Part shown: piece by piece, positions 1 to 64,000 of the stretch | How the letters are laid out: each line of letters begins with the position of its first letter | Position numbering within the stretch: position 1 is the first letter of the stretch | Program-made: the position numbers and the translations under genes | DNA from: Chlorella sorokiniana | Taxonomy: Eukaryota; Chlorophyta; Trebouxiophyceae; Chlorellales; Chlorellaceae | Assembly: GCA_025917655.1 (NCBI GenBank) | Contig: CP084617.1 | Coordinates: 372,001-436,000, forward strand | Reading direction: 5' to 3' | DNA: 64,000 bases | Notes under the pieces: model-generated | Databases searched by the model: none | What the model was told of the DNA's origin: nothing | What the model saw: only the letters and a program-made list of their open reading frames with translations

Positions 1-4756
<4,756 letters not shown>

Positions 4757-5088
4757 GCGCCATGTAATCAAGAGATAGACATGAGTGCGGCTGGTGAACG
4801 TGCGCTGCTGGTTTGTGGCAAGTGTTCTTGGCTATAAGAGCGATGGCAAGGCGTGTGAAGTGATCCCGGATATATTCACAGGAAGAAAAGCTCGCCAATG
4901 AATGCTAGCATGCAGGGAAACCAACACACTTGGCACTGCTATGCTGTGCCCGTGCTATGCTTTTTGGCCCCGTTCTGCGGCGGCAGGCGAGGGTGTCGCA
5001 GTGCCATAAGCGCTGATCAGCAATCTCCCAGCATCAGGGTTGTCGTGTCTTTGTATTGCGCCTCAAAGAGCAGGAACACACGTCGGTC
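4757..5088. other. Divergent intergenic region
   Basis: 332 bp between the start codons of the Pol theta-like gene (-) and the membrane-protein gene (+). It probably holds both promoters. No clear TATA box is seen. Confidence 0.5.
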
Positions 5089-6383
5089 ATGGTAGCAACG
5101 CGCCGAGGAGCTGCCGCAACGCCTTCACAAGGTCCTTTTATGCCTCACGAGGAGCTGGATTTGGCTGCATCAGACCTGACACCCGCTGGGCCAGCTGCCC
5201 CGCAGCGCTCCAGCGGCGGCGGCGGCACAGGCAGCGACCTCGGGTCGTCTGCAGCCCCACACACCTACCTGCAGCGAGCTGGCTTCATGGCACTGGTCTC
5301 CTACGCTGCATGGTTTTCTCTCATCATTGGCGGCGTGCTGGCCTACGAAGGTAGGTTGCATGCAGCTTGGACTGGCGCGTCATTGACAGGCGCTGCCAGC
5401 AAGCCGTGCAGCTAAGGTCTCGTTGCATTGCCCTCACAGGCGAACCCATCCTGGTCAAGTCCAAGGACCTGCCGCTCCACTGGTTCGACCTCCTCTTCCG
5501 CACCCTCGGCGCCCTGCTGCTGTTTGCGCTGTGGGGCGTGCGAGCCGCTGCAGCGCGCCTGCTGCCGGGCCACTTTGACCGACGCGCAAACCTTGTCTGG
5601 GCCCCGGCCGGCATCTATGCTGCCCAAGCGCTGCTGCGTGGCGTCATCTATCAGCTGCATGTGGCGGGTGAGCCCTGAAGGAGGTCTCGAAGTCGTCGCA
5701 TGTCCAGCGTCTCGGGTGGTTGCTTGCTTGCTTGCGTGCATGCCCCTGCCCAACAACGATCACAAGGACGCAAGGACAATGAGTTTGCTCGGGAGCCCCT
5801 GCGCAGGCTACATTTTCTCACCGCAGCGCTGGGCCCGCGACAACCTGGGCCATCCGCCGCATGTGATGTCGGATCACATCCTGCTGGCGGCGGCTGTGCA
5901 CGGCGGCCTGGTCTGCGAGGCGCTGCTGCCGCTGCTCAACTGGCGACACACGGTCGCAACCGGTGCGCCGCCCAGCCACGCTCGAGCTGCGCGCTTTGCG
6001 GCTGCCATGCTTCACAGTGGCCGTGGTGTTGCTCCCTGTTCTGTTTGCAGGCAGGGAGGCAGCTTCCTGCGCGTTTTCTCCGCGGTGGCAGGCTCCCTGG
6101 CAGTGCTGGTCAGCGCTGAATCCTACTTCACGGTGAGAAGCGCCTGCCAGCTGATGACCAAGCCTGTGGCTCTCTTTCTCGTGCTTGACCAACGGGACGG
6201 TGCCTCTTCTAGCAGGCACGGTACTTCCATCCGCCCAGGGAGATTGTGCTGGCGGCGATGTTGGGCTTGGCTCTGTTCCAGCTGCCCCTGCTGCTGTATG
6301 CGGGCCGGGCGTTTCAGGAGCACCACACGCTGCTGCAGCAGGAATCAGAAGGAGGCACGTCTTACACGAGGCGCCGGCGGTAA
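5089..6383 (+). CDS. Multipass membrane protein, unknown function
   Basis: Five exons are supported: 5089-5350, 5440-5667, 5807-5962, 6051-6132 and 6216-6383, giving a protein near 297 residues. The N-terminal 60 residues are Ser/Gly-rich. After them come about five to six hydrophobic segments, including ALVSYAAWFSLIIGGVLAY and LGALLLFALWGV near residues 65-135, and a last one, LAAMLGLALFQLPLLLY. The tail is basic (RRRR-stop). The frame between exons 3 and 4 only closes if the G run at 6054-6056 has one more base, matching the one-base defects seen elsewhere in the window. I do not recognise the family. The start is the first ATG with an acceptable context after a short leader. Confidence 0.72.
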
Positions 6384-6616
6384 GGCGGCACTTGCTCTGT
6401 GGCCCTTCATAATCTGGCAAAACTGCAACAGTATTTTCCTTGCGTGACACAACAAGCTCATGTGTGAAGGTTGTCCTGTGTTAGCAAAGGAAGTGAGCTA
6501 GCGCTACGCCCGGCCGCAGCCCAGCCTGGCAGGGGATGGCGGCGCGGCAGTACAAGTGCATATTTTGACGAAAAGAACAATGCACTTGCAATCGAGATCA
6601 GTGATAACTGCAAAAC

Positions 6617-8277
6617 ATGGATCAGGCCGCGGTTCTGGCAAAGCTTGCGGAGCTCAATATCCAGCACGAGAAACATGCTCACCCGGCGGTGATGACTTGC
6701 GAGGCGCAGGTGACTGCTGTTGGTGCAAATGCAGTGTCCACACAAGCGCCGTAAGACCGCCATGCGCTGGGCTCACAAGCTCGCCTTCTTGTCGACGTGC
6801 CGCAGGCAGCGGCTCTGGCCAATGTGGACGGCGTAGTGACGAAGAACCTGTTCCTAAAGGTGTAAATCTGGAGGCTTCGAGCCTGGCCTGCTCTTGCCAG
6901 CTGCGTGCCCCCACCCGCCACCCCTACCGCCACGGCTCCGTTGGCAGTGGTCCTTGTCTGATAAGCTGCGCCTCGCATGCAGGACAAGAGGGATCGGCTC
7001 TTCATAATCACGGCTGCAGCAGACACCAAAGTAGACCTCAAGGGTGAGCGGCTGACACGGTTTAAAGTGCATGCCGTCCACGCCCAGCTGACCGGCACAA
7101 AGCAGTCCATCATCTTCCTCCTCCCTCGCAGTGCTCTCAGCGCGGCTGGGCACTGGCAAGGGCGGCCTACGAATGGCGCCAGACGAACTGATATCTGCGG
7201 TGCTGCAGGTGGGCAGCACCACAAAGGAAGCTTGGGTTTCGCTCCTTTTGCCTTGCAATCCAGGTTCCCCAGCAATCCCCACCCTCCGGCTTTCCATCAA
7301 TCCCTTGCTCCGGCTTTCCATCAGGTGCCGCTGGGCAGCGTGACCCCGCTGGCAGTCGCGCAGCCCAGCGCTGCTGGCGTGGCGCTGCTGCTGGATGCCA
7401 AGCTGCGGGGGCGCCCGCATCTTTGTGCACCCGCTGGACAACACCGCCACCGTGGTGCTGTCGCCAGAGGGGCTGGAAGCGTTCGTCAGGTGTGGAACCG
7501 CGCAGGTCCTCCTGCCTGCTGCTGTCCCAAGAGTATGCTTTCTGCTATGCTTGCACAGCCCAGCTGCTGGCTGGCTCCTGTCCACCAAACCGATCGTCGA
7601 CCATTTGCGTTTGTTGCTTGTCCCGGCGTGCTGCCTGCCGCAGGTCTACAGGGCGGGAACCTGCTTGGGTGGATCTTGAGGCGGACCCTGTGATTGACAG
7701 GGACAACCCGCCAGACCTGAAGCAGTATGCGGATGCAGCCATTCCCCTGGAACTGGACGACAGCACGGGAGGGGCGGCAGCAGCGCCAGCAGCCAAGCCT
7801 GCAGCCCAGGCGGCGGCAGCGGCCACCGGCGGCAAGAAGGCAGCGGCGGCTGAAAAGAAGGCGGCGGCGGCGGCAGCGCCAGCTGGGCCGCGTGCGGACG
7901 ATGTGCTGCGGATCACAGATGAGCTTGTGGCCAAGGTGGGCGAGGCCAGCTTGAAGCAGGAGTGCCCCAGCTCCCGTGAAGCTTGCATGCATCAAGCTTT
8001 GCCAGCAAGCCTCGCATGTTTGTCACCTGTCGCTGCCCGCCTGGGCACCCGCACTGCTTCACACTTCTGTTTGGTGTTCCCCCACCCCACGCCCCTTGTT
8101 CAGGTGGCCAGCACGCTGCTGGGCGATGGTGCGGCGAGCGTGGATTCCGATGTGCTGCGGCGCCTCAAGGCGGATGTCGAGATGCAGCTGAACGCGCTGC
8201 GCAATGCAGCCTACGCCGGCGGCTTTGCAGCGGCGAAGGGCGCCATTGCCGGCGCCATCAATGGCGTGTTTGCGTGA
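6617..8277 (+). CDS. YbaK/ProX-type prolyl-tRNA deacylase
   Basis: This is a trans-editing enzyme of the YbaK/PrdX family, which hydrolyses mischarged prolyl-tRNA. Seven exons are supported: 6617-6709, 6806-6859, 6983-7043, 7132-7208, 7325-7489, 7644-7935 and 8104-8277. They spell the plant homologue's pattern: an N-terminal KLAELNIQHEKHAHPAV, then TKNLFLKDK, DTKVDLK, RLGTGKGGLRMAPDEL, QVPLGSVTPLAV and VDLEADP. An Ala/Lys-rich linker near residues 200-230 leads to a C-terminal helical tail ending GAINGVFA. One frame break is visible: a G5 run at 7407-7411 between LLLDAKLRG and ARIFVHPLDN has one base too many. The last intron (7936-8103) is open in frame, so retention would not truncate the protein. 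Confidence 0.87.
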
Positions 8278-8364
8278 CGGGCCAAATGCGCACTCACTCG
8301 TGTTTGCATGGACGCCAATGAAAGAATGACCCCCACAGCTGGCGCACAAGCAGGCCTTGACATG

Positions 8365-9332
8365 CTACAAGTGCTGCATCTGAGGTGTGGGCAGCAGAGC
8401 GTCCTGTTGCTCGGCCATACAGCCGCCCCGCCGGAAGAAGGCGGCAATGGCGGCAGCAGCTTGGCTGCCTATGTCTGTGTGAGCAGCGATCTCATGACCC
8501 TGCCGCTGTCTGCACGGCAGGTATGGGGGCAATGCGTGAGAATTGAGGTGGGTGCTGAGCAGACAGGGCTGCAGTCTTGTCAGCAGGCGCACCTGATGTG
8601 CTGGAGGGAGCCCAGCATGCGCAGCATGTTCGCATGGTGCACGGCGTCGCCATCAGCGGGCAAGGGCAGGCCCAGCAGGGCGTGGTTGACAGCCTCGGAT
8701 GTGGCTGCCACCTGAAGTTGCTGCAAAGGGACACTCAGGGACAGGACAGTCCATGAGCAGGGACTCCGCTGATGCACAAACCAGCCCGGAACACCCAGCA
8801 CCCAGCACCCAGCACCTGCTTGCGCCACCTGGCTTCCTCGGCCTCCGCCGGTAGCATAGCCGTAGCGAGTGCCAGCGCCCTGTCTGTGAAGCTCGCCCCC
8901 ACTGGCAGCAAGACATAGCATGGGCAGTCATCATTGTCCAAGCTGCAACGCATCACTGGTCTGTCGGTTGATTGAATGTCGTCACCGCTTTGCAGTGCCA
9001 GGAAGCAGGCAAAGCTGGATTGCACACCTGGAGGCCGCTGTGAGAACCTCTGAGTTGCTCTGCAGGTCATTTGGCACCAGCACATAGGACCTCTTGAAAG
9101 AGCCTGCGAGCCGAGCTGCACGGACAGACATGCTGTCGCCGTCGCCGCTGCGCCGCCAGAGCAGGAAGGCCAGGGTGCTGCCTGCCTTGGACACCAGCAG
9201 GTCAGCTGTTGCTGAGCTGACCTTGCGCACTTTTAGCCCTGCTGCTTGTGCCAGCTGAAGGAGCTGGGCCTCGTCCACCACCCCAGACTCGCAGGCCTGC
9301 TGCAGGCAGATGCAGGTTGCCGCTGTGGCCAT
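8365..9332 (-). CDS. Putative SPO16/PTD-like (ERCC1/XPF-fold) meiotic protein
   Basis: This minus-strand gene ends at the stop at 8365, and ATG 9332 is the likely start (MATAATCICLQQA). Readable exon cores carry ADLLVSKAGSTLAFLLWRR, then SFKRSYVLVPNDLQ, FACFLALQSGDD, CYVLLPVGASFTDRALALA, and finally LRMLGSLQHI joined to RQGHEIAAHTDIGSQAAAAI. The alternation of strands and helices resembles the central domain of SPO16, an ERCC1-like partner of the XPF-like ZIP2/SHOC1. The end (G-L-x-I ... AAAAIAAFF) looks like a helix-hairpin-helix. I infer a SPO16/PTD homologue from this pattern and from its divergent neighbour HEI10. Sequence identity is weak, the junction near 9000-9050 is uncertain, and an unrelated helical protein remains possible. 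Confidence 0.45.
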
Positions 9333-9588
9333 AGCTGAGGCGAGAGGAGTGGCAATGCTGAGGAGGGAAGGGGCAGGGCGCTGCATGAGGGCAGCCTGGG
9401 ATCCGGCTGGAAATGGCGCACAAGTCTCGACCCCATGTTGTCGCGACTGCCTTTACCGTCGGCTTCTTGTACTCGGCTATCCCGTCTTGGGGCTCTCCAA
9501 ACTCGCAAAGCTTTGCTGGGAGGGGGACATCGCCGGTCAAACCAGCGACCCGCGCTGGGCGGACAGGTCGCTGCAAAGTGGCGCGGGA
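9333..9588. promoter_or_regulatory. Putative bidirectional promoter of the SPO16-like/HEI10 pair
   Basis: 256 bp separate the two opposed start codons. Both genes must place their promoter and 5-prime leader here or inside each other. No TATA box is obvious. That the two genes share regulation is inference from the arrangement. Confidence 0.4.
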
Positions 9589-11557
9589 ATGCGCTCGGGC
9601 GGCGAGGATGAGGCTAACCTTCGATGCAATGGCTGCTGGAACGTGTGCGATCCGAAGGGTGAGTGTGGCGGCGCGCGGCGTGGGCAGCGGCGTGGGCAGG
9701 ACCCAACTCCCTCATGGCTTGCTGTCAATTGCAGATCACACTGTTGCCACCCAGTGCGGTCACCTCTACTGCTTGAACTGTTGCCAGACCATTATAGAGA
9801 GCGATGACCCAACATGCCCAATCTGCACCCAGGTGCGGCGGCCGCCTGCTGCGGTGTGCTGCCGCTCACCCATACACTTGCCTCGCACTTACTTGCACAC
9901 GTTACGTCATGTTTGCGCGTGCAGCTCATCCAGAAAAGCAATATCAAGGCGGTGCACGTGCTGGGCAGCAGCTCCGACCTGCAGCTGGTGCTGGCAGGTC
10001 AAGCGCCACGTGTGGCGCTGGAGGTGGCACACTCGGCCATTCACTTTTGTGAGTGAGGTTGCTGTTCGTGTCATTCAGCTGTGTTGTCAACAGCTCCTAC
10101 TACGACAACAGCCTTTTGATGCCCGACACCTGGGGCGCTGACGGTTTTCACTTTCTGCTCATGCAGACATCAAGCAGCAGGCGCTGTACGCGCAGTATGC
10201 CCAAGCCCAGAGCGACCGCAAGATCGCCCGCACCCATGAACAGTGCAAGAAGAAGCTGCAGGAGGTGCACGCCGGCTACCTCAACGCAAAGCGCAAGTAC
10301 CAGGTGAGCAGCCATGTGTGGAGCAGAGGGGGCACCACTCGCCCGCGGCGCCGCTGTCGTGCTGTCCGGGCCACCAGCGGGTCGGCTGCAGGCTGTTGAA
10401 TGCCAGAGACCTGCTCTCCTTTCTCAGGAGGTGCTGGCCCAGAAGGCTGCACTGGAAGCTGGCAACAAGGAGCTGCAGGACAAGTACAACCAGAAGGCCA
10501 TGTGGGTGTGGCAGGGGATTACCCCACAGGTCTCAGCGTGCATAGCGGCCGAGATACACTTGCTGAATGCCCGGCACCCGCGGCGAGAATTGTCCCCTGA
10601 AGGTTTATGCCTCGGCATGCTGCAAGTTTATACAACATGCCCATTGCAGGCAGGACAAGAAGCTGAAGGAGGGCTTTGCCCTGCTTCAGCAGGAGAACGA
10701 GCAGCTGCGCCGTCAGACAGGCATGGGTGGCGGCCCTGCCAGCGGCATGGCTGCGGTCATGAGTGGTGGCGGGCTCCGTGCCAGCCGCGGGGCCATGCCG
10801 GGCATGGAAGAAGGCCTGCACATGCGCCCTGCCACAGTCATGGGGCACAGGTCGGCTTGGCGCGAGCTTGGTGCTGCGGATGCTGAGCAAGGATACAAGC
10901 CCCTCACAGCCTCACATGCAGAGCCAAGTGCCCGCCCACATTCAAGCTTTGTCCCTGTGCATGCCGCCCGTGCAGGGCGGTACCGCCAGACCCCTCGCCT
11001 GTGCCTTCCATCGGGCTCGGCGGCTTTGGGCCCGGCAGCTTCGTGTACGACACTCCCGATCCCATGCCTCCCGTCAGGGGGCAGCTCTTCACTGGCGGCC
11101 CTGGCAGTGCTGGCGGCCGCATCAGCGGCGCTCGCCACATGAGCGGCGGGCCGGGCGCAGGAAGGGCCAGCAACGGGCTGGGGGAGGCAGGGGCGGCCTG
11201 AGCACCCAGCTGCACATGGGAGGCGTGGGCCGCCAGTCGCAGCAGAACGACAAGCGCCAGTCCCTGGGGCTGGCCTTCCCAGGAGGTGAGGGGCTGGGTG
11301 GCAGACAGCTGCAACCTGTGCAACCAAGCGGAGCTAAAGCGCTCAGATGCTCACGCATCATTGCCTGTACCCAAACATGTGCAGGCAACCACAGCACTGG
11401 CACGCTGGGGACGATGTGATCTGGCGGTCGGCGCATGGACCTCTCTTTTGCAGAACGCCAACGACAACGGGTTAGAAGGGGCAGGATGGAGAAGCTATTC
11501 AAACGGACACACGCAGCAGAAGCTAGCAAGACAGAAACAGTGATAGGGATAGGATAG
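9589..11557 (+). CDS. HEI10: HEI10/CCNB1IP1-type RING protein (meiotic crossover factor)
   Basis: HEI10 is a SUMO/ubiquitin E3-like ZMM protein that marks designated crossover sites on meiotic chromosomes. The start MRSGGEDEANLRCNGCW is followed by a C3HC4-type RING: CNGCW, CGHLYCLNC and CPIC over about residues 11-50. Next come a short linker (VALEVAHSAIHFY) and a long coiled coil (QALYAQYAQAQSDRK through LQQENEQLRRQ). The tail is Gly/Ser-rich, as in the family. Exons: 9589-9658, 9735-9832, 9925-10048, 10167-10303, 10428-10501, from 10650, and on to about 11285. The 3-prime end is unsure. Read literally the frame stops at 11201. One extra G in the run before 11190 would extend it through QLHMGGVGRQSQQNDKRQ and a last exon (11454-11557). 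Confidence 0.84.
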
Positions 11558-11618
11558 CAATGAAAGGAAATATCAAACTGGGCATGCTATTAGCATATGG
11601 CTGAAACAATTGCTCCGC

Positions 11619-13805
11619 TCATGACTGGCTCGCTTGTTCTTTATGTGACAATTCGTTCATCTCTAGGTCGCCGTCCGCTTCCGCTACCCTCGCGTAGCTG
11701 CCCCGCTCGCCCAGCCCCAGACGGGCCACCGCCAGCTGCGCCGCGCAGCACAGAACCCATCCTGCCAGCAGCACCGCGCAGGCAGCCAAGTACACGGCCT
11801 GTGCGCCGTGGTGCAGGTACACGTAGCCGCCGCACAGGGAGCCGAGGCCCACGCCCAGCCCAGTAGAGGCCCTGCAAGGCAGAGGCGGGGAGGGCAACGG
11901 GCATGGTGGCCCCGACTGGCAAGGCAGATGGGGCACCACACGGCAGGGCGACAGCAACGCTTTCCTCCCCAGCCCTCCTGCACTCTTGCCTGGAAAAGGC
12001 CCTGTGTGGTGGCCTCCAGCCCCGGCGGCGCCAGCTGGGCGCAGTAGGCGGAGCCGCCGCCCCAGGCGAGGGCAAAGGTGAAGCCGTGCAGCACCTCCAC
12101 TGGGAGCACCTGCGGGGGAGCGTTGAGGGGCGGCTAGACGCTGATACGCGCGGGAGGCGGTGCAGGTCAGGGCACGGTGTGCCAGGGGCGAAGATGCGGC
12201 TGGGGTGCGAGGCCTCCCTCGCTGTCCCGCCCGGCCCCACCAGCCTGCCCAGCAGCGGCGGCAGCGGCAGGCGCCCGCCGGGCCTCACCAGCCAGGGGAG
12301 GGCGCCGCTGCCAGCGCGGCGTAGCACGCCATGCGCAGCAGGAAGGCCGCCAGCACGAGGTGCAGGCAGGCGCGGATGCCGAGGCGCAGGAGGGCCGGCA
12401 GGGCGGCAAAGACGGCTGTCTCCGCGGCGCAGGTGACGGTGAGGGACAGGCCCATCAGCAGCTCCGAGCCGCCCAGCTCCTCCAGGAAGAGGAAGAGGTA
12501 CCCCTCGATGTTGCCCACCCCAAACCCCATCACCGTCGCCATGAAGAAAAAGATGGCGGCCTCCGGGTTGCGCAGCAGCTGGGCCACGCCGCGCCAGTAG
12601 TGCACCTGCGGCGGACCGCCGCCGTGCCGTGGCGGGCTGCTGGGGGCCTGGGGCTGGAAAGCGAGGGAGACCTGTCCGCAGCCTCAGCTGTCTGGGGCCG
12701 CCCAGCAGGCTTGTTGTTTGGCGGCGGGGAGGAGGGCCTGCGGGCCAGCAGAGCCTCCTGCTCCAACGCACTGTCGAACCGCCGCACCCGCTGGCCCTTG
12801 CCGCCGCCGCTGGACGGGCTGCGCGGGCTGTGGCTCGTGACCGCGGCTGCGGCTCCCAGCCTGCCGCCAGGTGCCTGCTGCGGCGCTGTGGGGTTGCCAG
12901 CGTGCTCAGCGCCGCCACCGTCGAGCGAGCGTGCGCCGCCTTGCTTGTCCAGCCTGGCGTGCAGCGGCCCAAAGGGCAGTCGCAGAGTGGGTGCCAGCGC
13001 TACGGCGGCCAGCGCGGCGTGCCCGCAAACGCCGCCCAGATGCCGCAGCGGCTGATGGCGCTGCCCGACACGGCGGCCATGATGCCCCAGCCCACGGCGC
13101 CCCACAGGCGCTGCCGCCCGTAGTTTCCCTGCTCCCCGCATGCCGCCATCACGGCTGCGGCGGGGGAAGGGGAACGGCGCTCAGCTTGGCAGCAGCTGGC
13201 CTTTGGCACCGCAGTGCTTCAGCTGGGGGAGCCAGCATGAGCGCCCAGGCTTGGCGCTGCCCAGCAGCGTGCACATACCGCCCAGCCAGCCTTGCACATG
13301 CCGCCCAGCTCACCAGCGTCAGCCAGGATCGTGACGGGCGCGGCAAAGAACTCAGTGGCCGCCACCGTGGCCAGCAGCGGCGCAAAGCCCAGCCGTCCCG
13401 CCGCCGCCAGCGACAGGCGGGCCAGCACCGAGGCGCAGAGCGTCAGGACCAGCACGGCGCGGTGGCGGCGCCACTTGTCGGCGGCGCCAGACCACAGCGA
13501 CCCTGCCGGCATCGACACAAACGGGCGCACGGCGCCCAGCAGCCCGATCCTCTGCTCGTCCAGGCCCAGCCGCCGGAAGAAGAGGTTGAGGAAGGGGAAG
13601 ATGCAGGCCAGCGCCGCAAAGTGGGCCGCGTACCAAAACTGCGGAGGAGATGCGTTGTGCGAGGCAGCGTGGGAGCGGATCACGGTGGGCCAGGGCACCA
13701 GGGGACGAAGACGCCACCTTCTGCTGTGGACTGCGGTGGAGACGGCAGCAGTGGCGGCTGCATGCAAACATGGCCACAGCCCAGCCATACCTTGGCGGCC
13801 CTCAT
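11619..13805 (-). CDS. MFS transporter, MFSD6/MFS_1-like
   Basis: This is a twelve-helix major facilitator of the MFS_1-like/MFSD6 group; the substrate is unknown. The first exon (13805-13791) encodes only MRAAK. The second (13638-13314) starts FWYAAHFAALACIFPFLNLF. The family signature YGRQRLWGAVGWG follows near 13130. A long Ser/Pro/Arg-rich loop (about 12990-12610) separates the two halves. The second half has GFGVGNIEGYLFLFLEELGG and VLHGFTFALAWGGGSAYCAQ, and ends with an acidic tail at 11619. The last intron (11989-11872) has a GC donor. Two frame breaks, at C runs 13022-13024 and 11854-11856, each look like one missing base. With them the protein matches the family, so I do not call it a pseudogene. 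Confidence 0.8.
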
Positions 13806-14124
13806 ATCTTTCGACGGCAATCAAAATCCCTCGCCCTAGCGGCTGTAGGGCTGTTTCAGACTGTGAAAACGCTGGTATTTCATTTCTTCATCCACATGTA
13901 CGTACATTTGCGTCGTAGCACGAATGCACGAGCGCAATTGACAGGCCAAATGTGCGAGGCGACTTCAGTTCAGCGAACAGCAGTACGCACTCCCTTTCGC
14001 GAGTACTGCCAGAGCCTGAACGGACGACAGGCTCTCCCACGTTCCGTCGACACAGCATTTGGCACAATGGGAATCTGCACCCAGCCTATAGTGCTGTGCT
14101 GAACTCTGGATCAGTCCTGCCGCC
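13806..14124. other. Divergent intergenic region
   Basis: 319 bp between the transporter start (-) and the BIN4 start (+). It is less GC-rich than the genes. It probably contains both promoters, but no motif stands out. Confidence 0.5.
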
Positions 14125-16057
14125 ATGGGCGACAGTTCCAGCGACGATGAGCTGCCCCTGGCGCAACGTCCAGTCGGCGGTATACTGTTGGCCGCTCCTG
14201 GCCGGGCAGCCCCTGCTGCCGACAGCTCCGACGAATCCGACTTCCCTAGCTGGCTACAGACGGGTGCAGCAGGCCAGAAAGGAAAGCAGATCATCGCGTT
14301 GACAGATAGCGACAGCGACGATGCCGTACTGTCGCCTCCGAAGCCACCCCGACCAGATGCAGCACCAGCGGCAGAGGCGGCGGAGCCCACCCCAGCAGGC
14401 AACCGCGATGTCCAGCAGCCAGCCACACAGCAAACCGAGGAGAAGAAGCCCCTCACAGCAGCCAAGCCCACTCCCAGGGGAGCAGCCAAGCAGAAGGCCA
14501 CGCCTCGCGGCAAGGCAGGAGCTGCGGGCAACGGCGACGTGGAGGCTTTCACCCAGCCGTCCACCACCCAGCCGGCCACCCAGCCGCCCGCATCACAACC
14601 CGGCGGCACGGCACAGAAACGGGCACCAGCCGGGCTGGCCCATGCGCCGTCGAGCCAGATGCCCCTCATGCTGCCGGAGAAGCTGCCGCAGATGAAGCTG
14701 CTGGTGGAGCTGGAAAGCAGCGCTGGTGTGTGCTGCGGAGCTTGCTGCCCCACCCAGCAGGCCACCCGGGAGCTGCTCTGCTGCTCGCCTGCACCCTCCT
14801 CCGGCGCATGGAGGACCCTCCTGTGCATGCCTGTGCCTGGTGCCCACACGGTGCCAGCCCCGGTGCGGTCCCGCCGTGCCGCCGCCTTCACCCGCTGCCT
14901 CCCCTGTCCCTCTGCCCTGCGCCTGGCCCCCTGCAGACGATGTGCACGGCGTGACCGACCTGTCTGGTGACTCGGGGGCCATCGGTCGCCTCATCATCGC
15001 GGGCAGCAAGCAGGAGCCGCAGATGCAAGTGGACCTCAAAGGTGCGCTGCCGCCGCCCACCCCAGGGCTGGCCGCCGCCCCCTAGGCACCGCGTTCACCT
15101 CGTGCAGCGCTGCGCGCACGCCCCGCTGCCGGTTGCAGTCGGTTCTAATCACATATTTGCCAGGTTCAGGGGCTGGGCGCCCCCGGCCCCTGTTTTCACC
15201 CGCCGACCACCCTTTCCCCCATCTGCCCTCCCCCCCCCCCCCGCACGCTTCTGTACCGCTTCCGCAGGCGTGCTGTACAACGCGTCCATCGTGCCCTGCC
15301 CCGGCTGCGTGGCGGTGGTGAACATGGGGCAGCAGGAGGCCAGGGTGGAGACGCTCTTCGCGGAGCTGGTGCAGCTCAGGTGGGTGGGGGCGGCCGCAGG
15401 GTGTGGCTTGCCTGCACGGCAAAACATGCGCAGCTCAAGCTCGGCAGGGGCGGCGGCGTGTGAGCGCGTAGCTTTGGGTGGTTAAGGCGTTACTGGGTGG
15501 ATAGGTGGTTTCAGCAACCGTTGGGAAAGGGGCGCTCGGTGGGAAGCTGGTGGCACGGCAGCTCCAGCGCGGTGTGGGAGCGGCTGGCCTGGCATGGGCT
15601 GTACAACTTGTACCGCCCCCAACACCATCTTCATTACCGCGTAACCCGCTGTGTGCGCGCGCCCGCCGTGCGTGCGCGCAGGGAGGACACCCGCTTCTCG
15701 TTTGTGGACACGGACCTGCTGGGGGCGATAGCGGGGGACCACGACGACGACGACGTGTATGCTGGCGGCGGCGACGAGGGCGGGGCAGAGGGCGGCGCCG
15801 CCGCCAAGAAAGGTGGGGCACGGGGCATGTGAATGACGCGTCGGAGAACTTTGCGGGAAGCCAACCTCCTTCTGACGCTGCAGCTCCGCTGGCTTGCTGC
15901 CGGATGTGCAGGCCGGGGCAAGGCGGCCGCGGCGGTGAAGGCCAAGGCGCCGGTGCGGAAACGCGTCGCGCCCAAGGCGAAGGGCGGCGTGAAGAAGGGC
16001 GGCGGAAAGCCGCGGGCAAAGCCCAAGGCCAAGCCCAAACCCGCCAAGAAGAAGTGA
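14125..16057 (+). CDS. BIN4: BIN4/MID homologue, topoisomerase VI complex DNA-binding protein
   Basis: In plants BIN4 binds DNA in the nucleus and is an essential part of the topoisomerase VI complex needed for endoreduplication. Exons 14125-14725, 14937-15041, 15268-15379, 15682-15812 and 15912-16057 join without a frame break, giving about 364 residues. The N-terminus is acidic and disordered (SSSDDELPL, DSDSDDAVL). The conserved core runs MPLMLPEKLPQ, LSGDSGAIGRLIIAG, MQVDLKGVLYNASIVPCPG, VVNMGQQEARVETLF and FSFVDTDLL, which is the plant BIN4 pattern. The last 50 residues are Lys/Ala/Pro-rich and histone H1-like (KPKAKPKPAKKK), suiting DNA binding. The start is the first ATG, and the gene is divergent from the transporter. 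Confidence 0.86.
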
Positions 16058-16718
16058 CTGGGTGCGCCCAGAGTGGAATGCTCAGCACAGAGCGCATGCT
16101 GCCCTGTTACCGACAAAGCGATCTGTCTTACATTTTACTGAGCTGCCGTTGATCTGGCAAATGTTCATGCACTGTGTGGCTTGAAAGCCGCATTTTTGGC
16201 ATGGCATGTGATAAATGAAAGGGTGGAGCGTACATTGTCTCCACTACAGCAACGCTGTGCCCTGCCTTTGTATGGCAAGAGCGACAGGAGTCAACCTCTT
16301 GAAATGCCCCGTCGTGCACTTGCTTTTGCAGTTGGTTGCAGCCGCATCGGTACTTGGCGCCACCAGCCGCCGGTGTTCTGTTCTCTGTTTGGCCGTCACA
16401 CGGCCCCCACTGTTGCCGGTTCAATGCTCCGCGGCAGCCAGGTCAGCGTACAGATCGTGCAGCAGCCTGCATGGGCAGCAGCGGAGGGCCAGGGGCACTG
16501 AGCGCTCACGGAGCATGTACGGAAGCTGCATGCCGCAGGGGAGGCGGGTGCCCCGCACCAACGCGCCTGTAGCAATGGTTGAGCACCGCGCTGCACACCT
16601 CCTGCCCTGCCGGGGCCCTCCTGCAACCAGGATCCAGCCAGAGATTCGCAACACACGCATACCATCGTGAACCAACACAAAACCGTTGGCTGGGCGGGTC
16701 CATCACATGGCATGCACG
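16058..16718. other. Convergent 3-prime intergenic region
   Basis: 661 bp between the BIN4 stop (+) and the stop of the DUF2408-like gene (-). I found no convincing coding exon in it. It should hold both 3-prime untranslated regions. Confidence 0.6.
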
Positions 16719-19436
16719 TCACAGGTGCCGTGCAACTAGCTCATAGCGCGGAGCGGAGCCGCGAACCAGCCCAGAACCAGCCCGGCCCCGCCCACCGGCC
16801 TGGCCAGCGCGGTGCGCAAACACGCCGCAGTGCGCCTGCCGCTCGTCGTCAACGGCGTCCAGCTGGGCCTGCACCGCCCGCAGCTCCTGCTGGGTGCGCT
16901 GCCGGCGCAGCATCCCCTCCAGCTCGTGCCTGCAGGCAGGAAGCAAAGCAGGACGGATGCCAGTTTCAACCACAGCCCACCTCCCTTTAAACCAACCACG
17001 CGCCATCAACGGTCCCTATTCCAAAGATGGGCTGGCACAGGGGGTGGTGGGTCATGAAATGTGGTGTCCGCAAACTGACATTGCCTCTGGCCCCACCTGT
17101 ACTGCTCCAGCTGCCCCAGGATGGCTTTCATGTCGGGGCTCATGTCCTCAGCGGTGCCAGCCAGCTGCTCAATCAGGTCTGCACAGGGGGTGCACAGCCT
17201 GAGCACGCATGCGGTGCCTGAGGCAAATCACGGCCCAAGGTGCATTGCTGGACACGGGCGGGCACCCCCAGTACCGTAACAGTCCTCAAGCAGCTTTGAG
17301 GCAGCGGCCTGGCCGTGCGGGATGACGCCCTTCTGCAGAGGGATCACAGGCGCAGACAGCGGCTGCAGACGGACATCTTCATGGACGCTGCGCTGTGCGG
17401 TGCAGGCAGGAGCCCCTCAGCTGGGCCACGTGCTGCATGCGGGGCTTGCCTCCAAGTCTCCGCAGAAGACGCCATCCTGCGGCAGTCACAAGGCAGGCAG
17501 GAGCGGCAGTCACAAAGACGAAAGGGAATTGATGGACGGCTCACAAGCATGTCCGCATTGCCTTGCTGCTGCCTCTCCTGTGCATGCCGCCACAGCTGGA
17601 AGGGTGCTGACGATGCTTACCCGCAAGCGCAGGCCAACGCACCTTGCGCTCGCCGTCAATCTTCTCCAGCAGCGCCTGGTAGTGGCGCAAGTCCTCAGCG
17701 GTGTGGTGCTGCATGGGCGTGGCAGCCACACCGCACCGCTGCTCAGGGCATGGCACAGCAGCAGGCGGCTGAGAGTGAGCATTCAGTGCCTGGCCTGGCT
17801 GGCGGCGGCTCCGTGCACTGCTCACCCGCTTGCCCAGCAGCTTCCGCAGCGCGTTCTTGGTGCTGCGCAGCTGGTCGTAGACCGCCTGCAGGCAGCGATT
17901 TGCGAAGGATTGGAGCTGGCAGTTGGAGCACTCATGCTGGCTTGCACCACCACCAACACCACCAGTGACCACTGTACATTTCACAAAGCAGAACTTAACA
18001 CGCAGAAATGCACAAGCCATCCAGTGCTGCCCCCCTCCCCCTGTCATGCCTTCATTTCCGGCGACACGTCCTCCGCCCGCCGCAGGCAGCTTGCCAGCAG
18101 CTCGTAGCAGTGGTTCAGAGCCTCGTTGCAAGTGTGCTCCCCTGGCAGCTCCTCCTCAGCGCCACTTGCAAACGAGCCGCCCTTGGACAGGCTGCGGGTG
18201 GCAGGTGGCATGCAAATCAGGTAGTAAGCAGTCTGCGGGCGCCGGTGCCGGTACCACAGGGCTGCTCCATGCTTGGCAAGAAACGTTCGAGGGAGCATGA
18301 ACTGAGCAGTGTGCGGGTGCATAGGGACGGGGAGCCAGAGACGCGGCAGGCGGGCAGGCGGGCAGGCAGGCAGGCACCAGGCAGGCAGGGGAGGCAGAGG
18401 GGAGCCCAGCAGGCAGCTCACCGCTCTGCGTCGATCTCGTCCAGCGCCGCCTGCAGCGGCAGCACCTCTCCCAGCGTGAGCTCCCCGCCCGCCAGCGCCC
18501 TGGCCAGCTGCCCCTGCAGGCCTTGAAGGCGACTGCGGGAGGGAGGTAAGGGTGCAAGGACGGGCTCGTTGGCAGGCAACTGCCAGGCGGCCCGACCCAC
18601 TGTGCTGCGCCGCCGCTTCGCCGCCCCGTCTCCCCCTTGCCCCCAAACATCCGCAACAACCACACCCACACACATCACATGGCCCTTGCACCCCATGCAA
18701 GTGCCTGTTCATGGAAGGGAGCCTTGCTCGGCAAGCGCTAGAGCCCCATGCAGCAAGTACTGCGTCTGCATGCGCGGCCGCACAGCAGCTGCTGCCCGCT
18801 CACAGGTACACATCGCGCAGCTCTGGCGGCATCTCGGCCGTGCCCTGCCGCATCTGCTCCAGCGCGTCTGCAGGGTGTGGCAGGTGCGCAGGGCAGCCAA
18901 GCAGCAGCGTGAGTCAGATGAGGCCTCCGCAGGTGTACATTCACAGCAGGACAAGTGGCGGTGGCGCCCCACCAAAGCACTCGTTGAAGAGGCGGGAGCA
19001 GAGGGAAGCCGTCTTAGGGTCGGCGGCAGCCAGCCGCCCCGCAAAGGTGCCCTCCACATCTCGCCACCGCCCGTCGATGTCGTCCAGTATGTGCTGCACA
19101 GTATAACGGTTGCGCATTAGAACGTCATGTGTTGTGTGCGTCTGCGCCCGCCGGCGCGGCGGCGGCAGCAGCACAGCCACGAGCTCGGCTTCAACGAGCG
19201 CAGCTGCGTGCTTTCGTGGCGGCCCCACCCTCAGACCCTCACTCCCTTGCCTTGTAGTGCTCCACATCTTCCTGAGTGTACCTCTTGCTGTCCTGCAGCT
19301 CACTCAGCCGCCGTCGTACCACATTGAGCACATTGACCAGGCTCTGGAGCATGGGCGGGGAGCAAGCGGCGTTAGCGGCGGCACACACTCGTAAGCGGGG
19401 CTTGGGTCGGATGATGCGGCGGAAGGCCGCAGACAT
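16719..19436 (-). CDS. DUF2408/UPF0662-like tandem helical repeat protein
   Basis: About a dozen short exons on the minus strand encode at least three and a half repeats of roughly 75-90 residues. Each runs: a helix with L-x-x-L, T-x-E-D-L-x-x-Y-Q, then LD-x-ID-x-ER, a DGVF-like turn, A-x-x-LL-x-x-CY, and a closing D-M/V-SPEMKA motif. Examples are HHTAEDLRHYQALLEKIDGE and DLIEQLAGTAEDMSPDMKAI. The pattern recalls DUF2408 (fungal UPF0662), whose function is not established. Three introns use GC donors (at 19250, 18049 and 17449). The start is either ATG 19436 or MLQSLVNVLNVV at 19352. The gene ends with a non-repeat basic tail at 16719. The family name rests on remembered motifs, not on an alignment. 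Confidence 0.68.
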
Positions 19437-20064
19437 AGTGTTTCCCAACAAGCAGCTTGGTAGGAAGCCCATGGGCATAACCGGGACCGCTGCTTGTTTT
19501 GGGCATGAGCACCGGCGCGACTGTGAAGTCACAACGCCTTCTGTTGGCGCCACGAAACTCCAGAAGGCACCAAATTTTCGGTTTGGTCGCACCCTAGCTT
19601 GCAAGACCAGGCGCCTGCTCTCGAGCCTTTTGGGAAGCGCGGAGGAGTCCACCTCTACGCTGCCCTCTGCCTGTGGAACAGTCAACATGATTCTTTGTCG
19701 CAGTAGCAAGCAGGCTCTTCCGCATCGGGCACCGAACTGTCCAGCTGGTGCCGCCAGCTCAGCAGGGCACCGCCTGCAGGAAATCCCAGTGTCTCTCGAA
19801 CGCACAGCACACGCAGGCTGCGCCTTTGCAGTGTGAGCCAGCCGTCATCCTTATGTGGGGTCTGGGCCGTACAGGGTCTGCGCCTCCGGCTCCAGATCCA
19901 CCTGCAGTCGGGCAGCGGCGCTCTCTCAGACCACGGACAACGCTGCACCGAGATCTCACCCTCCGGCATTCACCCCTCGCCTCGCTAGCCGGGTGCACGC
20001 TGCCGGACGCATGCCGCTCAAGCGCTGGTAGAAAGCGATGTATTAAACGCAACACGCGGCTCAC
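19437..20064. other. Unassigned stretch between two minus-strand genes
   Basis: 628 bp that may hold the last exons and 3-prime end of the targeted protein upstream, and the promoter of the DUF2408-like gene. An open stretch near 19560-19690 reads plausibly as protein, but no splice chain supports it. Confidence 0.4.
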
Positions 20065-21305
20065 CTGGATCTTCAGGTGCTTGGCCAGCCCGTCCTCTAG
20101 GAAGGTGTGCAGCTCCTCGCCCCCCGCCTCCCACGTGCCCTGGCCGGGCGCAGCCTGCACGTGAAAGCGGGGGAACACGAGAGCATGGTGCCAGTCCGGC
20201 AGAAGGGCGCTGTCATGCAAGCTGCAGCCGCCACACTCCAGCATGCTGGGGTGCCCGCCAGTGCTGCAGGCCCCCGTTGCGCTTCCCGCACAGCCCATCT
20301 ACAACCGGGGGCGACGCGCAGCAGGCAGCGGAGGATTGAAGGCGCTCGCCTGAAGGGCACCTCGCTGTCTGTTCCGTCCGATCCGTAAAAGTCGTGCAGG
20401 TTGGTGTGCACCACCAGCGCCTTGTCTCCAGGATCCTGCACCGCACGCACTGTACCGCAGCTCTGTACTGCCCCACAACCCAGCAGTGATGTTGCTGGAC
20501 TGCTGGCAGGAGTGGTGGTTACCAGTGCCCTCCCCACCCACTTGGAAGAGTCGGTGGCCCGGCCCTGCCTCACCTTGGTTATGGAGATCCGGCCCCCTTC
20601 TGGCAGGCTCAGCTTCACCCTGCCGTGCTCCACCTCCGCATCAGCACCGCCTGGCAGCCGCTCGCTCAGCTTGGACCACAGGCCGCCCTGCAGGCAGGGC
20701 AGTCGACGGGGCAGCGGCTCTGCCTCAGCTGTGAGAAGCTCAGCAGGCACCCAATGCGCCTGCGCTGACGCTGAGTGGCCGAGGCCGCGTGGGCGCGGGC
20801 CACCATGCCGCAGCACTCGGCTGGCAGCAGGCGTTCAAAGCTCAGGGTGAGAGCCTCGCTGTGGCCAGAGGGGCTCGAGATAGGGGGCATTACACGCGGC
20901 GGGCGGCGGCAGCCGCCAGGCGCACCAGGTACAGATCGGCTACTCTGTCGAAATCTGCTGGCGAGCTGGCGGGGTCGTCTGGCGGCGCGTGGGTGGCGGC
21001 GTGGCCGCTGGACAAGCGAGAATCCTCTGACACACGCAGGCCTGCTGCTGTGCCGTGCACCTTCAAATCGCAGCGATGAGCTCAGCACACAGTGTTGAGC
21101 AGCAGGCACAGCGTCGCAGGGCGGGCGCAAGCAGCGGCACCCGTAGGCCAAGCGGCGGCGCTGGCAGCTGCCTTGGACCGTATGTTGGGCCCTGTCGCCT
21201 CACCTGCCGCAGTAGCTGGGGTGCCGCCAGTAGCCCAGCAGCAGCACGGGCAGCTGGCGGGCCCACAGCAGCTCTTCCCACTTCGCCCAGCACCCGATGC
21301 AGCAT
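20065..21305 (-). CDS. Probable organelle-targeted protein, unknown function; 3-prime end unresolved
   Basis: The start at 21305 gives MLHRVLGEVGRAAVGPPAAR, an Arg/Ala-rich presequence typical of mitochondrial or plastid import, ending at a clean GTGAGG donor. Later exons on the minus strand carry DDPASSPADFDRVADLYL (near 20940), ALTLSFERLLPAECCGMVAR (near 20860), GLWSKLSERLPGGADAEVEH (near 20680), DKALVVHTNLHDFYGSDGT (near 20410) and GGEELHTFLEDGLAKHLKIQ (up to 20065). Sites such as the acceptor before the Trp-rich exon and the donor at 20064 are good. I do not recognise the family. It could instead be the 5-prime part of the DUF2408-like gene just downstream. A separate gene seems likelier because that gene has its own good start. 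Confidence 0.5.
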
Positions 21306-21760
21306 GGCGGCTACAATGCCTCTTTTGCGTCCGGTGCAAACTGCATCACCCGAGTGTAGGCGCGGCAATGGAGGGCGAGAGAGGCACGCTACTGCTGACA
21401 TGGCATCTGCATGAGGAGCCTTGAACCCATGCCGTTTCGTCTTATTACCGTTCTTAACGCATTCTGCAACCCAATTGCAGTCCTAGGCATCCCACAGAGC
21501 AGATCCCAGCGGACGAGATAGGCAAACCGGCAGCAGTTTCGGGGACCCGTAGCAGTGGTAAATCCATCGATTGATAGTATGCATAGGCTCAAAAAGCCGC
21601 CTTGGGCCCTTCTAGCCGCCAGCCTGCAAGCTGGCACGTGGCGCAGCATGCGCCGCTCACCCAGCTGCACCTCGCCCCTGTCCAGCGTCGGGCTCGCTAT
21701 GAATCCCCTACCGGTGCAAAGCCAGCTCTTCCTCCCTTGGAACTTCAGACAATCACGGTC

Positions 21761-22913
21761 ATGGACGTCAAACGTGCCGTGCAGTCGGAGATGCCGGAGG
21801 TGCGTTGCTGCGCCGCCTCTGCGGCGAGGTCCCACGGGCGCCGGCGGCTCTGCAGAGCGCTCTGCAGTGCGCGCAGCTGCCTCCCCACCGCTCTGCTGCC
21901 CTCTGCAGGTCCGCGAGGCTCTGGAGCACCTGCAGGACCCAGCAGTGCAGGAAGCTCGGGAGAAGCACCTGGAAGCTGTGTCGCAAGCCCAGGTTGCACC
22001 CGGGAGCGCCCCGCCCTGCCGAGCCAGCTGTCAGCGCCTCTGGGTGCCGTCTCATGGATGGCCAGCTGCTTTGGCAGCCAACAGGCGGACACGCGCTCGA
22101 GCAGCGCTCACCTGACGCCGCCCCCAATCACGTGTGCAGGGCGGGCGCTGGCTGGACAGCAGCACCGTGGCTCACGAGGGCCCAGGCGGTTACGGCGCTG
22201 GCCGGCGCCACCATCCCCAGACGGCGAGCCCTGAGGTGGGGGCCCACGCAGGGCCTCATCTGATGCCGGATAGGTCACAGAACTGCATCTTGAACCTTGC
22301 CACACCACTGTGTGCAGGTGCAGGCCGCGCTGGCTGCCCGCACCTCCCAGAGTGGCTGGAGGAAGACGAGCGGCGGCGGGAGGCCCGCGCCGCCGCTCAG
22401 GTGGGCGGGCAGCGCGGCCATGCATGCAGCTTTGCAGGCTGATGGTGCCTCCGCTGATCCCGACAGGCCTGGGCCCCGGCGCTGGTGGCGTCGCTGCCGC
22501 TGGCCTGCAGGGCGGTCGATGGATGGACTCGAGCAACATGCCGTGCAGCCTTGCCTCTCAGCTCGACCAACCGGAGGTCAAACAGGCACTTGTTGCTGCG
22601 CAGGACCCAGATAAAAGGTGAGGGGGACACCAGGCCGGCTTGTCTGTCTTTAGGCGGGTTGAGGTGTGTGTGTGTGTGTTGTGTGTGTGGGTGTGGGGGG
22701 GGTGGGGGGGGGGGGGGGGGGGGGGGGGGGCGGCGGCGGCAGAGGGGGGTTGAAGGAACCAGACGGCGCACCAGCGGGGTTCAACAGCACCAGCTGCAGG
22801 GGGCTCCTGGCTTGCCAACTTGGTGTGCCTTCGTAACATGTCTGATGCAGAGGGAGCTGGAGCACAAGCAGGCTGCACGGGCAGCAGCGCAGGGCGGCCG
22901 CTGGCTGGATTGA
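21761..22913 (+). CDS. GGRWLD-repeat protein, unknown function
   Basis: The start MDVKRAVQSEMPE (ATG 21761) leads into exons 21909-21992 (VREALEHLQDPAVQEA), 22140-22235 (GGRWLDSSTVAHEGPGGYG), one from about 22319, one near 22469-22617 with GGRWMDSSNMP, and a last one ending AARAAAQGGRWLD at 22913. The same unit, a charged helix ending in ARAAAQ followed by GGRW(L/M)D, therefore recurs three times and closes the protein. The exon at about 22319-22399 seems to lack one base, since its helix EWLEEDERRREARAAAQ lies in another frame. The last intron holds a GT repeat and a 27-G run. I do not recognise the family. The open frame extends upstream of 21761, so the start may be earlier. Confidence 0.55.
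22663..22730. repeat. Intronic GT repeat and poly-G tract
   Basis: A GT-rich stretch is followed by an uninterrupted run of 27 G at 22704-22730. Such a tract is likely to be miscounted in an assembly and could form quadruplex DNA. Confidence 0.9.
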
Positions 22914-23564
22914 AGGCCCTCAGCCCATCGTGCACGAGGATGCAAAGAAGCCCGACAAACCGCCTTGCTATGCAGCGACCTTGGCTGGCTGTTCGTATTT
23001 CAATCTCACTCCATAGTTTCTTGGCCATCTCAGCTAGCGTCTGCACGTGCTGATCTGCCTTTTTGAGTGGGGACACCCCTCTGCTGCGCTGGGTCGACAA
23101 TTGTCTAACCTTTCAACACATTTTGCAACTGTAGCTGATACAACAGTGGTTTCTATCAAACTATGGATGGGAAGTTTCAATTGTGAGGGCTGGCAAGAGC
23201 GGCTCGTGGCCCGGCTTGTGCCTTTGCGTGAACCGTTTCGAGCGGCGGGTGGCGGCAGAAGCCACGGCCGAGCTTCTTGGCTGCCGGGCCGCGGGGCTGG
23301 TGCATTTGTGCGTTAACATCACTTCTAGGGTGCCTATTCCGTAGCATCATCCCGCCGAACTCCGAGGATAGATGCAAAAAGTACACCTCAGCCCCCAGAC
23401 GTACAGCGGGTATGGCTACCGCAGGTGCCGCTCTCGCCGATTGTGAAACGGCGCTATCACAGTTTCTGTCTGGAAAGAGGGGTCCCTGGCCGCCTGGGAA
23501 CACACAACGATGGCCTGCACTTCCGCCTGCACCCGCCCCTCGCGCATTGCAGCAGCTGCTTGCC
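22914..23564. other. Intergenic region upstream of the rhodanese gene
   Basis: 651 bp after the GGRWLD-protein stop. The stretch 23400-23564 is open in frame with the rhodanese start and could be an N-terminal extension (MATAGAALADCE). Otherwise it is leader and promoter. Nothing else is recognised. Confidence 0.5.
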
Positions 23565-25443
23565 ATGGTAATTACATGTGCCATCCTATTGCGATCCTGC
23601 AGCGATGGCAGTGCCGGGCGGGGAAGCCTGCCCACGGAATTAGGGGCGCTGAATCTCGATGCGCATGGGCTGGCGGCAGTGGGTGGGGACCCTTTTTCTC
23701 TGTCTTTCACGAACACTGATGCTGACCGATCTTTGCACGCGCTGCAGGCAAGCGCGCAGCCGCCCTGCGCCCTGCTGCCAGCAGCGTCTTCCGGGCGGCG
23801 GCATTCCGGCAGCCAGCGCCCGCCGTCGGTTTGTAGGTGCGCCGCGGCGCTGCTGTGCACTTGATGGCACCGCAGGAGGGAATCAATGTCTAGCTTGAAT
23901 CAGCCGCTTTCTGCTGTTTGCACTTGAGCAGAATGTGCAGCCCTCTGCAGCCCTGCACACGACAGCACACCCCTGCTGCTCTTCTCCCGCAGTGTCCGCA
24001 ACCGCCATGATTGCGGAGTGGACAGATGCCGAGTTCACAGCGGAGACACTTGCGTCTTTCCCTGACAAGGCCATTGCCACCGTGGAGGAGGCACGGGTGG
24101 GTTGCAAGTGCAGGCGTGCCGCCTGAACGCGGCCTTGCCGGCAACCCCCGCCGCCTGCAACTGCTCTGCTGCGCGCTTCCTCCCAGGAGGAGGAAGCCGT
24201 GGCGCCAGGCCTGACGCCTGCGCTTGTGCGCCGCTGCCACCCCTTCCCCAAACCCGACGCTCCCCCTCCGCCCGTTTGTGCCCCCACACCCCCCCCACCG
24301 CCGGCTCAGTGCCTGGTTGAGAAGGGCGGCTACGTGTACCTGGACGTGCGGCCGACGCTAGAGCTGGACGCGGTGGGCAAGTTCCGCGGCTGCGTCAACA
24401 TCCCCATCATGGATGCGCGCTGGGTGTGGGACGCGGAGCAGGGCAAGAAGGTGGTGGAGAAGGAGGACAACCTGGAGTTCATCGCGCAGGTGGGCCCCCC
24501 TGGCTGGAGGCACCCCCGCCGTTGGCACCCTTGTGGTCCACGGGAGTAGATGCGAGACGTGCGGCGGCAGCGATTTTCTCTGGCTCCGAGCCTTAGTCTG
24601 CCTCTCGCCAGCGGCCGGCGCGTGGCCGGTGTGGCTGTGGATCACTTGCACTTGCGCTCGCTCGGCCTGCTCTGCCTCCTCCTTCCTCCGTCCCGGCCCC
24701 TCGGGCTCTGCTGCCCCCATTCAAACACCCCCACCCCGCCCCACCCTTACCCCACCACCACCACCCCACCCCACCCCACCAGGTGGAGAAGCGCTTCCCG
24801 GACCGGGAGACCAAGCTGGTGGTGGGCTGCTCCGACGGCCGCACCTACTCGATCGACGCGCTGGAGCTGCTGGATGAAGCCGGCTACTACAACCTGGTTG
24901 GGCTCAAGGGGTGAGGAGGGCTGCCGGAATGACGCGTGCGGGATGCCACGCCGTGCGTGCAGCTGCTGGCTTCACCCGGCAGCGGTGGTCTGCTCGTCGA
25001 AGCGTCGTCGGCTGAGAGCGCTGCCTCGCTGGGCCGCTGCCTTTCCTTGAACTTTCAAGCTTACATACTGCTGGCGGACTTTCCAAGTGTTTGTTTTCAT
25101 GCACCTCTTCCCTTTCTGCAGCGGCTTCAACTCCTGGTTCCGCGTGTTTGACAACAAGGGCAACCGGCGGCGGTCGGGCGAGTATGCCGAGGAGTACAGC
25201 CACGACGGCGACTCCGCGGGCATCCACTCCAGCGGCGCGGGCTTCGACAGGGTCGACAAGATCGAGCGCTGGGTGCCCCCACTTTCTGAGCGGGCGCGGC
25301 ATGGCCCCTTCCGCGCGCTGCGGCCCCACCACGGCCGCGGCGCCGGCGACGCGGGTGGCTCACCTCCCTGGGCCCCCGCCCTCCTCCTCCCTTCATCCAG
25401 CTTGAACTTCTGCTTCGAACACTGCCCCTTTAGCCTTCCCTAG
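23565..25443 (+). CDS. Plastid-type rhodanese-domain protein
   Basis: This is a single-domain rhodanese (sulfurtransferase-like) protein, probably in the chloroplast. The proposed start codon at 23565-23567 is followed at once by an intron (GTAATT). The next exon, from 23748, makes ASAQPPCALLPAASSGRR, so the N-terminus reads like a plastid transit peptide. The domain follows over three exons: GYVYLDVRPTLELDAVG and FRGCVNIPIMDARWVW, then DRETKLVVGCSDGRTYSI with the active-site loop Cys, and last GFNSWFRVFDNKGNRR. The Cys is present, so activity is possible. The C-terminal 60 residues after KIERW are Pro/Arg-rich and may be read-through into an intron, so the stop at 25443 is uncertain. Confidence 0.78.
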
Positions 25444-25996
25444 CTGTAGCACGCTGCCATGACGTGCCCGCCCGCTCGTCGCCTGGCATGAGCGGTGAGC
25501 GCACACCCGCCACGAACCCACTGCCCAGTTTTCTGCCGGCGGCGGCCACCCCTGGAACGCCCCCGACCCCCGCCACACCCCTACCTGCGCATTCTGTTTC
25601 ATTTAGTTCTGCGACTGCTGCTGTGGTAAGCTTGATACTGTGCAAGGTGCGACAGCACGTGGTAGGGGCCGGGCTGGTGGGCGTCGGCTGGGCACGGCGC
25701 GGCGGCCGCTGCCGCTGCCCCTGCCGCGGCGGCAGCGGGCCACTCCCCGCTGCTCAGGTCGGAGAAAGAAGGCCGGCTGGGGGCTTAGACGGCCTTCTTG
25801 ATTGCCAATTGTTACATAATGGACACAATGAACGCGGTACGTGTTCGACTCTCAACGCTTGCGTAACGAGACTCATAACCGTATGATATATAAAGGACTT
25901 GGCCGTCTTTTCCCACACATTTCCACCTTTCACTCTCCACGCCCCCGTTACCTCAAGGCTGCACCGCTCATTTGCTGCAGTTCCTCCAACCTCGCC
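25444..25996. other. Intergenic region
   Basis: 553 bp with a GC-rich first half and an AT-richer second half containing a TATA-like box. I find no gene in it. Confidence 0.55.
25887..25894 (+). promoter_or_regulatory. TATA-like box
   Basis: TATATAAA lies in an AT-rich patch about 100 bp before the ATG at 25997. Position and sequence suit a core promoter for the small gene downstream. Confidence 0.45.
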
Positions 25997-26486
25997 ATGC
26001 AGCACGCAACCGTATTCACAGGTGCGCCAGCCGTCCTCGACGGTCGCGTCGACAGTGATATTGTCTGGCAGGCAGTCAGCGCGGGCTGGCCGGGCGGGCG
26101 TCTCAGGGGGTGGGAACAGCCGGCGGCGGCGTTGCCGCCAGCCCGCAAGCAAACCTTGCAGCCAGGGCTCCCCACACTTCCCCCAGCTTCTGCTGCGTCG
26201 CTGCCCCGCGAGCTCAGTGCGCAGCTTCCATGCTGACATTGCTCCTGTCTTTGCCCTCCCCTGCTCCTGCTCTGCCGTTGCTGCAGGCTCAGTCGGCATC
26301 CTCCACTGCCTCGACAGGGAGGAGTCGCTGCAGGAGCTCTTCATGGGCCACGAGCTCGCCCACGAGGCGCAGCAGCAGCCTGCGCCGCCGCTGGTGGATG
26401 TGCAGCGCATCGTGGTGGACCGCACGGCCGCAGACTCGCTGGACGTGATCTTGATGGCGGCGCCTCTGCCAGCCCTCGCCCACTGA
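25997..26486 (+). CDS. Small protein (74 residues), unknown function
   Basis: Two exons, 25997-26021 and 26287-26486, join at a GTGCGC donor and a CTGCAG acceptor to give a clean 74-residue frame. It starts MQHATVFTGSVGILHCLDRE, has the stretch ELFMGHELAHEAQQQ, then VDVQRIVVDRTAADSLDVIL, and ends PLPALAH. HELAH formally fits the HExxH zinc-peptidase motif, but the protein is far too short for a known peptidase, so I give it no weight. There is no signal peptide or membrane segment. It is supported by splice fit, a TATA-like box upstream and plausible protein sequence. No family is recognised. Confidence 0.5.
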
Positions 26487-27336
26487 CGCCCTCCTGCTCC
26501 GCGCCGGCGCGAGCCCCTCTGCAGCGCTTCCCCAGATACCATCTTTGCAATCCTGAACCCAATGCGATGCATCCCCAGAAAGTTACTGCAATCCGATTCT
26601 TCCGGCGCCCGCTTAGTGGGCAGAGTGCTCGCTGCTGAGCATGCTTAGCATGCAGAGCAGCGCGTAGCCGACCCCTCTGCCTGTATTCTTGCATGTTCAC
26701 CATGACAACTTTTCCCCTGTTTGTTGCGGCTGCACCACCCAACAGTTCTTGCTTATACCATACTTATCTGAGTGATTCATCTACTGAGCATGCGCTCGTT
26801 TGGTAGCTTCATGTGGCTGCGGCACAACGCAAGCATTGCATTCGCCTAAGCATACAATGGTAGCCCCTTGACACATAAACTAAAAACGAAGTTGCTCGGC
26901 AGATGCCGCATGTAACGTAGAGAAGGCCAGTAAGCATGAATATATGGCAGGCATATGGTTTTTGGCTACATGAGCAGGCTGGGGGTCAAGAAAATGCGCA
27001 TGCAAGCAAGAGGATTCATGTATGCAGATCAAGTTTGGATTTAGGACTCGCTCCTCGGGACGCTACTGGCTACCGCTCAAGGAATGGCAAATGGCTCCCT
27101 GACTGATTGGAGGCTCATGGCACGCTAGAAGGGTGCAGTACAGCGAGCCAGCGCAGTTAAAAACAGGGCAAGCATGCGCAGGAGTTCTCTGCGCATGCCG
27201 GCATGCACCTACGCTGGTGGAGGGGCGGGGAATCTGGTTTGTGTGGCGGGCCCTGCCTCAGACGCGCTCCGCACTCCCAAGGGCGGCAGCGCCCGCGTGG
27301 GTGGCGGCGTGCGTATCTGCCGTCAGGCTGCCACCT
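26487..27336. other. AT-richer intergenic region
   Basis: 850 bp with no credible exon. The part from about 26,640 to 27,160 is clearly lower in GC than the rest of the window. It should hold the 3-prime ends of the two small flanking genes, which converge here. Confidence 0.6.
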
Positions 27337-27761
27337 CTACGACGCTCGAGGCTCTGCCGCGGCAGCCAGCTTCTCTTCCAAGGCTGGGGTCATGGGCACC
27401 GATGGTTCGCTGTCGCCGGAGGTCAGCCTCTCCATTCCCACCTTCACTGCAAGCGAGGAGGAGCAGCTGGGGTCGGCTGGGATACGGTGGGCCGGTCAGC
27501 AGCTTCCGAGCCGCCTCCAGCTGCACCCGCTCCCGCTCCCCGCCCCCACGCACCTATCAGAGAGGGCGGCGTCGATGGCGGAGACACGCTGCTTCTGCTG
27601 CTGCTGAGGCCCTCCAGCTCCTCCAGCTCTTCGGGCAGCAGGCCGCAGGGCAGCAGGCAGGTGCAGGAATGGCTGCGACGCAGCACCAGCCCCACGCTGG
27701 CCTGCTTCAGCCCTTCCACCGAGTCGTAAAAGGCATCATCCTCTCTGGAGCGTGTCGTCAT
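27337..27761 (-). CDS. Small acidic protein (105 residues), unknown function
   Basis: Two exons, 27761-27554 and 27446-27337, join at GTGCGT/TTGCAG in frame. The protein starts MTTRSREDDAFYDSVEGLK, has an acidic patch LLPEELEELEGLSSSRSS near residues 45-60, and ends with the Ser/Pro/Glu-rich run TPALEEKLAAAAEPRAS. It looks cytosolic and largely disordered, without signal or membrane segments. An alternative without splicing would stop at 27444. The spliced form is preferred because both splice sites are good and the second exon is acidic and coding-like. No family is recognised, although the FYDSVEGL stretch resembles short motifs in plant proteins. Confidence 0.5.
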
Positions 27762-28449
27762 CGTGCCTGGTAGTGGCAAGGGCCAAGAGTGCGGTTCAGA
27801 GCAGCCTAGACGACAGAGGTGGCGCATTCGTCGAGCAGCTGGCGTGTGTGCAGTGGCGCCGCTGGGCGGCAGGCCGTCAAGCGGGCCCCTGCAGCGTCGA
27901 TGCCCGCTTCAGGGGCGGATCACGCCCCAAATTCGCGAATTTGGCAGCAACACGGGGCGGCCAAGGCCCAACAGAGCAAAAAGGTCAGCGCTCTTTCCCA
28001 AACCCACCTCGCGAACGCCACCTGAGCACAGTATGACACTAAAGGGAGATGAAAGTGGTAATGGGGCACTCAGTGGAGGTGCCGCTGTTTTGTAGCCCTT
28101 GGGGCAGGTGTGCCTGCTACGAAGCTGCCACGCCCAAAATAACGTTATCCGAAGCGACTTGATGGCTTGATCAACAGGCCATCAAGCCGAGGAAGGCCGT
28201 CAGAGGATGGTAAATCGCACGCGAATGGAGCGGAGCACAGGCGAACCACACAGCGACCACGCCACCCTGTGGCGCCGGCGCCACCGACCATCAACCATGC
28301 GCTTCGACTGTCCTGTTGGTTTACAACAATTTAGATGGACAAACATCCACAACACCCTGCATAATTACACCAGAAGGCCCCTTGCACACCAACTATTCAT
28401 GCATCGTCGTTCACGAGACGGCAGCACGGCTGCGCTGCACGTTCCAGCA
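27762..28449. other. Intergenic region with a short hairpin
   Basis: 688 bp between two minus-strand genes. A perfect 9-bp inverted repeat (CTTGATGGC at 28158-28166, GCCATCAAG at 28178-28186, 11-base loop) is the only structure noted. Long open frames on the plus strand here have no motif or splice support. Confidence 0.5.
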
Positions 28450-31400
28450 TCAGGGCAGCAGAGAAACAGAGTCGCTGGAGGTGACGGCAGCAGGGCCGGG
28501 CGATGGCGGCGGCGGGGGGCTGCTGCCAGCCCGCCTGACCAGGTAGCCAGAGGTCCAAGGCACCCCTGGGCCGCTGCCGTAAGCGGACAGGCTGGGGCGG
28601 CCGCCGCCGTCGGTGGGCTGCCGCTTGAGCGTGCACAGGCGTGCTGGGAACAGCTGCCCGGCGCCGTTGTCGCACCTGCGCGGAAGGGGAGGCAACTCGC
28701 TCATTCCAGCGCCGAGTGAGGTGCAGTCCAGCTGGGGGGAACGCGCGGTGGGCCGGCTGGCAGCAAGCCGTGTGCCAGCTGCTCGTGGCGGCATGCGCTG
28801 GGCCAGCCAGCCACGAAGCGGGAGGGTGCCGAGCAGCAGCGAAACAGTGCCTCACCCGCCGTCCTGCGGGCAGTAGACGAAGACGTTGCACTGCGGGCTG
28901 GCCTGGCACCGCCGGCAGCAGGCCCCCGCGCTGGCTTCTGTGCTGCTGGCCAGCACCGGCCCCTGCAGGTTGCTGTTGGGCAGCACCGTGCACTGCGCCT
29001 GCTGCTGCTGCGCGGCGCCGCCGCTGCTGGGTGCTGGGCTGGGGGCCGACGGTGATGGCGAGGGCGAGGGGGAGGGGGAGGGGGAGGGCGGCGGTGGTGA
29101 GGCGGGGGACGGAGGTGGCGATGGGGAGGGAGAGGGAGAGGGAGAGGGCGATGGGGACGGCGCAAGGGCTGCCCCCCGCCCCGCCACGGTGCCGGCTGTG
29201 AGGCCGGAGGCCCTGCGGGTCCAGCCGGAGGGTGCCTTGAGGAAGCAGCACCCTGGGCAGAGGTTTGCGTCCCCCACACCCTGCACAAGAAAGGGAACAG
29301 AAAGGGGGTTGTGTGGGTCGGGGCCCTTGCGGTCTGCCGAGGACGTGTGTCCATGCCTGCAGCGAGGCAGCCAGGGCCGTCTTTTAAAGCAGGCACGCAG
29401 CCGACAGGCAGCGCGCCACGTGGAGCAGCTCACCAGGCGCCGCAGTCAGAGCGCGCCGCGCACTTGGCGCAGCAGGCGGGCGGGGGAGGGCGTGCGGCGG
29501 GCGGGGGCCGTCGAGCTGGCGGTCGTCGGGCAGATCGCCGCCGTCCAGGTCGGTGCCTGGCAGGTAGGTGCAGCTGCCGGCTGCGGCAGCTGCAGCAGGG
29601 GAGGCACCAGAGTGTTTCAAACACGGCTACCGTCAGTCGCACACATATCATGCGTAGTTGTGCTTGATATTGTCAAGCAGGCAAAGATGCGAGTCGTAAG
29701 TACCTGAGGAGGGGGCTGCCGGTGACGGGGACGGGCTCGGCGGCGAGGGGGAAGGGGAGGGAGATGGAGAGGGGGAAAGGGAAGGAGATGGAGAGGGCAA
29801 GGGGGAAGGAGATGGAGAGGGCAAGGGGGAGGGGGACGGGGACGGGGAAGGAGAGGGGGAGGGAGAGGGCGAGGGGGATGGACTGGGGGTGGCGCAGGGG
29901 CAGGGCTGGGCGGCGTCGGGGCCCCGGCTGCTGCTGCTGGAGAGGCGGCGTTTGAGGCCTCTGCGCAGCGGCCGCACGTCAGGCGGCAGTATCCGCCCAG
30001 CACCATCCATGCTTGGTTGCACTTGCCCCACCCCTGCAGCCAGGCATGGAAAGAGTGGGCTTAGCAACAGCACCTCTTTTAAATCACTGGCGCCTGTCGA
30101 GGCCACACAGGCAGGTGGTATGTCGCAGCGGCGCCTCTAGCCCTGCTGCCAGGACAGTGCTGCACGTCCTGGCGAAGCGGCCGGGAGGTGCAACCACCAC
30201 GCCTGGCCGCCACCATCACCACCACCACCGCTGCCACACCACCGCCCACCTGCTGCTGGGCGCACGTGAAGCCGTCAGGGGTCGGCACATCGGAGCAGGC
30301 CTCCCCCTCCGCGCTCCGCACAGCCTCCACGCTGTCTTGCGCCGGGGCGTCAGGGCGCCGCCGCCGCCTCCTCCGAGATGGGCGGCAGCACAAAGGTGAC
30401 CGCCGTGATGGGCAGCGACGCTGCGGCGGCCCCGGCGGCGGGTGCCGGCGGTGAGGGCGGCCGGGAGGTGTGGGGGGAGGAGGAGGAGGAGGGGATGGTG
30501 AGGGCGGTGGTGGCGGTGGCGGCGGAGGGGGAGGAGGGGGAGGGGGAGGAGGGGATGGTGGGGGCGGTGGCGGCGGAGGGGGAGGAGGGGGAGGGGATGG
30601 TGAGGGCGGTGGTGGCGGTGGCGGCGGAGGGGGAGGAGGGGAGGGGGAGGAGGGGATGGTGGGGGCGGTGGCGGCGGAGGGGGAGGAGGGGGAGGGGATG
30701 GTGAGGGCGGTGGCGGCGGAGGGGGAGGAGGGGGAGGGGATGGTGAGGGCGGTGGTGGTGGTGGCGGCGGAGGGGGAGGAGGGGGAGGGGATGGTGAGGG
30801 CGGTGGCGGCGGAGGGGGAGGAGGGGGAGGAGGGGATGGTGGGGGCGGTGGCGGCGGAGGGGGAGGAGGGGGAGGGGATGGTGAGGGCGGTGGTGGTGGC
30901 GGCGGCGGAGGGGGAGGAGGGGGAGGAGGGGGAGAAATGGGAGAAGTTTGGGGAGGCGGAGATGGGGAAACAGGCGAGGGTGGCGGGGAGGCGGCAGGGG
31001 TGGCGCCAGGGGAGGGGCAGGTGGAGGTAGGGGGAGGGAGAGGGGGCGGTGGTGGCGGCGATGGAGATGGCGGCGGAGGCGAAGGCGGCGGGGGAGGGGG
31101 CGGGGGCGGAAGAGGCGGGGGCGGCCGAACTGGGGACGGCGGCGGTGGTGGCAGCGGTGGCGGTGGCGGTGGGGGTGGCGGCGGTGACGGAGACGGCGGC
31201 GGGGGTGGGGGTGGAGGGGATGGGGATGGGGGCGGTGGCGGCGGGGGTGGGGGTGTCGGCGGCGGTGGCGACGGTGGGGGTGGGGGCGGGGGTGGGGGTG
31301 GCAGGGCGGTGCAACGGGAGGGGCAGCCGGGGCTTGGGAGGGCAAAGGTGCGAGGGCTGCCGCTGCTGGAGCCTCTGGCACCGGTGCAGCCGCAGCCGCC

Positions 31401-34400
31401 GCAGCCGCCGGTGCAGGGCTGGCCAGGAAGGGGTTTGGCTGGCTGCGCCAGTCGGGCGGGGCCGCTGGTGCTGGCGCCGCTGGGGAGCGAGGAACGGCGC
31501 AGGCGGGGGCGGGGCTTCCGGCAGCGGCGCACGTAGCGGGGGAAGGGGGTGGGAGGGGGCGGCCTTCACTGCTGCTGCTGGCTGCGCAGGCTGCTCAAGG
31601 GCCTCGGGCACGGGTGGAAAGGACAGCCCTCCTAACACTGCGGCTGCGGCTTCTGCTGGAAGTGCGGGCGCCGCCTCTGTGGCAGGAGGTGCTGCAGCTG
31701 GCGGCGGCGGCGAGGGGCGGCAGGCTGCACCCCTGCCTCGGCTGGCGGTGGCGGCTGGGCGGGCTGTTCAGCGAGCTGCGCCGCCGCTGCACCGGGGCCG
31801 GCAGGAGCGGCGATGGCAGCCGACGGTGCCGGCGCCCGGCGGCCCTACTGGGGCGGCTGCGCTGGCGGAGGCAGTGGCGCAGGCGGCGGCGGCGGCGGCG
31901 GCGGCTGCACTGGCGGAGGCGGCGGCGGCGGAGGCGGCGGCGGAGGAGGAGGCGGTGGAGGAGGCGGCGGCAGCGCCTGCACCAGCCCCGCCATCACGTG
32001 CAGCACGGCGTTGCTGGCTTGCAGGTCCGGCAGCAGGATGGAGGCGTTGCCGACTGTCAGGGTGCCTGCGGGGAGGTAGGATGGAGGCAGACGCTGGTTG
32101 GAGTTTTCGACTCAGAGGCCGAGCAGAGGCAGAGCTGGTGCGGCAACAGGCTTCATCGCCGCCGCGCCCCCCCTTCTTCCCCCATCTACGCACACACACA
32201 CAACATAGCATGTTGAACGCCTGGTTAGAGTGAGGCTGCTGCGCGGCCGCGTGTGAGCAGCATGCAGTCAGCGCCGCACCGTTTTGCGCCGTGACCAGCG
32301 CCAGCCTGCCGCTCAGCATCGTGAGGTTGGTGCCGCTGCCGGGCGCCGCCGCCAGCCGCTGCAGGCCGGGCCAGACGGAGCGGGAGGTGGGGTGAGGCGG
32401 GCAGGGGACCGCCCACAGCATGCGGCCGGCGCAGGCATTTGCGGTGCGGCAACTCTAGCAGCAGTGCGCAGCATGCGCAACCGCGATGGAGCGGCACCCA
32501 CCCACCTGAAGGTCGGGCAGCAGGAGGCGGCCCGGCGCGATGTGATCCGTGATCAGCCGCTGCATGGCGACGGCGGTGCCGTCGCCGCCCGTCCGCTGCG
32601 GCGCCGCCGTCGGCGGCGGGCGGCCCGACAGGGCCTGCAGCTGGCGCCAGAGCTGGCCGGAGAGCAGCGCGGCGGTGAAGGCGGCGTTGGAGGGGCGAAC
32701 ACTGGCAGGGAGGCGGGGGGGGAGTAGGGGGCAGTGGTCGGCGCTTGGGTGTGGCGGTGTGAGGCTGAAGGGGGCTGGGGGCAGCAATGCCTGGTGGACT
32801 CCCAGACAGATGTTTGTTTGTGTGTGTGGGGTGTGTGTGGGTGTGTGTGGGGTGGGCGCGGGGGCAAGCACGCGCATGGGCCCGCGCTAACTGTTCTGTT
32901 TGAGCCATCTAAGCATGCCCGCTGTGCACTCTGTACATGCTACGACAGCCCACCCGTGATCTTGTCCCCAGGCACCCTCTCCAGGCTGGTGGCCGACAGG
33001 GCGTCCAGCAGGGTGGAGAGCTGCGGCGCGCGCCGCAGCAGCGCCGCCACCGGCGGCAGCGGCTGGCCGGTGCTGGCGGTGGCGTTGCCGGGCCGCAGGC
33101 GCCGAGCAGTTGCGGTAGGCAGCGCCTGCGGGCGGGGGGTCCACACAACAGCGGCATTGCAAGCGATGTGTGGGAAGCTGTGTGGAGCGACACCCTGGTT
33201 GGGTGTCGGCGATGGGAGGGGCGGCACGAATGCTGCTCTGTGGCCAGCACCCCACGAGCACACCGGCAGGCTGCCGCCCACTGACAACCTTGGCAACCTT
33301 GGCTGGAAGAGCTGCCTGCCGGCTGCGCTCCCAGCAGAAGGCGGGCGTTGCCCGCTGCCCGCTGCCGGCCCCCACCTGGGAAGCGTGGATCGACGGTCAG
33401 CGCTGCGCCCTGGTAGCACAGCGCTGGCTCTCGCGCGTAGCACACCCAAGCGGAGCTGCCCTGCGACAGCAGCCACTGGCCGCAGCCGGGGGCGGAGGTG
33501 TTGGCGCCGCCGCTGAGGCCGTCGGGGGAGCAGCCGCAGAAGTCGCCTGCTGAGAAGGCCAGCTGCGGGGCGGGGAGGGGCCCTCCGCCGCCGGTTCGGG
33601 GGCAGGGAGCACGGGGGGTCTGCCTGCGCGGCCAGAGCGGCTCTCTGCGCTTCCGCTGCAGGCTCGGGAACAGGAAGCATGAGTTCCGGCTGTGGGATGG
33701 CCGAGGGGCCCGCTGCCTCGTCCTCTGCCGCCGGCTGGGGAATCGATGGAATGGCAGCTGGCTGCGAGGCGGCGGAGGTGCTGTCTGCTGCAGCCTCGGG
33801 AGCCGGCGGCACAGCGGCCGGCTGCGGCGCAGAAACAGGCAGCACCGCGGCAGGCTGGGGCGCCGGCACGGGCGGAGGTAGCGCTTGGGGGGTGGTGCGG
33901 GTGGCGGCGGCAGCGGCTGGGGCGCGGGTGCGGGCAGCGCAGGGGGTTGGGTCGGCGGCTGTGCAGGGGAGGGCGGCGCGGCAGTCTGTATGGCTGGTGC
34001 CAGGGGGGGGGGGCGGCTGTGGTGGGGAGGGCGACGCGGCAGGCAGCACAGCTGGCGCTGCAGCTGGGGCAGCTGGGGCAGCTGGTGCGGCAGCCGGGGC
34101 ATCAACAAGGGGCTGCGTTGCAGTTGTGCCCTGTGGGCTGGTTTGCTGCGGGAGTGCGCTGGCAGCAGGCAGCTGGTTCGGCGGCGGCGGCGGCAGCGCT
34201 GCTGGAGGCGCAGCTAGGGCGCGGCGGCCTCGGCCAAGGGCGTCGCTGCCGGCCCCGCAGCCTGTGCAGCTGCCACTTCAGCCTGGGCAGCCTGCAGCAG
34301 TGGGCCTGGCTCGCTGGCTGGGCCAAGGAAGTCCCAGCGCAGGCGCTGGGCCGAGGCCGGCAGCGCGGCGGCTGCCAGGCTGCACAGCACGACAGCCAGC

Positions 34401-34432
34401 AGCGAGGGGCTGGGCTTGGAGGAACCGGCCAT
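28450..34432 (-). CDS. Modular extracellular-matrix glycoprotein: FAS1, ShK-like and PAN-like modules with (SP)n spacers
   Basis: The start at 34432 gives a signal peptide ([20 protein letters not shown]). In order after it come: a Pro/Ala-rich spacer; a Cys module ([20 protein letters not shown] ... [11 protein letters not shown]) near 33500; a fasciclin-like (FAS1) domain over about 33100-32000 ([58 protein letters not shown]); and a very long Pro/Ser tract at 31990-30470. A ShK-like module is split over two exons ([15 protein letters not shown], then [15 protein letters not shown] with TCGRC, 30290-29950). Two PAN-like modules follow ([31 protein letters not shown], then LCTLKRQ and [11 protein letters not shown]), separated by (SP)n. 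Such proteins are secreted, hydroxylated and glycosylated in algal walls. The frame changes inside the Pro tract and near 33560. Two adjacent genes cannot be excluded. Confidence 0.68.
29044..29160. repeat. (Ser-Pro)n-coding simple repeat
   Basis: A GGGGAG/GGGCGA-type hexamer-like repeat that encodes Ser-Pro dipeptides on the minus strand. A second such stretch lies at about 29735-29885. Both sit between Cys modules of the matrix protein. Confidence 0.8.
30475..31310. repeat. G-rich minisatellite coding a Pro/Ser tract
   Basis: Tandem, imperfect units built from GGGGGAGGGGATGGTG and GGCGGTGGCGGCGGA blocks, followed by GGTGGCGG-rich sequence. On the minus strand one frame gives almost pure poly-Pro with Ser, while another gives Ala/Thr/Pro/Ser repeats. 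Unit lengths are not all multiples of three, so the open frame depends on exact copy length. Confidence 0.85.
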
Positions 34433-35102
34433 CTAGGTTCAGGTTTGCAAGTGGGAGGGCTGGGAGCTGCTTGGCAGCAGTCCAAAGCAGTCCAAAGCAG
34501 TCTGCGGAGGTGGCCCCCGTACCGCCGAGCATCTGCGCATCTGCTCGGCAGCTGCCGGCCGCCGCATTGGCGTTTCCGCCACAACGCCCTCAGGCGTATT
34601 GTCATTATGAAGTCAGGCCAGATGTCAAAACACAGACTAGGTTGGCTGCACAGAGGCCGCCCCAGCTTGCTCGCAGCAAGCGCCAGCAGTTGAGCCGCTA
34701 TCACCGCCCCACCCACCCCTCTCCTGTACCCCGCCCTTCGCAGCATGTGTGGCGGTTACCATGTGTGTGGTATGGGGCGCAAGCGCAAGGCAGGCAGGGG
34801 CGGGGTGGTATGGGGCGCAAGCGCAAGGCAGGCAGGGGCGGGCCGCTGGCTGGAGGGCAGCGCACACTTCCGAGCGGCGCTCGCTGCCGCCGCTGCGCTT
34901 GCGCTCCAGGCGCAAGCAGAGCCGCTGGTCTACGAGGCGTGGGCCTTGTTCAGCACCACACCCTCAAACCTACAGGGAAGCACAAATCGGGGTACAGAGA
35001 TTCAAAAAGTTGAGAAAAGGAACAGATCAAGTGACAAATGGAATACAGAAGGCCAGACGGCCAGGCTCTGCCCAACGGCAGAGCACAGCCAGGCCGCCGC
35101 CC
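34433..35102. other. Intergenic region with tandem duplications
   Basis: 670 bp between the matrix-protein start and the RPL11 stop. It holds three copies of a 10-bp unit at about 34478-34503, and the 38-bp duplication listed separately. No gene is supported. Confidence 0.6.
34770..34843. repeat. 38-bp tandem duplication
   Basis: Two near-identical copies of a 38-bp unit beginning GTATGGGGCGCAAGCGCAAG, at 34770 and 34808. Confidence 0.85.
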
Positions 35103-37424
35103 TCACTTCTGCTGGAACCACTTGATGGCATCGTCGCGGGTCACGCGGTGCTGCACGCCAACCTGTAGCAGTGCCAACAGCACACAATCAACGAAACTGG
35201 ATTACGGGGAGCAAGGCAGTCGGCGACAGCGCCGGCGGCAGCAACAGAAGCGTTGTCGTCGTCGTTGTTGTTGGCGGCGCGCGGCGGCTCAAGGACAGGC
35301 TCACCTTGGCATGCTGCTTGCGGCGGCGGGCCACGCGGTAGCCGGGACGCTCGAGCACAACGTAGAAATCCATGCCTGGGGGGATGAAACAACATGCCGG
35401 TGAGGGTTGCCAGGCAAGAGGGCAGCCAGGCAAGGGGGTGCAGGCAGAGGCGAGCGCCGGAGGAGCACACCACTCCAAAATCGCACAGGCGAGCCGAGGG
35501 AACGGGACGTGAAGCAAGGAGAGGCGGTGGCGTTGAAAGTCACGGGAGATGCATAACAATAGACGAAAGGGGTTGTGCCGCGTGCCCTGGCATTCAAGCA
35601 CGCCCATGGGAGGGGCGGTGCGTCTGCCAAGGCCGCAGCACGGGGTGAACCCCGCACCGCCGCGCCGCAGCTGGGCTTCCCTCTCGCACCGAACTCATAC
35701 GTGTTCGCCCTCGGGTGGGACACACGCGAACAGTAATCAGTATAATCAGTGCTTGGCAGCCGGCCGCCTGGCTGCCGGCTGCCTGCCAACCCTTCCCGCA
35801 TCCCGCCCAATAACGACCACTCCAGCCCGCCTCTGCGCAGCCCATCTCCGCCACCAGCGACTCCGGCTTCCCAGAGGCCGCATCAAACCGATTCCCAAGC
35901 CCAGCACAGGACAGATGCCAGCACAGACAGACAAAGGGGTGCGCCCATGCGACCCCTATTCCACCCCCAAACTACCAAAAGGAAGAAGATAAAGAGGAAT
36001 AGAAAGCGTCGTGCGTGTCACAGGCTAGGCGGAGGGGGTGTTGCTCACCGTAGATGCCGGTGGAGGGGTCGTACTTGATGCCCAGGTCGATGTGCTCGTT
36101 GATGCCAAACCCAAAGTTGCCGCTGTCTGAGAAGTTGCGGCGCACCAGCTCGTACTCCTTCACCTTCAGGCCCGCCTCCTACGAGATGGGAGGAGACAAG
36201 GGGGGGGTTGTGTTGACGGCGAGGGGGAGGTTGGAGGCGGGGGGAGGTTGAAGGCGAGGGGGAGGTTGAAGGCGAGGGAAGGGGGACACTGGGTGCATGT
36301 CGGGGAGCGGGCGAGAGGGGAGGCGGGGGGAAGGGGGGTTGAAGGCAAGGGGGAGGTTGGAGGCGAGGGGGAGGGGGACGCTGGGTGCAGGTCCAGACAA
36401 GGCGCCTGCCCTGAGCCACACACAATGGGCCGGCTGCGCGGCGAGGCGCGGCACCACTGGCGGCGGCTGGCAGGGGGCTGGTCGCTGCTGCCGGTCCGAG
36501 ACAAAAGGCAGAGGCTGCCGTTCCGAGACAAAAAGGCGGCGACGGCGGCAGCGCTGCGCCAACTGATGAGGGCCGGCCCCGCCATGCCCCATACCGCTCA
36601 GACCGTGCGACTGGGCGCCAGCCACCCAGCAGCCATCCCCTGCTGCTGCCGCCGCGAGCCCCGGTCCCGCCGCACCCCCGCCAGCACATTTGCCGTCGGC
36701 GGGCGACGCACCAGCAGCTGCATCGCCTTCTCGCCGCGCACGGTGACGTGGGCGGAGATCTTCTCGTTACGGCGCACGGACCACTGGCGCACGGTGTAGC
36801 GGGCCTTGCCGAACACGGGCTGCTGGCCGGTCAGCTGCTCCAGCACCTTGGCGGCCTTCTGCAGGCGATCGCCGCTCTCGCCGGTGCAGCAGTTGAGCAC
36901 CAGCTTGAGACGCGGATCTCCCGCATGGGGTTGCTGGCCTTCTTATCAGCCACCTGCAGGCGCGGCAGGGAGCGCAGCGGCAGAGCCGGTTGGCAGCGTG
37001 CCAGGCTGCAATGCAGCGAACTGCACGCTGCGGTGGGCACAACTGCCCGGCAGAGTGCATCCCTGTGTTTACGCATCTGCCGCTGCAAGCTGAAAGGCTG
37101 CATGCTGAACAGACAGGCCTGCTGTGGCCTGTCGGCGCCGCCCGGCAGCGCTGCCTGGTTGTGCAGGCTGGCTGCTGACCGCTGCAGACAGACTCTATTA
37201 CTGAGTGACCACGCAGGTGCACTATGCCGGCTGCCAACGCTGTGTGCGGCCCGCCAAACAGGGCCCAGCATCCCCGCCTGGCTTCGGTCGCCGGGGCATC
37301 ATAACATCGGCCAGGAGGTCAGTGTGCGGGCTGCACCCATTCCTGCCATGCAGCACCCGGGAGCGACCCAGCAAAGACGCCCCAGCGGCATCGAGCATGC
37401 TGACGGCTGTCCGCGACGCACCAT
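35103..37424 (-). CDS. RPL11: Cytosolic 60S ribosomal protein uL5 (RPL11)
   Basis: uL5 binds 5S rRNA in the large subunit. Exons on the minus strand: 37424-37422 (ATG only), 36953-36712, 36178-36049, 35375-35305 and 35162-35103, giving 168 residues, near the family's usual 170-180. Motifs in order are [110 protein letters not shown] and [13 protein letters not shown]. An intron straight after the start codon is common in plant ribosomal protein genes. At 36907 one base is missing between IRVS and KLVLN. Because this gene is essential, the defect points to an assembly error or to another intact copy. Confidence 0.9.
36185..36400. repeat. Intronic minisatellite in RPL11
   Basis: Imperfect tandem units of the type GAGGTTGAAGGCGAGGGG, with a longer unit (ending GGGGGACACTGGGTGCA) appearing twice, fill the first half of the intron between exons 36712 and 36178. 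Confidence 0.75.
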
Positions 37425-37732
37425 TGCTGCTGTTGCTCCACCAAGCAGCTCCAAGCGCTTCAGAGAGGCAGGTGCAGGCGCGGCGAGCGTTCTTGGCGCC
37501 TCCATGCAGGGCCGCCCTTGGTCGAAGCTCCGCCCGGGTGTCCTGCCCGTCGCCCCACTGCTCCTGCATGCACTGCTGAAGCCGTCGGAGATTGATTTCG
37601 ACACCTTCGAACTCCCTCCGGCCCGCAGCAAGTCCCCCACGACTGCCGGGCAGGCCTGCCGCTCTTTGTTTGGGCTGGCTGGCGCTCGGAGCGCCTGCAA
37701 TCGACTTTTTGTTTATAGGAAGCTCATCCAAC
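37425..37732. promoter_or_regulatory. Putative divergent promoter of RPL11 and the epimerase
   Basis: 308 bp lie between the proposed start codons of RPL11 (-) and the epimerase (+). The call depends on the one-codon first exon of RPL11 being right. No TATA box is evident. Confidence 0.35.
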
Positions 37733-40474
37733 ATGTTTGGACTGGCGCTCAGCACCCCCAGCGTCTCCACATGTGCGAGGCACCAAGGCCTTGCGGTGCC
37801 TTCTCCAGCAGTTGGTGAGTATTTGGATGGGCCCAGCACGATGTAATCGAAGACTCCACAATGCCACTGCTCCCCCAGGCGTCCCCCTCACCCTCCCGCT
37901 GCCGCCTCCGCCGCCGCCGCAGGCCCGCCAGCGCCCCGCCGCCCGGCCAGCCGCAGCGGCAGCAGCGCGGCGGCCCGCGCGCCCGGCCAGCTCCCTGGAT
38001 GACGTGTCGGCGGCGGCGGCAGGCGCGGCGGGCGGCGAGCAGCCGCCCAGCCTGGCGGAGGTGCAGGAAGAGGTGGTGGACTACGTGCAGCACTGCCAGG
38101 AGGCGTACGGCCGCCCGGGCCTCATAGACTTTGCCCCGGGCGTCAACGGCCTGCCCAAGGCCACGCTGCAGCACCCCAACGGCGCCTCCTGCGAGCTCTA
38201 CCTGCACGGCGCGGCGGTCACCTCATGGCGGCACGTCGACGGGCGGGAGATGCTGCACCTGCGGCAGGCCAACGCGTTTGACGGGGAGAGCCCCATCAGG
38301 TGCGGCGGCCGAGCGGGAGGGGATGCCGCCCGCGCAGCAGGGCAGGGGCAACAGCGCACTGGAAGCCTGTCTCCAAAGGGTGATGGGGCCAGGTGGGCTT
38401 TTGGTTGTGGCTGTGCAGCTGGTAGGCTGGAGGTGAAGGGCTGGGCCGAGCCGCCGCCCCGCTGCCCCACGCCGCCCCGCCCTGCAGGGGCGGCGTCCAG
38501 ATCGCGTGGCCGCAGTTTGGCGTCGGCGCGCTGCCCACCCACGGCTTCCTGCACAGCCTGCACTGGTCGGTGGTGGCGAGCGGGTGGCGGGAGCCGGAGC
38601 GCGTGCCCGCCGACGCGCTCGACGCAGACACCGCCTCCGATTGGCGCCCCACCCTGACGCTGTACGCCTGCACGGACGAGGAGTGGGAGCAGCAGTGGCC
38701 CCACAAGTTCGAGGCAGCCTACACCGTCACGCTGATGGAGCCAGACCCGCCGGAGGAGCCGGACGCGGCGTTCATGGCCCGCGCGGCGGCAGACTTCAGC
38801 CCCGGCGCGCAGCAGCAGGAGCGGGAGGAGGCGGTGGCGGCGCGGCGCGCGCGCAGCGAGCGGCGCCCGGCCCCCGCCCGAGGAGGAGGAGGGGGCGAGC
38901 AGCAGCGGGCGCGGCCGTCGGTGCTGCGCTGCGAGCTGCAGGCGAGTGCGTGTGTGTTTGCGGGTGTGGAGGCGGTGGAGATGGAGGGGTTCGGGTGCGC
39001 AGGCCGCTTTATTAATGCCCCTGGGCCTCTTCTTCTAGCAGCTGGCCATCCCACCCCACAGGCCACAGGTCGGTGATCGATATCGATCGCAAATTCACCT
39101 CCTCCCGGCCCCCTTCCTGCAGGTGCACAACTGCGACGACAAGCCCTTCACCTTCACGACCGGCCTGCGCACCCACTTCGCCACGAAAGACATCCCCCGC
39201 AACAACAAGACCGTGCGCACGCTAGGCCTCTTCGGTGCGCCCGCGCGGCATGCATCCGCCCCACAGCCGCTGCCGCATCCTGCTGCGCTCCTGCCGCCAG
39301 GCAGCCGCTCGCAGATGCCGGCCGCTCCCGCCCCCTTGGTTCCCCTCGCGCCGCCACCGCCGCCGCCGACGCGGTGCCGTCGCCTCCCTGCTTCGCCCGC
39401 TGTGCAGGCAAGTATGTGATGGACTACACGCGCAACCCGCTTGACCCCGCGCTCTGGGTGGAGAACTCGCACTACGTCACCTTTGGCGACATGAAGCCGC
39501 GCAGCCTGGTGTACGCCGACTGCCAGCCCCAGGGGGACGTGCTCTTCTGCCCCGGCACCCCGGTGCGCAGCAGCCCAGCGCAGCTGCAGCGTGTGTGCAC
39601 ATGTTTGTGTGTTTATATGCGTGTGCCTGTGTGTGGGTGTGTGCGTTGGGGACACGCGGCCCCTCGGCAGCGCTCTGCCTACGGCGGCGGTTGCGAGGGC
39701 GGCGCCCCTGCTGCACAGGCTGGCGGGCAGCAAGCTGCGCAGCCAGCAGCGCGCGGGTTGTCCACGTGCCTCCCCGCCCTCGTGCCTTCTTGTACTGCGC
39801 TTGTCGCTGCTGCCCCTCCGCAGCACCCGGATGGCTGGCCGGCCTTGCCCACAGACACCCCACCTTTCCCCCTCCCGGCCCCCTTCCTGCAGTCCCACTT
39901 CAAAATCCACAACACCCGCGGCTTCAGGGACATCTCGGTGGTGCACCCCACGGGGGCGGCGGGGCGCGAGGCACGCACGTTTGTGGAGCTCGGCGCGGCG
40001 CGGGCGCTGCGCAAGGTCACGCTGCAGGTGGGCGCAGACGCATCACTCACAGCGCCGCATGGCCCTGGCACGGCGTGCCTGTTGGCGGCGGAGGGGGAGA
40101 ATGGGCGGTCAAGCCGTTGCGCGCTCAGGAACAGTTTGCAGGGCGGCGCCGCCAAGGCATGAGCAGCGGTGGGGCCTTTGTGCCTCCCCAGCCAAGCGGC
40201 GGCACCCGCCAAGTTAGCGCAGCCTGCGGCGCCTGCTCGGCTGCGGCCGCCCCGGTTGCCAGCATGCCCTCTTCTTTCTTCATCGCGCCGCCCTCCCGCC
40301 CCCTGGCCCTGGACGCAGCCCGGCGAGACTTGGGTGGGCGAGATGCGGCTGACGGCCCACGACGAGTATTGGCCGCTGCCGGCCTGGGAGGTGGAGGACC
40401 CCAGCGGCGTGCCCGTGCCCGAGCCCACGCCCGAGCTGCTGCAGCTGCGCCGCACGCCCAACGACGCGCTCTGA
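37733..40474 (+). CDS. Glucose-6-phosphate 1-epimerase (aldose 1-epimerase family), plastid-type
   Basis: The enzyme interconverts the alpha and beta anomers of hexose 6-phosphates. Seven exons, 37733-37814, 37879-38299, 38488-38941, 39123-39234, 39408-39562, 39893-40027 and 40319-40474, join without a frame break to 504 residues. The first 90 residues (MFGLALSTPSVSTCARHQGL, then Pro/Ala/Arg-rich) look like a plastid transit peptide. The fold is seen in ASCELYLHGAAVTSWR, GGVQIAWPQFGVGALPTHGF with the conserved His, HNCDDKPFTFTTGLRTHF, and the end PGETWVGEMRL. A charged, low-complexity insert sits near residues 290-320. The third intron has a GC donor (GCGAGT at 38942). The match to plant proteins annotated as putative glucose-6-phosphate 1-epimerase is good over most exons. 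Confidence 0.86.
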
Positions 40475-40949
40475 GCCTGACCATCGCGCCGGCTGCGCGG
40501 GCGCCCCCTGTAACTGCTCGCCCCTTGCAAGCCCACCCGCCACCGATTGCTGTCTTGGGCCCCTCGCTCCCAGAAGGGCTCCATCACACCCAAACTCCTG
40601 TTGCTCCCTGGGCCGCCAGGCACCCGCAGTGCAGCCGCTGTGCCGCCGCCGCCCTGTTCAGACGTCTGACGCTTCAGGAGCATAACAGCTTACAGACCTG
40701 TGACACACACCCCTAACGCTGGAATAGCACAGAAGCTTCAGCCACGCTGGAGAGTTGGAAGGGGGTGGTAGCATGCCTGGGCAAGGGCTGCGGCTTGCAG
40801 AGGGTTAACGAGCCCATCTCAGGGAGATAGGGCGGCTGTGTCAGTGGCACTGCAGCAGCGGCACAGCACAAGCAGACCTCGGGCCTGCGCTCAGCTTTGC
40901 TGCAGCCGCTGTGGGGAGGCTGCTGTGGCACCAGGCCAACAGCGCTGCT
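40475..40949. other. Convergent 3-prime intergenic region
   Basis: 475 bp between two convergent genes. It contains a TGTAA signal for the epimerase and no supported exon. Confidence 0.6.
40509..40513 (+). terminator. Chlorophyte-type polyadenylation signal TGTAA
   Basis: TGTAA lies 35 bases after the epimerase stop. TGTAA is the usual poly(A) signal in green algae. The short distance supports it, but a five-base motif can occur by chance. Confidence 0.4.
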
Positions 40950-41678
40950 TCAGTTGGTAGGGGCCGCTGCCGCTGGCGCCTCCTCCTTCTTGCCGCCAAA
41001 CACCTTTGACGCGCCCCAGAGGCCCACAGCCCAGCCGCCCAGCACGAGGAACACGATGTGCTCCTCCTTCCTGCACAGACACGGAGCAGTGAACCAGCAG
41101 GCACGCATTGAATAAAGGAACCTGCCAACTGCAGGCAGGCACAGCAGCCATTCTCACGGCAGGGCAGCTCTGCTGCACAGGCTTCTGTGCCAGCACAGCG
41201 GCACACCGATCTCACCACTTAGCGATCTGAGTGGGGGCTTCCCAAGCGTTCACCTGCTCACAGGGAAAGGGCTCAGCAGAAACGGTCGGCAGCAGCACCT
41301 CACACATGGGAGCAGCGCAGCAAAGCCCACAGGACACGATCTCACCTTAACTTCGCCATGTGCGTCTGCAAGGAGCAGTTGTGCAGAACACATCTGATTA
41401 GCAGGTAAGCCAGGCAGGCGTATGCCGACGTCCTGGCGGCAGGAGCGGCCACCGCCCTCGAACCATTTTCATTGGCACGAATTTCACGGGCGGCGTGCGT
41501 CACATCGGGCACCAGATTCCCTATCTAGAGCAGACAGAGGGGCTGGAAGCCTGCAGCACAAGCCTATGCAAGAATTGGTAGCGGGTTGCTCACCTGCTGC
41601 AAACCCGCGGATGCCTGCCGGCGCCTTGCTGCTATTCCGGGTGATGCGAGAAGCCAGCGGCACCAGGCGACGCAACAT
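40950..41678 (-). CDS. Small mitochondrial single-pass membrane protein (87 residues)
   Basis: Exons 41678-41594, 41365-41346, 41253-41216 and 41070-40950 join in frame. The start MLRRLVPLASRITRNSSKAP is a classic mitochondrial presequence ending near GIRGFAA. The mature part runs DAHGEVKVNAWEAPTQIAKW, then one membrane helix HIVFLVLGGWAVGLWGASKV, and ends in a Lys/Glu/Ala-rich tail. The second exon is only 20 nt. Size, presequence, the Trp-rich juxtamembrane stretch and the single helix are typical of small accessory subunits of respiratory complexes or ATP synthase, but I cannot name the subunit. All four splice junctions fit the consensus and the reading frame is intact, so the gene itself is well supported. 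Confidence 0.72.
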
Positions 41679-41905
41679 GTTGAGCTACAGAACCGGGGAA
41701 GCAGCGCTCAGACACCTTGGGACCCTACACGCCACCTCGATTGCAGGATCGGCGAGGCGACGCACTTGTCGGCATGTGATCCCGTAAGAAGCCCACCAAC
41801 GCCAGTGTGTAGCGCATGTACTGCTTGCATCTTAACCGTGGACCAGTGCGCGCCGTGGCATTTCGCACGTGTTGCGATTGCGAATCCTATACCCAAAAGC
41901 AGGCC

Positions 41906-44683
41906 ATGGAAGCGCAGTTGCTGGAGGAGGCGATTTCCGAATATCAGCAGTCTCTGACGAGTATAACAGAGGCTCTAGAGGCCAGTCCCGATGAAGGGGA
42001 ACTCATCGATGTGAGGTCACATCACGCTGGTCTCCATGAGTGTGGCTTGACGAAGAACTCACTCATGTGCCGCCGCTGGCGGCACACGTCCTGACGTTGC
42101 TAGTGTTCCCATCCCTCGTGCAGCTGAAGGCGCAGCTAGCCGCCCTGCACGATGCCGAGGCGGCACTGGCGGGCCTACGGCCTGAGCCTGCGAGTGCGGC
42201 CCCGGCGGGCGCCCCCAGCAAGGAGGCGCCCGGCGCGGGCGGCGCCCCACCGCGCTGCCGCGCTGCGCGCCGCCGGCCAGCAACAACGCGCGCATCCACC
42301 CGCGCAGCAGGTACGCTTACGAGGAGCCCAACTTTGAGGCGCTGGCGGCCCGCCACCCCTCGCTGGCCCCCTTCCTCGTCCGCACCAGCGCCGCCGCCGC
42401 CGCCGCTGCTGGCGGTGACGCCCAGCAGCCGGCTGTCGCCAGCAGGGCCTCCTCGACTTTGCCAGCCCCGCCGCCTGCCGCGAGCTGACGCGGGTGCTGC
42501 TGGCGGAGGATTTCGGCATCCAGTGGTGGGTGCCGCTGGGGCAGCTGGTACCGCCCATAACCAACCGAGCCAACTACATCCACTGGCTGGAGGACCTGCT
42601 GTCGCTGTCCGCCCCCACAGGCAAGCAGCGGGGCAGCCGCCCAGGGCAGCACGCTGCTTCAGCATCCTTGCAGCCATGCGGCACAAAGCGTCGCTTGCCG
42701 CCGGCACCTCGGCAGCCCCGGGCATCTCGAAACCGGGCGTGGCGTCTCTGGGCGCGACGAGTTTTTGCTCTTGCAGCGCGCTCAGCAGCTCCCACGGCTG
42801 TGCTGCCTGCAGGGCCCGTGGCGGGGCTGGACGTCGGCTGCGGCGCAAACCTGATCTACCCGCTCCTGGCGGCGGCGCTGTGCGGTTGGCGCATGGTGGG
42901 CGCGGATGTGACGCCCGCGGCGCTGCGCTGGGCCGCCCGCAACCTGGGGGCCAACCCGCAGCTGCGCCGCCTCATAGAGCTGCGCCAGGTGGCCATGCAG
43001 CCCAACCAGGCAGAGGTGCTGGGCGGCGGCGGCCACGGCGGCGGCGGCGCTGGCAGCGTGGGGGAGCCGCTGCGGCAGACGCCGTCGGCGGCGCGCTCGC
43101 AGAGGATGAGGCCGGCGACGTGCCCGCAGCGCTGGCGGCAGCCACGCCCGCCCCGGTGGTGCTGCTGGGCGGCGCCGCCGCAGGGCGCGGGCTGGTCAGC
43201 GGCGCGCTGCGCGCCGGCGAGCGCCTCGCCTTCTGCATGTGCAACCCGCCCTTCTTCGAGAGCATGGCGGAGGCGGGCGCAACCCGGCCACCGCCACGGC
43301 GGCACCCCGCCGAGATGGTGTACCCAGGTGGGCCCCGACGGCTGCTGCCGCTGCTCTGGAGCCGGTGTCGGGAGTGCGAGGGCTGCACAGCTGCGGAAGT
43401 GGTGCTGCCAGGCATCGCCTGCCACTGGAAGCGGCGTGGGTGGAGGAGGGGCGGAAGTCTTGGCGGGGCGGCGTTAGCGCCAAGAGAAAGACCCTGATGC
43501 CCCCACCTGTCTCCTAACCACGCCCACAAGCCACCTTCCTTTACTTCCCGCGCACACCCATCCGCCGGCCATGATGCGCTTGCCTGTCGCTCCCCCTCAG
43601 CACCTTCAATCAATCTCACAACTTAGCGACCCACCACCATGCACAGCCAACCGACGCCCGCGCACCGCCCTACCCCCACCCCACCCACCCCCTTGCCAGG
43701 CGGCGAGCTGGCCTTTGTGACGGCGCTGGTACAGGACTCGCTGGCGCTGCGGGGGCGGTACACTGGTACAGCACCAAGGTAGGCAAGAAGGCGACGCTGA
43801 GGGCGGCGCGCAGCCTGCTGTACCGCCACGGCGTGCGCGTACTGCGCACCACCGAGTTCTGCCAGGTGGGCTGGGTTGCGGCAGGCGCATGTGGCGGCGG
43901 CCGTGGATGTGTGTGCAGCAGAGGGGGGGGGTGCGGCGGCAGCAAGGCGGGGTGGAAAGTTTTGTTTGGGTTGTGCTGACCCGCCTCCCTTTCACCTGCC
44001 CACTCACCGGGCATCCCCTTGAACCTCGCCCAATCGCCACCCCCACGGACACAATCCCCACCCCTTCCTGCCGGCCAACAGGGCAAGACATCCCGGTGGG
44101 CCCTGGCCTGGAGCTTCGCTGCACCCGCCTCTGCCGCCAGCCAGCCGCTGCCGCGCTCGCTGCGGCGGCGGGCGCCGCCGCAGCGGCCACGCCCACCCGC
44201 TACGCGCCGCTCGCAAGCTCAGCTGGCAGGTGTCGGCGCCGCCCGCGGCTGGTTCTGCAGTGCTGGGGGCGTTGCAGTCGTGCTTGGAGGCCGCTGGGGT
44301 GCGGTACACGCTCGACCGCGCGGCGTACTGCCTGCGCTGTACCTACGCCCCCTCCCCCGCCGAGCTGGCGGCGGCAGGCGACGAAGCAGCCGGCGGCCCG
44401 CCCGCGGCCAAGCGGCAGCGGCAGGCTGAGGCTCGGGCGGGCGGCGGCAGCGTGGCGCTGCACGCCGGAGCCTCTCAAGCGCCAGCCACCGAAGCGCCGC
44501 CCGAGGCGGCAGCCCCGGGGGCGAATGGAAGCTGGAGCTGCGCCTCTTCCAGCAGCACGCCGGCCTCTTCCTGCTCTCAGCGGCGCTGCTCCCCTCCGCC
44601 CCCGACGCCGCGCTGCCCTGGTGGGGGCGCTGGCGGCGCGGCTGCGGGATGCGCTTGCCGCTCGGTGGAAGGTGGCGGGCTGA
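41906..44683 (+). CDS. METTL16: METTL16/FIONA1-type RNA N6-adenosine methyltransferase
   Basis: METTL16 methylates U6 snRNA and structured mRNA hairpins in the nucleus. The N-terminal 60 residues (exon 41906-42010, then from 42124: EYQQSLTSITEALEASPDEG, LKAQLAALHDAE) form a helix pair like the start of splicing factor SPF30/SMNDC1. After a Pro/Ala linker comes the METTL16 core: ARIHPRSRYAYEEPNFEALA, LLAEDFGIQWWVPLGQLVPP, NYIHWLEDLL, GLDVGCGANLIYPLL, the catalytic FCMCNPPFFESMAEAG, GELAFVTALVQDSLAL, VGKKATL, and TTEFCQ joined to GKTSRWALAWSF. A C-terminal region (LELRLFQQHAGLFLLSAALL) matches the position of the vertebrate-conserved RNA-binding domain. An intron at 42621 has a GC donor. About five one-base losses (runs at 42245, 42445, 43060, 44626, and near 43763) break the frame. 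Confidence 0.8.
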
Positions 44684-45074
44684 GGGCGGCGCTGAGCGGC
44701 GCTGCTGCGGGAGCCAGCCGCCGCACTCTGCTGCTCACACCTGCCTTGACCTGCAGCTTGCGAGTTTGTGTGTGCTTCGTGATGAGACAGCCGGGAGTGT
44801 CCTTGGTGATTAAATTGCACGGCGTTCACAAGGGCACCGGCGGTGTCCAACATGCTCAGGCGCAAGTCAGCACGGGACAGAGCAGGGCAAAGCGTACTGG
44901 CCAGAGAACAGGAAACAAGGTTGCACTGTGGCTCGTACCCTCAGCTCTGGCGCGGCCACACGCTGGAAAGAACGCATGGGGGCAGCCTTCGCCTCAGGGG
45001 ACGCTGAACAGCAGCGCCGCTGCGACCGGTTGGCCGGGGCTGGGTGGAGGGCTTTACGAGCGCGGCCTGCGCCC
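44684..45074. other. Convergent 3-prime intergenic region
   Basis: 391 bp between the METTL16-like stop (+) and the membrane-protein stop (-). Nothing recognised apart from presumed untranslated sequence. Confidence 0.55.
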
Positions 45075-48000
45075 TCACACCCGCCTTCGGGCCTCACTGC
45101 GCAGGAAGAGCCGCCGCGCATGCGCCTCGAACACGTAGCAGCAGGCAAGGGGCAGCAGCAGCCCGTGCAGAGCCGCTCTGAGAGCGGCCCCCGGACCGCA
45201 GCCGGCGCCGGGCGGCTCGCAGCAGCGCGCGGTACGGCTGGCGGGCAGCAGCGCCACGTTGGCCGCATACGCTGCGATGGCGGCGGGTGCCTGGTACCTG
45301 AAGCGCATCTGCGAAGTGGGAGCGCGTGATATGTGGGTGTAGCTGTGCACTAAAGGCAATGCTGGAGTTTTTTTGTTTTTTTTTTTTTTTTTTGGGGGGG
45401 GCGGCGCGAGGAACGGGCGCTGCAGGGCAGCTGCAGCTGCCACGTTCTGCCTGCCACATTTGCCTTGTGGCACCCAACGTTCTGCCTGCCACATTCCCTT
45501 GTGGCACCACCCTTGCAGCCCCAATGTGAATGAAAGGCAGCCCCAGGACCGTGGAGGTGGTCCCATTCTGAGGGGGTGGCCCCCACCTGGAAGGCCAGAC
45601 CCATGACGGTCAGCCAGCTGAACGAGTGGGAGTGGAGGGGGTCGCGGAAGGGGGCGGACGCTAGCGGGTGCAGGTGGCTGCCCAGCGACTGCTGCCACGC
45701 TGCCACTGCCAGCCACGTCAGCGCCAGCAGAGCGTCCCGGTGGGCACGAAACCTGGCAGGGAGACGATGGGCAAGCGGGACATTAACGTGGGGGTGGAGA
45801 ATACTGGTGGCGTGCGGGGCAAATGCTCGCCAGTGACTCCACCCATGCCCCCGCCACAGCAGCCCCTCTCCCCAACAGCTGAGGCCAGCACGCAGGGAGC
45901 GCTGATCAGCGGCAAAAGTGGGACGGGGAGGGGCAACGGGCAAGCAGGCTTGGCAAAATTGGGTATGGAAGGGGGTTGGGGGCGCGGTGGGGGCATAGTG
46001 GAGGGCCCGGCAGTAAGCGAAGGGGAGATGGGGGAGGGGCAGGGCAGGGTTGCAGAGAAAGCAGCGGCTCACCACGGCCGGGTCCCTCCAGACAGCAGCA
46101 GCAGGCCAGGCAGCTGGGCAGCCGCGCCCAGCAGGCAGCGCGGCCCCATGCGCCGCCACAGGCGGGGGGGTGCCGGGGCAGGAGGCTTGCAGGCTGCGCG
46201 GGCGACGGGGGAGGCAGCATGGTCGGGGGAGGCGGCGAGGTGAGCCAGGGCTGGGGTGAGTGCTGGGGGAGGGACAGCTGAAAGGGCGCGGCCAAGCTGC
46301 ATTGCGCCCGACAAGGACAGTTGATGCCACTGCACCCACCCCAAAGCAGAGGGGCCAGAAAGGTCGCACGCATGAGCCCCTGCCAAACGCACCAAAGCGG
46401 CAGGATCGCCCGCCCGCAGCTCTCACCAGAAGCAGGCGAAGGCGAGGAGGTAGGCACAAGCGTCAAGACGCAGCATCTGGGCGGCGTGGTGGGCGGCAAA
46501 GCGCGCCTCCTGCACGCCGCTGCGGAAGCCGCGCAGCGACACCAGCGGTGCCGGCGCCAGACCCCCGCCGAGGCCGGCAGCCTCACCTCTGACTCCATTC
46601 CCTGGCTCGTCGCCCCACACGCTGCCGTCCTCTGCGCTGCTGTCGCTGTCGCCGCTCCAGTCAGAGAGAGCGGGCTGCGCCTCTGGCTGCGGCCGGGCGT
46701 CCAGGGGTGCGTCCAGTGGTGGAGGCGGCACCGCCGCTGCGGCAGCACCAGGCTGAGCACCGTCTCTGCAAACTCCTGCAGTGGCTTCCGCTGCTCTTCC
46801 GCCAGCGCATGGGCCAGCAGCAGGACCCCCTTGAGCGCACTGCTAGGGGCACGCGGGTGGGAGGGTGGAGCGATGCGAGCACGAGCGGAAGGGCGGCCAG
46901 CGGCTAGCAGGATGGAAGGCAGCGGCAGCTAGGATCAGCAGCAGCACCCGCCACTGCCGCGGTAACTTACGGGGCCGTGACGTCTGCTGCTGAGGGGAAG
47001 CCGAGCAACAGGGCGGCGGAGCACGTGGGCTTGGCAGGCGCAGCGGCAGAGCTGCCGCTGCCGGTCGCCCCCTCCAAGAGCGGGACGCCCACCGCTGCAC
47101 CGCTGCCGGATTGCGACATGATGTTGCGGACATCCTCCAGCGTTTCGCTGCGGGTGATGGAGTTTGAGAGTGCAACAGTCGACAGGGCAGCAGCGGGCTG
47201 ACCGTAGGTGAGCGGGCGGTTGCGGAGGGCGGCGGCGACAGGGAAATCGTACGATCCTCTCACCTTGCTCGGGATACATCATTGATTACCCTAGCCTTCA
47301 GGTGATGTATACACGCCTCTGACAGAGTGGGCCCCGCTAGCAGAGCTGCCCGCGCCCTTGTCGCAAGCAAATTGCCGCTGCACAGGTGTGCCGCGCCTGA
47401 GGAGGCTGCCAGCACAAGTCCAAGGTACGTTACACCTCCCAGGTGCAGCGCTTCAAGCCGCTCCAGCAGCGTTTGTCGCGGGCCTGCGGGGGACTGCAGC
47501 GCCTCCACGGCTGCAGCCGCACCTGTCGATGCGGCCTGATGTATTGATCTCATTGGAAACAAGAGATGTGGCTGCGAGAGCTCTCACTCTAATGTGTATG
47601 TCAAAATGAAACTCGCAAAGGCTGCCATTGAATGGGTTGCCATGCCCATAAATTGAAGCCAAGTGTATGAATCAATTAATAATCAGGTAAGAGGTATTGG
47701 GGACCCGTATCGATTGGTACGGCAGAGTTGCAGCAGGCACGGCGGCGACAGCGTGCCGTCGTTGGATAGCTATGCCAGTGGATGGAAGGATCACAACGCC
47801 ACCGCGCGAAGGCCAAGCACTTGCCCACCGGTCTGGCTGGAGTCAGCTGTCGGGCTGGTGGTTGGCCGCCGCGGCTAGCTCACCGACCGCGCTGCCGTGG
47901 CCGCCGCGTAGCCGTGCTGGCCAACCTCGGCATCTGCAGCGGCTGCCGCGGGAGCGGCGAGCCACCCAGCCCCACACGCCTGTGCGCCAGCCGCGGTACG

Positions 48001-50711
48001 CATCGGCGTAGCCGGTGCGGTGCAGGAGGGTGGGGAAGCTGGTTAGCAGCTGCCGCAGCAGCTCGGGCAGGCTGATGAGGCAGTGGCAGAGCGCTTCGTC
48101 GGTGCTGACGGATGGCTGCAGCTGGCAGAGGGTGCGCACGCGCGCCGCCGCCGACACACCCAGCATCAGCGCGGACAGCAGCACGGTGGAAACCTGCACG
48201 AGGAAGCACAGCAGCAGGAGCAAGCAGGGGGCAGTTTATGTCCAGCGGCTAGCGGGGAGGAGCACCCACCAGCTGCTGAGTGCCAGCCAGGGGCTGAAGC
48301 TGCACCGATGCTGCGCTGCAGCACAGCAGCGCGCCAGCGTGGAACGGCAACTGCGCCTCACCAGCGGCACGCGGATGCACCAAGGCTTGCCACGCCCCTC
48401 GCCGCCGCAGGCCAGCAGCACAGCCAGCAGGGCGGCCAGTATGAGCACCACCAGGCATGCCAGCGTGCCCTGCACAGGGGCATCGAGTTGTGGCGTCGTT
48501 CGACCCGGCCTCCCACATGCTTAACCGGATTCTGCACAGCCTTGCGAGGCACTAGCCGTGCGAGGTGCGCATATGCTTGGCTAGTGCTGCGCAGCCGGGA
48601 TCCCGCTGGCTCCGGAGGGGGCAGCGGCAGAGCTGGCACCCACCCAGGCAGACCAGCGGCGGAGGCGCTGCGCGTGGGCGATGGCGCTGGGCGTGCCGAC
48701 GCCGTACAGGAGCACCGTGGCCGGCACCCCCAGCCCCGGGCCAAACACCAGCACCGGCAGGCTAAGCAGGCGCATGACGGCGGGCAGCAGGCCGGGCCGC
48801 GCCACATGCAGGGGCAGCCGCCGCGTCGCTTCAGTGTTGCGAAACCTGTGGCATGGCATTGGTAGGCAGTGGCTTTCATTATTGATCTGGCGGTGTTGGT
48901 GGTATTATGGGTGCAAGGCTGGGGGAACGGGTGGTTGGGCTAGATGCTCTCAGTGACCGAGCGCGGGTCTGGCTGTGACGGTGGGGAGGGGAGGGCGGGC
49001 TACTCCACGCGCGCGACAGCACGGTTTGCACGCATGCAGCCTTGCCCCAGCCCCTCACTCCTTGCTCACCAGCTGGAAAGCACGTCGCACTGGGAGCTGG
49101 TGCAGGCGCTCATGCCGGCAGCGATGAAGACCGAGGGGGCTGCAAAGACGCCGACGTTGCCGCCAGCCAGGAAGACGGCACGCAGCATGAACCCCGTGAA
49201 GCGCCCTGCGGGTCACGCACGTGCTGTGCGAGCAGCAAACTGGGATGGTATGGATAAGACAGTAACACAGCCTGGCTTTGACAGCAACAAGTGGATGATG
49301 CGTGCTGCAAGCTTGCCAGTGCACCTCTAGCGCCCAGGGCCGCCAGCAGGTATGCCTTGTACTCCATACCGCAAAGTTTGCACAGGCCAGCAGGGAAAAG
49401 AGGAAGTAAACGGCGGTGAAGGCGATAGCAGCAGCCTGGGAGGACTCATTAGGAAGGGGAGGCAGGCCCACAGCGGTCATGGAGCGGCGAGAAGGGCGGT
49501 GCTGGTGATGGGGGTGGAGAGGCATCCGGAGGAACCGGCGCTGCCATGCTCGATACGAGAAAACAATCGCAAAGCAGGTGCACTCACTGAAATAAGAAGG
49601 GCGTCGGAAAAGCGGAAGTGCGAAGGGGGGAAGCAATGGTCAGGGTAAAGGAAAGGCGGCTGGGGTAAGGACGGCAAGGATCCAGTTCTGGATGCTGGTA
49701 GCAATGATGGGCTCGGGCGGCGCTCACCCCAGGTTCACACTTTAGGTTCAGCAGCTCCATGGCGGCTTCTGCCGCCATCAACTCCTTCCTCCTCCTTGAC
49801 TGCAAGAGCGCACAGGGAGGAAGGCTGGTACGCGTAGGCAGCTATGCATGAGCTGCAACCTGGCACAGCGACCAACCGCCTGCACCAGCGCACCCATCCC
49901 TTCCCCTTACCCGACACCTTGCAGCCGCTGCGGCTGGCAGCCAGAGGAGGCGGCACCACCCGCCGCTGCTTGGGATTGCACCGCGCAGGTGCAATCACTG
50001 AGGGTGGCTGTGTCGTGTGTTTGTGCCGTTCCACTCGCTGAGCCCCGACCACAACCTGAAGCCGTGGAGCATGCACACAGGTGATGGGGAAGCGGAAGCT
50101 GGATTTTGCTCACCCTTTGCAGGTCCTCCTCAACAGCACCCTCCTTGCTGGCGCAATGGCCCGCCTGGCCTGCCGCCCTGAACCGACTGATCAAGGCTTG
50201 GCAGATGACGGGCTGAAGCGGCGAAATGCAGTGCAAATGCAACCTAGCCAGCGCGGCGGCGTCCGGCCTGCAGCCCAGACGGGGCAGGCTCGTGCCGTGG
50301 CAATTGCAAAATTGGCGCCTGCTGCGCTTGCGTTCGTTGTACAGCCTGGCCGCGCACGCTCTGCTTTCTCATTGTTGAACTCATTCTTACGCGGTGTCAG
50401 CAGCCGCTTGTGGCATTGATTCTTACTTGCAGACAGGGATAACTTGTATGCTCACCAAACTGGGCAAGTGCACAGGGGGTTGGGCCAAAGACGCGGGGCA
50501 GCCAGGCGAAGGCGTGCACAGTGGTGTGGGCCATGGGCCCTCACCTCATGAGCTCCAGCTGCGACTTGGATGCCTTCTCCACCACAGCCACGCAGCCCTC
50601 GCCCATGGCCGCTGCAAAGGGCGAGCTGCTGGGCTGCGGCGGGCGCGGCCCTGCCGCCGCAAAGGGTGGACCGCCAGCAGCAGGCCAGGGCGGCAGCAAC
50701 TGCACCTCCAT
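45075..50711 (-). CDS. Large multipass membrane protein, unknown function
   Basis: This gene of more than ten exons starts at 50711 (MEVQLLPPWPAAGGPPFAAA) with a soluble N-terminus, including SRFRAAGQAGHCASKEGAVE and SRRRKELMAAEAAMELLNLK. Hydrophobic exons follow: AIAFTAVYFLFSLLACANFA, RAVFLAGGNVGVFAAPSVFI near 49150, MRLLSLPVLVFGPGLGVPAT near 48740, TLACLVVLILAALLAVLLAC near 48440, VLLSALMLGVSAAARV near 48170, GLVLAASSGAAHLCSGNLLA near 47400, DALLALTWLAVAAW near 45720, and the last exon AAIAAYAANVALLP to ARRLFLRSEARRRV (stop at 45075). A soluble exon SETLEDVRNIMSQSGSGAAV lies near 47130. I count at least eight membrane segments. No family is recognised, and exon limits between them are approximate. 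Part of the gene is duplicated at 54.4-55.3 kb. Confidence 0.55.
45376..45401. repeat. Poly-T tract abutting poly-G
   Basis: T18 (45376-45393) runs directly into G8. It lies in the last intron of the membrane-protein gene, where on the coding strand it would be a C8A18 tract. A 33-bp imperfect tandem duplication follows at about 45442-45510. Confidence 0.85.
47536..47925 (-). other. 390-bp intron present in one paralogue and absent in the other
   Basis: In the large membrane-protein gene a GTTGGC donor at 47925 and a CATCAG acceptor ending at 47536 bound 390 bp, part of it AT-rich. The duplicated copy at 54.9 kb runs straight through the same point within one exon, leaving only about 15 bases that differ. 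Confidence 0.6.
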
Positions 50712-51019
50712 TGCTGTCTCATACGATAAGTAGCTGGCTGGCAGCGCCCGTGGCGGCTGTTTGGGGCGGCATGCGTGGACAGGCCGCAGGCAGGCTGCCA
50801 TGTGTGGGCATAAAGCAGGCAAGGCCGAGGGCTGCGGCGTGCGTCAGCGCCCCCGCCTGCGCCTGTAGATGCTGCAAGGCCAGGCAGCAGGCAGATGAGC
50901 TGTCTAAGTTAGATCAACCGCTGCTATGCCTAGAAACAGAGCAAGCTGGAACGAAAGAACTACGCCTATGCAGCTATGGCTACTGGCAGTAAAGCGAAGA
51001 AATAAAAGAGAGCTTGCCT
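50712..51019. other. Upstream region of the membrane-protein gene
   Basis: 308 bp holding the promoter and leader of the membrane-protein gene (-) and the 3-prime end of the next minus-strand gene. No motif stands out. Confidence 0.45.
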
Positions 51020-51725
51020 TCACGGGCTATCCTTCAAGCCCTTTGCCTCCGCCAACCTCTTCTCGAGTGAGGCGAAAGTCCCCTTGGCTTCATCCAGGTC
51101 ATTGGAGCTCTTCAAGAGCTCATTGAAAGCCAATGAACAGATGCCGGTGACGGGCAGGGGTGTGAGGACCGCTGACGCGGCAGCCATGGCAGCCTTAAGG
51201 CCAAGCTTGGCCCAGCCCGGGATAAAGTCAAGGTCCAAAACCCACGAGCTGTCTGTCCCTTGCAACAACAGATACGCACCGACTGCCAGGATTGTGTTTG
51301 TAGTTGCGCGTGCCGCAGCCTTCACCTTGATCGTCAGCCCGTCAACTTTCGCTCCCTGCAGCCTCAGCTCTTTCTGCACCTCTTTGACCTGCATGGATGG
51401 GTCAATGACGCTCGATTGGTCATCGCAACTACAAGGATTGTGGCAACTTGCCAACAGGATCGAGCGAGCTGTAGCTGGCGCTGCTCACTACGTCAGGGTC
51501 CTGGCTAGTTGGACCCTGCGGGCCGCTGCTCAGTACTTTGACTGTCCGCGGAATCTGAAGCGGGCCAGGTACCCGTGCAACGATGCTGAATTGGCCTGAC
51601 TGCTGCCCGTAGTTGCCGTGGCGGCAGAAGGACGCTGCTTGCAGCGGGTGGGGTTGCTGGCAGTTGCTGCACGTAAACGTTGGTCGACTGGCGGCGGTGA
51701 GGTAGAGGGCCTTCAGCCAAGCCAT
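51020..51725 (-). CDS. Probable membrane-associated coiled-coil protein (201 residues)
   Basis: Two exons, 51725-51489 and 51388-51020, join in phase (GTGAGC/ATGCAG) to give 201 residues. The N-terminal 80 residues have a Cys pair (FTCSNCQQPH) and a Pro/Ser-rich stretch. The second exon starts with the helix VKEVQKELRLQGAKVDGL, continues into the hydrophobic ARATTNTILAVGAYLLLQG and AAMAAASAVLTPLPVTGICS, and closes with a charged coiled coil (DLDEAKGTFASLEKRLAEAK). Two membrane segments flanked by coiled coils are plausible. The start is the first ATG. An upstream in-frame GTG at 51752 is not used in this model. No family is recognised. Confidence 0.55.
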
Positions 51726-52030
51726 GCTTAGCCCTGCTCGAAGCGTTTTCACGTGCAGGCAACAGTAACCTTGCAGGTGTTTGAGTCAGGCAGCCCAAAG
51801 CAGTTTGCTGACCAGCCCTGGGCTGTCTGTGGTGACGCGCTCGAGAAGGACGACCTAAGGCGTGCTTCAATGATTCAACATCCCTCACCTGTTGAACACG
51901 GCTTCTTGAATGAATGTAGGGCTGAGAACATCTGGCCTGGAGGCTGTCACTGTCTCAAGCTTGGTCTGGAAAGTTCTCTCTGGTCCGCATGAACTCTGCT
52001 TGCACTCATGCCCACAGCCCGCATTGCAGC

Positions 52031-52110
52031 AATTCAACTCACGATCATGTATGGCTCGCTGCGCCTGCCTCCTGCAGTCGTGAGGGCGCCCGGGCTGGGT
52101 GGCAAATCGG
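52031..52110 (+). repeat. Dispersed 80-bp repeat, copy 1
   Basis: Begins AATTCAACTCACGATCATGT, has the core CTCCTGCAGTCGTGAGGGCG and ends GGCAAATCGG. Two more copies lie at 53939-54018 (inverted) and 54347-54423. Confidence 0.75.
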
Positions 52111-52612
52111 AGGTTTGGATAGCGCGCCCCTGCTCAGGCGAGCAATGCTCTTCGCATCCGCTGATCACGGTCTGCGGTTGCCTAAAGTACTTAACCCTAT
52201 GGTCGGAGAGCCCATTCCTCAGTGTGGCTCTGCCGCTTGCGCAGTGCTTGGCATTCAATGCGCATCGTCCTTTCGATGCTGTTGCAGGCCCTGCCCTACT
52301 CACCAGGCGGGCTGCAACTTTGCGGCGCCTGCAGCGGCGGCGGTGCAGCACCCAGGCTGGGAGCAGCCCGCCACCGCAGGGCCCACAGGGCAACGGCGAC
52401 ACCTCCATATTGGTGGAAAAAGTGGCGCGTACAGTGGTGGCCGTCAGCTTGCTGCTGATCTCAGCCTATTTCGATTATGAACCTCCCGAGCTCGCACACT
52501 TTTGCATCTTTCTCACGCTGTGGCTGACATGGGCGTTTTGATGATTCATGTTTAGTTGATTGTAGCAGGTAGCAGGAAGGATGAGCATTTGAGCCTGATG
52601 AGCAAGGCTGTC

Positions 52613-52708
52613 ATTGTTGCAGGGCCACTTGCGAGTGCAAATCAGTTGTTGCAGGGCCACTTGCGAGTGCAAGTCAGTTGTTGCAGGGCCGAATGCTAAT
52701 GCAAATCA
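52613..52708. repeat. 32-bp tandem repeat, three copies
   Basis: Units beginning TTGTTGCAGGGCCACTTGCG start near 52613, 52645 and 52677. The third has diverged. Each contains TTGCAGG, which could act as a splice acceptor. Confidence 0.85.
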
Positions 52709-53938
52709 GGCACATGCAAGAACAGCAAATCGTCGAGCCCTTACGCGGCACAACGGCATCAGACCACAGGTGGGGGCGCAAGCGTTTATTGCTGGGTCCG
52801 CTCTGCTGCCCGAGCCCGCTGCTCGCTGCGGTGGCCAAGCGGCTTGAGCCGTGCTGCCAGGCCGTCGCCGGCGCGCTGCGTGCCCTCTGCATCCCCCTCG
52901 CCTTTGTGCTGCGAGGGAACCGTGGCAGCCAAGGGGAGGCATGACGCCGCCGTGGACACCAACTGCACTCTTGCAGTGGAAGCCACGCTGCTGCTCCGCG
53001 CAGTACGGCGGACCGTGCACGCTGCAGGTCGCCGCCGCTGCTGTCAGCGTCAGCAGAAGCTGCCACCACGCGCATGCCAGCGCCCCAGGCGGCAGCGGCA
53101 AGCGCGCTGCAGCACACCCGGCAGCGGCACTTGCTGAGCCTGACCAACCAGCTGCCCCTGCTGACGCGGAGCAGCAGGCGGCAGCGGCGGCGCGGCATGT
53201 AAGGGTTGCCAGGCCTGAGCGCCTGTAGCAGCGCCCGAGCGGCGGGCCTGCAGCGGGAACGGGCGAGAACGGGCAGCTGCGGCAGGCGCGCGAGCGCCTG
53301 CAGGGCACGGTGCAACATCTGGGGTTTGCTCCTGGGGGGCTTGACTGCGAAGTGAGTGCCCTGCACTGCAGGTGGTCCCTGAAGCATTGTGAGACTGCAC
53401 ATCCTGATAGGTTATATCCTGCTGTTGTTTATGCTGATGTCCGCAGCCTACGCTGATGCACAAGCCGCAGGATCCCCCCCCCCGCCCCCCACACACACAC
53501 ACGATAACCACCACGACCTACCCCACCAATCCATCCCCACACCCTTGCAGGCGGCACGCTGGCGCCAGAAGCACCGCAGCAACGGCCAGCGCCGCCTGGT
53601 TGTCATAGTCAGGGGGTGGATGAGGCGGAGCCCTGGGGAGGTGGGCCTCAGGGAGTTGCTGTGCCTGTTTCTGGAGCACAAAGGGCCTTCTTGTTGTGGT
53701 TACTGGCCTCAGCAGGCAAGCAGGCTTGCTGGGAAGTGGAGACGGGTTCTGGGAGCCTGGCAGTTAGCGGCAGGAGCAGCCGGGCATCCACATTTCACGG
53801 CCTGTCGTTATTCTTATGCAGTGCCTCAGCCTGCCAGTTCTCTTTCACGGCTACCTTGCTAGCGGCCGTCCACCCATTGTCTCAAACATCCTGCGCCTCG
53901 CCGCTGCCGCAGAGGAGGCCGGGCCGCACGCACCACAC

Positions 53939-54018
53939 TTCCAAGCTGCCATCCAGCCTGGGCGCCCCCACAACTGCAGGCAGAAGGTAAGGGGAGCCAT
54001 AAATTATCATCAGTTGAA
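53939..54018 (-). repeat. Dispersed 80-bp repeat, copy 2 (inverted)
   Basis: Reverse complement of the repeat. On the minus strand it starts TTCAACTGATGATAATTTAT and contains TTCTGCCTGCAGTTGTGGGG. It is the most AT-shifted of the three copies. Confidence 0.7.
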
Positions 54019-54346
54019 ATGTTCAGCTGCACGCCCCTGTTGCTGCGGCCTGCCTGCCGGCCTGCATGCCGAGCCCGCCCCGCCCGCTGCAGCGGCCGGC
54101 CAAGAACACCGTGCGCACCAGGCTTGGCCCCCTCCCCGCCGCCGTCCCCGGCATCCACTTCCTTTTATCCTTTTAGGTGTGCCTGTGACTGGGCTGTGCA
54201 AAGTGCTGGGCAGCAGCAAAGGGCCCCACCTCCTTGCAGCCTCTCACCATGTGTTCAGCATGCTGCTGATGTGCATGCCGTGCGCCGCCACAGCGTGGAG
54301 GCTCGGCGTGTATTCAAGGCCACAACACGCGCAACACACGCAAAGC

Positions 54347-54423
54347 GGTTCAACTGATGATCACGTTTGGCTCGCTTCGCCCTCTGCCTGCAGTCGTGAG
54401 GGCGCCCGGGCTGCGTCAGCTCG
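54347..54423 (+). repeat. Dispersed 80-bp repeat, copy 3
   Basis: Starts GGTTCAACTGATGATCACGT and has the core CTGCCTGCAGTCGTGAGGGC. It ends just where homology to the large membrane-protein gene begins, so it marks the edge of the duplicated fragment. Confidence 0.75.
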
Positions 54424-54429
54424 GAGATG

Positions 54430-55295
54430 TGGGGCGCACGGCTCGGCTCAGGCAAATTGCCGCTGCCCGTCGCCCCCTCCAAGAGCGGGACGCCCACCGC
54501 TGCACCGCTGCCGGATTGCGACATAATGTTGCGGACATCCTCCAGCGTTTCGCTGTGGGTGGGGAGTTTGAGAGCGCGGCAATCGCCAAGGCAGCCGTGG
54601 GCTGACAGCGGGTGAGCGGGCGGTTGCGGAGGGCGGCGGCGACAGGGGCATCGCACGAACCGCTCACCTTGCTCGGGATACATTATTGATCACTCTAGCC
54701 CTGATGTGAAGTATACACGCCTCTGACAGAGTGGGCGCCGTTAGAGAGCGGCCTGCGCCCTTGTCACAAGCAAATTGCCGCTGCACAGGTGTGCCGCGCC
54801 TGAGGAGGCTGCCAGCACAAGTCCAAGGTACGTTACACCTCCCAGGTGCAGCGCTTCACGCCGCTCCAGCAGCGCTTGTCGCGGGCCTGCGGGGACTGCA
54901 GCGCCTCCGGAGGCGTCTGCAGCGGCTGCCGCGGGGAAGCGGCGAGCCACCCAGCCCCACACGCCTGTGCGCCAGCCGCGGTACGCATCAGCGTAGCCGG
55001 TGCGGTTCAGGAGGGTGGGGAAGCTGGTTAGCAGCTGCCGCAGCAGCACAGGCTGGATGTTGAGGCAGTGGTAGAGCGCGTCGTCGGTGCTGACCGATGG
55101 CTGCAGCTGGCAGCGCGCCGCCGCCGACACACCCAGCATCAGCGCGGACAGCAGCACGGCGGAAACCTACACGAGGCAGCGCAGCAGCAGGAGAAAGCAG
55201 GGGGCAGTTCACTTAGCTCGGCGGCTCGGAGCACCCGCCAGCGGCTGAATGCCAGCCAGGGGCCGAAGCTGCACTGGTGCTGTGCTGCAGAGCAT
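54430..55295 (-). pseudogene. Partial duplicate of the large membrane-protein gene
   Basis: The segment matches 47050-47535 plus 47926-48330 in order and orientation, including intron sequence, so it is a DNA-level duplication and not a retrocopy. Both copies encode ETLEDVRNIMSQSGSGAAVG, GVPLLEGATGSG, HLGGVTYLGLVLAASSGAAH and GYADAYRGWRTGVWGW. The copy lacks all other exons of the parent, so it is probably a non-functional fragment, although its longest exon is still open. It also lacks the 390-bp intron found in the parent. Small differences are scattered along its whole length, which suggests an age well beyond a recent assembly duplication. Confidence 0.7.
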
Positions 55296-55956
55296 AAACG
55301 TGGTGCGAGTGGCGCTAGGCTGCCAATACCGGGCTAATTCACTCGTGTGATCAGTTACAAAGACATTGCATGAGCACACGAGGTTTGGCGCATTGCGAAC
55401 GGGCTCCGCCAACGGCAATTGAGTTGGAGCCAGTGAAGCTGCCCACCGCCTTGCACCACCCTGTGCTGCGGCAGCGGTAGCACTGAGAGAAACGAGAACT
55501 GAAAAGGAGGATGACTGCTAATTACAGAAGGGGCTAGATCGCAGGGGCAAAACTTGAGGGAGGTATGGGCACCAGGGAGCATGCAGCAAAACAAGCGACA
55601 AAGTTTAACGCACCGCTCGGTGACCGAGCGGGCTGCACGTTCACTGAAGTTTGAACGGGCGGCAGACAGGAAAACTGGGGGCACCAAGCAGATGAGAAAT
55701 ACATGCGACTGGCCATGGGGTGCGCTGAGCGCAAGCTGCTGCAGCAGCTATGGCTGGGCGCGGGCGGCACCCCGGCGCGACGGGCAGCCAGAGAGAGGCA
55801 AGAAGACTTGGCGGCTGCCAAAGCAAAACGAGCAAACATACAAGGAGGGACAAGGGAGGACAAGTCCGGCTGGTCCAATGATGTTTATTTTTGGACTGGT
55901 AGGCAAGCAGCAGTAGGGAGAGAGCTCGCACCTTGTTCGGCAAGCTTGCTCGCTTC
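55296..55956. other. Intergenic region
   Basis: 661 bp between the gene fragment and the stop of the next minus-strand gene. Open frames occur on both strands but none has a motif or splice support. Confidence 0.5.
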
Positions 55957-56907
55957 CTACCCTTCACATAATGTACGGGAGGAACGCCATGGCCCAGCCA
56001 TTACTGGGCTGCGGCGAAAGCCCCCGCTGCGCCGGCTCATCTCCCGCCGCGCTGCCTCCCTCTCCTCCAGCTCAGCCAGGTATGCTGCTGCCGTGGTGCG
56101 CGGCGAGGCGGCAGGGCCCGCAGGCGGCGGGGGCGGCGGCGGGCTGCGCACCAAGAAGCCGACCGGTCCATCAGGCGCGCCCTCTGTGCTGGATGCTGCT
56201 GCCGTCCCGGCATGGTCTGCGAGAAGAACAAGCAGTGACATACGTGTTGAGTAGCTGGCTGAAGTGAAGAGTAGGGCGCATGCCTTGACAGATTCCAGCA
56301 CCACCTTCCCTGCGACGTTGGCCAAGCCTGCTGCAGTTGGTTGCGGCGGCAGCCAGCGCGCTTGCCTTGAGTCGTTCCCAGATCCAGCTGGTCACCGGGG
56401 TGCACGACAATGACAGACACCATGTGCTCAGTGCCTGCGTGCTGCGAGCCCGCCGCTGCTGCCTTCTCAGCAGGAGCGCTGCCCTCCACCGCCGTTGTTG
56501 CGAGCGCTGGCGCCTGCCAGGGCAGGTGGCCAGTGCGCTGCTTCGTCCACAGCACCCAGATTATCACCAAGAAGGCAATGAAAATCAAGATGGACAAGGC
56601 GCCACAGATGACCGCAACTGCAAGGCAGGCCAGGGAGGCAAGGCAGTCGGGATTTCGCTACAGGCGGCGGCAACCCAGGGTTGCAAGCGCCCTTGGTGGC
56701 GGCGGCAGCGGCGGGCACCCGAACAAAAGCTATGCATCCGTGGGGCGCGCTTGCAGACACAGACGGCGTAACAGCACGCAGACACCCAAGTGGGGGCACC
56801 CGCGACGGGTTGCAGGGCCGCCGAGGCCCTCTGCTGCTAAATTTACTAGCTTCCGTGCGCTCACTCGTTGTGTGATTGTCGTCCTCGCAGTCGGCGCGGA
56901 ACACCAT
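55957..56907 (-). CDS. Single-pass membrane protein (184 residues), unknown function
   Basis: Exons 56907-56865, 56617-56366 and 56216-55957 join in frame. A short acidic N-terminus (MVFRADCEDDNHTT) is followed by one membrane helix (AVICGALSILIFIAFLVIIW), a basic stop-transfer stretch (TKQRTGH), and a cytosolic tail with SVIVVHPGDQLDLG, a poly-Pro run after FLVRS, and a charged helix YLAELEEREAARREMSRRSG. The second intron has a GC donor (GCAAGC at 56365). The VVHPGDQL stretch followed by a Pro-rich tail recurs in algal membrane proteins, but I cannot assign a function. Exons further upstream, towards 58.2 kb, may add an extracellular part. Confidence 0.6.
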
Positions 56908-57804
56908 GACGGTGCGAAGCTGGTGCAGGGCTCGGGCGCCTTGACGCTGGGTGACGGCCTTCAAAGCGACAAGAGCATGCCTCACAAGCAGTATCAACGC
57001 TCCTGGCCACGCAGTTGTGCGGCCTACCCAGGCTCACAGTACCGATGGCGCCGCGATAAGACAGCGCTGCCAGCTTCTGCGAAACCCGTCCCATGCGGCT
57101 GTTTGCACACACAACAAGCATCACACTGCCACTTTGGCATGCTAGCATTGTAAGAGCAACGAGGCAAGGGAAGGCCTGGGGTTCCATGCAACGGGGAAGT
57201 CCTGCGCGTCGAAACTGCAGCGGTAGCGGTGGAACAGAGCACAGCGATTTGGCGCGCAAGCATGCCAAGGCGTGAGTGGTACATCTCGCTCACGCCCACA
57301 TGCGGTAGGCTACTCATCAAATGGGCACAGGGGCAAGCTGCTCAGGAGGCGCACAGCCTGCTCCTCTGAGCGTCAAAAGCGTTGCACGCACCTCCTGACG
57401 GGACCAGCTTAACCCAGCATTGCCCAGGTGTGGATGCACCCAGAGCGCTTCATCGGGCGCCTGTGACGTGCAGTAACTGGAGGCAATGGAGCCTGAAGGG
57501 AGCGACCCGGGTCCATGGGTCATAGGCCGAGTGGCCGCGTAGCTGGCAGCAAACGTGCCACCCACGCGCTGCATGCGGGCGCTTGACGGCAAGGAATGCG
57601 TGCTTCCTCACATAAAGGAATGCGTCCTTCCTCACATGAAGTTGCTGCCACGAGGATCCACATCACTACGGGTGGCGGCATAGGCGTGGCGACACAGGCG
57701 ACAGGGTCGAGCAGGCCGGAGCTGGCGGGTGACCTCGCCATGCCGCCGTAGCGCCAGCCTGGCCCGGTGTTTTGTTGGACGCATCGCATGGCTACCCTCC
57801 TTCC
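56908..57804. other. Unassigned region, possible 5-prime exons of the membrane protein
   Basis: 897 bp. Minus-strand stretches such as YCTSQAPDEALWVHPHLGNA (near 57430) and MARSPASSGLLDPVACVATP (near 57710) read like an extracellular domain and may belong to the gene at 55957-56907. No complete splice chain was found. A 24-bp tandem duplication lies at 57591-57637. Confidence 0.35.
57591..57637. repeat. 24-bp tandem duplication
   Basis: Two copies of AAGGAATGCGTNCTTCCTCA plus four bases, differing at one site, at 57591 and 57615. Confidence 0.8.
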
Positions 57805-59602
57805 ATGCGGCAATCATTCAAATATTTCAAGCTCAGGGAAGAACTGCCAAGCGCTGTGCCGGCCGGCGAGCTGTCAAAGGCCTTGCCCACTGTATCGCGT
57901 TCAGCCCGCCTCCCCGCCTTCAAAGACAACTACCTGCTCGTTTTAGGGTGCAGTGTGTTTCTGGGCAGTGCGGTGAGCACCCGGTGCAGCTCCGAACAAG
58001 CAACTGGTTAGCTCAGATAAGAGGGCACAGCTGTTTGGCTTGGAGCAAGGTTCATTTACAGAAGGCGCCGTTGCATTGGCGCTTAAGAGCCACAAGGCAG
58101 TGCAGCCCCCACCAGCCATGGTGACGAGCGGCACGCCGTCGCCGTCTGCAGGCAGCTGCAACACCTCGCCTGGTGCGTGCGTTGCTGGCATGCCTGTCAG
58201 GGATGCAGCTCACGGCTCTTGCCAGCTGCTCAATGTATCAAGTCCAAACTGTGCCTGATGAACTGCGATCGCCTGCTCAACGGTGCAGGCCGGGCGGGCG
58301 TTTCGCGCTGCTTGCAAGCAGCGTCGCGCTGCCCGATGCCAGCGCTGTGGCTGGGGCCGTGGGCGCCGTCGCAGGCCGCGCGTCGCACTACCTTCCGAAG
58401 CCGTTGGCGCGGCGACGACTGAGCGGGGGCGCCGCCGCCGCAGCTAGTGAACGTGCCTGTGCGGAGGCTGTCTGGAGAGGAGGCGGTGGTGGGTGCCAGC
58501 TTGGACGCCTCGCTGGAAGAGCTGCAGTGCGAGTGCCAGCTGGCGGTCGGTGTGGCCTCCCGCTGCAGCGCATCTGCATCCAAGGCAAGCGCAGCCGCCA
58601 GAGCAGCGGTTGCCGCCTTGGCAAGCCACAGCCGCCAGAGCAGCGGTTGCCGCCTTGGCAAGCCGAGTTTGCGTCACCCGCACCTCAGATTTACCCTGGT
58701 GCAGCTTAAACGCTGCTGCCCAACCTGCTGTCGCTGGACTTTGCCTGGCTCCGCTCTTGCCTGCAGAAGAGCCACGAGAGCCGGGGCTGTCGGGGCTGCT
58801 GCGCTCCACCGCCGTCAACCTGAGCAGCCGGCAGCGCCTCGCGCGGCAGCTGACCGACTGGTCTTCTTTCTTCCTGCTGCCGGAGGGCGTCAGCCGGGAG
58901 CTGCGGGGCCAGGGCCTGCTCAGCTGGGCGCGCGACAACGTGTGGCAGCAGCTGCGGGACCGGCCGCCGCCGCCGGGCACCGTTCGGGTGAGGGGGCCAA
59001 CGCTGAGGGCACCTCCTTGGAGCAACCGGTGCAGCAGCTCTGCATGAGCCTTCGTCTCGGCTTGGGTGGGAAGCCAGCAGCCATGAGGAGCGCTCTGCCT
59101 GCCCACGTGCCTGCTCTTGCAGGTGCTGGTGGCGACGCTGGACGGGAGGCGGCGCTGCATCCTGATGCGGAGCAGCAGCAGCCTGGCAGCCCTGAAGCTG
59201 GAGGTGCAGCGCCAGGCGGCGGTGCCTGCAGACCAGCAGCGGCTGGCCATCCTCGAGCAGCGCGCGCTGAGCCCGCCGCAGCGGCTTGCCTGGGCCCTGC
59301 TGCGCCTCCTGCTCGCCCTGTTGCTCTGGGCTGGCGGCTGGTTGATGGTGGGAGCCCGCGCCGTTCTGGGCCTGCCGCCCTGCAGCGACGTGCGGCTGCA
59401 GCTTGTGACGGAGAGCGGCAGGGAGGTGCAGCTGTGCGTGAGCCCGGACACCACGCTGCAGCAGCTGCAGCGTCTGGTGTGGGAGGAGCATGGCGAGCAG
59501 CTCAGCCTGCAGCAGCTGCTGTCGGTGAGCCCCAGCAAGGCCGGCAGCACCAGCCCCGAAAGGCGGGGGGTCAGCGCCGAGGCCCTCCTCAGTCCAGGGT
59601 GA
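57805..59602 (+). CDS. Membrane protein with ubiquitin-fold-like segments, unknown function
   Basis: The best-supported part is the 3-prime half: an exon near 58768-58989 (VNLSSRQRLARQLTDWSSFF, LRGQGLLSWARDNVWQQL) spliced to 59124-59602. The latter has a ubiquitin-like pattern, VLVATLDGRRRCILMRSSSS with LAALKLEVQRQAAVPADQQR, then a membrane helix LLRLLLALLLWAGGWLMVGA, and a second ubiquitin-like stretch, VRLQLVTESGREVQLCVSPD with TTLQQLQRLV. The likely first exon is 57805-57972 (MRQSFKYFKLREELPSAVPA, ending FLGSA before GTGAGC). Middle exons carry RFALLASSVALPDASAVAGA and NVPVRRLSGEEAVVGASLDA. Phases in the middle do not all fit, and a 37-bp duplication at 58592 lies in coding or intron sequence. 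The ubiquitin-fold call is inference from pattern only. Confidence 0.5.
58592..58664. repeat. 37-bp tandem duplication
   Basis: Two nearly perfect copies of a 37-bp unit beginning CAGCCGCCAGAGCAGCGGTT, at 58592 and 58629. Confidence 0.85.
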
Positions 59603-60414
59603 CTTGGCATTGATGGCAGTGGCGCCCAGGCGCCACCCTCTGTACGCGCCTCGCTCTGTCCGCGCCTCGCTTTGTACGATTTCACACATGTGCGGGGCTG
59701 AACCGTTGCTGCACCCGCACACCCACTCTCCCCATGCCATTCCATGCCTGTGCTTGCATATACACCAATTTTATGATAAGTCTTGCACTTGCCCTTATTG
59801 CCATTGCATTTTGGGACGTTGTCCTAGAGTTCTTGCGAGTTCTTTGCGGCATAGCGCTCATCAGCGCGTAGCTCGGCAGTTGTGTTTGCGCAGCTCTCCC
59901 TTGCATGCCATGCCTGCATGCGAAATGAAAGATTAGGGCGGAATTGTAACACAAACGAGATGGGCCTGGCATTGCATTGAGGGCTGGCTTGCATAAACTT
60001 CCCCTGCAAACATTGTAATTGTGAGCTGGCTGCTGACACGCTGTGCGACGCCTGCCCTGGTAGCGTTTAGCAGCGCGTGTGTAGCACCCTGGCCGTGGGG
60101 CGCAAATTCCGCATCGTCGCTTTCTATCGCCTTCCCTTTTCAGACTGTAGTCCCGAAAGTTGTGAGACCTCTTGCCCTGTCTCGGGCGTAGAGCAAACCC
60201 TCGCGGCTTTTCCGTCAATCAAGTGAATCCATTCCCAGAAATACTCGTGAGAAGGTGCGCTTCAAGCGGAGCACCAACACAGTGGTGAACGGGTGCTGAA
60301 CACTACAGCGGCGTGCTGGCCGTGGCATTGCCGCCACGCTGCGCTTGCCGAGCCCACAAATTCTTGTCCCCTGTTCATGCATTATTCCAGCCATTGTCAT
60401 ATTTTTGCAAGCAG
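59603..60414. other. Intergenic region
   Basis: 812 bp between two plus-strand genes, AT-richer from about 59740 to 60280. No supported exon. TGTAA occurs at 59944 and 60015, which is far for a 3-prime end. Confidence 0.55.
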
Positions 60415-61859
60415 ATGCGGGATGAGGATCAGGCCGGCGCGCTGGCCAGCGCTTTGGGCGGCGCCGCCGCCCTGGATGCACTGCCGCCGGACCTCCTGCA
60501 GTTAATCCTGTGCAGGCTCCACCAGAGAGACAGGTGCGCAGCGAGCGGACATGGTTCCCATTCCAGTACTACCTGCGTTTGGCCTGCACAGCACGACTTC
60601 GCCCATGTGGGGTTCTGATGCCCACCATGCTCCGGTCGGCGCACAGGCTGACGGTGGCGTGCCTGGTGTGCCGCCAGTGGCGGGACGCCTGCCACAGCGC
60701 CGAGCAGCTGCGGGAGGTGCACGCCAAGGTCGGGACCCAGCAGCTGGGCAGCCTGGCGGCCTGGCTGCTGCGGCACGGCGGCTCGGTGCGGCGCCTGTCG
60801 CTGGATGCGGGGCATGGGCTGTTGGCGGGCGGCGGCGGCCTGAGCTGGTGCAGCCTTGCCCGCTTGGAGAGGCTCGAGCTGGAGGGCCTGGGTCCTTTGC
60901 CAGGCAGCGTCATGGGGGGCTGTCCTGCCTGGGCCAGCTGGCCAGCCTGAGCCTGGCAGGCTTTGGCGACGTGCCCGCCGGCTTGGGCAGACGCCTGGGC
61001 TTGCTGCCGCGCCTGCGCTGCCTCCACCTTGGCTGGCTGGGCGGCGAGGAGCGGGAGGCCGATGCTTACCGCGTTGAGGCGGGCCTGTGCGCCGCGCTGG
61101 CGGGGCCGCTGGCGCGACTGACGGCGCTGGGGTTTGCCAACAGCGTGGCTCGGGAGCAGTGCGGCCTGCTGAGCCGGCCGCCGCCCCAGCTGACCCGCCT
61201 CACGCGCCTGCGAGAGCTCAAGCTGGTGCACGACTGGTGGGAGGACGGCGCCAGGCTGCCGCTGCGCGCCCGGCAGCGGCGGCGGCAGGAGGGCGCAGCA
61301 GCAGGCAGCGGCAGCGTGCCCCCGCCACCCGCCTGGCTGGCCGGCCTGCGGCGGCTGCACCTCGACTGCCGCCTCCTGCGGGCCAACCTGCCGGAGCTGG
61401 CGGCAGCCGGCACGCCCGAGCTGCTCTGCCTGGCGGTCAGCTGCTTCCACGGCGAGATGAGGCGGCCGCCGCGCCACGGCTGGGCCTGGCTGTGGCGCTT
61501 TGTAGCGGCCCACCCCACCCTGAGCCGCCTCGAACTCATAGAGGCAAGTCGCCGCCGCCGCCGCTGGTGCTGCTGCTGCTGCTGTGCTGGGCAGACATGG
61601 GTGCTGCAGCGTCAAGGCCCCGGCAAAAGCTCGACCGCTGCTGCCTTGCTTGGCAGACCAATCCTCCCGTATCGCTGTGCCTCGCTGCGCTTTCCACGCC
61701 GCTGTGGTTCCTCGCTGCGCCTCCACCTTTGCAGGAGCAGATCCACCTGATGACGCCCGGGGCCAGTGCGTTGAGTTCTTGACGGACCTGGAGGCAGTGC
61801 GGCAACGCAACCCGCGGCTGGAAATCGTGCTGCCCACGCAGTCGCTCGTCTTCCCGTGA
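60415..61859 (+). CDS. F-box protein with leucine-rich region
   Basis: F-box proteins bring substrates to SCF ubiquitin ligases. The start MRDEDQAGALASALGG leads to the F-box, split over exons ending at 60533 and starting at 60647: LDALPPDLLQLILCRLHQRD, then LTVACLVCRQWRDACHSAEQ. Leu-rich segments follow (SVRRLSLDAGHGLLAG, LARLERLELEGLGPLPG, LSCLGQLASLSLAGFGDVPA, WLAGLRRLHLDCRLLRANLP, HPTLSRLELIE), as in F-box/LRR proteins, although the repeats are irregular. The last intron (61544-61734) has a GC donor. Two frame breaks, in the G6 run at 60914-60919 and the G4 run at 61759-61762, each need one more base. The second restores the ending EFLTDLEAVRQRNPRLEIVL. ATG 60415 is the first in-frame start. 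Confidence 0.74.
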
Positions 61860-62010
61860 CCATTGCAGAGCTGCAGGATGATGGAGAGGCGGCGGAGCAG
61901 CCGCGGATGGCACTTCTATGCGTGGGTCCGCAGCCGCCCGGCTGGGCGCTGCCGCTTTGCGCTGCTGGCTGGGGGCAGCTTGCATGCGCGCCCCTCTGGT
62001 TGTGCTGCTC

Positions 62011-62015
62011 TGTAA
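62011..62015 (+). terminator. Chlorophyte-type polyadenylation signal TGTAA
   Basis: TGTAA lies about 150 bases after the F-box gene stop and before the next start, a plausible 3-prime untranslated length. Confidence 0.35.
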
Positions 62016-62223
62016 GGCATGACATCATAGTTGTAGACCTGCATTGTGTGCTTTGTGAGCAGCTCCGACCGCTGGGAAGGCGCTGGTGGTTGAGGCGTAG
62101 CGCTGGAGGTCTCGGGCTCCCCGCTACAGTTAAGACATTATTGTAGTATTGAGAGACATTCCAATCAGCTGGATGCGGCTTTAATCAGCCTTCGGGTCAC
62201 CACTGCGGAGGAGCGACGCTCAG

Positions 62224-64000
62224 ATGAGGCGGAAAAGGAGTTGGGAATCCAAAAATGGAGAGACTACGCTGTGCCAGGTGAGCCCGAGCTTGTCCCCAGA
62301 AATGTATATGCTTCGCCGCCGCGCTTTGCCCTCGGCCGCCAGCGCCGCCAGTCCCTGCCGCGCCCCCGTCACCGCCCCCCACGGCGCAGGCGACTATGTG
62401 CGCCTTAGCGCGACGGCTGTGGCGATCGTCGACACGCCAGTGTTCCAGCGGCTGCGCTTCCTGAAGCAGCTGGGCATGACGGAATACGTCTACCCAGGGG
62501 CAACGCACACGCGCTTCGCGCACTCGCTCGGCGTCGCCCACCGCGCCAAGGTGCGGCCGAGCGCCCCGCCACGGCGGCCCTTGCTGCTGCGCCGGGAACG
62601 CGCACACCTTGCACGGCCTTGACGCCCCCTCTAAGGGCTGGCCCGGGTGGTGTGGTCGGGCTGGCCGACCAGTGAGGGGTGTGTGTGCACTGCAGGAGTT
62701 TGCGCTGCGGCTTGCGGCCAAGCAGCCCGAGCTGGAGCTCACCGACTCGGATCTGCTGGTGCTGGAGGTGGCGGGTGCGCCCCGCCGCCCCCAGCCACAG
62801 CCGGCAGTGCTGGCAGCGCCGGGGAAGCAGTGGGAGCCCAGCTTCCAGCCGACAGCACGCCTGCGGGGAGCCTGCTCCCTTGCCGTACCGCGCAGCTGCC
62901 GCAGCCCCTGCTGCACTCAGAGTCCGCTGCTGCGAGCCCGCTCTGCGTGGGCCAGGGAGGCCAGCCAGCCCTGCCAGTGACTCTTGCGCTGTTCTCTCCT
63001 GCTTTTTCGGTGCAGGTTTGTGTCACGACCTGGGCCATGGGCCGTTCTCCCACAGCTTCCAAACCGAGCTGGTGCCCAAGCTGCTGCCGCCCGGCGAGCG
63101 CTGGTGCGGCCAGGAGTGGGCCGGCCCCTCCGCCTCGCCTGGACCTGCAGCTCCGAGAACAGGCAGCCTCCTGCGTCAGGAGGCTGACGGCGCGAATGCT
63201 GTCCAGCAGGCCAGCCTGCAGCGGGGCGGCGGCGGCTGCTGTATCATGCGGCTGTGCCCGCCGCTCACGTCTCGCGCTGCATGTGCTGCGCGGCCCCACA
63301 GGGAGCATGAGGAGCAGTCGTGCCGCCTGCTGGACCACATTTGCGAGCAGTACGCAGGGGTGGACCTGACCCCGAGGAGCAGCAGCGAGTGAAGGACCTG
63401 ATGCTCGGCGACAGAGAAGCGGCCCGGGTGGGTGGGTGGGCGCCTTCCTCTCGGCTTGCGAGTGTGAGAATGTGCGCATGCTGCGGTGGCTATGCTCAGT
63501 GACCAAGCTATCTTGTCGCGAGCCCAATCGGCGCGGACTGGTTGGCATGCCAGCCGACGGGCGTGGGGGCGGGAGGCAGTGTCGGCGGAGGGGGCATGGC
63601 GGGGCTCTCAGATCTTCGTGCGTGGTGGCGGCCGCAGCGTGCGGCAGCGGCCGTGCTGCTCAGCCTGTCTGGGGCCCGCTGCCGCAGGCCGACTGGCGCG
63701 GCAAGGAGTGGCAGTTGGACATCGTGGCGAACAAGCGGAATGGTGGGTGCCCTTGATGGCGGCAGTGGGTGCCCTTGACGGCGGCTGTGGGCGCCAGCAG
63801 GCCGCTGCATGCCTGCTTGCTCCAGCAGCCATGCCGCACCTGCTTCCTCAGTCCTTTTCCCTGGAATAGAGGAAAAGTGGTGTGTTTGTCTGTGCTTGGG
63901 GGGGCGCGCGCGCTGCTGACTAGCCTCTGCTCATTTCTCGTCCCGCTCGTCTCTGCGGCCGCCCTTGACGCCCTTTCGTAAGGGTGTGAGCCACGCTTTT
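62224..64000 (+). CDS. SAMHD1-like HD-domain dNTP triphosphohydrolase, C-terminus beyond the window
   Basis: HD-domain proteins of this family hydrolyse dNTPs or related nucleotides. After a short Ser/Ala/Arg-rich leader comes DYVRLSATAVAIVDTPVFQR, then LRFLKQLGMTEYVYPGATHT and RFAHSLGV with the first metal-binding His. The next exon (from about 62698) gives FALRLAAKQPELELTDSDLL, and the third (from about 63016) CHDLGHGPFSHSFQTELVP with the HD pair. Then follow HEEQSCRLLDHICEQYAGVD and QLDIVANKRNG, which precedes the last metal ligand in the family. At the C4 run 63370-63373 one base is missing between VDLT and EEQQRVKDLMLGD. The start may be ATG 62224 or the in-frame MYMLRRRALPSAASAASPCR near 62300. 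The gene runs off the right edge. Confidence 0.8.

What the first reader, a model, noticed from the sequence alone, without database searches (positions are those of the whole stretch)
8365..11557. Head-to-head pair of a putative SPO16/PTD-like gene and HEI10
HEI10 is clear: RING plus coiled coil in the family order. The divergent neighbour, 256 bp away, encodes a protein whose strand/helix pattern (YVLVPNDLQ, YVLLPVGASFTDRALALA, a closing HhH-like segment) resembles SPO16, the ERCC1-like partner of SHOC1/ZIP2. Both families belong to the ZMM crossover machinery. If right, two physically separate ZMM components share one promoter, an arrangement I do not know from plants or animals. It would also be evidence for functional meiosis in an alga with no observed sexual cycle.
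Basis: partly seen in the sequence, partly recalled or inferred. Interest (0 to 1): 0.82.

Follow-up and report, generated by a model that had tools for sequence, protein, structure and literature searches.

The report
Back-to-back algal crossover genes
In a Chlorella-like green alga, two genes for proteins that help chromosomes exchange DNA during meiosis sit back to back 256 bases apart; one of them, the SPO16/PTD type, has been hard to detect in green algae, and the two genes are also neighbours in related algae.

Summary
Confirmed and mostly upheld. On the minus strand, 8365-9332 encodes a four-exon, 234-aa protein; on the plus strand, 9589-11419 encodes HEI10; the ATGs are 256 bp apart. 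HEI10 is clear (BLASTP 2e-32 to Arabidopsis HEI10). The other protein is, with high probability, the algal PTD (plant counterpart of SPO16): a family profile scores Arabidopsis PTD at 35.0 bits, against at most 5.1 for 1000 shuffles and -0.4 for the genome's own ERCC1. Models of two homologues have the XPF/ERCC1-like fold; the nuclease motif is missing and a helix-hairpin-helix tail is present. The genome also encodes a separate ERCC1, MSH4, MSH5, MER3 and a probable SHOC1, PTD's expected partner. The two genes carry consecutive locus tags in 3 of 3 named genomes where both were found. [quoted passage not shown] A shared promoter is not shown: other gaps here are as short, and there are no expression data. 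Meiosis genes in such algae were already known.

The parts
9028..9332 (-). PTD/SPO16-like gene, exon 1 (ATG at 9332; first part of the XPF/ERCC1-like domain)
   Evidence: splice model; one match in the genome; homologues
8816..8942 (-). PTD/SPO16-like gene, exon 2 (end of the nuclease-like domain, linker)
   Evidence: full-length alignment to P0001
8593..8720 (-). PTD/SPO16-like gene, exon 3 (start of the tandem HhH)
   Evidence: Pfam HHH_2 at residues 177-213, E 6e-4, below the curated cut-off
8365..8509 (-). PTD/SPO16-like gene, exon 4 (second HhH and C-terminus; TAG at 8365-8367)
   Evidence: BLASTP to Arabidopsis PTD in this region
9333..9588 (.). 256-bp region between the two start codons (63.7% G+C); candidate shared promoter, not tested
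9589..9658 (+). HEI10 exon 1 (start of RING)
9735..9832 (+). HEI10 exon 2 (rest of RING)
   Evidence: Pfam zf-RING_5 E 1.6e-5, just under the cut-off
9925..10048 (+). HEI10 exon 3
10167..10303 (+). HEI10 exon 4 (coiled-coil region)
   Evidence: BLASTP to Arabidopsis HEI10 2e-32
10428..10501 (+). HEI10 exon 5 (coiled-coil region)
10650..10850 (+). HEI10 exon 6
10976..11285 (+). HEI10 exon 7 with a frame change between 11162 and 11198 (conserved tail continues in another frame)
   Evidence: tblastn of C. vulgaris P0013
11385..11419 (+). HEI10 last exon (conserved C-terminus, TGA at 11417-11419)

Best explanation
8365-9332 is the Chlorellaceae orthologue of PTD (PARTING DANCERS), the plant counterpart of SPO16: a catalytically dead XPF/ERCC1-like domain followed by a tandem helix-hairpin-helix. 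It most likely forms a heterodimer with SHOC1 (the XPF/ZIP2-like partner, candidate gene on another contig), binds branched recombination intermediates and stabilises them so that they mature as class I crossovers. The divergent neighbour is HEI10, the RING/coiled-coil ligase that helps select which intermediates become crossovers. The two genes are neighbours in Chlorella and Micractinium, plausibly because the short region between them lets both be switched on together in a rare meiotic phase. Shown: both gene models, family membership by sequence profile and fold, the separate ERCC1, a large part of the ZMM set in the same genome, adjacency in other species. Inferred: SHOC1 binding, junction binding, crossover function, and any joint regulation.
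Against: Arabidopsis PTD alone finds nothing in this genome, and its single-sequence phmmer score to the genome's ERCC1 (18.2 bits) lies inside the range for the algal proteins (9.1-23.6), so one-to-one comparison does not separate PTD from ERCC1; only the profile does. Fold matches do not tell PTD from FAAP24, EME1 or ERCC1. The C-terminal HhH is modelled at low confidence. No PDB sequence match. The SHOC1 match is weak genome-wide (E 0.015). ZIP4 and HOP2 were not convincingly found. Some MSH5 and SPO11 pieces read over a TGA, perhaps introns. No expression, binding or mutant data. HEI10's tail carries a frame change.
Confidence: 0.85

Rival explanations
1. The protein is another inactive XPF-family partner, such as FAAP24 (partner of FANCM) or an EME1-like or ERCC1-like paralogue, working in DNA repair rather than meiosis.
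Against: Profile match to Arabidopsis PTD across both domains, 35.0 bits, against -0.4 for the genome's ERCC1; a separate true ERCC1 exists; no Rad10, ERCC4 or other nuclease-like family listed by Pfam at E <= 10 (HMMER's filters drop most matches above about 0.1). FAAP24 and EME1 sequences were not scored here.
Confidence: 0.1
2. The pair's adjacency is a by-product of a compact genome and ordinary synteny among close relatives; there is no shared regulation.
For: The other gaps around the pair are about as short (87 bp, 8278-8364, to the tRNA-editing gene; roughly 200 bp from 11419 to the MFS gene). The confirmed named cases lie within Chlorella/Micractinium. In Arabidopsis PTD (AT1G12790) and HEI10 (AT1G53490) are far apart by locus number (PMC9957857).
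Against: By chance about 0.007 adjacent pairs are expected among 9 ZMM-type genes in 10,000 (gene number recalled; an after-the-fact estimate). Conserved divergent pairs tend to be functionally linked in animals and fungi (PMC2871058, abstract).
Confidence: 0.55
3. The genes are relics: the meiotic set is decaying in an asexual lineage, and HEI10's frame change is a sign of that.
For: HEI10's tail is split over two frames at 11162-11198 with no GT nearby for a GT-AG intron; ZIP4 and HOP2 not convincingly found.
Against: RING and coiled coil of HEI10 and the whole PTD-like frame are intact and conserved (PTD-like proteins 40-69% to the window protein; named HEI10 homologues 45-72%), which points to selection; MSH4, MSH5 and MER3 exons are present. 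A one-base difference in a G-rich run may be an assembly error. The HOP2 search had no positive control.
Confidence: 0.1

Closest known systems
Arabidopsis PTD (PARTING DANCERS, AT1G12790), plant counterpart of SPO16
   Same: Size (234 vs 250 aa), inactive XPF/ERCC1-like domain plus C-terminal tandem HhH, matching H-AN-L..GS..I....I.A.TDl.s..A....FF segment; profile match over 173 columns and 183 profile positions.
   Different: About 21% identity to P0001 in the multiple alignment; a single-sequence search of the genome with it finds nothing.
Yeast Zip2:Spo16 (PDB 6BZF/6BZG)
   Different: The matched residues are numbered 499 and up, so I take the chain to be Zip2, not Spo16 (inference); 7-8% identity.
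ERCC1 (this genome, C4:2371914-2372385)
   Same: Same domain order, nuclease-like domain plus HhH.
   Different: Separate gene with a clear Rad10 domain (E 1.6e-32); the window protein shows none and has no BLASTP match to it.
Arabidopsis HEI10 (AT1G53490)
   Same: RING, helical segment and coiled coil in the same order; 31% identity over 186 columns, E 2e-32.
   Different: C-terminus differs. The tail NDKRQSLGLAFPG is, among the HEI10 homologues read, found in C. vulgaris (identical) and C. variabilis (one change).

Membership tests
PTD/SPO16 | XPF/ERCC1-type nuclease-like domain | tested here: met
   Models of homologues P0001 and P0005 (not of the window protein itself); 34 of 34 and 34 of 35 top rows are XPF superfamily. 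Shared with the whole superfamily.
PTD/SPO16 | Loss of the nuclease motif (GDXnERKX3D; motif recalled; a PMC9957857 passage says PTD lacks the endonuclease motif) | tested here: met
   No [E/D/Q]RK in any of the 6 sequences checked.
PTD/SPO16 | C-terminal tandem HhH | tested here: met
   HHH_2 E 6e-4 in the window protein (below cut-off), listed at E<=10 for 3 of 6 family members; BLASTP match to the HhH of Arabidopsis PTD. The models are low-confidence here.
PTD/SPO16 | Sequence closer to PTD than to ERCC1 | tested here: met
   Family profile: PTD 35.0 bits, own ERCC1 -0.4. But single-sequence phmmer from Arabidopsis PTD does not separate them.
PTD/SPO16 | Partner SHOC1/ZIP2 encoded in the same genome | tested here: inconclusive
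   C5:924636-924959, E 0.015 genome-wide, 2e-7 within the 3.3-kb locus; neighbouring frames look like SHOC1 by eye. Pfam PF17825 gave nothing, control silent.
PTD/SPO16 | Binds SHOC1 and is needed for class I crossovers | not testable with these tools
   No binding or mutant data.
HEI10 | N-terminal RING, helical segment and coiled coil | tested here: met
   zf-RING_5 E 1.6e-5 at residues 12-55 (just under the cut-off); BLASTP to Arabidopsis HEI10 covers residues 11-189, 2e-32. The coiled coil was not predicted separately; it is inferred from that alignment.
HEI10 | Crossover-designating foci | not testable with these tools
   Needs cytology.
ERCC1 | Rad10 domain | tested here: not met
   Not listed for the window protein at E<=10; present in a separate gene on C4.
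FAAP24 | Closest sequence kinship to FAAP24 | not tested
   No FAAP24 sequence was scored; structure alone ties it with Zip2:Spo16.
Conserved bidirectional gene pair | Adjacency kept between species | tested here: met
Orientation there was not seen.
Conserved bidirectional gene pair | Joint transcription from the 256 bp | not testable with these tools
   No expression data.

The most novel reading that the evidence does not exclude
The 256-bp region is a true bidirectional meiotic promoter that ties the amount of PTD (junction binding) to HEI10 (crossover choice), kept by selection across Chlorellaceae as part of a working, hidden sexual cycle.
Probability: 0.3. Interest if true: 0.65.

Novelty: new member of a known kind. 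Interest (0 to 1): 0.45.

Why it matters
A 2023 survey (PMC9957857, passages) detected SHOC1 in all plant lineages studied but reports PTD absent in most chlorophytes and could not say whether it was lost or too diverged. (Its species list is in a supplement I did not see, so I cannot say whether Chlorella was tested; Chlorella is not named in the main text.) The Chlorellaceae proteins argue for 'too diverged' in this family and give a profile to find others; in C. sorokiniana the gene is labelled hydantoinase subunit beta. The linkage with HEI10 gives one short DNA region to watch for a meiotic switch in algae in which sex is hardly ever seen.

Tried and rejected
Rejected: 'it is ERCC1' (separate ERCC1 gene, no Rad10 domain). 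Rejected: 'chance open frames' (four-exon model colinear with homologues). Of the GT-AG choices that join exons 1 and 2 in frame, shorter ones of 13, 40, 67 and 70 nt were passed over for the 85-nt one.

Led nowhere: PDB sequence searches with the window protein and the family profile (0 hits); profile search for distant relatives (8 proteins, of which only P0011 and P0012 were new); viral contigs (74 pattern matches, no relative); Pfam SHOC1 and HOP2 families in the genome (no match, no control rang); Arabidopsis ZIP4 (one weak match, E 7.8e-4, with an in-frame stop); Arabidopsis PTD in the genome (nothing); tRNA scan (none) and a bacterial-type promoter scan (none; not meant for algae). Comparison of two HEI10 homologues was not needed. 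No FAAP24 or EME1 sequence was scored, so these are not excluded by sequence.

Rows left out: of the 10 proteins, A2 used 5 (plus the window protein) and A3/A5 used 6; P0007-P0010 were left out as partial or reading through introns, P0004 from A2 as truncated. Of the 12, the adjacency count uses P0013, P0014, P0016 and P0023; P0015, P0018 and P0019 are named but have no PTD hit beside them; P0017, P0020, P0021, P0022 and P0024 (no species name) were not used.

Full report
What is there. The window lies on contig C12 (372001-436000) of a 38.8-Mb, 15-contig genome. The best named matches of these two proteins are from Chlorella vulgaris (68% and 72%), so I take it for a Chlorella-type trebouxiophyte; the species is not known. 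On the minus strand, 9332-8365 gives a 234-aa protein from four exons with GT-AG introns of 85, 95 and 83 nt. On the plus strand, seven exons from 9589 plus a last exon 11385-11419 give HEI10, with one frame change in exon 7. The start codons are 256 bp apart. Exon 1 of the minus-strand gene has one match in the genome, itself.

HEI10. The RING spans residues 12-55 (Pfam E 1.6e-5, just under the curated cut-off), and residues 11-189 match Arabidopsis HEI10 at 31% identity, E 2e-32. Named homologues come from C. vulgaris, C. variabilis, two Micractinium, Trebouxia and Parachlorella.

The divergent gene. A first search found 10 proteins with E<=1 among 7998 scored candidates, four with a species name, all Chlorella or Micractinium. 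The sources call them hypothetical or, in C. sorokiniana, hydantoinase subunit beta. No Pfam family passes its cut-off; the only sensible sub-threshold match is a helix-hairpin-helix at 177-213. Arabidopsis PTD, taken from the sequence table of PMC9957857 (passages, and section 5 parts 2 and 3 read), likewise has only HhH families in Pfam. A profile of six sequences (five homologues and the window protein) scores Arabidopsis PTD at 35.0 bits along both domains; the best of 1000 shuffles reaches 5.1, the best of a second set of 500 reaches 8.5. The genome's ERCC1, a separate gene with a clear Rad10 domain, scores -0.4 (my ERCC1 sequence was joined by eye). hhalign aligns 173 columns with E 1.6e-5, probability 79. 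Against this: Arabidopsis PTD alone does not find the gene in the genome, and on its own it scores ERCC1 (18.2 bits) within the range of the algal proteins (9.1-23.6).

Company in the genome. Arabidopsis proteins find colinear pieces of MSH4 (C4, 5 pieces), MER3 (C3, 5 pieces) and MSH5 (C10, 4 pieces, one over a TGA), two DMC1/RAD51-type loci (C2 and C1), SPO11-type pieces (C4, one over a TGA, and C3) and a SHOC1 candidate on C5 (E 0.015 genome-wide, 2e-7 in the locus), whose neighbouring frames also look like SHOC1 by eye. ZIP4 is unclear, and HOP2 was not found by a family search whose control was silent. So a pathway in which PTD and HEI10 would act is largely encoded, on other contigs.

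Adjacency. In 3 of 3 named genomes where both proteins were found, the locus tags are consecutive and the contig lengths equal: C. vulgaris D9Q98_007331/007332 (3409888), Micractinium tetrahymenae ABPG75_002499/002498 (4181703), Micractinium sp. CCAP 211/92 ABPG77_004148/004149 (452859). One environmental pair, P0012 and P0023, reports the same longest contig, 10190. C. sorokiniana gave only the PTD hit; C. variabilis, Trebouxia and Parachlorella only the HEI10 hit. Orientation in these genomes was not seen. Among 9 ZMM-type genes in about 10,000 (number recalled), 0.007 adjacent pairs are expected by chance, an after-the-fact estimate. But the genome is compact: the PTD-like gene's stop is 87 bp from the stop of a tRNA-editing gene, and HEI10 ends roughly 200 bp from an MFS gene whose end I did not model. 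Hence joint regulation is possible, not shown. A 64-species study reports that conserved divergent pairs in animals and fungi tend to be related by function (PMC2871058, abstract only).

What is known. Zip2:Spo16 is described as an XPF-ERCC1-like heterodimer without nuclease activity that binds structured DNA, with PTD listed as the Arabidopsis Spo16, and HEI10 as regulator of crossover number (PMC10903461, passages; PMC3405992, passages). PMC9957857 reports PTD absent in most chlorophytes, lost or too diverged. Core meiosis genes in trebouxiophytes are reported in work cited by PMC12636532 (passages). Full-text searches for SHOC1+PTD+HEI10+algae, HEI10+bidirectional promoter, parting dancers+green algae, and HEI10+Chlorella returned 1, 0, 1 and 1 papers; the first and third are PMC9957857, in whose passages I saw no such pair, and the last is a Daphnia paper seen only in the listing. 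The library lacks most subscription journals.

Verdict. A conserved pair of crossover genes: HEI10 (clear) and a PTD/SPO16 orthologue (about 0.85). New members of known families, with a gene order worth testing; the promoter claim and the claim of functional meiosis remain open.

Noticed in passing
window 11162-11198: HEI10's conserved C-terminal tail continues in a different frame; 11121-11210 holds no GT, so no canonical intron starts there. Assembly slip in a G-rich run or a real frame change.
   Followed up: partly
window 6617-8277 (+): Gene with an aminoacyl-tRNA editing domain (PF04073, E 3.8e-27; exons joined by eye), its stop codon 87 bp from the PTD-like gene's stop.
   Followed up: partly
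window about 11619-13887 (-): MFS_1_like transporter gene (PF12832 in two open frames, 12285-12683 and 13219-13887), convergent with HEI10.
   Followed up: partly
window 30479-30946: G-rich minisatellite of 45-87-bp units, 73-83% matches between copies; the 30-32 kb block has 76% G+C and GC skew 0.40.
   Followed up: no
window 594-936: Tandem array of 3.5 copies of a 97-bp G-rich unit.
   Followed up: no
G000:C12:370564-370695 (-), 1.3 kb before the window's start: Helicase-like piece matching Arabidopsis MER3 at 41% over residues 342-385; probably another helicase, since the better MER3 locus is on C3.
   Followed up: no
C. sorokiniana P0003: Homologue of the PTD-like protein carries the name 'hydantoinase subunit beta' in public databases; no hydantoinase family was listed for it in the Pfam scan.
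   Followed up: yes
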